This document shows positions 1 to 48,650 of a DNA stretch of 48,650 bases, piece after piece. Position 1 is the first letter of the stretch. The number at the start of each line of letters is the position of its first letter. The notes beneath the pieces are model-generated. The model was not told where the DNA came from. It saw nothing but the letters and a program-made list of their open reading frames with translations, and did not search any database. Position numbers and translations under genes: made by a program. Source of the stretch: Chamaesiphon sp. GL140_3_metabinner_129_sub (GTDB lineage: Bacteria > Cyanobacteriota > Cyanobacteriia > Cyanobacteriales > Chamaesiphonaceae); contig JANYIT010000052.1 in the NCBI GenBank assembly GCA_025358725.1, positions 1 through 48,650 of the forward strand, written 5' to 3'.

Positions 1-34
1 TCCTTCTCCTGAGTATCCGTGTCTGACGACATCG

Positions 35-1864
35 CTACTTTGACAAGCTGGGCACAGAACAGGTTCTAATACCATTTTTCTTTCTCTCTGCTATATCTTG
101 CTTCTCTGATACTTCTTTCCACAGATTCAGAACATTACCGACAATTTCTTTAGCAACAAACCCAAAAATTAAAGCAACAGCTAATTGGGGATTAATGCCG
201 ATCGGCTGTAAAACTGGCTGAGTAATCGTCCCAATCATCCCAGATAAAGTTTGGGCACTAGCCGCAGGGACATTAGTTGGAAAATTATTCAGAAACCAAA
301 TCGCAATTACACCAAAGATAATAAACCGTCGCGACCAAAAGATAAAGTGTTTAACTTCGCGCCACGATCGTAACCAAATTTGTTTGAATGTCGGCCACCG
401 ATAAGGCGGTAATTCCAGCACAAATGGTTCTTTACTCGCAAATTTGTCCTTGAATAAAGCGGCTGTCAAAATCATCGCCACAAAGCTGAGTAAGTAAAGA
501 CTAAAGATCACAATTGGGGCAATTTGTGGTGCAAATAATGCCGTTGACATGAAGATAAATACATTCAATCGCGCTGAACACAACGAAAAGGGAATTACCA
601 TCATCGATAGCAATCTCAACCCAGGCGATCGCATCACCCGCGTCCCCATAATGGCCGGGACATTACAACCAAATCCCATCAATGACATCACAAACGATCG
701 CCCATCCAATCCCAATCTTTCCATAAAGGCATCCATCAGAAATGCCGATCGAGATAAATAGCCGCTATCTTCCACAATTGCCATACAGAAGAAGAACAGA
801 ATAATTACTGGCACGAATGCTGTGACAGTACTGATGCCTTGATACAGTCCATCAATTAAGAAAGATTTGAGGAAAGGATGTACGCTTGCCAGCAGCGGCT
901 CTAGAGCTACTGTTTTAAACCAATCAAACAGATTGCCTAATAATTTCTGAATCGGTGTGCCGATCGCATAGACGATCTGAAACATCAGGAACATCGTGCT
1001 GAAAAATAGTGGTAAACCCAAGATCGGGTGCAGCAAGACTCGATCGATCCGTGTTGTTAGATTTTCTTCGGCTAAATCCTGAACTGAGATCGTTGCTTGC
1101 AATAAGCTCCCCAATTCTTCCGCCATCTGGCTTTCAGGCAAAAATTTATCAGTCACAACACCAACCTGAAATCCATTCGGGTGTTGTGCCAAAGCTGTGG
1201 TAATTGTACTTACCGCTCGATCGTAACCATCGCCATATTTAGCACTCAGCGGGACTACAGGCATCCCCAATCGCTGAGACAAAACCACTGCATCTACTGA
1301 CACCCCAAATTTTGGAGCTTCATCCGCCATATTTAACAGCAACACCGCTGGAATCTGAAGCTGTTTGATCTGAAGTGCTAGACTCAACTGTCGATCGAGT
1401 TGAGTAGAATTGAGAATAATTAGTACTAAATTGAGTGAATTTTCTGCCAAAAACTGACACACCACCGCCTCATCTGCCGAAAATCCCCGCAGATCGTAAA
1501 TGCCTGGTAAATCAACAATTTCAGCTACTTCAGCCCCAAGTTTTACCTTGCTTACCATCAGATCGACCGTAATCCCTGGCCAATTGCCGATACTGGCATG
1601 AGCACCTGTAAATCGGTTGAAAAAAGTTGATTTACCCGTATTGGGCATCCCTAACAGTGCAATTCGTTGACGGAGCATCACTTCAGTGGTGCCAATCCGG
1701 ATATGAAGAGGGCCTGATAACCAACCTCGGCGCACCATGTGGATTTGCCGACCACCACGAAAACCCAATGCATAGAGGCGTTGATAGAGTCCTGCTTCAC
1801 TATCTATTCGTGAAATGGTCGCTGTTTCCCCAGCAGCCAAAGAGTCGAGATTTGACGTAGGCAT
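35..1864 (-). CDS. feoB: Ferrous iron transport protein B with an N-terminal FeoA (SH3-like) domain
   Basis: FeoA-like N-terminus (LAAGETATISRIDSEAGLYQRLYALGFRGGRQIHMVRRGWLSGPLHIRIGTTEVMLR), then G1 GMPNTGKS, G3 DLPGIYDL, G4 NMAD and FeoB gate motifs (GFGCNVPAIMGTRVM, PFSLCSARLNVF). Confidence 0.93.
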   Translation of the reverse strand: MPTSNLDSLAAGETATISRIDSEAGLYQRLYALGFRGGRQIHMVRRGWLSGPLHIRIGTTEVMLRQRIALLGMPNTGKSTFFNRFTGAHASIGNWPGITVDLMVSKVKLGAEVAEIVDLPGIYDLRGFSADEAVVCQFLAENSLNLVLIILNSTQLDRQLSLALQIKQLQIPAVLLLNMADEAPKFGVSVDAVVLSQRLGMPVVPLSAKYGDGYDRAVSTITTALAQHPNGFQVGVVTDKFLPESQMAEELGSLLQATISVQDLAEENLTTRIDRVLLHPILGLPLFFSTMFLMFQIVYAIGTPIQKLLGNLFDWFKTVALEPLLASVHPFLKSFLIDGLYQGISTVTAFVPVIILFFFCMAIVEDSGYLSRSAFLMDAFMERLGLDGRSFVMSLMGFGCNVPAIMGTRVMRSPGLRLLSMMVIPFSLCSARLNVFIFMSTALFAPQIAPIVIFSLYLLSFVAMILTAALFKDKFASKEPFVLELPPYRWPTFKQIWLRSWREVKHFIFWSRRFIIFGVIAIWFLNNFPTNVPAASAQTLSGMIGTITQPVLQPIGINPQLAVALIFGFVAKEIVGNVLNLWKEVSEKQDIAERKKNGIRTCSVPSLSK

Positions 1865-1891
1865 ATAGATATTTTCACTTTATATCTATAT
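1863..1891. promoter_or_regulatory. Perfect 10-bp inverted repeat (ATATAGATAT-N9-ATATCTATAT) overlapping the feoB start codon
   Basis: Arms 1863-1872 and 1882-1891 read directly; CAT start complement is at 1862-1864. Confidence 0.5.
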
Positions 1892-1955
1892 TATCTACTC
1901 TATTGATATTTTATATCAGTACTTAGTGAGTATTGCTTGATCATAGAAGCAATAC

Positions 1956-3416
1956 CTAAACCACTTCAACAGCCGCTCCATTGGGCAGCAAGCGATCGAT
2001 TCCTTGCTTAACAACAGTTTGCATATAAGCAACTCGTTGGTTAGCTTGGAAGACATTTTGGAGGGTATTCCCTAGCAGATCGAGATTCCAGGCGCGGGCT
2101 GGTTCGGCTGCGACGAGATCTTGAGCTTCGAGATATTCAACGAGGGTTAAACCTGCAATTCGGGTGAGATAAGCAGCACTTAAACCTTGCACCAATCCTC
2201 CCGCCACGAAAGTAATCGCATTCGTCTTGAGCAATCCGGCGACTGTTTGAGTGCAGAGTTCGACTAACCCTAGTTTCAACATCACGCTACCCATCGCACC
2301 AGCGGCGGTTTGAGCCTGATCCAGGGAGAATTTTTGTTGATAGATCGCACCCAAGTCGATCACCATTTGAGCATTAACCGCAGCAGTAGCGATTAAATCT
2401 AGCGCGGGTAAAGGGTTGGCAAATGCAGCCGCAGCAACAATCCACTGATTTTGTTCGATTAATGGTAATGCTCGATCGCGTCTAACGGTATTTAAGGCAG
2501 TTTTGGCGGTGAGTTGGACTCCAGCTACTTGGCGATAAGTATTCGCCCATACCAGTTTTTCCCCTTCGGTAGCGAGGACATTGGTGAGTTGGTGGTTGAG
2601 ATTACCGATCTCTACTGGTGGTGTTTCCAGGGTTTCTATCGTGGTCCCATCTGCTTGAATTTTGCGAACTTTTACAGATGCAGGTGCAGTAGTTGTGGCG
2701 ACAATATCTGAAGATCCGAGTGTACCAGCAACAGTCGATTGCAGTTTCTGGAGAATGAGATTTCGTTCGTCAGGTAGGTATCGATCGACTTGATTGAGTA
2801 ATAATATTACTCGCTGATGAGCTTGGTGAAGTTCGGCGATGTATTTGTATTCGGTAGCAGTGAGATCGCCATTGGTGAGAAATAAAACTAAATCAGCGTT
2901 GAGGGCGAGTTGTTTGGCTGTCGAGTCTGCACTGTTACTCTCTGCACCACTAGTAAATAGGGCTGGTGTTTCGATGTATTTGAGTGGTGTCGCAGAGGGT
3001 ACTGGCTCGGTGGTGAGTAGCTTGATCAAGCTGCTTTTCCCGACTCGTTGCCCACCAGTAATCGCAATATGCCGATCGAGTCGAGTTAAATTAGTCTTGA
3101 CTTGAGTTAATTGTCGTCTGAGTGGATCGATCTTGGCAGCGTTTGGACTTTCGATCGCTAGTTGACTAATTACCAATTCTACTTGGCTCAGGACTCGATC
3201 GAGTGTCGCCTGATTGATATCTACCTTCGCTAGCGGTATTTGTCCCTGACTACCGCGCCGATTGTACCAAAAATAACTACCCCCAGCGGCAATCGCGCCC
3301 AGCGTCAACAGATCGCCCATACCGGAGAGGCTGTGCGAAATACTATCCAAACCCCATAAACCCAGTGTTAGCCCAATCCCACCAATTAAAAGTGGACGCT
3401 GCAATCGCACAGTCAT
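1956..3416 (-). CDS. GTPase with C-terminal DUF697-like membrane region
   Basis: Walker A GGQRVGKSS, NQVD G4-like motif, N-terminal hydrophobic segments, Ala-rich hydrophobic C-terminus. Confidence 0.75.
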   Translation of the reverse strand: MTVRLQRPLLIGGIGLTLGLWGLDSISHSLSGMGDLLTLGAIAAGGSYFWYNRRGSQGQIPLAKVDINQATLDRVLSQVELVISQLAIESPNAAKIDPLRRQLTQVKTNLTRLDRHIAITGGQRVGKSSLIKLLTTEPVPSATPLKYIETPALFTSGAESNSADSTAKQLALNADLVLFLTNGDLTATEYKYIAELHQAHQRVILLLNQVDRYLPDERNLILQKLQSTVAGTLGSSDIVATTTAPASVKVRKIQADGTTIETLETPPVEIGNLNHQLTNVLATEGEKLVWANTYRQVAGVQLTAKTALNTVRRDRALPLIEQNQWIVAAAAFANPLPALDLIATAAVNAQMVIDLGAIYQQKFSLDQAQTAAGAMGSVMLKLGLVELCTQTVAGLLKTNAITFVAGGLVQGLSAAYLTRIAGLTLVEYLEAQDLVAAEPARAWNLDLLGNTLQNVFQANQRVAYMQTVVKQGIDRLLPNGAAVEVV

Positions 3417-3552
3417 ATTTAGATGCCTCCGTCAGTTCAATGCAAAAGAGTCACAATTGTCATATCTAGCCTACCCGATTTCGATAGATTCGAGCGGGTA
3501 ATATCTCGATCGTCATTAAAGTTAAACATTGGGTTTTAGCTCCAACTCTCAA

Positions 3553-3570
3553 CCTAAAGCCCAAAGCCTA
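3553..3570. repeat. Heptamer repeat (CCTAAAG/CCCAAAG) reaching the folB stop codon
   Basis: cctaaagcccaaagccta. Confidence 0.6.
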
Positions 3571-3924
3571 CTTTCGTCTGGTTAGCTCGATCGTAATTTT
3601 GCCCCCAAAATCGGGGATTGGTGCCGCAGGTTTATATAATTTCAGCTCAACTTGTTGAACCCTGTCGAAATTCAGAACTGTACTAATAATCGTCTCCGCA
3701 AGTTTTTCGACAAGCGCAAATTTAGCAGTTGAAACGATCTCTTTGACAGCAGCGATCACACTCCGATAATCAAGTGTATCTTCGATCCGATCGCTCCGAC
3801 CTGCAGGAGCTAAGTCCACCCCAATCCGGAGATCGACTTCAAACCATTGTCCTAGGGCGCGTTCTTCCTGCAAATATCCCGTGTAGCCGTAACAACGAAT
3901 CCCCGTTAGCTGAATAAAATCCAT
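3568..3924 (-). CDS. folB: Dihydroneopterin aldolase
   Basis: MDFIQLTGIRCYGYTGYLQEERALGQWFEVDL..., DTLDYRSV, LVEKLAETI, KLYKPAAPIPDFGG. Confidence 0.93.
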   Translation of the reverse strand: MDFIQLTGIRCYGYTGYLQEERALGQWFEVDLRIGVDLAPAGRSDRIEDTLDYRSVIAAVKEIVSTAKFALVEKLAETIISTVLNFDRVQQVELKLYKPAAPIPDFGGKITIELTRRK

Positions 3925-4045
3925 AAGTTATCGTAAAAAATTAGCCATTGCTATTGAATTAAACCCTTAATCAGGGCTTAATTCCCCACCCTGAAAATTC
4001 AACTTTTAACACTTCGGCTAAGCTCAGTAACAGCTTTCAACTAAT

Positions 4046-4960
4046 TTAATTAATTCCGGGCCAATTGCCTTGATTCATTTCATTCCAGACTTCATCGATT
4101 AACATCCCAGAATTTTCAGATCTGCCAATATCTTGAAGATTTGCGAATTCGGCTGAATCATCAGACATCCCATTGGCTTCAAAATTGAGCAAATCGTGTT
4201 CGGAAAAATCCAGCCCTAAATCGTTGAGATCCAGCTCCATCATCCCATTCGGAATCATTCTCCCCTGACTGTCATTAGATTGATCGAAGTCAAAAGCAAT
4301 TTCATCCAAATTCCCACTATGGGAAGCACTCAGATCTGCGTGATGCTCTTCTAGTTCTAATACCGTATCTGCCAGCGGTGGGATAGTTAGATTTGTAGCG
4401 ACTTGAGCAGGATTGGGAGTAGCGATTGCGGCTACGCCAACGGCACCCATCACAGCAATTCCAGCTCCAGCCGCCGCCATTGTTTCATGCTGATTGGTAG
4501 CAATTTCTGGGGCAGGATGCTCGATCGCAAATGTTGATTGATTTACACTATTTTCATTCCGAACATCTCTAGCAGTATTGGGATCGTGAGGAGGTGTCAG
4601 TGTCGCGCTCACTGGGTGCCCGGTTAGCTCCGTAGTCGCATTGATGGGTATGGAAGTACTGCTGTGATTGACTGAATTCAACTCATCTGGGCAAAATTCT
4701 AAACACAATCTAATCCGACCTTTTTGCCAGCCATTAGAGCCAAATCTTAGTGCCTCACAATCGATGCCGCGATCGGTAAACCAGCCATTTTTCTCTTCAC
4801 TCCAACCACCAATCGCATTTTCCAAATAACTTTTAATGGCATCACTCAACTCGCCAGCTCTGAAGGTACGGTGCCCACTCAACACTTGTGCTTCGTGCTG
4901 AACTGAAATGACTTCTCCACTTTCCAATGACTCAAAGCGATCGTGCATAATCTTCTCCAA
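4046..4960 (-). CDS. KGK domain-containing protein with long acidic C-terminal extension
   Basis: N-terminal ~100 aa resembles the cyanobacterial KGK family (WFTDRGIDCEALRFGSNGWQKGRIRLCLEFCPDE); remainder is low-complexity and acidic. Confidence 0.75.
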   Translation of the reverse strand: MEKIMHDRFESLESGEVISVQHEAQVLSGHRTFRAGELSDAIKSYLENAIGGWSEEKNGWFTDRGIDCEALRFGSNGWQKGRIRLCLEFCPDELNSVNHSSTSIPINATTELTGHPVSATLTPPHDPNTARDVRNENSVNQSTFAIEHPAPEIATNQHETMAAAGAGIAVMGAVGVAAIATPNPAQVATNLTIPPLADTVLELEEHHADLSASHSGNLDEIAFDFDQSNDSQGRMIPNGMMELDLNDLGLDFSEHDLLNFEANGMSDDSAEFANLQDIGRSENSGMLIDEVWNEMNQGNWPGIN

Positions 4961-5029
4961 ATAATTCGATCGAAATATCTATAATGTGAGCGAATTGTTG
5001 ATGAAAACTATCATCAACAATCATCTATA

Positions 5030-6034
5030 TTAAAGGAACCAGCCGTAACTATGTAATCCTTTGCCGAGAATGTTAACCCCTAAATAACAGATCCAGACTA
5101 CAACAAAACCTACTGATGCCAAAATTGCTGGTTTGCGTCCTTGCCAACCCTTGGTAATCCGCGAGTGCAAATAAGCCGCAAATACCAACCACAGAATGAA
5201 GGCCCAAGTTTCCTTGGGATCCCAGCTCCAGTAAGAACCCCAAGCTTCATTCGCCCAAACTCCACCAGCAATAATCCCAATTGTCAGCAATGGAAATCCC
5301 AAGCCAATAATCCGGTAACTAATATTATCTAATGTATCAGCCAAACCCAGTCGTTGCGGTGAGAGGAGTGTCGCCGCTGCTGTGGGCACTTCTAATACGG
5401 CTGTGTTGCCTAGATCGCCAAGGGAAATCTTCAGCGGTTCGATTGAGCTAGCTGCTACCACATTTTGAGTCGCCAGACTACTAGTCAATCGATAACCGCT
5501 CCCACCAAAGGAGCTACCGCGTAGCTCGATCTCTTGTCCACGGGTGATAAATAAGAAGGCGATCGCGAGTACAGATCCCACCAACAAAGTGGCATAAGAT
5601 AGCATCATCACACTGACATGCATCATCAGCCAGTTAGATTTTAAAGCAGGTACCAGCGGTGCTGATGCCTGCATATCGCCAGGTAGTCTCAATGCCGCAA
5701 ATGCGGTAATTAACATCGCCACAGGCGCAGTTACGACCCCAACCAGCGCACTTCGACTGATCGATTCAGCAAACAGGTGCATGGCGGTGATCCCCCAAGC
5801 CAAGAAAAAGAGCGACTCATATAAGTTACTCAACGGGAAATAGCCAGCTTCAATCCATCTTGCGGCTAATAGGGTTGCCATGCACAGATTGGCGATCGCC
5901 ATTCCCGTCGTTCCCAGGTTTCGCAAAAATGGAATTGCAGGGAAAGATGCGCCTACCCAATAAATCAACATGGTTAGGAACAAAATTCCAAAGGAGAGGT
6001 TATCCAGTTGATTCTGGAGTGATACTAAGTTCAT
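5030..6034 (-). CDS. ccsA: Cytochrome c biogenesis protein, CcsA/CcsB family (System II)
   Basis: Multi-[30 protein letters not shown] (WWD-type motif), [12 protein letters not shown]. Confidence 0.93.
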
Positions 6035-6168
6035 ATATTAACTAATGTTTTTGATAAATTTGAACGATCGATAGCTAAATAAGTTGTGAACGAGCAATTG
6101 CGTTTAACAACAATTTTCCGCAACTTTTAACCCTTGCGGTAGACGCAGGGCATCACTTTCCACTAAAT

Positions 6169-6375
6169 TTAGTCTTCCCAATTGGGAATAACCCATACCG
6201 GAGGAGCCGACATTTTTTTACGCCGAGCTTCCTCCGCGATTTGATGCATTTTATCTAAGGAAGTTTCATTAATAAATTTGGAAGCTGACTGGATATGAGC
6301 TTGATTCTGACATCGATCGGGTTGAATACAGCCATTTGTACAAACTTCAGTACAGTTAATCGTATTGGTTTCCAC
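6169..6375 (-). CDS. Small cysteine-rich conserved-looking protein (68 aa)
   Basis: Free-standing ORF with CTEVCTNGCIQPDRC cluster and compositionally normal C-terminus. Confidence 0.6.
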   Translation of the reverse strand: METNTINCTEVCTNGCIQPDRCQNQAHIQSASKFINETSLDKMHQIAEEARRKKMSAPPVWVIPNWED

Positions 6376-6428
6376 TGTCTCTCTAAAAAATTCAAAACTT
6401 ATGGATATCTTAGCTCAAGTGGCTGAAG

Positions 6429-6508
6429 TTAGGCTTTAGGCTTTCAGTTGTGCTGACGAGAGGCTACGCTAACGGCTATCGCGCACTGAACGGTTTGAGG
6501 TTTTAGGA
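6429..6508 (+). repeat. Composite intergenic repeat (AGGCTTT heptamers + atcgcgcactga)
   Basis: ttaggctttaggctttcagtt...atcgcgcactgaacggtttgaggttttagg; partner at 8920-8994. Confidence 0.55.
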
Positions 6509-6577
6509 GGTAGAGGATCGGGGAAAAATATAGCAACCGCTAGGGCGATTAGAACATCTCTACCATTACGGCAATAC

Positions 6578-6602
6578 CCCCGACTTCTCCAAGAAGTCGG
6601 GG
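6578..6602. repeat. CCCCGACTTCT-CCA-AGAAGTCGGGG hairpin element
   Basis: 11-bp perfect stem; related hairpins at 23925-23962 and 26385-26419. Confidence 0.6.
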
Positions 6603-6654
6603 ATATTTCCTAACAAGCTTGGCGGTTGCTATAGCACCCATTTGGTAGGTCAAA

Positions 6655-6697
6655 AAAAAGTCAGAAGTCAGCTTTGGATGCTGACTTCTGACTTTTT
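6655..6697 (-). terminator. Rho-independent-type terminator downstream of the MscS-like gene
   Basis: AAAAAGTCAGAAGTCAGC / GCTGACTTCTGACTTTTT, perfect 18-bp stem, 7-nt loop, T-tract on both strands; 24 nt past the stop at 6721. Confidence 0.8.
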
Positions 6698-6720
6698 AAA
6701 ATCAAATTACAAAATTGAGA

Positions 6721-8508
6721 TTAACGTTTGTCACGAAATCCAGTCAACCAATCCCGAAGTTGTTCGGAAGCGACATCGCGACCACCCAACCCAAAGGAAA
6801 TCGCCACTGCTACTGCAATCGCACCTATCAATAAACCAAAAGCTAAGTTAACAATGCCAGCCGCAATGCCCATCTGTTGTAACGCCATCGCGCCAACAAA
6901 GGCAATAATTGCCAACCGAGCAATCTGTCCAAGTACTTGTGATTGATGAGTACCCGAACTAGCGACTACTTTTTGAGCTAGATTTGCTAGATATAGACCG
7001 ATCGCAAACACGACAACTCCAGACAGCACTTGTCCAGAGATGAGTAGTAACCCTTCCACAAGTTGAGTCAGAGAGGGAATCCCTAACACGCCTGTAGCAG
7101 CTACTGCGGCTACAATCATCACCCCAATACTCGCAACTAAACCAGCGACCTCAGACGGAGTCCGGTTGGTGCTGCTAGGCACGATCGCCCCACGAGTAGC
7201 TGGAGTATCAGAAGTACTAGGGTTAGTGGTGGTAGTGGTAGTCGTAGTAGTGGACTGATGCAGGGTGTTGAGTCCCAGCGCACGGAAGATATTATTAAAT
7301 CCCAAGCCGCTGAGTAAGTTGGCAACCAAATCGCCAATAAACTGACTCACAACATAAGCAACAGCTAGAATTCCCGCTGCGGTCAGAATTTGCGGAATAG
7401 TATTCAATACTTGTTGAAGCATTGAGGTTGCTGGTCTAGAAATTGCGGGAATTTGAAGTGCATCCAATGCCGCTACCGCAGTTGGAATTAACACCATCAA
7501 ATAAACAACCGTACCCAACAATCCTGACAGGGATTGACCTGGAGCAGCTCTATTCAAACCAATTTTAGTAGCTAATCGCTCGGTTCCAGCAGCAGCGAGC
7601 AAGTTAGTTACCAACTCGCGGACGATGCGAGCTACAAACCAACCAACAATCCCGATTAAACCTGCTTTAAAGATATTTGGCAGTGCGCTGAGAATATCAT
7701 TTAACAGATTTTGGACTGGTGCTAGTGGTCCTTGCAGATCGAGAACACCAAGGATCGCTGGGAGGAAAAATAAGAAGACAAACCAGTACAGTGCGTTTCC
7801 TAATGTTTCGCTAGGGAGAACTTGATTTTCCCCAACCGCCAATCGACGAGACATCGCTGGCATGATCGTTCCCGCTGTGCGAATGACGATCGTTTTGACT
7901 GCGGTTGCCAATAGCCAAGCAATCCCCGCTAGAGCTGCTGCTGAAGCTAGTTTTGGCATAAATGCCAGTACTTGGTTCAAGACATTATTGAGCGGTTGCG
8001 CGACCACAGTTAGGTTGAGCGCGTTGAGAAAGCCGAGCAGGGCAAATAGAAAAATTAGCCAGAAGACAATGTCCCCAACTAATTTTTCGGTATTTAAATT
8101 TGATCTAGCAGAGCCAGAGTGCCCACTTGCCAAGTTACCAAGACGGTTGTCCAAATCGGTGCGTTTGAGTAGATTGCGAACGACTGATGATACAACGAAT
8201 GCAACGATCCAGCCGACAAATAATGTAACTACCGCACCAATTAAGCTTGGTAAAAAGGCTCCAACGGTGCCACTAGTTTGCTTCACAAAATTTTCAACAC
8301 CAGACGTTGAAAAATTTGTGGTGACAGTTGGGACTGCTGGGGTGGCGATCTGAGCGACTAGCCAATTTTTAGCAATAAGCTGACTAGTTCCGGGTACCGC
8401 ACTGATGAGTTGCCAAGTTTCGTTCATATTGTTGCCATGTAAATTGTGAATGCCAGAGCGGAATGCGTGTGAGGCAGAAAACAATCTTGCAAACCTGTGA
8501 TAACTCAC
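6721..8508 (-). CDS. Mechanosensitive ion channel-like protein with repeated conserved TM-helix units
   Basis: Repeated 'LP.I..A..I...GW.VA..V...V..LL' units typical of the MscS-associated TM_helix repeat. Likely true start is the internal ATG (MNETWQL) at 8425-8427. Confidence 0.8.
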   Translation of the reverse strand: MSYHRFARLFSASHAFRSGIHNLHGNNMNETWQLISAVPGTSQLIAKNWLVAQIATPAVPTVTTNFSTSGVENFVKQTSGTVGAFLPSLIGAVVTLFVGWIVAFVVSSVVRNLLKRTDLDNRLGNLASGHSGSARSNLNTEKLVGDIVFWLIFLFALLGFLNALNLTVVAQPLNNVLNQVLAFMPKLASAAALAGIAWLLATAVKTIVIRTAGTIMPAMSRRLAVGENQVLPSETLGNALYWFVFLFFLPAILGVLDLQGPLAPVQNLLNDILSALPNIFKAGLIGIVGWFVARIVRELVTNLLAAAGTERLATKIGLNRAAPGQSLSGLLGTVVYLMVLIPTAVAALDALQIPAISRPATSMLQQVLNTIPQILTAAGILAVAYVVSQFIGDLVANLLSGLGFNNIFRALGLNTLHQSTTTTTTTTTNPSTSDTPATRGAIVPSSTNRTPSEVAGLVASIGVMIVAAVAATGVLGIPSLTQLVEGLLLISGQVLSGVVVFAIGLYLANLAQKVVASSGTHQSQVLGQIARLAIIAFVGAMALQQMGIAAGIVNLAFGLLIGAIAVAVAISFGLGGRDVASEQLRDWLTGFRDKR

Positions 8509-8919
8509 CTCAAGCAGGGAATATTAGGGTTAGAACAGCCGCCATTTTCCTGTCGTGGTCGTGAGCGATCGCTGCCTACGGCAGGTATAAGTGGTAACTC
8601 CAAAAATTGGGGATGCATATATGACAATCGCTGAGTCGTCACAGCTTAAACAAACTGTCTCAAACTATCCTGAATGATAGAAATTGTACTTATCAATACA
8701 ATTCTAAGTTAAATTTTATCAATTTGTTAGTTTTAAACAACTAAATCAGTTGCTATTAACGTGCAACAAAAGTACACGTTGACAAATGCGGGGAAGTAGT
8801 TGGCAATAGTGAATAAGGATAGATATTTTCTACTTTTCACTGATTGACTAATTACAATACAAACGTAGCTTACCACGCTCCCTCAAGAATGACATCGACA
8901 AAATTGACCAGATTATCAG

Positions 8920-8994
8920 CTTTAGGTTTTAGGCTTTAGGCTTTCAGTTCAGTGATCGCGCACTGACTGGCTTTAGGTTTTAGGCTTTAGAGGT
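8920..8994 (+). repeat. Composite intergenic repeat, second copy of the 6429-6508 type
   Basis: tttaggttttaggctttaggctttcagttcagtgatcgcgcactgactggctttaggttttaggcttta. Confidence 0.55.
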
Positions 8995-9020
8995 TTGCTA
9001 ATACAACTCCCAAATCCAAA

Positions 9021-10055
9021 CTAATTTTGTTTATTTTGTTTAAAGAATTGATACATTTCGGGCAATCGATTGACGATCGCGGCAGTTTTGAGCCAAAGTT
9101 TGTGGGAAACAGCGGGATAGCCGGAGACAATTTCGCCGGGATCGACGTTACTATGAATGCCCGTTTTTGATGAAGCGATCGCTCGATCGCCAATTGTTAC
9201 TTGATTGGCCACTCCCACCTGTCCAGCGAGCAAGACTTGGTTGCCGACTTTTACACCTCCAGCTAGGCCAACTTGAGCAGCAAGAGCACAATTAGCACCG
9301 ATCTGACAACCATGTCCGACATGTACTAAATTATCTAGCTTTGTATCTCGGCCGATCCGAGTTTCACCCACTGCTGGTCGATCGACACTACTATTGCAGC
9401 CGATTTCTACACCGTCTTCTAAGACTGTATAACCTGCTTGTTCCATCTTGAACCAGCCAGTAGCTGTCGGCACAAAGCCAAAGCCCTCTGAGCCGATCGC
9501 TGCCCCACTGTGGATGACACAATCAGCACCGAGCCGTACCCGTTCGTGAATGGTGCAGTTGGCATGAAGGATGGTACGATCGCCGATTTGGACATCGGGA
9601 TAAATTACCACATTGGGATGAATCGTCACCCCATTACCAATTTTTACTCCAGGTTGAATGACCACATGGGCACCGATCGACACATCATCGCCTAATTCGA
9701 CTCCTGGTTCGACGATCGCACTCGGATGAATGCCAACAGGTAGCCGGAATGGTTGATAAAATAATTTGATGACTTGGGCAAATAATAATCGCGGTTCGCT
9801 AGCAGCAATCCAGGCAATTCCTCGATCGATCGCCTGAGCCTGAATTGCTTCATTCATTGGTAAAATCAAGGCACTCGCTGCCGTATTGCTGACAAATTTG
9901 GCAAATTTATCTCCTTCGATATAGCTAATTGTCCCAGATGTCGCTGCATCGATCGGTGCCAAGCCAGTTAAAATTGGGTTGAGATCGTTGTCTGCGCCTA
10001 AACTACTCGCTTTAACAGCAGACCCTAGTTTAATGATCAGTTCGCTAAATTGCAT
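9021..10055 (-). CDS. lpxD: UDP-3-O-acylglucosamine N-acyltransferase
   Basis: Left-handed beta-helix hexapeptide repeats; GSEGFGFVPTATGWFKMEQAGYTVLEDGVEIGCNSSVDRP; LDNLVHVGHGCQIG. Confidence 0.93.
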   Translation of the reverse strand: MQFSELIIKLGSAVKASSLGADNDLNPILTGLAPIDAATSGTISYIEGDKFAKFVSNTAASALILPMNEAIQAQAIDRGIAWIAASEPRLLFAQVIKLFYQPFRLPVGIHPSAIVEPGVELGDDVSIGAHVVIQPGVKIGNGVTIHPNVVIYPDVQIGDRTILHANCTIHERVRLGADCVIHSGAAIGSEGFGFVPTATGWFKMEQAGYTVLEDGVEIGCNSSVDRPAVGETRIGRDTKLDNLVHVGHGCQIGANCALAAQVGLAGGVKVGNQVLLAGQVGVANQVTIGDRAIASSKTGIHSNVDPGEIVSGYPAVSHKLWLKTAAIVNRLPEMYQFFKQNKQN

Positions 10056-10082
10056 GATAAATTCGGGGATAGAGATTAATTC

Positions 10083-10274
10083 GTGTCAGACCAAATTGGG
10101 CTATTACTCAAAATGTTATTACCATCTGTCGCTATCTCGATCGCGATTAACTATCTTGGTAAAAGTCTAACTCCAGTACCGACCACTGGACTAGTCCTAA
10201 CTGCCGTCTTTTTACCCTCCTGTGTTATTGCGATTTTCTTGTGGTGGCAAAGTTGGAAATCAGTCGATAGTTAA
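10083..10274 (+). CDS. Small two-TM membrane protein (63 aa, GTG start)
   Basis: MSDQIGLLLKMLLPSVAISIAINYLGKSL...LVLTAVFLPSCVIAIFLWWQSWK; divergent from lpxD with 27 nt between starts. Confidence 0.6.
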   Translation: MSDQIGLLLKMLLPSVAISIAINYLGKSLTPVPTTGLVLTAVFLPSCVIAIFLWWQSWKSVDS

Positions 10275-10294
10275 CAAATCCAATTATTCCCCTC

Positions 10295-10322
10295 AAGCCT
10301 AAAGCCTAAAACCTAAAGCCTA
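10295..10322. repeat. Heptamer repeat (CCTAAAG)n
   Basis: aagcctaaagcctaaaacctaaagccta. Confidence 0.7.
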
Positions 10323-10381
10323 CCCCAACCCAATTCATGGGAATATAGAGACTATCCTGGTAGAGTGGTCTAATTTAAATT

Positions 10382-11107
10382 ATGCGTAAAGTTATTATTG
10401 CTGGTAATTGGAAAATGTATAAAACTCAGAGTGAAGCCTCTGAGTTTTTAATGAAATTTATCTCCCAAATCGATGAGGCTCCTGAAGAGCGTGAGGTGGT
10501 TCTATGCGTACCATTTACAGATTTAACAATTGTTAGCAAAAGTTTGCATGGTAATCGGATCCGGTTAGGTGCCCAAAATGTTCACTGGGAGGAGTGTGGA
10601 GCTTTCACCGGCGAAATCTCTGCCAATATGTTGACAGAAATGGGTGTTAGATACGTAATTGTGGGGCATAGCGAACGTCGCCAGTATTTTGGGGAAACTG
10701 ATGAGACAGTAAACTTACGACTAAAAGCGGCTCAATCGAGTGGGTTGATTCCGATCCTCTGTGTCGGGGAAACAAAACAACAACGGGATGCTGGCGAAGC
10801 CGAACGGGTGATTATCAATCAGTTAAAAAATGGCTTGGTAGGCATCTCGCAAGATAAACTAGTCATTGCCTACGAACCAATCTGGGCAATTGGTACTGGA
10901 GAAACTTGTGAAGTCAAAGAAGCCGATCGAGTAATTGGGCTAATTCGCGCCCAATTAACCAATCCCAATGTCACAATTCAATACGGTGGTTCCGTAAAGC
11001 CGAGTAATATCGACGAAATTATGGCACAACCACAAATCGATGGGGTACTGGTTGGTGGTGCGAGTCTTGCTGCTGATGATTTTGCGGGAATTGTGAACTA
11101 TAAGTAA
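10382..11107 (+). CDS. tpiA: Triosephosphate isomerase
   Basis: [53 protein letters not shown]. Confidence 0.97.
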
Positions 11108-11273
11108 TCCAAAAACATTTACCCAAAACTATCAACCCATCCCCTTCCCAGCCCAAAAAATTATTTAATTAACCGGAAGGGCGTAACTGATTGTTAATTG
11201 GGCGAACAGGTATGCACCGAAAGCGGTACAATCTACTAAAATAATTTAGCGTTAAGTTAAAAACACAGGGCAA

Positions 11274-12173
11274 ATGCCTGAAAGAGCTATAAATAGAAAA
11301 AGTGCTACAGGCTGCTTGCTAGTTCTTCTACCAGCAGCACTGTCAATGTCTGCGCTATTTGTAGCGTGGCCATTAATATTGGGTGTGACTTTGCTGATCG
11401 CTGGTGGAAATATCTGGCAAAGCTACGAATGGTCAAAGACTGCTCAATCTATCAATCCAGTTTTTCAACAACTGATCGTCCAAAATCGTGGTGAAATTAC
11501 CCCGATCGATCTGTCTCTCAAAGCGAATGTTTCTGGGAATGTAGCCAATAAGTATTTAGCTGCTAAAGCTGAGGAATTTGGCACGGGTAGCCGCCAACAT
11601 CCCGATCGAGGTCAAATTTATTATTTTGTTTCAGTTAGCACGCTTGGCAGCATTTTTGATGATAGCGAGCGCGATCTACCGGAAATTATGCCAGCGACAA
11701 ATCAAGTCGTAGCAGTGCCAACCGCTCCCATCCCAACTGAAATATTACTACCATTGGTATCGACTCCACCTGTAGCTATTTCAGCAATATCAAGTCCTCC
11801 AGTTGCCTCAGTTGCTGTTCCGACACCAGAACCCCCTGCGGCTCAAGCGGTAGTTTCTGACTTGAGCAATCTTCGTCAGTTATTTGAAACGGAATCTACC
11901 CCAACCACGACGGCAGCTAGTGTGGAGGTAGAAGATTTACCTGTCACCGATCCGCCGATTGCCTCGCCGACGGATATCCCAGTAGTAACTAATAGCCCTG
12001 TAGTGACGATTATCCAGTCGGAATTAGCAAAGCGGCTAGATGTACATTCGAGTACTATCTACAAGCGACGGAGCGAACCAGACTTTACTGACTGGACGCG
12101 CAATCGCGATCCGGACGGCTTGGCTTGGGGGTATGCAGAGGCAACCAAGGAATATTATCAAATCGAAACTTGA
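11274..12173 (+). CDS. Membrane-anchored protein with winged-helix-like and C-terminal HTH-like regions
   Basis: N-terminal TM hairpin; GEITPIDLSLKANVSGNVANKYLAAKAEEFG...GQIYYF; Pro/Thr-rich linker; C-terminal QSELAKRLDVHSSTIYKRRS. Confidence 0.55.
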   Translation: MPERAINRKSATGCLLVLLPAALSMSALFVAWPLILGVTLLIAGGNIWQSYEWSKTAQSINPVFQQLIVQNRGEITPIDLSLKANVSGNVANKYLAAKAEEFGTGSRQHPDRGQIYYFVSVSTLGSIFDDSERDLPEIMPATNQVVAVPTAPIPTEILLPLVSTPPVAISAISSPPVASVAVPTPEPPAAQAVVSDLSNLRQLFETESTPTTTAASVEVEDLPVTDPPIASPTDIPVVTNSPVVTIIQSELAKRLDVHSSTIYKRRSEPDFTDWTRNRDPDGLAWGYAEATKEYYQIET

Positions 12174-12192
12174 GTTGCGATTTTAAATTATT

Positions 12193-12231
12193 AAAAAGGC
12201 TGTAATGCGATTAAAGCATTACAGCCTTTTT
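12193..12231. terminator. Bidirectional terminator between convergent 11274-12173(+) and pstB(-)
   Basis: AAAAAGGCTGTAATGC-GATTAAA-GCATTACAGCCTTTTT, perfect 16-bp stem, 7-nt loop. Confidence 0.9.
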
Positions 12232-12248
12232 TGTGAGCTATTCTATTA

Positions 12249-13052
12249 TTAACCAAATCGACCGGACACATAATCATTAGTACGACGATCGACTGGAAAT
12301 GAGAAGATTTGCTTAGTCTCTCCAAATTCTACCATCCGGCCAATCCGACTTTCATCGGTACTAAAAAAGGCCGTATAGTCTGAAATTCTTGCAGCTTGTT
12401 GCATATTGTGAGTGACGATCGCAATCGTCAAATCTTGACGTAAACTGTGAATTAGATCCTCGATTTTCATCGTCGCGATCGGGTCTAATGCCGAACAAGG
12501 TTCATCCATTAATAATACTTTTGGTTTAACAGCCAGCGCACGAGCGATACACAATCTTTGCTGTTGTCCACCTGATAATCCCAGAGCCGATTTATGCAAT
12601 TTATCTTTGACTTCATTCCACAGTGCAGCATCCTGTAAGGAAGATTCGACAATATTATCTAGTGTCGATCGATTGACTTTCTCTTCACCAATTTTTATCC
12701 CATAGGCAACATTCTCATAGATGCTCATCGGAAAAGGATTTGGCTTTTGAAAGACCATACCGACCTGTCTTCTCAGTTGATTGAGATTAACTTTTGGATG
12801 ATAAATATCTTGTCCATATAATTGAACTGCTCCTTCAGTTTTCACTTTTCCTTCTAGTTCACCAATTCGATTGAGTGATTTAATAAAAGTAGATTTGCCA
12901 CAACCAGAAGGCCCAATAATTGCGGTTACATGATTTTGAAAAATACTCATGTTAATGCTTTCTAATGCTCTAACTACACCGTAGAAAAAGCTCAGATTAT
13001 TTACCTGAATTGCTGTTTTTAATTCTCTAACAGACTGTTCTAATTCACGCAT
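12249..13052 (-). CDS. pstB: Phosphate ABC transporter ATP-binding protein
   Basis: [70 protein letters not shown]. Confidence 0.96.
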
Positions 13053-13223
13053 GAAAAATATATTATAATAATATTGCTAATGGACTATCAACTATCTGTT
13101 ACTTATAATGTTTTCAACTATATGTAAGTATCTGGACGCAAATATTGATTGGATCGAGATGACCTTAAGCCTAAATGTTTGGCAAGTTTAGCAGTGCTCA
13201 CCCTCCAAAACTCCGAGTCATCG

Positions 13224-13246
13224 CTTTCAACTTTCAACTTTCAACT
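13224..13246. repeat. Heptamer repeat (CTTTCAA)n next to the pstA stop
   Basis: ctttcaactttcaactttcaact, 3 nt from the stop codon at 13250. Confidence 0.75.
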
Positions 13247-13249
13247 AAT

Positions 13250-14116
13250 CTACCTCCCTCTACTTGCCAATATTCGAGCAGGTAAATTGACAACTAAAAC
13301 GATACCAAGTAAAAATAAAGATGCTGTCCAAACTAGTTGATTTTTGACTGGATCTGGATCGTTATATAAGTTAAAAATTAACACTGGTAAAGAACCAGTT
13401 GGACTGAATAAATTTTCGGCCCAATCTTGAGCAAAGAGAGCTGTAAACAACAGTGGTGCTGTCTCTCCAGTCGCACGAGCGATCGATAGTAATACGCCTG
13501 TTGAGATGGCGGGTAAAGCCGTCGGTAAAATAATTCGGGAGATAGTTTGAAATCTACTTCCACCTAATCCAGATGAAGCTAGCCGAAAAGTATTGGGCAC
13601 TAATTTCAATACTTCTTCTGTTGTCAGGGTGATAATTGGCAACATTAAGATTGCCAAACTGATGCCACCAGCAACTGCGCTATAACTAAAATCAAATAGT
13701 TTTTTACTAACCAAGACAATAATATCGTAGGTGAAAATTCCCACAACGATCGATGGAACTCCAGTTAAGATCGTAGTCAAAAATCTCACACTGCGATTAA
13801 TCTTACTAGTCGGCTCATATTCTGCAAGGTAAATACCTGTAGCAATGCCGATTGGAATACTTAACAAAGAGGCAATCGCCACCATCGTTAAGGTACCAAC
13901 AATCGCATTAGCAAAACCATCATCAATGATTGGTTTGGTAAACATGACGGCTGTCAAGCCAGGAAATCCTTTGACCACAATATTCCATAGGACTGAAATT
14001 AGCGGCAACATCCCGATGATTGTTAACCCAAAGGCTAAAACAGTCATGCCTCGATCGCCTAAATTTCTAATCCAGGATAGAGGAGTAGTTAAATTAGTAG
14101 TTTCTGAATTTTTCAT
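13250..14116 (-). CDS. pstA: Phosphate ABC transporter permease PstA
   Basis: GIATGIYLAEYEP, LTGVPSIVVGIF, ARATGETAPLLFTALF. Confidence 0.95.
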   Translation of the reverse strand: MKNSETTNLTTPLSWIRNLGDRGMTVLAFGLTIIGMLPLISVLWNIVVKGFPGLTAVMFTKPIIDDGFANAIVGTLTMVAIASLLSIPIGIATGIYLAEYEPTSKINRSVRFLTTILTGVPSIVVGIFTYDIIVLVSKKLFDFSYSAVAGGISLAILMLPIITLTTEEVLKLVPNTFRLASSGLGGSRFQTISRIILPTALPAISTGVLLSIARATGETAPLLFTALFAQDWAENLFSPTGSLPVLIFNLYNDPDPVKNQLVWTASLFLLGIVLVVNLPARILASRGR

Positions 14117-14118
14117 AC

Positions 14119-15099
14119 TTATTTTTCGCCACGTTCGACTAATTTCACTAGTCCCACAGCCCCAATATTTACCACTAATGTTAAGACAAATAGAATCAAC
14201 GTTAAATAAGCAAGTGCGCCAATATGAATATCTTCCTGCGCCTCGGCAAATTGATTGGCTAAAATCGATGGAATCGAGTAAGCAGGTTCAAAGATTGAAG
14301 CACTAATGGTTGCAGCATTACCAATGACCATTGTCACCGCCATCGTCTCACCGAGCGCACGTCCCAATGCCAACATGATCCCACCGACGATTCCCGAAAA
14401 AGCTCTAGGCAAGACGACTTTGAAAATTGTTTCCCAGCGAGTGGCTCCTAGAGCCATCGAGCCAGTACGGAGATAACCTGGGATGACTAATAACACTTCC
14501 CGACTGACAGCAGCCAGGGTTGGCAAAATCATAATTGCTAACAATATCCCCGCCGTCACTAGTCCAAATCCTGACGGTTCCGTACTAAATAATGGAATAA
14601 ACCCAAATTTAGTATGGAGAAACTGCTCGGCTGGGCGGAGTAGTGGTACGAGGGTATAGAATCCCCACAAACCGAAGATTACACTGGGTATCGCTGCGAT
14701 TAATTCGATCGTAAATGCAATGATCGATCGTAACCATTGTGGCAACAAATCCTCGCTAGTGACGATCGCGACAGCTAAACCCACGGGAATTGCTACAATC
14801 AGCGCAATCAGACTACTCCCGATCGTGCCATAAATCAATGGCAAGGCACCAAATCGCAGATCTGGTACATTCCATTCCCGACCGACTAAAAACCCCAATC
14901 CAAACTGTTTGACAGCAGGTAAAGCGTGTTCGAGCATCTTCCATCCCATCAGGATGAGAATAGCAATCGGCACCGCGCTAGCAGCATACATCAAATAGCG
15001 GAATAATCGATCGGCTCGATCGGTTTTGGAAGAACGATTGTGCCTAGCCAAATTATTTTTGGTAGTCGTAGGCACAAACAAATTTTGAGGAGAGGACAT
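14119..15099 (-). CDS. pstC: Phosphate ABC transporter permease PstC
   Basis: GREWNVPDLRFGALPLIYGTIGSSLIAL, IPSVIFGLWGF, ALGRALGETMAVTMVIGN. Confidence 0.95.
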   Translation of the reverse strand: MSSPQNLFVPTTTKNNLARHNRSSKTDRADRLFRYLMYAASAVPIAILILMGWKMLEHALPAVKQFGLGFLVGREWNVPDLRFGALPLIYGTIGSSLIALIVAIPVGLAVAIVTSEDLLPQWLRSIIAFTIELIAAIPSVIFGLWGFYTLVPLLRPAEQFLHTKFGFIPLFSTEPSGFGLVTAGILLAIMILPTLAAVSREVLLVIPGYLRTGSMALGATRWETIFKVVLPRAFSGIVGGIMLALGRALGETMAVTMVIGNAATISASIFEPAYSIPSILANQFAEAQEDIHIGALAYLTLILFVLTLVVNIGAVGLVKLVERGEK

Positions 15100-15112
15100 T
15101 GTTAAATTTTGA

Positions 15113-16138
15113 TTACTTTACGCCAGATTCAACTGCTGCGATCGCGCGTTGAGCAACACTACTAGGAATCGAAGTGTAGTTGAGATCGTCGTTAAATTGC
15201 TGACCACTAGTGAGAATCCACTTCACCATCGTCTTAATTGCCTTAGCCTTGGCGGGATCTTTGTGACTTTTAGGAACTAACAACCAAGTCAAACCGACAA
15301 TTGGATAGCCTTGAGTGGAATTGACATCAAATGCACGGAAGTTTTCTGGGAACTGGACATCAGCTAGAGCTAAGTTCGCAGCTTTTAGCGATGGAGCGAC
15401 ATACTTGCCACTACCATTTTGAACTAAGGCAGAGGAAAGTCCATTTTTAATGGCGAACTCATATTCAACAAACCCAATTCCCCCTGGAGTTTGTTTGACC
15501 AAACCAGCCACGCCAGGATTACCTTTACCTTTCAAAAATCCAGATGGCCATTTTGGTTCCTTACTAGCTCCGACTGCGGATTTGAATGATGGGCTAATTG
15601 CACTCAGATGATTGGTAAAGATGAAAGCAGTACCGCTACCATCAGCTCTCACAGCAGGTTTGATCGAACCAGCGGGCAAGCTAACACCTTTGTTGTCTTG
15701 AGCAATTTGCGGATCGTTCCAAGTCGTGATTTTACCTTCAAAAATTCCGGTCAGAACTTTATTAGAGAGTTTGAGACCCTTAACTCCAGGTAAATTATAA
15801 ACCACAGAAACCGCGCCACCAGCAGTGGGTACCAAGATCACTCCACCTTTTACTTTCGCAATTTCTCCGTCTGTCATGGCTGCATCGCTAGCCCCAAAAT
15901 CTACCGTACCAGCAATCGTTTGCTTGATCCCACCGCCACTACCAATTCCCTGATAGTTAATTTTTAGATCTGGGTGGGCTTTGCGAATCTCCCGTGCATA
16001 TCTCTCATATAGTGGTTGGGGAAAAGTTGCTCCAGCACCACTCAGCGTGATATCCGCCATAGCTGCTAATTGAGTGCCCAAAACCGATGCTACTACTGCG
16101 GTGAGAGTACTAAGTCGAGCAAAATTATTGAATAACAT
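15113..16138 (-). CDS. pstS: Phosphate ABC transporter substrate-binding protein
   Basis: Signal peptide; ITLSGAGATFPQPLYERYARE, YQGIGSGGGIKQTIAGTVDFGASDA, VRADGSGTAFIFTNHL. Confidence 0.95.
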   Translation of the reverse strand: MLFNNFARLSTLTAVVASVLGTQLAAMADITLSGAGATFPQPLYERYAREIRKAHPDLKINYQGIGSGGGIKQTIAGTVDFGASDAAMTDGEIAKVKGGVILVPTAGGAVSVVYNLPGVKGLKLSNKVLTGIFEGKITTWNDPQIAQDNKGVSLPAGSIKPAVRADGSGTAFIFTNHLSAISPSFKSAVGASKEPKWPSGFLKGKGNPGVAGLVKQTPGGIGFVEYEFAIKNGLSSALVQNGSGKYVAPSLKAANLALADVQFPENFRAFDVNSTQGYPIVGLTWLLVPKSHKDPAKAKAIKTMVKWILTSGQQFNDDLNYTSIPSSVAQRAIAAVESGVK

Positions 16139-16275
16139 GAATTATAGTTGTCAAGTTTATTTAGGACACACCGATCTCAAAAATTGAAGTTTTGACAATA
16201 GCATTGACGCGATTGTGGACTTTTTCTGACACCAGAAGCATCTTAGCCTGACTACTTTAAGCGTTAGTTTCGATC

Positions 16276-16305
16276 GGGTTAACACTTGTTTAAGGTTAAA
16301 TTAAC
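16276..16305 (-). promoter_or_regulatory. Pho-box-like array upstream of pstS
   Basis: Minus strand GTTAATTT-N3-CTTAAACA-N3-GTTAACCC: three TTAA-centred octamers at 11-bp spacing, 138 bp upstream of the pstS start. Confidence 0.7.
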
Positions 16306-16543
16306 GATCTTTCGATTAAGGTTAATAATTATCGGTCGAGTCCGATTTTTTATCGTTATATTTAAGTTTATAACTGTTTGAAAAAACAACCATTCTTTAC
16401 TACTCAATGATTACAGGGTGCTCAGAACTCCTTTCAAAATCTGGTAAAACCGTTTAAGGTGAGAACGATCTCGTCATCTGGTGCCATCCCCATCGGGCAG
16501 CTTCGGACGGACACTATATTAATATTTACTGCTGACTGAAATA

Positions 16544-19500
16544 ATGGCTTTTTCTGCACTGATTCGCACCATCGAACGCTCCCAATTGGCGGCAGAACTG
16601 CTGGCAAAGCTCAAACAGCAGCGGATGCTGCACCTGAGTGGATTGCCGCGCTTACCCAAAGGCTTAGTCACTTCAGCTTTGGCGCAAGGTTCTGGGCAAC
16701 ATCTATTGGTAGTGACGGCAACTATCGAAGAGGCTGGCAGATGGGCGGCTCAATTAGAGGCGATGGGATGGCAAACTGTCCACTTCTACCCCACGACAGA
16801 ATCATCGCCCTATGGAGCAACTAGCCTAGAATCAGAGACGATTTGGGGGCAGATGCAGGGACTAGCGGAGGTCCAATCTTTGCAAATCTCCTCAGTGTCA
16901 GATCCTGATGCTGCAAATAGTGAGGGGATCGCCAGTCGTCAGCGTCGAGTGGCGATCGTTTGTACCACGTTAGCTCTACAACCACATCTACCCTCACCAG
17001 CAGAGTTTAGTGCGCGATGTTTGACGCTGCGGGCAGGGGATGAAGGAGATGTCGCAAAAATCGGTACTCAGTTGGTAAATTTGGGGTACGATCGAGTCCC
17101 ATTGGTAGAAGTTGAGGGGCAATGGAGTCAGCGGGGGGATATTATTGATATTTTTCCGGTGGCGGCGGAGATGCCTGTCCGGTTGGAATGGTTTGGGGAT
17201 GAGTTGGATAAGTTACGCGAATTCGATCCGAGTACGCAACGTTCTTTAGATAAAATTGAAAGTTTAATTCTCACTCCAGTGAATTTTGCGACGATTTTTG
17301 GAGAAGATGTCTCAATAGCTCGATACTCATTAACAGATTATTTGCCAGATAATTGTTTGGTGACGATCGATGAATTTGATCGCTGTCAGGCACATAACGA
17401 TCGCTGGTGTGAGTATATTCAAGAGGAATGGGAAACATTACCCGCAGGTACGCCAATTTGGCATCAACAGTTTAGTAATAGTGTTACGAAAATTGAGGAG
17501 CGATTTAATTACCTCCGATTAGATGAATTGGCGGTGAGTGGTGAGGGGTTAAATTTGGCCTGTCGATCGATTCCCACGATCCCCCATCAGTTTGCCAAGA
17601 TTGCTGAAACCTTACGAGGTTATCACAAACAGAATTATTCAAGTTGGTTAGTCTCTGCCCAGCCCTCGCGATCTGCGTCGCTATTACAAGAGCACGATTG
17701 TCCATCCCAATTTGTGCCAAATCCTCGCGATTTTCCAGCTATTGATAAGTTGCAAATTCAGCATACAGCGGTAGCAATTAAATATTCAGGTGTGGCTGAA
17801 TTGGAAGGATTTATTCTGCCCACATTCAGAATGATATTAGTTACTGATCGTGAGTTTTTTGGGCAGCAATCTTTAGCTAGTTTTAGTTATGCGCGGAAGC
17901 GTCGTCAAGCGGTATCCAAACAAGTCGATCCCAATAAACTGCGTCCTGGTGATTATGTAGTTCACCGCAATCATGGATTGGGTCGATTTGTTAAATTTGA
18001 AAGTATTCAGACTGATGATATTCTGCGCGACTATTTAACGATTCAATATGCCGATGGTTCGCTCAAAGTTCCAGCAGATCAGGTGGGAGTATTATCTCGT
18101 TTTCGGCAAGCTGCAGGAGCAAAACCAGAATTAAATAAACTATCAGGACAAGCTTGGGAAAAGACGAAGGCAAAAGTCAAGAAGTCGATCAAAAAATTAG
18201 CATTCGATCTATTAAAACTATATGCAGATCGATCGCTAAAACAGGGCTTTACGTTTCCTCCCGATGCACCCTGGCAACAGGAATTAGAAGATTCATTTCG
18301 CTATCAACCGACACCCGATCAATTGAAAGCAACTCAAGATGTCAAGCGGGATATGGAGAGCGATCGACCGATGGATCGATTGGTTTGTGGTGATGTGGGT
18401 TTCGGTAAAACTGAAGTAGCAATTAGAGCAATATTCAAAGCCGTCACTGCTCACAAACAGGTGATTTTTCTCGCTCCAACAACAATCTTAACTCAACAAC
18501 ATTATCATACTCTTCAGGAGCGATTTGCACCCTATCCAGTCAACGTCGGATTACTCAATCGGTTTCGGACAGCCGAAGAACGTAAAAATATTCTTCATCG
18601 CCTCAAAACTGGAGAACTAGACATCGTAATTGGCACCCATCAACTTCTAAATAAAGAGTTGAAATTTAAAGAACTAGGTTTATTGGTAATCGATGAAGAG
18701 CAACGATTTGGAGTCAATCAAAAAGAGAAAATCAAGACCCTAAAAAGTGAAATTGATGTGCTCACTCTCTCCGCCACGCCGATTCCTCGGACGCTATACA
18801 TGTCCCTTTCTGGTGTGCGAGAAATGAGTTTAATTATGACTCCACCACCATCACGTCGCCCAATCTCCACTCATTTATCGCCTTATAAACTAGACGCAGT
18901 AACGACGGCAATCCGTCAAGAACTCGATCGCGGTGGACAGATATTTTATGTGGTTCCTAGAATTGAAGGAATTGAAGAAACGGCTGGAAAAATCAGTGAA
19001 CTGGTGCCCTCTTGTCGAATCGCGATCGCGCATGGACAAATGGATGAATCGGAACTAGAATCAACGATGTTGACTTTTAGCAATGGTGATGCAGATTTAC
19101 TGATCTGTACGACGATTATTGAGTCTGGTTTAGATATTCCTCGTGTGAATACGATCTTAATTGAGGATGCCCATCGCTTCGGATTGTCTCAATTATATCA
19201 ACTACGCGGACGTGTTGGCCGCGCCGGAATTCAAGCTCACGCCTGGTTATTTTATCCGAAGGAAACAACACTATCAGAACAAGCTAGACAGCGGTTAAAA
19301 GCGATTCAGGAGTTCACCCAATTGGGTTCTGGTTATCAATTAGCTACCCGCGATATGGAGATTCGGGGCGTGGGAAATCTCTTGGGTGCAGAACAATCAG
19401 GACAGATGGATGTCATCGGGTTTGACTTATACATGGAAATGCTGCAAGAAGCGATTAAAGAAATTCGTGGACAAGAAATTCCCCAAGTCGAGGATACCCA

Positions 19501-19957
19501 AATTGATCTCAAAGTCACTGCCATGATTCCGGCTGATTATATCTCCGATCTAGAGCAAAAAATGAGTGCCTATCGATCGGTAGCTGCCGCTGATACCAAA
19601 CAAGAACTAGTAAATATTGCCGCCGAATGGCACGATCGATATGGTGAAATTCCCAAACCAGCTCAACAATTATTCCGGATCGTCGAACTCAAACAAATTG
19701 CCAAACAACTCGGATTTAGTCGGATTCGTCCCGATGGTAAACAACACGTTATTTTAGAAACACCAATGGCGGAACCAGCCTGGAATTTACTCGCAGAATA
19801 TCTGACTGATAGTGTTCGATCGCGCTATGTTTATAGTACTGGTAAAGTGACCGCTAGAGGCTTAGGCGTATTGCGTCCGAACGAACAGGTAGAAACGCTG
19901 ATTAATATCTTGAGTAAGATGGAAGGAGTCTTGATGGCTAGTAACTCAAGTTCCTAG
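16544..19957 (+). CDS. mfd: Transcription-repair coupling factor Mfd
   Basis: [16 protein letters not shown] (RID), [30 protein letters not shown]; 1137 aa. Confidence 0.97.
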
Positions 19958-19964
19958 TTACAGC

Positions 19965-21140
19965 TCAAACACAGACTAATTGCGGTGTGAGTCGATCGAG
20001 AATTTGTTTTAGTACCATCGCCGTCCAGTCGATATCGTCCACTGTGGTACTCTTGCCAAGTGTCAGACGAATTCCGCCCACCGCATCGATTTGGCTGTAT
20101 CCTATCGCTAATAGAATGGGGCTGGGAGTAAGTTTACCACTAGCACAAGCCGCTCCAGAACTAATACCAATTCCGGCGAGATTGAGTTGTCTAACGATCG
20201 TTTTGCCAGTGATGGGTTCTTGTGAATGACAGCGTGGGATCTGGAGGCAAAAACTGAGGTGATGAGACAGGCGATGAGTGCGATCTCCGGTGGGGATCAA
20301 CATGGGACAATCGGCTAATAGATCAAATAATCGATCGCGTAAACCGATTAATCTGATATTTTCTGTCTCTAATTCTTCACTCGCTAACTCTGCCGCCACC
20401 CCAAATCCAGCGATTTGTGGGACTGCTTGAGTCCCCGATCTCCAGCCCATTTCTTGTCCACCACCAGCCAAGAGCGGGATAATTTCTACACCTGGGCGAA
20501 TATATAGTGCGCCTGTACCCTGTGGTCCATAAAGTTTGTGACTGGAGATCGAGAGGAGATCGATGCCCAGCTTTTGGACATCGATCGAAATTCTACCAGC
20601 AGCTTGGACAGCATCAGTATGGAAGTAAACTTGATACTGGCGACAAATAGCAGCTAACTCAGCAATAGGTTGGATAGTGCCTACCTCACTTTGCCCGTAG
20701 ATTATCGACACCAGCACCGTATTTGGACGAATTGCCACTTCTAGATCCTGGGGATTGATTCTCCCAGATCGATCGCAGGCTAATCTAGTTACTTGCCACC
20801 CTTTATTTTCTAACCATTGAACTGGCGCACTAATCGACGAATGTTCGATTCTAGAAATGATCAAATGTTGAGGTGTGTCATATAAATTTGCCACGCCCAT
20901 AATTGCTTGATTATTAGCTTCAGTGCCCCCAGATGTAAACGCGATCGCATCTGGATTAGCATTGATTAATGCTGCTACTTGAAATCTCGCTTGTTCGATC
21001 ACCGTTGAAGCACGTTCGCCCCATTGATGGATACTCGAAGGATTGCCCCATTCTGAAGTCAGCACTCTTTGCATCGCAGCGATTGCTTCAGTCCGAGTTG
21101 GGGTAGTCGCACTATGATCTAGATAAATCTGCATATACAA
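19965..21140 (-). CDS. Cysteine desulfurase, NifS/IscS type
   Basis: YLDHSATTPTR, FTSGGTEANNQA, HTDAVQAAGRI, SSHKLYGPQGTGALY, SSGAACASG. Confidence 0.93.
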   Translation of the reverse strand: MYMQIYLDHSATTPTRTEAIAAMQRVLTSEWGNPSSIHQWGERASTVIEQARFQVAALINANPDAIAFTSGGTEANNQAIMGVANLYDTPQHLIISRIEHSSISAPVQWLENKGWQVTRLACDRSGRINPQDLEVAIRPNTVLVSIIYGQSEVGTIQPIAELAAICRQYQVYFHTDAVQAAGRISIDVQKLGIDLLSISSHKLYGPQGTGALYIRPGVEIIPLLAGGGQEMGWRSGTQAVPQIAGFGVAAELASEELETENIRLIGLRDRLFDLLADCPMLIPTGDRTHRLSHHLSFCLQIPRCHSQEPITGKTIVRQLNLAGIGISSGAACASGKLTPSPILLAIGYSQIDAVGGIRLTLGKSTTVDDIDWTAMVLKQILDRLTPQLVCV

Positions 21141-21223
21141 GATCTAATAACTATTTTTTAGTTAATTTATTTGGTCAGAAAGATGAAGGAATAGGGTTGT
21201 TATTATGGGGCTTCAACCTCACC

Positions 21224-21488
21224 TCAACAACACCCTAGGAATCCCCCTAAATCCCCCTTAAAAAGCGGATGCGCGCACCGTTCGGGTTCCCCGACGGTTT
21301 AGCGCACCAAGCAGGGGGACTAAGAGTCCGATCTTACCCCCCTTTTCAAGGGGGTTTGGGGGATTTAGATCTAGAAACGAAGTCCAGCCGACGTGTGTAT
21401 ACACCGTAGCCTTTTCAAGGGGGGCTAGAGAGGATTTTCTAGGGTTTGCGAGTGTTCTCTTGTATTTTCCAAACAGCCTCTTAGACTG
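21224..21488. repeat. Composite dispersed repeat: C/G-run element, GGGTTCCCC hairpin, GAAGTCYAG..TGTGTATRC segment
   Basis: Segments match 27580-27703 in both orientations, and the 21377-21411 segment matches 42566-42598. Confidence 0.6.
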
Positions 21489-21529
21489 GATCAAATTTCA
21501 AGCCCTAAAGCCTAAAGCATAATCCCCTC

Positions 21530-21910
21530 TCAACTACCTGGTTTGCAAATATTATAATCTTCATGAGACAGCACTTCTTTCGGTTGAAGAATACCATCTC
21601 GCTCAAAACACAACATCCGATAATTGCGAGTGACAGGAATACTAATTACTAATCGATTGTGGCGCAGCCTTTTCCCACCAAACTCTCGATAGTTGCGACG
21701 ATCTTGTAAGCCAATAATAATATTTCTAGCTTTTAAAACCACATGAGATGGTAAGCTCTTGAGATCGATCGGATCGAAGGCAAAACTATCATGCCAACTA
21801 CGTTTTTTCTCTTTCTTTTCATTTACATCTACCTCCTCTTGCAGGCAGCGATGACAGATCTGTCCGTAGCCTTTATGACCGCATTGAAACATTTTTCTGC
21901 GTCTGCTCAT
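21530..21910 (-). CDS. Small protein with N-terminal Cys/His zinc-ribbon-like motif and C-terminal RelE/HigB-like region
   Basis: FQCGHKGYGQICHRC; GKRLRHNRLVISIPVTRNYRMLCFERDGILQPKEVLSHEDYN. Confidence 0.65.
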   Translation of the reverse strand: MSRRRKMFQCGHKGYGQICHRCLQEEVDVNEKKEKKRSWHDSFAFDPIDLKSLPSHVVLKARNIIIGLQDRRNYREFGGKRLRHNRLVISIPVTRNYRMLCFERDGILQPKEVLSHEDYNICKPGS

Positions 21911-22297
21911 GATATATACCTCGATGTCTAATGTAGTTCGTAAAAATGGTAAGTAAGCAGTTACAAATTAGCTGCATGGAAATTTAAACGATGAAGTTGA
22001 TACTACCGCGCTAGTCTGACGGAGATCGAAGTTGGATCTGCTGCTAGTAAGCATTATCGTCGATTCTGCCAGTGGGCTAACATTAACAATCCAGTTGAAG
22101 ACACGATGATGATCATCGTCAATCTTCAATTTTAGAAGTTTATTGCCAGATGCACAGTGATTTTCGACAACATTCAAGTGATAAATGATACAATTAGTTA
22201 AGTAACGCTCAACTGTTAAGAGTGCCTTAAATCATTGTTGCACTAGTAGTAGAGCTATTAATTCATAATTTATTATTCATGGTTTTTAAGTTTCTCT

Positions 22298-23722
22298 GTG
22301 AAATTTAGACGTTTTAGCGGTGCCTTTGGCACATCGCACTCCTCTCTTTTATCTAGTTTAGCTCTTGGAAGCATCGGTGTTGTCATTTTTTGTGGATATT
22401 GGCTCTGCTTTCGTTCCCCATCGGGAACTCAGGCAAAACTACCATCGCTACCTCAAGATCAATCGATCCAAGTCTATTTTAACCACGATCGATCTGTAGA
22501 GTTTACCGAACCTTATCGACACAAAACTAGACTAGGCAATGATTTGGCGGCTAAAATAATTTCTGTTGTGGATTCAGCTCAGTCACAAATTGATGTGGCA
22601 GTCCAAGAGTTTCAATTACCCAATATCGCCCAAGCTTTAGCGGCTAAGTCACAAGCTGGAGGTAGGGTACGGGTAATTTTGGAACACAATTACAGTCATC
22701 CCTGGAGTGAATTGACAGCAGCCGAGATTGAGCTGTTGACATCGCGAGAACAGGAGCACTATCAGGAATTTCAAAAGTTAGTAGATATCGATCAAGATGG
22801 AACTCTCAGTCAGGAAGAGATCAACCACCGCGATGCGCTAGTTATTTTGCGAAATGCGCGAATTCCCATTCTAGATGACACTGCCGATGGCTCTAGCGGC
22901 AGTGGGTTGATGCATCACAAATTTATGGTGGTGGATGGGCATCAAGTAATTGTCACTTCGGCAAATTGGACGATGAGCGATATCTATGGAGATTTTAGTC
23001 ATCTAGAGAGCGAGGGGAATCAAAATAATCTGGTGCAGATTGACAGTGGCGAATTAGCCACAGTATTCACAACTGAGTTTAATCTGATGTGGGGTGATGG
23101 CACCGCAGGCAACCAAATTAGCCAATTTAAGGCGCGGAAACCTACACGTCCAGCAGTTGAGGTATTAGTCGGCAAAACACGAGTCTTGGTACAATTTTCG
23201 CCGACTTCCCAGCAGCAGGCGTGGGAAGATAGTAGTAACGGCTCGATCGGTAAGTTACTTAGTACTAGCCAACAACAAGTCGATTTCGCGCTATTTGTCT
23301 TCTCCGAACCTGCGTTGAGCAAGATGATCCAAACCCAATCTCAGCGAGGTGTAAAAGTGCGTGGGACGATCGATCGACAGTTTGCTTATCGTGATTATAG
23401 TTCGGCTTTGACGCTGATGGGTGTAGATCCAAATCATCTCTGTCAGGCTGCTAGCAATAATTTACAGCCATTGGCTACGATTGGCGTACCAACTTTACCG
23501 ACTGGAGATTTACTCCACCATAAATTTGCGATAATTGATCGACGTACTGTAATTACTGGTTCGCACAATTGGTCGAATGCCGCGAATTATCATAATGATG
23601 AGACACTATTAATAATTCAGGATAATCCGATCGTCGCGGCGCATTTTGATCGAGAGTTCGATCGATTGTATGAACATACCATCATCGGAATTCCCGCAAG
23701 ACTTAGAAGCAAACGTTGTTAG
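22298..23722 (+). CDS. Phospholipase D-like (HKD) protein with internal EF-hand-like loop
   Basis: Two HKD motifs (HHKFMVVDGHQVIVTSANW; HHKFAIIDRRTVITGSHNW); DIDQDGTLSQEE loop between; N-terminal TM; GTG start. Confidence 0.85.
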   Translation: MKFRRFSGAFGTSHSSLLSSLALGSIGVVIFCGYWLCFRSPSGTQAKLPSLPQDQSIQVYFNHDRSVEFTEPYRHKTRLGNDLAAKIISVVDSAQSQIDVAVQEFQLPNIAQALAAKSQAGGRVRVILEHNYSHPWSELTAAEIELLTSREQEHYQEFQKLVDIDQDGTLSQEEINHRDALVILRNARIPILDDTADGSSGSGLMHHKFMVVDGHQVIVTSANWTMSDIYGDFSHLESEGNQNNLVQIDSGELATVFTTEFNLMWGDGTAGNQISQFKARKPTRPAVEVLVGKTRVLVQFSPTSQQQAWEDSSNGSIGKLLSTSQQQVDFALFVFSEPALSKMIQTQSQRGVKVRGTIDRQFAYRDYSSALTLMGVDPNHLCQAASNNLQPLATIGVPTLPTGDLLHHKFAIIDRRTVITGSHNWSNAANYHNDETLLIIQDNPIVAAHFDREFDRLYEHTIIGIPARLRSKRC

Positions 23723-23924
23723 AATTTAGATGCACATGCACCTAATTATGCTTGACTGGGATGGCACGTTAGAGGATGTTTTGAAAGTCATCGTTAATAT
23801 GCTTTGGCATAGGGGATTGGACTACAGATTTACTTGGAACTGGTGCGAAATATGTCTTTTCCTACTATTAAAATTTAGCTGAGATTATGTCCAGTATTTC
23901 TCGATAAGCATATTCGACATCGAT

Positions 23925-23962
23925 GATATTCCTGACTTATTCAACGAAGTCGGGAAGATATC
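23925..23962. repeat. Degenerate copy of the CCCGACTT..AAGTCGGG hairpin element
   Basis: GATATTCCTGACTT...AAGTCGGGAAGATATC. Confidence 0.45.
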
Positions 23963-24010
23963 CTAATATTTTGTAGTTATCATAAATTAGATCCAATTAT
24001 TAGAGTTTAA

Positions 24011-24847
24011 ATGTTGTTATCTCAAATCCCTGGCTGGACGGATTCACTTACTCAAGTTATTACTCAAGATATTGGCAGGATTGCCTGGAATAGTTTCCTA
24101 GCTTTAGTTCCGCTGACTTTAAGTTTTTTTCTTTTTTACAAACCTCGATCAAGATTATTTTGCCAAAGTACTTATATCTTGTTAGTTGTCAGTTTTATTG
24201 TCGGGATTAAAAAATATGATAATGGAAATCTCCTCGAAGCTCTAAAAAGAATTGTAACATCACTTTGGGGCGTTAGAGCTATTTTTATTGCCATCTCGAT
24301 CGGCTTAATTGTCCTATTAATGATGATCGATTTTCGATCTAGATCTTCACAAGACAAACGTCGTTCTCTTTTCTGGTGGATGGGCGTATTCTTATTTATT
24401 GCTTTTTTACCAAATGCGCCTTATATTCTGACCGACATTATTCACTTCTATGATGCTGTCAGGAGCATTAATTCTGCTTGGGCAATTACGCTAGTCATCG
24501 TACCTATATATATTGTATTTATTGGTACTGGTTGGTTTGCTTATGTGTTTTCGCTAATTAATATTGACAGGTATTTACGCAAATGCCAGCTAGGTCGCTA
24601 CATAAAAACAGCCGAAGTCAGCCTGCACTTTTTATGTGCAATTGGTATTTACATTGGCAGATTTATTAGGTTTAATAGCTGGAGTTTGATCACCCAACCC
24701 AAACATTTTCTATATATTTTGCCAGGAGAATTAATTGGAAAATTTCCATTGGTAGTAATTTTGTCTACGTTCACGATCATTACTTTCTTATACGCAATCT
24801 GCAAGCTCTTCATTGAGAATTTATCAAATTCTGCCGATCGTGTCTGA
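24011..24847 (+). CDS. DUF1361 membrane protein
   Basis: FLPNAPYILTDIIHF, RFIRFNSW; multi-TM. Confidence 0.85.
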   Translation: MLLSQIPGWTDSLTQVITQDIGRIAWNSFLALVPLTLSFFLFYKPRSRLFCQSTYILLVVSFIVGIKKYDNGNLLEALKRIVTSLWGVRAIFIAISIGLIVLLMMIDFRSRSSQDKRRSLFWWMGVFLFIAFLPNAPYILTDIIHFYDAVRSINSAWAITLVIVPIYIVFIGTGWFAYVFSLINIDRYLRKCQLGRYIKTAEVSLHFLCAIGIYIGRFIRFNSWSLITQPKHFLYILPGELIGKFPLVVILSTFTIITFLYAICKLFIENLSNSADRV

Positions 24848-24862
24848 ATATCAACTAACTAA

Positions 24863-25354
24863 CTATTCCCACATTTTTACCAGTGCATCTTTAACTGTAT
24901 TTGGTAATTGACGCATGATTTTACCCTTTTCTCGATCGACAGCAACTAGTGTCACCATGCCAGTGAGGTAAGTGATTTCTTGATCGACTGATTGAATCTC
25001 ATATTCCCACACAATCCGGACACCTTCCATATTGATCGTCCGAGTTTTGACAATCGCTGACTCACCCATCTTGAGCGCGCGTCGATAGCAAATTGACACA
25101 TCGACTACAGGTAAATCGCAACCCATCGCTACCAAATCGGCGAAATCAATCCCAATTGATTTCAGACAGGCTACTCGTGCTTCTTCCATCCAGGTTAGGT
25201 AGGTACCATGCCAGACAATACCGCCATAATCAGTCTGATGGGGGTAAACGACAATCGGGTATTCAAACCAGTTTGCTGACATGGCTTGATAACTCAACTT
25301 CTCAATCGCACTATCTGGGTGAATTGGGGAACGAATATCCGTATTTTCTGACAT
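24863..25354 (-). CDS. Acyl-CoA thioesterase, 4HBT/YbgC-like hot-dog fold
   Basis: VYPHQTDYGGIVWHGTYLTWMEEARVACL, VRIVWEYEI. Confidence 0.85.
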   Translation of the reverse strand: MSENTDIRSPIHPDSAIEKLSYQAMSANWFEYPIVVYPHQTDYGGIVWHGTYLTWMEEARVACLKSIGIDFADLVAMGCDLPVVDVSICYRRALKMGESAIVKTRTINMEGVRIVWEYEIQSVDQEITYLTGMVTLVAVDREKGKIMRQLPNTVKDALVKMWE

Positions 25355-25431
25355 AGTTGGTAGTCTCAGTTAATCGATGCGAACAAAGATATTGTGCGTT
25401 ATCCTAACTGATATTAATATGTAACCTAGAC

Positions 25432-26334
25432 ATGAATATACGTCGGATTGCCGCACTTGTATGGGGGTTAATTGTAATTGTAGCTAGCAATACGATCATC
25501 CCGATCCCAACTGCTAGCGCAGTACCCGCCGCAACCCAGAGTAGTGTTAGCTTTACACCACAACAACAGCGCATCATCAAACAATTACAAATTGCCAAGA
25601 TTGTCTATCTAGGTGAAACTCACGATAGCGCAGCAGATCATCAACAGCAGTTAGCAATTATTCAAGTATTATTTAAGCACAACTCCAAGCTGGCGATCGG
25701 CATGGAAATGTTTCAACGTCAGACTCAGCCGCTACTCGATCGCTATTTGGCAGGTAAAATTACGGCAACCGAGTTACGTAAACAGACAGAATTCGATCGG
25801 CGGTGGGGATTTAAATGGGAATATTATCTGCCGATCCTCCAATTTGCCCAAGCAAACCACTTGCCCGTGATTGCCTTGAATACACCCACAGAAATTACCC
25901 GCAAGGCGGCTAGACAAGGATTGGAGAGTCTAACTAAGGCAGAACTTGAGTATATCCCGCCCCTAGTAGAAATTGACCGTAGTAATGCCAAATATCAGCA
26001 GATGATTTTAGGTAGTTATCAACAACATGCTGGAATTGTATCGATTTCTAGTAAAAGTTTTGACAGGTTTTACACCGCTCAACTATTATGGGATGAGACA
26101 ATGGCCGAGCGGACGGCTAATTTTGCCAAACAAAATCCCAATTATCTAACGATCGTTTTGGCAGGTCGATCGCATATTATCTATGGGTATGGTATTCCCG
26201 ATCGAGTAATTCGTCGATTAGCACCAGCAAAACTAATCCAGAAAACAGTTATATTCAGTGATAATGGCGATCAACAACAACCTCAGCCTGCCGATTTTAG
26301 CTGGAACCAAGCAGCTCAAACTGAATTTAAATAA
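25432..26334 (+). CDS. ChaN family lipoprotein-like protein
   Basis: KIVYLGETHDSAADHQQQLAII, AIGMEMFQRQTQPLLDRYLAGKI, VLAGRSHIIYGYGIPDRVIRR. Confidence 0.88.
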   Translation: MNIRRIAALVWGLIVIVASNTIIPIPTASAVPAATQSSVSFTPQQQRIIKQLQIAKIVYLGETHDSAADHQQQLAIIQVLFKHNSKLAIGMEMFQRQTQPLLDRYLAGKITATELRKQTEFDRRWGFKWEYYLPILQFAQANHLPVIALNTPTEITRKAARQGLESLTKAELEYIPPLVEIDRSNAKYQQMILGSYQQHAGIVSISSKSFDRFYTAQLLWDETMAERTANFAKQNPNYLTIVLAGRSHIIYGYGIPDRVIRRLAPAKLIQKTVIFSDNGDQQQPQPADFSWNQAAQTEFK

Positions 26335-26384
26335 AATTTTATCGCCGTCGCCAGGAACCTAAAGACATTCTGACCATTAATATT

Positions 26385-26419
26385 CAGACACCCGACTTCT
26401 TGAAGAAGTCGGGTGTCTG
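26385..26419. terminator. 35-nt perfect palindrome between convergent genes; bidirectional terminator and/or repeat hairpin
   Basis: CAGACACCCGACTTCTTGAAGAAGTCGGGTGTCTG. Confidence 0.6.
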
Positions 26420-26452
26420 TTCTCACTGATTTGCGATTGCTATGCTAGTTTC

Positions 26453-27148
26453 CTAGTACTGGGAGCGAGGGGTGATCATCAAACCTCCAGCCTGAGTTTC
26501 GGCGATGAGATGGTTGTTACGAGTATTGCTCATACCCATATTTTGAGTTTTTGGAGTTGGGCGTGAGCTTTGAGAATTGCAGGTGCGATATTGAATGTGA
26601 TAAAGCAGCCCACGATGAGCTAGATCAAAAGAGTCAACGGTGGCCATCCCTTTACCCTGTGCGACCATCGAAGCATTTATCCGCATATTTTCGCTAGCAC
26701 CACAGGCAGACCAAACATCAGTTCTAGTCGCCAAGCTATCTCGAACATCATAGTTAGTTTCACCCTTGAAACTGCGAGAAAAAACTGGCCCACGCTGACC
26801 AGCAAAGAAGTACTCTGCACGTAGCTTACCAGTAGTTGATGGAGCAACATAGCCCCGATAGTCAGCATCGTAAAAGGAAATTTGAAAACCCTGAGGCACT
26901 TGGATAGGAATACTCAAGTTACAGCTTTTGCGGCTTTCGGATACACTGCTCCCAAGCGCAGCAAATTTGTCAAACAGAATGCTTAATTCTTGACCGTCAG
27001 GACTAACAGTTACACTAGCAGACCGCTCAGGGCAACCGTTACCACCATAATTTGCGCCCAAAATCTTGACTTTGCTCTCAGCAAGAGCAGGACTCATTGC
27101 AGCAGTCATTAATGTAACAGCAGCTAGAAATACGTTGAGAAGCTTCAT
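26453..27148 (-). CDS. DUF4360 secreted protein
   Basis: Signal peptide; GANYGGNGCP, SVTVSPDGQELSILFDKF, KSCNLSIPIQVPQGFQISF, DYRGY. Confidence 0.85.
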   Translation of the reverse strand: MKLLNVFLAAVTLMTAAMSPALAESKVKILGANYGGNGCPERSASVTVSPDGQELSILFDKFAALGSSVSESRKSCNLSIPIQVPQGFQISFYDADYRGYVAPSTTGKLRAEYFFAGQRGPVFSRSFKGETNYDVRDSLATRTDVWSACGASENMRINASMVAQGKGMATVDSFDLAHRGLLYHIQYRTCNSQSSRPTPKTQNMGMSNTRNNHLIAETQAGGLMITPRSQY

Positions 27149-27530
27149 TATTGTTTTCCTTGATTGGTTAAAGTGGAGACTGAAATAGATTGATAAAATT
27201 AAGGCAAAATTTGAATTGCCTTTTGTCGATCACGTCAATTATTGATATCACTTCAAAATTAAAAAATGAAGTTCAATAGTAACATAATTGAACAATTTTT
27301 ATTCTATTATGTCAATATCAAAGCTATGACTAGAAAAGATTCTAGCCCAATTCATAACATCAGGTTCAGTAAAACAGATGCAGATTATAGCTTTGAAGAT
27401 TGTGAGCTTTGCACGGAAAGCTTTGTTTCACTACCTATCTTTTTAAAGATATGCTTTAACTATGAAAAGTTCCCAAGCTTTGTAAAACTAGTTTTCTCAA
27501 TTACTGTTCAACTATTTATAGGGGGGATTT

Positions 27531-27701
27531 TCTAAGAGGATGAATGGATGCGTATCAGATAGCAGCAGATCCTAGAAGATCCCCCCTAGCCCCCCTTAAA
27601 AAGGGGGGAACCGGACTCTTAGTCCCCCTGTTTAAGGGGGATTTAGGGGGATCTCTAGGGTTTATGGGTAACAAATAAAACTTTTCAAACATCCTCTTAG
27701 A
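27531..27701. mobile_element. MITE-like element, ~171 bp, 12-bp terminal inverted repeats
   Basis: TCTAAGAGGATG (27531-27542) and CATCCTCTTAGA (27690-27701); internal C-run/G-run palindrome; no transposase. Confidence 0.5.
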
Positions 27702-28101
27702 CTGGAAACTATCGATCGAGATTCAAATCACCGTTGAAAAGCCACTAAAATTCCCAAATCCAGAGAGTGTGAGGACTTTGCAAAACTCCGTTCGGGGTGA
27801 CAATTAAGTGAAAAAGCTGATTCTTGAGATTTACGCTAGAAGATAGAACGGCTGAAAGCAATTTAGACAGATGCTTGTAGTTCAAGTAAGTTCTTACTTT
27901 AGAGGGGATTCTCCACCAGCGAGACTAAGCCAACGATCGATCGTAAACTCTATCAAAAATAAAGGCGATCGACTAGAATAATTTCATTGTGATGTCTATT
28001 CGCAACGGGTTTAAGCGGTGAGCAGCTTCCATGCTACTTAAATTCAGGGTTTTTAAAATTCAAATTGGCGATCAATTTTATCGAGAATAAATTAACTAAT
28101 C

Positions 28102-29304
28102 ATGACGATGGGCACACGAGATGTTTGGCAATTAATTCAAGCATTCAACTTGGAACGCAATTTAGGTATTGTAGATCGAAAATATGCGAAGATGCGTAAA
28201 AATGCTTTGGCATTTTTTAGAGGATCGTGTCATCTATTTTATCGAGATTTACCGATGCACTCACGTCTAAATTCAGCTCCAGTTGTGTGGATTTGTGGCG
28301 ATTTACATCTAGAAAATTTCGGTGCTTATAAAGGTAATGACCGCCAAATTTATTTTGGAATCAATGATTTTGATGAAGGTGTGCTGGCTCCTTGTACTTG
28401 GGATATCACTCGATTACTGACTAGCATTTTTTTGGCAGTGGATAGTTTATCCTTAGATCGATCTGATGGCGATGGATTAGCTCAAATTTATCTCACGAGT
28501 TATCTAAGTGCTTTGAGTGCAGGTAAAATTAGATCAATTGTTGAAGACAACGCACAAGGGATTGTAGCTAATTTGCTCAAAGATTTACACCGCCGCAAAC
28601 GTAGTGAGCTACTAGATGAACGGACTGAATTGATTGGAGATCGTCGTCAGCTAAAATTTGATGATGAAAAAATCTTGAAGATTAGTATTCAGAATCATCA
28701 ACAAGTTACTCAATCGATCGATACATGGGCCAAGACTCAAGCAAATCCAGATTTTTTTGAAGTTTTAGATGTTGGATTCCGAGTAGCAGGTACAGGAAGT
28801 TTGGGACTCGATCGATATCTAATTTTAGTAGTAGGAAAAGGTTCACCTGATCGCAACTATTTACTCGATTTTAAACAACAGCCAATTTCTAGTCTCCAAC
28901 CATATTTAATCACCAACCAACCTACATGGACAAATCAAGCAACACGAGTAATGAAGGTTCAGTCATTAGTTCAATCATCACCACCAGCACTATTAGCAGC
29001 AATTGAGTTTAATCATAGTAGTTATTTATTAAGAGAACTTCAACCAACGCAGGATAAAATCGCCTTGAAAACTGGTAAAATCAGTCTTGCTCAGCTAGAA
29101 AAATTAATCACTACGATGGGTGAAGTTACTGCATTTGTACATCTACATGGTAATGGTAAACTAGGGGCATCGATCGCTCAAGAGCTAATGGATTTCGGAC
29201 AAAATACAGATTGGCAGCAAGATGTACTAATTTATGCTAATAGTTATGCTAGACAAGTACAGCTAGATTATCAAGCTTTTTGCCAAGCTACTCAAGATCT
29301 GTAA
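28102..29304 (+). CDS. DUF2252 protein
   Basis: MRKNALAFFRGSCHLFYRDL, WICGDLHLENFGAYKG, FGINDFDEGVLAPCTWDITRL. Confidence 0.9.
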   Translation: MTMGTRDVWQLIQAFNLERNLGIVDRKYAKMRKNALAFFRGSCHLFYRDLPMHSRLNSAPVVWICGDLHLENFGAYKGNDRQIYFGINDFDEGVLAPCTWDITRLLTSIFLAVDSLSLDRSDGDGLAQIYLTSYLSALSAGKIRSIVEDNAQGIVANLLKDLHRRKRSELLDERTELIGDRRQLKFDDEKILKISIQNHQQVTQSIDTWAKTQANPDFFEVLDVGFRVAGTGSLGLDRYLILVVGKGSPDRNYLLDFKQQPISSLQPYLITNQPTWTNQATRVMKVQSLVQSSPPALLAAIEFNHSSYLLRELQPTQDKIALKTGKISLAQLEKLITTMGEVTAFVHLHGNGKLGASIAQELMDFGQNTDWQQDVLIYANSYARQVQLDYQAFCQATQDL

Positions 29305-29319
29305 TTACTTAAATTAACT

Positions 29320-30564
29320 GTGAAATATTTTAGATTATTAATTGGGATTGGAGCGATTGCGCTAACAGCTTGTACCCGGACTATTTCCACAGCATCAGTA
29401 CCGACAATTTCTTCCTCGCCAATTATCCCTAAATCTAATCCAGAAGCATCATCCCCAGCGGCTACAATTCCGAAAGTTGCACCACTTTTAACGCCTAGCA
29501 TTACACCACTTAGTCCTACACAAATCGGTGATTATCAGGTAATTAATGAGTTAAAACAACCTCAATTTATGGCTCAGAGTCGCGATGTTTTTAAGACGGC
29601 ACATCTCCCGAATACGAAGGTGAAGTTTAATGCCGCAGATTTACTAGTTGTTTTGACTAGCACTCGCAAATACTTTATCGATCGATTGGATAGTGATGCT
29701 GATCTTCAGCGCGAAGGTATTTTGGGTACCCAAGGGGTAACGGTGACAGATATTCTCAAAACCTTAGATTTTATGGTGTTGAGTTTACAACAGGATATCA
29801 AAGCTAAACGATCGATCAGGCTCCAAGATCCGAAGTTTTTAAATACTAACTTTCGATCGATCCAATGGACAGCTTTTAATCCAACAGTGACAGATGAGAA
29901 ACGGGTGAGAATGACAAAATATGCCGTATTTACTCATCCTGGCTCTCACACTCCGACGAAGGAGTTTAATGCCGGACTTTACGCGCTCAAATCTGGCACT
30001 GATATTGAGGCAATTCGCCTCAAATACACAAAACAAGATGTTTTGAAAAATATCTATGAGCCGAAAGGTAAAGAATTTGGGGCAGTAGAGCCGCTAGCTT
30101 ATCTTGATCGAGCAGGCTTGGAATCAGCGTTGATGGAAGGTACGATCCTAATTAAATTTACTGACGGTACATCGGCATTTTTTAATGTCGATCGCAATAA
30201 TAATATTCCCTTTGTTAAAGGCTTAGATCCAACTGAACAGCAGCGATACTGGTATTTTAAACCAGTGAATGCAATTAAGGGATATGGTGGATCGATCGAC
30301 ACCAAAATTTCGCTCAAACCAGGTGTGACTTTTGCTGGAGATGTGCTGAATATTGGATTGGGTAGAATCGTAGTGACAGAAAATCTGATCTCTGGCAAAC
30401 CACAGTTACATATGGGGATTATTGCTGATACAGGTGGTGCCTTTTTACCCAATTTACATCAGTTAGATTTCTTGGCGGGAGTATTTAATAGTAAAGCAGA
30501 TTTTACTGCTTATACTCGTCAGTTACCAGAATATACAAAAGCATATATTCTGGTCAAACGTTGA
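29320..30564 (+). CDS. Putative lipoprotein with possible 3D/double-psi beta-barrel C-terminus (GTG start)
   Basis: Lipobox ALTACT; IADTGGAFLPNLHQLDFLAGVF near the C-terminus; starts 15 nt after the DUF2252 gene. Confidence 0.6.
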   Translation: MKYFRLLIGIGAIALTACTRTISTASVPTISSSPIIPKSNPEASSPAATIPKVAPLLTPSITPLSPTQIGDYQVINELKQPQFMAQSRDVFKTAHLPNTKVKFNAADLLVVLTSTRKYFIDRLDSDADLQREGILGTQGVTVTDILKTLDFMVLSLQQDIKAKRSIRLQDPKFLNTNFRSIQWTAFNPTVTDEKRVRMTKYAVFTHPGSHTPTKEFNAGLYALKSGTDIEAIRLKYTKQDVLKNIYEPKGKEFGAVEPLAYLDRAGLESALMEGTILIKFTDGTSAFFNVDRNNNIPFVKGLDPTEQQRYWYFKPVNAIKGYGGSIDTKISLKPGVTFAGDVLNIGLGRIVVTENLISGKPQLHMGIIADTGGAFLPNLHQLDFLAGVFNSKADFTAYTRQLPEYTKAYILVKR

Positions 30565-30639
30565 AGCATATTTTCTCCAGCATTTACACTACTAAATTAC
30601 TTAAATCTTATTAAGATAAATTTAGTACAATGACAGAGA

Positions 30640-32328
30640 CTAAGAGAGAGAGAGATCTCCTGAAACTAGTCCCAAATCATCAATACTGGATAAAATAAGC
30701 TGATTAAAACTGGGATTGTTAAACCTTTTGGCAGCCAATGCACCTAAGATCAGAATCGTGCGAGCTGCTTCTGGTTGACCTAAATAATAGAGTGCTAAAC
30801 CTTCAGCATAAAACCCAGTTTCATCTCGATCGACTAATCGTTCCAATCCGCGATCCTGAATCGATCGAGCTTGCTCAAAATCTGCCATTGCTTTGGGAAT
30901 ATCCCCTAATTCATGATAAATAACCCCGCGATGATACCTAGCTGAAACATAGTTAGGCGAAATCTCGATCGCTTTACTAAAATTGTTGATGGCGTTATTT
31001 TTCAATCCTGAAAAATTGTTGACTACACCTAGTACATAATTAGACCAAAAGCATGATTGATTAAAGGCTTTAACTGCTTGACAATCTTGTTTGGCGCGTG
31101 GATAATCTTTTTTTCTAAAATAAATCCAACTTCGCTGAATATAAGCATTAACATGTTGTAAATCGAGATCGATTGTACTGTTGTAATTGATTAATGCTGA
31201 ATCGAGATTGCCCATTTCAGTATAAGTCAATCCTCTCCGAAAATATGCATCAACAAATTTGGGGCTTAATTCAATCGCGCGATCGCAATCAGATAGAGCT
31301 GCTTGATGATTGCCCAGACAACGGTGTACCTCCGCTCGATCGTCATATACTGCGGCGCGGGGTTTTTGCTCGATGGTGACATTAAAGTCAGCTAATGCAC
31401 CTTTCAAATCGCCTAATTTTTGCCGCGTACGTCCACGCGCATGATGAAATACTGATTGGTTAAGTTGTAAGGAAATGGCTCGATTGAAGTCAACCAATGC
31501 CTCGGAGAGCTGATCCAATCGCTCGTAACAGATACCACGATAACAATATCCATTGGGATCTTGAGGGTAAGCCTCAACATGCTGATTTAAGTTAAGCAAT
31601 GCAACTTGATAATTTTCCAGCTTGACGAGAGCGACGGCATTTAACCAGCGTGCTAAAGAATGATTGGGTGATTGTTCGAGTACATGTTTACAATCAACTA
31701 AAACTTGGTAATAATTCTTGAGCACCTTTTGGACTAATGCCCGCTGGTAGTAAAAATCTATCTGAGTTGAATCAGCTTCAATCGCTCGATCCCACATGAC
31801 TAGCGCACTTTCATAATCTTGGATCTGATGATAAGTTTGTGCTAGTCCACAATTAGCGATTGCTAGTTGTGGATTCCATTCGATCGCGATTTTATAAGCT
31901 GATATCGCCTGTGCATAATTTTTCGCTGCGAGTGACTTGTTACCACGTTCACAGTAATTGAGAGCTAGATCTTTACCTGTAATTGATGGAGTATCTTGGG
32001 CGATCGATACCGCTCTGACGGGAGCTTCTACGTGGCGATCTCGATCGATCTGATGGCGATCTTGTGGTTGGCGTACTGCTACTGAGGTAGCAGCGGTGCT
32101 AGGTTGGCTCCACTCATCACTAGTTGGTACTGATAACTTCTGCACTGGTAGATCTTGTTGCGCTGTTGATGTTGTACTCGCCCAAGGATCGGCAATTGAC
32201 TCCGATCTCGTACTATTGAGATTGGGTGATAGTGGTGTTGCGGGAGACTGTGATATACCTAAGATATCTGAGTAGTCATGCTGAGCGGCAAACTCTGGAG
32301 CAGAGGAAGGGGAGTAGGGTTTCGACAT
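30640..32328 (-). CDS. TPR repeat protein (copy 1)
   Basis: Many TPR units, e.g. AISAYKIAIEWNPQLAIANCGLAQTYHQ. Confidence 0.9.
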   Translation of the reverse strand: MSKPYSPSSAPEFAAQHDYSDILGISQSPATPLSPNLNSTRSESIADPWASTTSTAQQDLPVQKLSVPTSDEWSQPSTAATSVAVRQPQDRHQIDRDRHVEAPVRAVSIAQDTPSITGKDLALNYCERGNKSLAAKNYAQAISAYKIAIEWNPQLAIANCGLAQTYHQIQDYESALVMWDRAIEADSTQIDFYYQRALVQKVLKNYYQVLVDCKHVLEQSPNHSLARWLNAVALVKLENYQVALLNLNQHVEAYPQDPNGYCYRGICYERLDQLSEALVDFNRAISLQLNQSVFHHARGRTRQKLGDLKGALADFNVTIEQKPRAAVYDDRAEVHRCLGNHQAALSDCDRAIELSPKFVDAYFRRGLTYTEMGNLDSALINYNSTIDLDLQHVNAYIQRSWIYFRKKDYPRAKQDCQAVKAFNQSCFWSNYVLGVVNNFSGLKNNAINNFSKAIEISPNYVSARYHRGVIYHELGDIPKAMADFEQARSIQDRGLERLVDRDETGFYAEGLALYYLGQPEAARTILILGALAAKRFNNPSFNQLILSSIDDLGLVSGDLSLS

Positions 32329-32568
32329 AACCGGAGTGCCTCAAAAAAACAATTTACAGAGTGTGATGTTGTCCATTGACAACTCTGAGCTGGACTCAAT
32401 AGATTGGAAGTGCTACGAGTACTTTTTCCTATCTTAGCTAGACAATTGAAAAATCGGCTCAGTATTTATACGATAGCTCAGCTTTATGATATACAATAAG
32501 CATCTATAAAAATTCAAAATACATGTCTATTTGATTCCATTCGATCGAGAATATCAGTCTAGAAATAG

Positions 32569-34113
32569 TCAATTCATCCCTAAAGCTTCAAGTGTAAAAA
32601 CGATCTGCTGGTGAAAAACAGTACTTTTAAGTTTTTGAGCGACTAATGCTGCTTGCTGAAGAATGACTCGGGCGGTGTCTGCTTGTCCCAGATGATATAA
32701 AGCCAATCCTTCCGCATACAATCCAGTTTCATCTCGCTTAGTAGTACAGTCTAAGCCCTGATTTTGGATTTCTTGAGCTAAATTAAAATCATGTACAGCT
32801 TTGCTTTCATTCTTAAGATCGTGTTGTAATAATCCGCGATGATATAAGGCACAAATAAAGCTAGGTTGATAATCGATCGCCTTTGTGAAACTAAAGATTG
32901 CTTCCTGTTTGGAACCTGACAACGATTGCACTACGCCTAATAAATAATTAGCAGGTACCGAGTTGCGATCGATCGCCAAAACCTGCTCACAGTCGCTCAT
33001 TACTGCGGCATATTCACCATATCTGAAGTAAATCCAACTCCGTTGAATATAAGCATTTAGATCCTGAGCATCGATCTGGATCAGTCGATGATAATCAGCC
33101 AAAGCAGCATGAAGATTACCCACTTCGATATTAATTACCCCGCGCTGATAATGAGCATTTACTAGTTGAGGATTGAGGTGGATAGCTTGATTGCACTCGA
33201 TTAGTGCGCGAGAATAATCGCCACGACTAATATAAATATCGGCACGATTAGCATAAGCCTGCGCCATCAAAGGATCTAGACTAATTGCGCGATCGTAATC
33301 TGCCATTGCTCCAGTAAAATCACCCAACTGTTGCCGAATTCGCCCACATCTACGGTGTAAAACTGCCAGATTGTCTTTGAGATCGATCGCTCGTTGGAGA
33401 TCTACTAATGCCTGAGGGAGATTGCCCAATCGTTCGGAACAGATCCCCCGATAATAATAAGCATAGAAATCATCGCTGTCTAGGTTGATATACTGATTGA
33501 AATTAAAGATTGCTAGTTGATAGTTGCCAATCTGAAAATGAGCGCGAGCATTCAACCATCGGGCTGAAATATCACTAGGCTGACGTTCGAGGATAAATTT
33601 ACAATCAGACAGGATACCCTGAGCATCTCCGAGTTTTTGGTTAATTAGAGCACGACAGTGATACAAGTCTAAATTTTCGGAGTCTCCTTGGATCGCTCGA
33701 TTGCATGACACTAGAGCTGCTGAATATTGCCCCAGCTCATAATAAACTTGAGCCAATCCCCCGTCAGCAACTACGAGAGCCGGACTGATTTTGAGTGCAA
33801 TTGTATAGTCATGCTCAGCTTGTCGATAATCCTTCACATTTTTGGCGGAGCCTTTCTGCAACAGCATCGAAGATCCACCTCTAGCACAATAAGCCAACAC
33901 AAAGCTAGGATCGAGTGCTATTGCTTGAGTGTAGTAGTCGATCGCCCGATCGTGATCGCCTCTAAAGGCAAAATCGTTACCCTGTTGATACAATTTTTGG
34001 ACTTGGGTGTTGACTTGATGCTTGGGTAAATTTAGTGTTTGAGCAGATGTCAACTTGATTTGGGGGTACGACATAAATGGTAAATTTGTCGAGATTGCTT
34101 CAGCAGAATACAA
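32569..34113 (-). CDS. TPR repeat protein (copy 2)
   Basis: Many TPR units, e.g. RAIDYYTQAIALDPSFVLAYCARG; closely similar to the 30640-32328 product. Confidence 0.9.
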   Translation of the reverse strand: MYSAEAISTNLPFMSYPQIKLTSAQTLNLPKHQVNTQVQKLYQQGNDFAFRGDHDRAIDYYTQAIALDPSFVLAYCARGGSSMLLQKGSAKNVKDYRQAEHDYTIALKISPALVVADGGLAQVYYELGQYSAALVSCNRAIQGDSENLDLYHCRALINQKLGDAQGILSDCKFILERQPSDISARWLNARAHFQIGNYQLAIFNFNQYINLDSDDFYAYYYRGICSERLGNLPQALVDLQRAIDLKDNLAVLHRRCGRIRQQLGDFTGAMADYDRAISLDPLMAQAYANRADIYISRGDYSRALIECNQAIHLNPQLVNAHYQRGVINIEVGNLHAALADYHRLIQIDAQDLNAYIQRSWIYFRYGEYAAVMSDCEQVLAIDRNSVPANYLLGVVQSLSGSKQEAIFSFTKAIDYQPSFICALYHRGLLQHDLKNESKAVHDFNLAQEIQNQGLDCTTKRDETGLYAEGLALYHLGQADTARVILQQAALVAQKLKSTVFHQQIVFTLEALGMN

Positions 34114-34303
34114 TTTGTCTGAATGGATCTTGAATTAACTGGCTTCAGACACAAATAATGTGGGTACTCGATTATTATTCCCCTCTTAGAGTGATTTATT
34201 TCTACTCTTAACATCCTTTTTCTACCAAATAAATAGCTCGATCGAATATTTCACCAACTTACAAGCAGCATGTGCTTCGGACACGACAATTGGTTGTTTG
34301 TGC

Positions 34304-35152
34304 TTAAAATTCATAGTCAGGGTTCCCAACTTGAAAAACGCTCAACCCTAGATTACGCCACATTCTACATACCTTTGGTCGATCGTCAATTACCCCAATT
34401 ACATTGTATCGATCGCGGATATGAAAATAGTATAATTCTGATTTGAGAATATCATCAGGACGCTGATCGTTAGCCGGACGCATGAATAGATCTTTGTAGT
34501 TAATACTGTGCTGTTTTAACCAGGCGATCGTCAAATCGGCACAAACACTCGATCGACCAGATAAAAGAATAATATGGGTATCTTGCCCCAATTTCTCGAC
34601 GATCTTCGCCACTGCTGGATTGAGAGCATCTTCATTGACTCGATCCCAAGCAAAAGGATGACGAGTATTGTTAATCGCCAGAGTACCATCAATATCTACT
34701 AGGTAACAATTGGGAAGTTGAGGATCGATTGCTGGGGTTGAATCTGGTCGATCTAAATACTCATAATACATCTGCTCAATTACTTGCTGTCCGACTGAAT
34801 TCGATCGCACCAAATCACGACGGATACACTCAGCCAACGAAACAGTTGTAAAGTCTTGAACAACAAGTTCAGCCTGATATTTTGTCGCTAATTCAGTTGC
34901 GCGGCGATGATGAACTGGATTGAGATTGGTATCCGACCAAATCACCGAATAACCTTGCTCAAAGTAATATTCTGTTAACAAATCACGAACTTTAATAATC
35001 CGTTTTTCGCGTTTATTTGTACTGCCAAGTTGTAATCTAAGATCGTCTTTACAGAGATTGGCCGTTTCTGGATGTTTTTGGATGTACTCTTTTGCCCAGG
35101 TTGTTTTACCACTAGCGGGTAAGCCTTTGGTGAGGATTAGTTTGAGAGACAT
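34304..35152 (-). CDS. T4 Pnkp-like polynucleotide 5'-kinase / 3'-phosphatase
   Basis: P-loop GLPASGKTTWA, KDDLRLQ, SDTNLNP; HAD DIDGTLA, LLSGRSS, VIGVIDDRPKVCRMWRNLGLSVFQV. Confidence 0.9.
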   Translation of the reverse strand: MSLKLILTKGLPASGKTTWAKEYIQKHPETANLCKDDLRLQLGSTNKREKRIIKVRDLLTEYYFEQGYSVIWSDTNLNPVHHRRATELATKYQAELVVQDFTTVSLAECIRRDLVRSNSVGQQVIEQMYYEYLDRPDSTPAIDPQLPNCYLVDIDGTLAINNTRHPFAWDRVNEDALNPAVAKIVEKLGQDTHIILLSGRSSVCADLTIAWLKQHSINYKDLFMRPANDQRPDDILKSELYYFHIRDRYNVIGVIDDRPKVCRMWRNLGLSVFQVGNPDYEF

Positions 35153-35160
35153 AACTTATG

Positions 35161-35270
35161 AGGGAATAGGGAATAGGGATTAGGGGTGAAGAGTTTGAAT
35201 TGGGATCTCATCTTGATGAAAAACAAGATATTTAGTATTTCTTTCTCTATTCCCTACTCCCTGTCCCCTA
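35161..35270. repeat. Facing heptamer repeats (GGGAATA-type) around the rnl-pnkp intergenic region
   Basis: agggaatagggaatagggattagggg (35161-35186) versus ctattccctactccctgtccccta (35247-35270). Confidence 0.65.
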
Positions 35271-36312
35271 GTTGAAACGGACGTTGATAGCCTGGTTTGA
35301 TGAGTTTCCAGATTACTTGTTGATAATCTCTACCATCCAACATCAGAAATAAAACACCAGGATATTTTTGAGTTTGAAAATACATCGCAGTTTGCCTTCT
35401 ATCACCTAGATCTTTGAAGGCTCTCTGACATTCAATTTCAATCTCTTGGTATTTAGTTTCTAGTTCTAGCTTGGTATCTTTCACCCAGTTGTAGAATTCA
35501 TCAGGAACAGAATCGAGAAACTGTGCTAGATTTTGATTTTGGCTGAGACATTCCCAAATATCTTTAGCTTGAACTCTCGTAATAATCCGGTGGAGCCGAA
35601 CATAATCAGCTAGTTTGTATTTGAGTCGAAAACCATTCGGCCATTTGAGAATAAACCCTTCATGGTTATGTAATTCGGCCTCTGTTTCGTCAATCGATTT
35701 TAGCCATTCAGGCAGAGTCGTAACTGGATAAGTTTCGGCTCGATCGATCCAATTTACGGCTGTATGATCTAGTTCTGCGCCTGTCTGAGTATTGACTGCG
35801 GCTAATAAGACTAATCGCTGGGCAGAGCCATAGTCTACAACAATCCGATTGCTGGGATAAATGATTTCAAATAAATAGGTATACGCTCGATCTAGCTGCT
35901 CAATCTCAGATTGATAATTAGCTAATAATACCCGTGCCATTTGTGCTTGATCTGAAGTAAAACTGCCCCGTGAAGCGACTTCCCATTGTCCTTGGTAGTG
36001 AAACAGGATAATCAACGATCCATCTAGCTTCTCGTAGATATTTGGTACACCATCAGGCAGCAAACCCTGATATTCACTCAGATTAAAAAACTTGGGTAAT
36101 GGTCTGGCGATCAGTTGATAATGGTTATCTAGCACCAAGCCCCGACAGCACAATGTTGCATCCACCCAATAGCGATCGAATTGAGCCTTCGCTGTATAGT
36201 TATAAATCGTCAGCGGTAAACTAGGGTGAGTTTGGCTCGTAATATAACCCTGTTCAATCAGTGTCGGTAATGTCTGCGGGTCAAATGGTAAATTAGTCAT
36301 ACGATCGATCAT
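35254..36312 (-). CDS. T4 Rnl1-like RNA ligase
   Basis: Nucleotidyltransferase motif I YEKLDGSL; CCRGLVLDN; RPLPKFFNLSEY; FEIIYPSNRIVVDYG; motif IV EGFILKW; motif V RLKYKLADYVRLH. Confidence 0.9.
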   Translation of the reverse strand: MIDRMTNLPFDPQTLPTLIEQGYITSQTHPSLPLTIYNYTAKAQFDRYWVDATLCCRGLVLDNHYQLIARPLPKFFNLSEYQGLLPDGVPNIYEKLDGSLIILFHYQGQWEVASRGSFTSDQAQMARVLLANYQSEIEQLDRAYTYLFEIIYPSNRIVVDYGSAQRLVLLAAVNTQTGAELDHTAVNWIDRAETYPVTTLPEWLKSIDETEAELHNHEGFILKWPNGFRLKYKLADYVRLHRIITRVQAKDIWECLSQNQNLAQFLDSVPDEFYNWVKDTKLELETKYQEIEIECQRAFKDLGDRRQTAMYFQTQKYPGVLFLMLDGRDYQQVIWKLIKPGYQRPFQLGDRE

Positions 36313-36517
36313 AGAAAACCAGATCAGCTCTACAAATTTCTTCTAGATCTTAAGTTACCCGATCGACCTTCCCCGCAGCTAATCCCCGCTCAAATCGCTC
36401 AAACCAAATCAGCCGTGGTTCTTGACACTAAATCGATCATCACACCCAAGGGATACCCCGAACTAATTTCGCCCTTCGCTTTCAACTGTCTTGAAAAGGT
36501 GCTCTACTTGCGGAGTT

Positions 36518-36598
36518 GGGTCGGATGGGTTCCCCATCCGTGACCCATACCCAAGCAGCGGCTCACTTTTGGACGGGTTCCCCGTCAAAAGAAGTGAG
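36518..36598. repeat. Two adjacent GGGTTCCCC-core hairpins
   Basis: GGGTCGGATGGG-TTC-CCCATCCGTGACCC (36518-36546); CTCACTTTTGGACGGG-TTC-CCCGTCAAAAGAAGTGAG (36562-36598). Confidence 0.65.
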
Positions 36599-36633
36599 AC
36601 AAGACAAGGGAAACCCCAAAACCGCACTTTTCG

Positions 36634-36657
36634 CTTTCAACTTTCAACTTTCAACTA
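36634..36657. repeat. Heptamer repeat (CTTTCAA)n abutting the moxR stop
   Basis: ctttcaactttcaactttcaacta; last cta is the stop complement. Confidence 0.75.
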
Positions 36658-37605
36658 TCTCGGTACTGGAACTCGATCGATCAATCCGGCAATTACCTGA
36701 TCTATTTCCAAACCATCTAATTGAGCTTCTGGGCGCAACATCAGACGGTGACGCAATAGCGGTAACGCAACTTGTTTAAAATCATCAGGAATCACCATCT
36801 GACGACGATCGAGCCAAGCTGCGGATTTACTCGCATGTAACCAAGCGATTGCCGCACGGGGAGACGCTCCTAGACTGAGATCAGGGTGTTGGCGCGTCTG
36901 CTGAACCAGCGCGAGCAGATAATCGATCGCATGATCGCTGACAGCGATCTGTTGTACCGATTTGCGGGCGGCGAGACAGTCGGCGACTGTCGCGACTGGT
37001 TGTAATGGTTTTGCATCTCCTCTGGCTCCTGGCTGATTTTGCCTAGCACTCAAGAGCAATTCTCTTTCCGCTGCTGCGGATGGATAATCAACGATGAGTT
37101 TAAATAAGAATCGATCGAGTTGGGCTTCAGGTAATGGATATGTACCTTCAAATTCGAGTGAATTTTGAGTCGCGATCGTCCAAAATAGATCTGATAATAT
37201 TAGTCTCTCGCCATCTAAGGTTACTTGACCTTCAGCCATCGCTTCTAGTAATGCTGATTGAGTTTTGGGTGGAGTGCGATTGATCTCATCTGCGAGTAAT
37301 ATTTGCGTGAAAACTGGCCCCTTTTTGAGGATAAATTCTTGATTCTTTAAATCGAAAATATTTGTCCCCAATATATCTGCAGGTAAAATATCTGGAGTAA
37401 GTTGAATCCGTCGAAAATCTGCCTGAATCAGTTGTGATAGTACCTTAACCATCATCGTTTTCCCTGTTCCTGGGACACCTTCCAAAATGACGTGACCGCC
37501 AGTTAGAAGCGCAATTAGAAGCTGATTGGTAGTCTCTGCTTGTCCAAAGACAACTTCTTGTAAGGCACTACCGAGTCGTTCAAATATATCGTGAGTTTCA
37601 GTCAT
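36655..37605 (-). CDS. MoxR family AAA ATPase
   Basis: LEGVPGTGKTMMVK, RIQLTPDILPADILGTNIFD, GPVFTQILLADEINRTPPKTQSALLEAMAEGQVTLDG. Confidence 0.95.
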   Translation of the reverse strand: MTETHDIFERLGSALQEVVFGQAETTNQLLIALLTGGHVILEGVPGTGKTMMVKVLSQLIQADFRRIQLTPDILPADILGTNIFDLKNQEFILKKGPVFTQILLADEINRTPPKTQSALLEAMAEGQVTLDGERLILSDLFWTIATQNSLEFEGTYPLPEAQLDRFLFKLIVDYPSAAAERELLLSARQNQPGARGDAKPLQPVATVADCLAARKSVQQIAVSDHAIDYLLALVQQTRQHPDLSLGASPRAAIAWLHASKSAAWLDRRQMVIPDDFKQVALPLLRHRLMLRPEAQLDGLEIDQVIAGLIDRVPVPR

Positions 37606-37652
37606 TGAGTTACTGTACCACCAGATAGGAGATGAGAGTTGAAAGTTGAAAC

Positions 37653-38801
37653 TTAAAGCCGATTAAGTTGAAGATCGATCGTGCGAATCTTAGTCAGCCA
37701 GATTGTCAATTCAGCAGGTGTTAGGCGACGCTCTCTCGCCGTTAATTGTAGAACAAAGCGGAGATCCTCTGTAGGTAATTGGGTCTGATTTTCCCAAGCA
37801 GTAATCAAGATCGGGGCTTCAACCAATCGCTCTTTGCCCAAACCCAATTTTTGTTGCCAGGATAACTGCTCTGCTTTACCAATATTTTGGATCACAAACT
37901 CACTACTATTCGCTTGGCGGAGTACTCCGCCTAGTGCTTGGATATAAGCTTCGCTATTATCAAGTTCTGGTGATTTAGGAATAATAATCTTGCCAAACCG
38001 CCGATTTTGCTGCCAAACCAATACGAGTATTCCCAACAGAAGATTGACAAAGACAATGATTAAGGGAGTACTAGCTAAATATTCTAGGACATCACCTGTT
38101 CTAGTATCAGTAACTGATTCTCGATCGATATAACCATGAATATATTCATCTACTAATATCTGCTGACGATCTTTACTAACAAGTTCGGCCAATAGTTCAT
38201 AATTTGGTCGAAAGTCCTGATAAGCATTAGCAGCTAAATGGGGAGTTGTGGCAATAATAATCCGACCCTTAGCTAGTTTGAATTGAGTGATGACACTACC
38301 AGATTGATCGCTCAAAATGCTTTCTTTTGATATATCTGATGGTAGCCCATTTTTGGCGGAATTAGTTATAAATCGGCGGGTAGTTTCAATTCTCACTGCT
38401 CCTTGAGAACTCTCTAAATCTGCCTGAAATGGTATTTCTTCCGCTGGTGCAATTACGCCTAAAATAACGATTGTATTGCCTTGATTTACCCATTTTTGCT
38501 GGTCATTTGTTATTTCTAATTGTTCTAATTTAGGATTGATTTGGAGTAGTGCAACCCCTTGTTGATATTTAGAATTTTTAATGATTTGGGGAAATGATTT
38601 TTGCCACCGCTGGATTTTCAACCCTCGCTCGATCGCCATTTGATACCATGCACTATAACCATTTGCCGCAATACTATAACTAGATCCTGACTGTCTAACA
38701 TCTCCACCTGTCGCACTAACAATAGTCAATAACACGATCGCGATCGCCGCAACTAATCCCAATTGCCAATATTGCTTAAATAACTTTTTAAAATCTGTCA
38801 T
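37653..38801 (-). CDS. DUF4350 protein
   Basis: N-terminal TM, NGYSAWYQMAIERGLKIQRW, central TM; next to MoxR and a DUF4129-like gene. Confidence 0.75.
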   Translation of the reverse strand: MTDFKKLFKQYWQLGLVAAIAIVLLTIVSATGGDVRQSGSSYSIAANGYSAWYQMAIERGLKIQRWQKSFPQIIKNSKYQQGVALLQINPKLEQLEITNDQQKWVNQGNTIVILGVIAPAEEIPFQADLESSQGAVRIETTRRFITNSAKNGLPSDISKESILSDQSGSVITQFKLAKGRIIIATTPHLAANAYQDFRPNYELLAELVSKDRQQILVDEYIHGYIDRESVTDTRTGDVLEYLASTPLIIVFVNLLLGILVLVWQQNRRFGKIIIPKSPELDNSEAYIQALGGVLRQANSSEFVIQNIGKAEQLSWQQKLGLGKERLVEAPILITAWENQTQLPTEDLRFVLQLTARERRLTPAELTIWLTKIRTIDLQLNRL

Positions 38802-38853
38802 GAATAACTAGGTTTTAGGCATTAGGCTTTAGGTGTTTACTTTCAACCCCTAA

Positions 38854-38883
38854 CTTTCAACTTTCAACTTTCAACTTTCAACT
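38854..38883. repeat. Heptamer repeat (CTTTCAA)n running into the DUF4129-like gene
   Basis: ctttcaactttcaactttcaactttcaact; stop complement tca at 38871-38873 is inside it. Confidence 0.8.
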
Positions 38884-39467
38884 CCCAACTGATTCTCTAT
38901 TTGTTGATAAGCTCGTTGACATCGATCAAAATCTTCGATTGAAATGCTTTCATTCCCAAAGTGAAGTTGTTCATGAATTGATACCAAGATCGCGCCAATA
39001 TCAACTATCGGTACTGTACTCAATAACTGGAGATATTCTCGATCTGTCCGACTAAATTGATGAGGAATTAGGTTCACATCATTTAATCGCTGAAGCATGG
39101 CTAAATACAACCATCTACTCGCTTGAGTATAGTCTCGATCGCGCTGAAACTGTTGTGATTTAGCAAGTAATTCTGCCACTGTATATAACTTTGTGGGAGC
39201 TAGATCTAACCCCAATGATTGCTGTCTATTTTCCGTCAACCATCGTCGCCAATAGGGATAGATCACACGATAAACAAACCAGATTAGTAATCCAGCTAAA
39301 ACTAACCAAGTAAGCCTGACTAGTAATGATCCCAACCACGATGGAAAGATATCGAGTTGCAAGTCTCGATCGTCCGATCTTAGTTTCACCTCAATCCATT
39401 CTCCCAACTGCTGTTGAAGTTGTTCCAACTGCCATCGCCAACTTGTTTTTTCGGCAGAAGTAGACAT
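38871..39467 (-). CDS. DUF4129 protein
   Basis: Single TM; RDYTQASRWLYLAMLQRLNDVNLIPHQFSRTDREYLQLL. Confidence 0.8.
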   Translation of the reverse strand: MSTSAEKTSWRWQLEQLQQQLGEWIEVKLRSDDRDLQLDIFPSWLGSLLVRLTWLVLAGLLIWFVYRVIYPYWRRWLTENRQQSLGLDLAPTKLYTVAELLAKSQQFQRDRDYTQASRWLYLAMLQRLNDVNLIPHQFSRTDREYLQLLSTVPIVDIGAILVSIHEQLHFGNESISIEDFDRCQRAYQQIENQLGVES

Positions 39468-39483
39468 ATATTAATTTATCGAT

Positions 39484-40329
39484 CTAACTGTAGACTACTT
39501 CCCACTCAGTTCGAGTCAATCTAATTTGAGCTAGAGCCACAATTGTGGGGATAATCCGCCCATAATTAGTCGAAATTGATCTCCAGCCGAGATCTGCAAA
39601 AAACCAGCCCCACATAGCTGGTCCTAAAATGGTGAAAACCCCACGTACGGCTACCTGCTGGGTTGCTGACATCACCATGCCGCGTTTTGCCATATAGAGC
39701 GCGATATAACTTTGCAGTTGACTAGTAGCAGCAATTCCGCCTCGAATTAGGGTTTGTTTGGCAACTTCATAACTGGCAAAGTGGAAAGCAAATTGGCGAG
39801 CAATTTGATGAAGAATTAATGGTTTGAGTACTGAACTAATCGCGATCGCGCTACTACCTTTTAAAATTAGTTTAATCGGATCATGCTGAATATGTGCGGG
39901 CAAAGGTTGGTCAAAGCGGGTACTAGCCAGAGATTTCTGGACTCTAACTGTCAGCGCATTTTGGTCGCCAGCAGGCAACTTGTGCCAACTTTTGCCCATT
40001 AAGTATAAGAAAACTTCTGCTTCCAAATCTGTGGTGCTGAGTTGATTAGAATAAGAAATTTTGAGATATCGACACACCTGCACCAATGCTTGGCGGTAAC
40101 TAACCCCCTGAGTCCGTCCTTGTAAGACAGTCATCCCATCGGCGGCTAGAAATCGAAATCGATCCTCGATCGCATCTAACCAACTGTCTCGATCCTGACT
40201 CTGAATCTCCACTAGATTGGGGGTACGAACATAGTCTAATGGGTTGAACTTACGGCTAAAGAGAATCTTGGTTAATTGCTGTAATTCGTCTTCGGTAGCC
40301 AATTCTAAAGCCGTTCGTAACTCATCCAA
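39484..40329 (-). CDS. YaaW/UPF0174-like protein
   Basis: DELRTALELATEDELQQLTKILF; helical body; C-terminal IPTIVALAQIRL. Confidence 0.55.
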   Translation of the reverse strand: MDELRTALELATEDELQQLTKILFSRKFNPLDYVRTPNLVEIQSQDRDSWLDAIEDRFRFLAADGMTVLQGRTQGVSYRQALVQVCRYLKISYSNQLSTTDLEAEVFLYLMGKSWHKLPAGDQNALTVRVQKSLASTRFDQPLPAHIQHDPIKLILKGSSAIAISSVLKPLILHQIARQFAFHFASYEVAKQTLIRGGIAATSQLQSYIALYMAKRGMVMSATQQVAVRGVFTILGPAMWGWFFADLGWRSISTNYGRIIPTIVALAQIRLTRTEWEVVYS

Positions 40330-40424
40330 AGCAATTTCCTCCCACTTATCATGCCGCTCATCTTGTCATTCTACAGTGTATCGCACCATTCCAAAAACAG
40401 TGATTTAGCATCACCAGTCATCGC

Positions 40425-41114
40425 TTAATTTAAAGTGGGTAGCTCTTTGACGATGGCTTTGCGGTTGGGAATATCAACATCCGCAACAAAGTGTTTTGGA
40501 CCTGATGTATAAAAAACCAGCCGACGATCGAGTCCTTTTGGATAAACTAATAGAATTTTATCAATATCCTTAATAATTTCAGTATAATTTGCACCAGAAA
40601 CATCAGAGATGGCAATTTGTTTACGGTCTTTGTCGTTGAGCGTTTTATCTCCATTTGTATCGGCTACAATCTGCACATACCATAGAGTTTTGACAGTTTT
40701 AATCCAGTTGTTACGACTCAGATCTTTGTCTGATTTGCCGGGTGGGGAAAGTTCGCCAATCTGCTCCATTGCTAATAACCGCGAATTATTATTTGATAAC
40801 AATTTATTAGCTGACAAATTGTCACGATGTACAAACATATAGTTGCGAATGTCTATCTCTGTATAGTCTCTACCATAATCAGAACTAGCTGATTTCATCT
40901 GTCTGAGGATACTTTTTTGCTCTTGTTCGGCGACATAAATAGGTGCATAGAAATAGGGAGTCCCATTGATTTGCTGAAATTCTGTCATCCAGACATTTTT
41001 TGGTGCAGGTAGTTGACTTGGAGTAGTGATTACAGCAATTTGAGGTTTACTACAACCCGATCCCATCATCATGATGCCAATTAAACCGATCGATTGCCAC
41101 AATTGTCTAGACAT
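40425..41114 (-). CDS. Putative lipoprotein with EF-hand-like DTNGDKTLNDKD loop
   Basis: Lipobox-like MMMGSGCSKPQ; ADTNGDKTLNDKDRKQIAISDVSG. Confidence 0.55.
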   Translation of the reverse strand: MSRQLWQSIGLIGIMMMGSGCSKPQIAVITTPSQLPAPKNVWMTEFQQINGTPYFYAPIYVAEQEQKSILRQMKSASSDYGRDYTEIDIRNYMFVHRDNLSANKLLSNNNSRLLAMEQIGELSPPGKSDKDLSRNNWIKTVKTLWYVQIVADTNGDKTLNDKDRKQIAISDVSGANYTEIIKDIDKILLVYPKGLDRRLVFYTSGPKHFVADVDIPNRKAIVKELPTLN

Positions 41115-41183
41115 TAAAACTCACTTACAACTAAATAACTCTTGGATTTATCTACAATTTGGCAGTTCTCAATGCCGCAATTA

Positions 41184-42449
41184 CTAATCAGATCTGGTGA
41201 TCCCCATCGCTGATCCTGCTAGATATCCTGTCGTCCAGGCACTTTGAAAATTAAAGCCACCTGTCACCCCATCAATATCAAGGATTTCTCCAGCAAAGTA
41301 CAACCCTGGGCAAATCTTGCTTTCCATCGTTTGAAAATTTACCGATTTGAGATCGACACCGCCACAGGTAACAAATTCTTCTTTAAATGCTCCTTTGCCA
41401 GTAATCTGATATTCACCACGATTTAATTCTTGAATTAATCGATCGAGTGTCTTATTTGCCAATCCTGCCCATCTGTCGCTAGCTTGAATCCCGATATAAC
41501 TAGTCAGGGATTCCCACAATCGATGAGGAATCGGCACTGGACAACTATTTTGAATCGTTTTCTGGGGTAATTGAGCTTTGACAGCTAGAATTAGTTCTCG
41601 CAATTTATCAGCACGATAATCTGGCAACCAATCGATAATTAGCGTTGTTTGGTATCGAGATTCGGCGAGAAATCTGGCTCCCCAAGCCGATAATTTGAGT
41701 ACGGCTGGGCCGCTGACACCCCAATGTGTAATTAATAATGCACCTGTTTGAGTCAAAGCATTTGTACCACTGGCGGATAATTTAACAGTTGCCGATTTGA
41801 CGCTGACTCCAGCCAGATTTGCCAGACGCGGATCGGGAATATTAAATGTAAATAGGGATGGGACTGGCGTTAAAATCGGATGTCCCAATTTTTGTGCCCA
41901 TTTATAGGCACTAGGATTACTACCTGTAGCGAGCAAGACTCGATCGGCTGTTAAAACCTGCCCTGATTTGAGACTGATAGACCATCCTGATGGCTGTTGA
42001 GCGGTAATTTCGGCGACAGCTTCCCCTGTCCAGATTTTGACTCCAGCCGCCGCCGCCGCGTCTAATAAGCACCGGACGATCGTCTCTGAGTCATCAGTAG
42101 TCGGAAACATCCGCCCATCAGCTTCAGTTTTGAGCTTCACGCCTCGATCGGCATACCAGGCTACGGTATCTTGTGGTTGAAAGCGAGTAAAGGCACCCCG
42201 CAGAGCCTTATTTCCACGCGGATAGTACTGAATTAACTGAATTGGATCGAAACAGGCGTGAGTGACATTACACCGACCGCCACCGGAGATTTTGACCTTA
42301 CCGAGGGGATATTTTCCAGCTTCAATTAGGGTGACTTGGGTCTGCGGATGAGTTTGGGCGCAGGTAATCGCAGCGAAAAATCCCGCTGCGCCGCCGCCGA
42401 TGACAATAATTTGGGACACAGTTGGGAGTTGAAAGTGTTTTATGTACAA
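41184..42449 (-). CDS. HI0933/YhiN-type NAD(P)/FAD-dependent oxidoreductase
   Basis: VIGGGAAGFFAAI, GKVKISGGGRCNVTHA, GVTGGFNFQSAWTTGYLAG. The track start is TTG; GTG at 42417-42419 (MSQIIVIGGG) is more plausible. Confidence 0.9.
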   Translation of the reverse strand: MYIKHFQLPTVSQIIVIGGGAAGFFAAITCAQTHPQTQVTLIEAGKYPLGKVKISGGGRCNVTHACFDPIQLIQYYPRGNKALRGAFTRFQPQDTVAWYADRGVKLKTEADGRMFPTTDDSETIVRCLLDAAAAAGVKIWTGEAVAEITAQQPSGWSISLKSGQVLTADRVLLATGSNPSAYKWAQKLGHPILTPVPSLFTFNIPDPRLANLAGVSVKSATVKLSASGTNALTQTGALLITHWGVSGPAVLKLSAWGARFLAESRYQTTLIIDWLPDYRADKLRELILAVKAQLPQKTIQNSCPVPIPHRLWESLTSYIGIQASDRWAGLANKTLDRLIQELNRGEYQITGKGAFKEEFVTCGGVDLKSVNFQTMESKICPGLYFAGEILDIDGVTGGFNFQSAWTTGYLAGSAMGITRSD

Positions 42450-42477
42450 GTCCGCTTGAGTGGCTGCGGATACTTTT

Positions 42478-42553
42478 ACCCCACCCTAGCCCTCCCCTTG
42501 AAAAGGGGAGGGGACAAAAGCCCCACCTTTCCAAGGGGGGGGGTTGGGGGGGT
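42478..42553. repeat. C-run/G-run repeat with hairpin and long G-tracts
   Basis: accccaccctagccctccccttgaaaaggggaggggacaaaagccccacctttccaagggggggggttggggggg. Confidence 0.6.
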
Positions 42554-42604
42554 AAATTAACCTGAAATGAAGTCTAGTAAACTTGTGTATGCCTAAAGCC
42601 TAAT

Positions 42605-43153
42605 TCACGCTCCATGTGCGCGAGGATCGGCATTATTATCGGCACTAGGAATTACTTTGGACGTAAATTTGGAGACCTCGCCTGAAGAGGTAGTGTCGGA
42701 GACATCTATCCCGGCAACTAGATCTGTTAATTTAGATTCTAGAATCTGCCGGGGCTGTTCGCCGATCGCTTGAGCGAGAACTTGACCGTGGCTATCAAAG
42801 AAGACAAAATGCGGAATTCCATCAACACGGTATTTTGTCACCTCTGGTAGCCATTTAGTGTTGTCTACATTGAGCATCGAGAAGTTGACTCGATCGCCAA
42901 ATTGAGATTTTACTACGGCTAAATCTGGTGCCATTGCCTGACAACTAGTACACCAATTGGCATAAAATTCCATTAGGGTCGGTTTAGCATTGCTGAGTGC
43001 GAGATCGATCGGTGTAGCTCGAGTAGCTTGAGTTTCCAGACTATCCGTAAAATTTTGGGCACGAATACCTAATACTAGGGCAATTACTAAGGCAATCGCG
43101 ATCGTCACGATCGCAAAATTACGGATTCGTTGTGGCGGAGAACTAGATTGCAT
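42605..43153 (-). CDS. txlA: Membrane-anchored thioredoxin-like protein (TxlA/HCF164 type)
   Basis: N-terminal TM; MEFYANWCTSCQAMAPDL (CxxC), VDGIPHFVFFDSHGQ. Confidence 0.85.
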   Translation of the reverse strand: MQSSSPPQRIRNFAIVTIAIALVIALVLGIRAQNFTDSLETQATRATPIDLALSNAKPTLMEFYANWCTSCQAMAPDLAVVKSQFGDRVNFSMLNVDNTKWLPEVTKYRVDGIPHFVFFDSHGQVLAQAIGEQPRQILESKLTDLVAGIDVSDTTSSGEVSKFTSKVIPSADNNADPRAHGA

Positions 43154-43305
43154 GGAAATAACTTTAAAATTTTAAACTAGTATCTAAATATATCGTGTGG
43201 GTTACTACTAGTGTGAAACTCGATCTTTCACTACGATATTGAAGGTTCATCGATGACACTAAATCGTTTAGAATTTACAGTGCAGCAATCGTTAGTCTTT
43301 TACAG

Positions 43306-43932
43306 ATGTTGTCAATCCCGACCTTCCCCGAATCTAATCACGAAATCTTACTGTCACTAGCTATTTATAGCGATCGAGAGTTAGTCAGTTTACATCAGCA
43401 ACATCCCGAACAAGGGAAATTTTTCACAGCGTTATTTTGTCGTTATAGTTCGATCGTCTATAGCGTTGTTCAACATGCTGTCACATCTCAGCTTCAGGCT
43501 GATTATCTCTTTGCCATTTCCTGGCGACAGATTTTCACCGAACTCCAGCGCGTAAAATTATCCGCAGATCCAGCAGCAACTAATTGGCAAAACTGGCTGA
43601 TCGATATTACAGGCAGTACAATCGCTCTGACTGAAGTTCCGTCACTAGGACAGATTCGTTATGCGATCACCACTGCCTCGCCACCATTATGGTGTTATCT
43701 CGAACAAGAACTCGATCGCTTGCCACCCCTTTCCCGTCTGATTTTGGTGATGAATCAAAGTCTCAAATGGAACGAACAACGCATCTGTGCCTATCTTCAA
43801 GGTGAAGGACAAAAAATTTCAGCCGCTAGCATTCCCAACTATCTAGCCGAAAGCTATCAGCTATTGGAGGCTGCTTTACCTCAAGATATTCAGCATATTT
43901 ATTTAGAGTCGAGGGTGGGAGTTCTGGCTTAA
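43306..43932 (+). CDS. Divergent sigma-70-like protein
   Basis: Region-2-like FFTALFCRYSSIVYSVVQHAV...AISWRQIFTEL; region-4-like LDRLPPLSRLILVMNQSLKWNEQRICAYLQ. Confidence 0.5.
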   Translation: MLSIPTFPESNHEILLSLAIYSDRELVSLHQQHPEQGKFFTALFCRYSSIVYSVVQHAVTSQLQADYLFAISWRQIFTELQRVKLSADPAATNWQNWLIDITGSTIALTEVPSLGQIRYAITTASPPLWCYLEQELDRLPPLSRLILVMNQSLKWNEQRICAYLQGEGQKISAASIPNYLAESYQLLEAALPQDIQHIYLESRVGVLA

Positions 43933-45287
43933 ACTAGCGATCCTTTGAATATGACAATTACTGTTGTGCCGACATCTACTTGACTTTCGATCGAGAGTTC
44001 GCCATGATGACTGACAACGATCGATTGAACGATCGCTAGTCCTAACCCAGAGCCACTACTAATATCAGAAGAACTGGCTGTCCGAGCGGGATCGACTCGA
44101 TAAAATCGATCGAATAGATGTGGAATTGCCTCATCGGGAATGCCGATGCCAGTATCTTGAACTTTGACTTGCAAGTAAGATGTATTCTGACGAATTAGTT
44201 GTCGGAGTTGGACATTAATCTGTGCTGGACGTTCGATCTGTGGCGACGTATATTGAATCGCATTGGTGAGTAAATTGGTAAATAACCGCGCTAGTCGATC
44301 CCAATCTCCGCTCATGCTGAATACTTCTAGTTCATGCCGATCTAATTGGAGCGGGATAGATGTAGATGGGAACGGATCGATAATCTCCAGTGTGAGGCTA
44401 ATTCCCTTGGCTGCTGCGGCTAATTGTTGTTCTTCGATCGTTTCCAGCAAGAGTGCATCTAGTGGCACAGAACTAAATTCAGGGGTGATGATGCTACTAT
44501 CTTGACGAGCGAGAAATAATAAATCGTCAACTAATCTACCCAAACGGCGAGTCAACCGTTCGATCGTCTGAAGTTGCTGGCGTTGTTGCGGTTGGAGTGG
44601 CTCCTCGCTTAGTGCGACTTGGACATTGGTTTGAATTGTGGCGATCGGATTGCGGAGTTCGTGAGAAGCATCTGCGGTAAACTGTTTGAGCTGTTGATAT
44701 GAAGCTTTGACAGGCTCAATCGCGATTCCTGATAAAAACCACCCGATAGCGGCGACACTGGCAATTACTAGCGAAGTCCCAATTGTCAGATCGACAATCA
44801 GTAATTCAGTGGGTTTGCTGACTTCAAACCAAGGATGACTGACTCTGAGAAAGCCAACTAATATGCCATTTCTGCTGACTGGTGCGGTAATTTGGCGCAG
44901 GATGCGATCATTTCTAATCCGCACAGTTTCACCATCGAGATTGAGCCAAACTGGAAGATTGAGTGGTTCTCTAAGCGTAGACCATAATAACTCTCCACTC
45001 AGATTAAATAATTCTAGATCGATTCGATCGTCATCTACTCGATCTGAATCATCCTGAAAACTTGCCCCAACATTAATTTTAAATTGATTAGTTTCGCCAG
45101 GAGTGTCAATTTTATCGATCGCGATCGATCTACTGACAACTTCGACAACATGATTTAAAGTATCATCGATTCGCTCGATTAAAGTACTCCGCACATAGAT
45201 ATACATCCCAATCACAAATACCAGCAACACGATTGCCGTAACAGTGGTATACCAAATTGCCAAGCGGCGGCGGGTAGTCTGGAACAT
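43929..45287 (-). CDS. Two-component sensor histidine kinase
   Basis: Two TMs; FTADASHELRNPIATIQTNVQVAL, RLFTNLLTNAIQYT, VQDTGIGIPDEAIPHLFDRFYRVD, GSGLGLAIVQSI. Confidence 0.95.
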   Translation of the reverse strand: MFQTTRRRLAIWYTTVTAIVLLVFVIGMYIYVRSTLIERIDDTLNHVVEVVSRSIAIDKIDTPGETNQFKINVGASFQDDSDRVDDDRIDLELFNLSGELLWSTLREPLNLPVWLNLDGETVRIRNDRILRQITAPVSRNGILVGFLRVSHPWFEVSKPTELLIVDLTIGTSLVIASVAAIGWFLSGIAIEPVKASYQQLKQFTADASHELRNPIATIQTNVQVALSEEPLQPQQRQQLQTIERLTRRLGRLVDDLLFLARQDSSIITPEFSSVPLDALLLETIEEQQLAAAAKGISLTLEIIDPFPSTSIPLQLDRHELEVFSMSGDWDRLARLFTNLLTNAIQYTSPQIERPAQINVQLRQLIRQNTSYLQVKVQDTGIGIPDEAIPHLFDRFYRVDPARTASSSDISSGSGLGLAIVQSIVVSHHGELSIESQVDVGTTVIVIFKGSLV

Positions 45288-45296
45288 AGGATAGAT

Positions 45297-45325
45297 TTTA
45301 GGCTTTAGGCTTTAGGCTTTAGGTT
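45297..45325. repeat. (TTTAGGC)n heptamer array in the divergent histidine kinase/Hpt interval
   Basis: ttttaggctttaggctttaggctttaggt. Confidence 0.85.
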
Positions 45326-45368
45326 TAAACGGGATAAAATAGGCATACACTCTCTCTGGCATCACAAA

Positions 45369-45713
45369 ATGAACGATCTCATTGATATCGACTGGGAACA
45401 ATTGCATCAAGTTTCTGAAGATGATCCAGAATTTGAATTAGAATTACTGATCATGTTGGCAGAAGATGTAAAAATTCATATTGTAAATCTTCGTCAAGCC
45501 GTAGTCGATCGAGATGTTGCCGAGATTGGTCGCGAAGCCCACTATATCAAAGGTGCTAGTGCAAATGTTGGGGTTGTCAATCTCACTAATATCGCTAAAC
45601 AAATCGAACAAATTTCTCGTGAACAACTCCTCACTGATACCGCTTCACTAGTCGAACAAATGGTAATTGAAATCGATCGACTAGAAACTTATTTAGCAAC
45701 TCGTAACTCGTAA
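45369..45713 (+). CDS. Hpt domain phosphotransfer protein
   Basis: REAHYIKGASANVGVVNLTNIAKQIEQ (phospho-His site), 114 aa. Confidence 0.88.
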   Translation: MNDLIDIDWEQLHQVSEDDPEFELELLIMLAEDVKIHIVNLRQAVVDRDVAEIGREAHYIKGASANVGVVNLTNIAKQIEQISREQLLTDTASLVEQMVIEIDRLETYLATRNS

Positions 45714-45719
45714 AAAATC

Positions 45720-46421
45720 TTGCTCTATACCTATCCTCGACTCTACTCTGGCATTCTCGTCAAAAGATATAAACGGTTTTTTGCAGATATCGAACTAACT
45801 ACGGGCGAATTAATTACTGCCCATTGTCCCAATACTGGCCCAATGACCGGGGTCTGTCAAATTGGTGCCCCCGTTCAAGTTTCTTTCCATGACAATCCCA
45901 AACGGAAGTTGGCTTACACCTGGGAGATGATTGAGATGGATGGTGTCTGGATTGGGATTAATACTGCATTACCTAATAAACTCATTGAAATCGGCTTAGA
46001 ACAGCATCTATTCCCAGAACTAGGAAATTATCAAACGATTCGATCGGAAGTGGTTTACGGGCAAGATAGACGCAGCAGGATAGACTTTTTACTCATGGAT
46101 GGAGAGCAAAAAATTTACCTTGAGGTCAAGAATACCACTTGGTCGATTGAGGATGTCGCCGTCTTTCCCGATACCGAAACCACTAGGGGTCAAAAGCACT
46201 TGCGAGAACTAATTGACGTGATGCCTGAACATCGAGCGGTGATGCTATATCTCATCAATCGCGGCGACAAGGCTAAATTTGCCCCTGGCGATACAACCGA
46301 TCCCATTTATGGTCAACTGCTCCGTACCGCAGTAGCCAAAGGTTTAGAAGTTTTGCCTTGTCGATGTGAGGTCAACCCTGAAGGTGTGAAATATTTAGGA
46401 TTAGCAGAATTAATCCTTTAA
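45720..46421 (+). CDS. sfsA: Sugar fermentation stimulation protein SfsA (TTG start)
   Basis: GILVKRYKRFFADIEL, AHCPNTGPMTGVCQIG, SRIDFLL, YLEVKNTTW, FPDTETTRGQKHLREL. Confidence 0.93.
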   Translation: MLYTYPRLYSGILVKRYKRFFADIELTTGELITAHCPNTGPMTGVCQIGAPVQVSFHDNPKRKLAYTWEMIEMDGVWIGINTALPNKLIEIGLEQHLFPELGNYQTIRSEVVYGQDRRSRIDFLLMDGEQKIYLEVKNTTWSIEDVAVFPDTETTRGQKHLRELIDVMPEHRAVMLYLINRGDKAKFAPGDTTDPIYGQLLRTAVAKGLEVLPCRCEVNPEGVKYLGLAELIL

Positions 46422-46422
46422 T

Positions 46423-46596
46423 TCATGACAATTTTAGGAACGCCAACAAGCTGGGAATTAGAACAGATCCAGTTAATGGTGCCGGACCAGACATATCTGT
46501 AGGTAAGAAAATCCGCGCACTCGTAGCTACTAGTGCAAACAGGAATACCATCACAATCAGTAGTGGAGCAATATTTTGGCGTAAGAAGGTCATCAT
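46423..46596 (-). CDS. Small single-TM protein (57 aa), not in the ORF track
   Basis: Hand translation: MMTFLRQNIAPLLIVMVFLFALVATSARIFLPTDMSGPAPLTGSVLIPSLLAFLKLS*; stop is 1 nt from the sfsA stop. Confidence 0.6.
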   Translation of the reverse strand: MMTFLRQNIAPLLIVMVFLFALVATSARIFLPTDMSGPAPLTGSVLIPSLLAFLKLS

Positions 46597-46645
46597 GAAT
46601 TTAAAGTCGATCGAGTTTAGCAGTAGGATGGTATCGGTATTGTAA

Positions 46646-47938
46646 CTAGTTTATCTCAGTGTTTGAATCCTTGGCATTCCAGGGTGCTAAGAAGATCAGT
46701 AATAGTAATCCTGGCACCGCAGCGAGCACACTCAATAAGAAGAAATTCGACCAACCAACTTGTTTAGCGATACCACCCATCGGGGCAACGATGAAACTTT
46801 TGCCCGATAGCATCAGACTGGTAAATAAAGCATACTGAGTTGCTGAAAATTGCCGATTGCACAAACTCATCAGGAAGGCAGTAAAAGCAGTCGCTTCCAT
46901 TCCGGCAAAGAAGTACTCAGAATTAATCGCAAGGATTAGTAATGCTTCGCTGGGACTTTGTCCAGAGGGTGCAGATTGAGCCGCCTGAGCCAACAGCCAA
47001 TAAGGGATAATCCCGATCGATAGTAGCCCAATTGATAACCAGAGCGATCGATTAATCCCGATTTTACTCAGAATAATTCCACCGATTAATGCACCGAAAA
47101 TAGTTGCAACAATTCCCAATCCACCCTGGATTGCGCCGATTTGAGTTTGGGTAAAATGAATCTCCAACAGAAATGGGGTGGAAACCCCTTTAACCATGTA
47201 GTCACCAACTTTGTAAACCACAATCAGGATCAGCATCAATATCCCATTCACTACTCCCCGTCGCTGGAAAAATTCTTTAAAGGGTAATACTACCGCTGCT
47301 AGTAAGGAAGGTGGAGTGGATTCGTCAGCAATTGGTTGTGGTGCCAATAAGGTCGCGATTAGTCCCAACGACATCAATCCAGCCAAAATCAAATAAACCG
47401 TCTGCCAACTCAAATGTCCAGGGCGAGTAGGATCGGCAGCAATTAATGCCCAGCCACTTGCCAGCAACATCGCAATCCGAAAGCCAAGCTGAGATATTGC
47501 CGCGCCAACACCCATTTCTAGCTTTTCAAGTACATCAGTCGAATAAGCATTAGTAGCAATATCTTGAGATGCACTAAAAAATCCGATCGCCACAGCGATA
47601 ATTGTCATCAATTGCAGATTATTCTGCCCTGGCTGTTGGACTGCCATCAAGGCAATACTGATAATCAGTAAAATCTGCGTAATCAATAGCCAACCCCGTC
47701 TTCGACCCAAAAAAGGTGGTGCATATCGATCGAGGAGTGGCGACCACACAAATTTAAATGCATAAGGAAACATCGCCAACGCAGATAGTTGGGTAATTGA
47801 CTTCACATCAACACCTGCTGTTGATAGCCATGCTTTCAGCGGGGCATCAATAATTTGGGATGGCAATCCTGACGCAAAACCGAGAAATAACAAAGCAGCC
47901 ATTTTCCGGCTCTGAAATACTTGCAGTAATGATTTCAC
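46646..47938 (-). CDS. AmpG-like MFS transporter
   Basis: 12-TM; FASGLPSQIIDAPLKAWLSTAGVDVKSI, KFVWSPLLDRYAPPFLGRRRGWLL, SQDIATNAYSTDVL. Confidence 0.85.
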   Translation of the reverse strand: MKSLLQVFQSRKMAALLFLGFASGLPSQIIDAPLKAWLSTAGVDVKSITQLSALAMFPYAFKFVWSPLLDRYAPPFLGRRRGWLLITQILLIISIALMAVQQPGQNNLQLMTIIAVAIGFFSASQDIATNAYSTDVLEKLEMGVGAAISQLGFRIAMLLASGWALIAADPTRPGHLSWQTVYLILAGLMSLGLIATLLAPQPIADESTPPSLLAAVVLPFKEFFQRRGVVNGILMLILIVVYKVGDYMVKGVSTPFLLEIHFTQTQIGAIQGGLGIVATIFGALIGGIILSKIGINRSLWLSIGLLSIGIIPYWLLAQAAQSAPSGQSPSEALLILAINSEYFFAGMEATAFTAFLMSLCNRQFSATQYALFTSLMLSGKSFIVAPMGGIAKQVGWSNFFLLSVLAAVPGLLLLIFLAPWNAKDSNTEIN

Positions 47939-48076
47939 AGTTAAGCACCCAATTTTCCTCTCTGAGAGGCTACGCCAACGAATTTCAAACGATAATCATC
48001 TCATAAATATGGCTCTTCAACTGATAAGCATAAGTAAACCTGATGAAATTCATCAGATTATCTGAAATGAGAAAGC

Positions 48077-48105
48077 TTTACAAACGTTAACAATCAGGTT
48101 AAATT
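48077..48105 (+). promoter_or_regulatory. Sigma-70-type promoter candidate for psbA
   Basis: TTTACA (48077-48082), 17-bp spacer, TAAATT (48100-48105). Confidence 0.5.
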
Positions 48106-48162
48106 AAGTACATAGATAAAAAACATCCCGTTCCAATCGGAACAACAAGCAATCATAAACCA

Positions 48163-48650
48163 ATGACCACAACCTTACAACGCACCCAGAGCGAAAATAC
48201 CTGGGATCGCTTCTGTAGCTGGATCACATCCACCGAGAACCGCATTTATGTTGGTTGGTTCGGTGTACTGATGGTTCCTACATTACTGTCTGCTACCATC
48301 TGCTTCATCATCGCTTTCATCGCTGCACCTCCAGTAGACATCGACGGAATCCGTGAGCCAGTCGCAGGTTCCTTAATGTTCGGAAACAACATCATTTCTG
48401 GTGCTGTTATTCCTTCATCCAACGCAATCGGTCTTCACTTCTACCCAATCTGGGAAGCAGCTTCCTTAGATGAGTGGTTGTACAACGGCGGCCCTTACCA
48501 ACTAGTAGTATTCCACTTCCTAATCGGAATCTTCTGTTACATGGGTCGTGAGTGGGAACTCTCCTACCGTTTAGGTATGCGTCCTTGGATCTGTGTTGCT
48601 TACTCCGCTCCAGTAGCAGCAGCAACCGCAGTATTCTTGATCTACCCAAT
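48163..48650 (+). CDS. psbA: Photosystem II D1 protein, 5' part (runs off window; absent from ORF track)
   Basis: [71 protein letters not shown]...[34 protein letters not shown]. Confidence 0.98.

Follow-up and report, generated by a model that had tools for sequence, protein, structure and literature searches.

A T4-like pair of RNA ligase and end-healing enzyme genes on cyanobacterial chromosomes and its putative role in RNA repair

The ligase and Pnkp genes of a Chamaesiphon contig

The window, by which we mean the whole stretch of DNA that was analyzed, is one contig (C145, 48650 bp) from a fragmented Chamaesiphon assembly that is 92.6% complete and 5.6% contaminated. Two genes on its minus strand, read in the first-pass annotation as a T4-like RNA ligase of 352 aa and a Pnkp-type end-healing enzyme of 282 aa, proved to be real ORFs with exactly those lengths, positions, and orientation (Table 1). 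The ligase gene lies upstream of the Pnkp gene, and in the gap between them we predicted neither a terminator-like site nor a minus-strand promoter-like site. The inverted repeat in this gap, built of GGGAATA/GGGAGTA heptamers, gives a stem of -37.9 kcal/mol (z -4.0), and its motif GGGAATAGGGA was found nowhere else within the window. The neighboring genes encode TPR, MoxR-type ATPase, DUF4350, and DUF4129 proteins, and no phage genes were recognized among them. Since the MoxR-DUF4350-DUF4129 neighborhood recurs in other Chamaesiphon genomes, we consider the contig native. An ORF adjoining the DUF4129, DUF4350, and MoxR-type genes (window 39484-40329, minus strand) is weakly similar to JukA in PADLOC (42.7 bits) and has no Pfam match, and a related protein occupies the same place in locus L003.

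Table 1 Features of the ligase-Pnkp locus, in window coordinates
Feature	Position	Strand	Description
T4-Pnkp-type end-healing enzyme	34304..35152	-	N-terminal P-loop 5'-OH kinase, C-terminal HAD 3'-phosphatase / 2',3'-cyclic phosphatase (predicted)
Intergenic stretch	35153..35253	-	101 bp, inverted repeat of GGGAATA-type heptamers
T4-Rnl1-type ATP-dependent RNA ligase	35254..36312	-	Adenylyltransferase domain and helical C-terminal domain (predicted by family, residues, and fold)

The ligase matched PHROG 562 (T4 RnlA, E 2.6e-68) and Pfam RNA_lig_T4_1 (59.5 bits, cut-off 28.3), and Pnkp matched PHROG 505 (T4 polynucleotide kinase, E 3.7e-85) and Pfam HAD_PNKP (154.4 bits, cut-off 27.6), values that exclude chance for both ORFs. 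Against NCBIfam TIGR02308, the T4-RnlA equivalog, the ligase scored 79.8 bits, far under the cut-off of 242; judged by these scores, it is a member of the wider Rnl1 family outside that equivalog. As the ligases of other Chamaesiphon begin at an internal Met (MTNLP..., window 36300), the true protein probably starts there and comprises 348 aa. Its closest relatives, 84-90% identical, are almost all Chamaesiphon records, including C. polymorphus CCALA 037.

T4 Rnl1 (RnlA/gp63; 2c5u) is the top PDB relative of the ligase by sequence, with 25% identity in a full-length alignment. The KLDGS, EGFILKW, RLKYKLADY, KFFNL, and YPSNRIV motifs on which the initial assignment had been based are each present in the ORF. 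Residues kept with T4 Rnl1 comprise K95xDGS of motif I, E149 of motif III, E218 of motif IV, and K231/K233 of motif V, together with R57 and K74, and all of these are invariant among 44 relatives. When an AlphaFold2 model of the ligase (pLDDT 88.7) was searched against the PDB with Foldseek, T4 Rnl1 supplied the top three matches (E 1.2e-17 to 5.5e-16), followed by the fungal tRNA ligase Trl1 and archaeal RNA ligases, while DNA ligases mostly gave E of about 1e-3 or worse. The structure search thus placed the protein with T4 Rnl1, as the motifs had suggested, and with neither DNA ligases nor capping enzymes. The match to 5tt6/2c5u (E 1.2e-17) extended over about 373 columns with a TM of about 0.6 and an rmsd of 11.7, which indicates that the domains match those of Rnl1 but sit differently. 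The two ligases share a helical C-terminal domain, but that of the window ligase is only weakly alike in sequence, shorter, and marked by a conserved VPDEFYNWVK motif of its own. In T4 Rnl1, it is the C-terminal domain that confers tRNA specificity.

The likeness of the second protein to T4 Pnkp (PseT; 1ltq), its top PDB sequence relative, spans residues 4-280 and amounts to 33% identity over the whole length. It carries the SDTNLNP and DIDGTLA motifs first noted in it and has the T4 domain order, a P-loop kinase followed by a DxDGT HAD phosphatase. Kept with T4 are G10-K16-T18 of the P-loop, D36, R39, R112, R116, D153xD155GT, S198GR200, K237, D256, and D257, so that the comparison revealed no loss of catalytic residues in either protein of the pair. 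The arrangement of the genes differs, in that the window Pnkp is host-encoded beside its ligase, whereas in T4 a distance of 1.4 kb, occupied by four genes, separates pseT from rnlA. Neither protein matched a PADLOC defense-system model, and a defense-system assignment of the pair was dropped.

Distribution, co-occurrence and selection in cyanobacteria

We surveyed 386 cyanobacterial genomes from across the phylum, counting HAD_PNKP at >140 bits. RNA_lig_T4_1 was present in 17 genomes and HAD_PNKP in 15; each gene is rare (about 4%), and both occurred together in 14 genomes of 8 genera. By genus, this co-occurrence gave a Fisher p of 5e-11, a value to be taken as a guide only since genera are not fully independent. 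The exceptions were two genomes with an over-threshold Rnl1 and no Pnkp and one with Pnkp and no Rnl1. In the first of these (G070) the ligase gene is broken, and in the second (G368) an intact Rnl1, found without a T4-type Pnkp, is part of a kinase-calcineurin phosphatase-Rnl1 fusion; in the third (G282), Pnkp stands alone and our search found no ligase. The Rnl1 match of G258 fell under the family cut-off. The fusion protein of G368 (L078 7693-9855) is 720 aa long, with the ligase as its C-terminal part.

In this survey, linkage and co-occurrence of the ligase with Pnkp proved to be conserved, though linkage is common rather than universal. In most pair genomes the ligase lies directly upstream of Pnkp on one strand, at a spacing of -4 to 315 bp, and this order recurs in unrelated neighborhoods, in Bacteroidota, and in an actinophage. 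One genome (G127) has the pair in reversed order among many short same-strand ORFs in a prophage-like region. By contrast with the linked loci, three Chamaesiphon and several Pseudanabaena genomes carry ligase and Pnkp on different contigs with distinct neighbors, and both genes are kept. Each of the seven Chamaesiphon genomes seen had the ligase, and in several it lay beside the same MoxR gene. Between Chamaesiphon species, dN/dS was mostly 0.05-0.11 for both genes (0.028 in one saturated comparison), and both are therefore under strong purifying selection. The pair is a kept chromosomal gene pair and no local accident. Both families, Rnl1 and Pnkp, are classical, and this kind of system is known; the most informative feature is the co-retention of the two genes despite unlinking. 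In a single case (L002 7878-8649), a nucleotidyltransferase/HEPN pair of toxin-antitoxin-like type lies directly downstream of the ligase, in the spot where other Chamaesiphon carry the kinase.

Relatives in other bacteria and phages

Ligases of the same Rnl1 group were found in 6 of 248 sampled Bacteroidota. Pnkp lies directly downstream in three of these loci and about 3.5 kb off in two more, and three sampled Bacteroidota have the ligase and lack HAD_PNKP. In two loci (L148 and L149), the genes between Rnl1 and Pnkp encode Hen1 and a PNKP_ligase-family ligase, and hence the Rnl1 ligase sits directly upstream of a Hen1-Rnl-Pnkp operon, whose genes are those of an RNA repair complex that has been reconstituted (PMC4411300). 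The window pair resembles such Pnkp1-Rnl-Hen1 or Pnkp-Hen1 systems in joining end-healing and sealing on a chromosome and in a Pnkp HAD domain related to that of Pnkp1 (4xrp); it differs from them in its Rnl1-type ligase and in having neither a Hen1 methyltransferase nor a PNKP_ligase-type ligase among its neighbors. Beside Rnl1/Pnkp in three Bacteroidota we observed related uncharacterized proteins of about 244-256 aa (L148 5520-7028 and L149 7760-9262, with two paralogues each, and L152 5544-6211, where the protein is split into two ORFs); those of them that were scanned matched no Pfam family over its cut-off. A related ligase of Rnl1 type lies beside rtcR and RtcB on Rhizobium plasmids, with an RNA-binding protein also encoded there in L126 4923-10813.

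Actinophages carry similar pairs. Seahorse has the ligase-then-Pnkp order with a 4-bp overlap, and the pairs of Seahorse and of MindFlayer and its relatives share the gene order as well as 37-40% (ligase) and 36-41% (kinase) identity with the window pair; these are phage genomes, however, in which the pair has a different function for its owner (counter-defense). In a Streptomyces phage, related ligase and kinase genes lie amid tRNA genes, at a distance of 0.8 kb from each other. Of the phage kinases, the one closest to the window Pnkp (45%) is encoded on contig MW202692 (L128 2398-4897), adjacent to RlaP and an RNA_ligase-family (PF09414) ligase. According to PMC7824862, which cites Burroughs and Aravind 2016, the joint occurrence of RNA ligases and healing enzymes in phages has already been surveyed. 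In the library searched, we found no paper on an Rnl1-Pnkp pair in cyanobacteria and none holding both "Chamaesiphon" and "RNA ligase".

In our trees, the Chamaesiphon ligase groups with those of Alkalinema, Pseudanabaena, Bacteroidota, and many phages. A single clade of all main-group chromosomal ligases gave a p-AU of 0.38, by which it is not rejected and not shown either. A second, far-diverged Rnl1 group (G099 and relatives) adjoins Pnkps that fall together with the Pseudanabaena and Saprospiraceae ones, so that one kind of Pnkp accompanies two diverged Rnl1 groups. This suggests replacement of the ligase beside a retained healer, a reading made tentative by the long branches.

A putative healing-and-sealing pathway and its alternatives

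The best-known examples of RNA healing and sealing are those of phage T4 and of bacterial systems linked to Hen1. In T4, Pnkp and Rnl1 jointly heal and seal tRNA cut by the PrrC anticodon nuclease; that system is phage-encoded and directed against a host nuclease, whereas the window pair is on a bacterial contig. By analogy, the pair very probably mends and rejoins cut RNA in the T4 manner, and we regard it as likely that the two enzymes form a healing-and-sealing pathway for RNA breaks with 2',3'-cyclic phosphate and 5'-OH ends, with tRNA as the likeliest substrate. A metal-independent endoribonuclease would cut the RNA to leave these ends, the HAD domain of Pnkp would take off the 3' phosphate(s) to give a 3'-OH, and its kinase domain would phosphorylate the 5'-OH. 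The ligase, self-adenylated on Lys95 with ATP, would then transfer AMP to the 5' phosphate and seal the break. The likeliest target would be tRNA whose anticodon loop has been cleaved by a toxin- or phage-triggered nuclease. We infer the reactions of both enzymes from those of their T4 counterparts, and likewise infer the tRNA substrate and the trigger; the domains, catalytic residues, fold match, co-occurrence, recurrent linkage, and purifying selection are established above. The choice of tRNA follows the precedent of phage T4 (PMC3400036) and the company that relatives keep (Hen1, RlaP, tRNA genes). The first-pass proposal that the pair mends host tRNA or other RNA broken by a nuclease stands as the best, though still conjectural, reading.

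When about 30 loci were clustered by neighborhood, neither a nuclease nor a regulator proved to be a conserved neighbor of the pair; with only ligase and Pnkp shared across the lineages, a nuclease partner of this kind was rejected. PrrC/RloC-type AAA_13 and HepT likewise had no match in the Chamaesiphon assembly (92.6% complete), and both were rejected as triggers in this genome. Five PemK/MazF matches over cut-off are present in it, and cleavage by MazF-type toxins yields 2',3'-cyclic phosphate and 5'-OH ends, which Pnkp heals. It is conceivable, if somewhat doubtful, that the pair serves host RNA repair after the cell's own toxins or stress, with no phage involved, which is a version of our best explanation differing in trigger alone. 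The five homologues are candidate sources of RNA breaks; MazF is common, however, many bacteria have homologues without the pair, no linkage was seen, and nothing ties them to it. RtcB, also encoded in this genome, seals the same RNA ends without healing and would compete for those healed by Pnkp. Its presence is in keeping with a need to repair toxin-cut RNA, and it also means that the Rnl1-Pnkp pathway may be specialized for something else.

Returning to repair of cut RNA by the pair, we tentatively suggest that it may be a host-owned, standing tRNA/RNA repair system of phage-type parts, with which certain cyanobacteria would survive ribotoxin damage that is phage-triggered or self-inflicted; ligase and healer would be co-selected even when unlinked, the Rnl1 subgroup having been swapped at least once. 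An ancient phage origin of the pair is likely. That it is recent phage or prophage cargo, a counter-defense cassette on a host contig without host function, we consider unlikely. Phage ligases are the nearest non-cellular relatives of the ligase, Seahorse shares the gene order, and the pair of G127 sits in a prophage-like run of ORFs, but no phage genes were recognized beside the window pair, and the presence of the ligase throughout the Chamaesiphon seen, its recurrent MoxR neighbor, and the low dN/dS make absence of a host function not likely.

A role in RNA processing or circularization instead of damage repair, yielding circular RNAs or joined processed transcripts, is improbable. A passage of PMC9014305 describes an archaeal ATP-dependent RNA ligase that circularizes C/D box sRNAs, but that enzyme belongs to another ligase family. 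Moreover, 5'-P/3'-OH ends need no dedicated end-healing partner, and a patchy distribution in about 4% of genomes misfits a housekeeping role. DNA repair by the kinase/phosphatase and ligase is very improbable. DNA ends are substrates of T4-type Pnkp as well, but in the fold search T4 Rnl1 and other RNA ligases matched the ligase at E 1e-17 to 1e-5, far better than DNA ligases did, and relatives adjoin Hen1, RlaP, and RtcB/rtcR genes.

A T4-like pair on bacterial chromosomes, with both genes kept even when unlinked, suggests that cyanobacterial hosts face some form of RNA damage, and Chamaesiphon polymorphus and Pseudanabaena offer compact, culturable test cases in which the cut RNA and the agent that cuts it can be sought. 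RlaP nucleotidyltransferase was considered as a third co-occurring component and rejected. Matches at E 1e-38 or better, which we counted as strong, occur in 30 of the 386 genomes, seven of them pair genomes, and as just 2 of the 8 pair genera (g1, g9) have such matches, a partnership is not supported by genus. According to a passage of PMC7824862, RlaP is predicted to refill ends ahead of ligation. The Chamaesiphon genome itself encodes an RlaP-family nucleotidyltransferase (L163 6474-7277, on G000:C50; 288 bits), which is unlinked to the pair.
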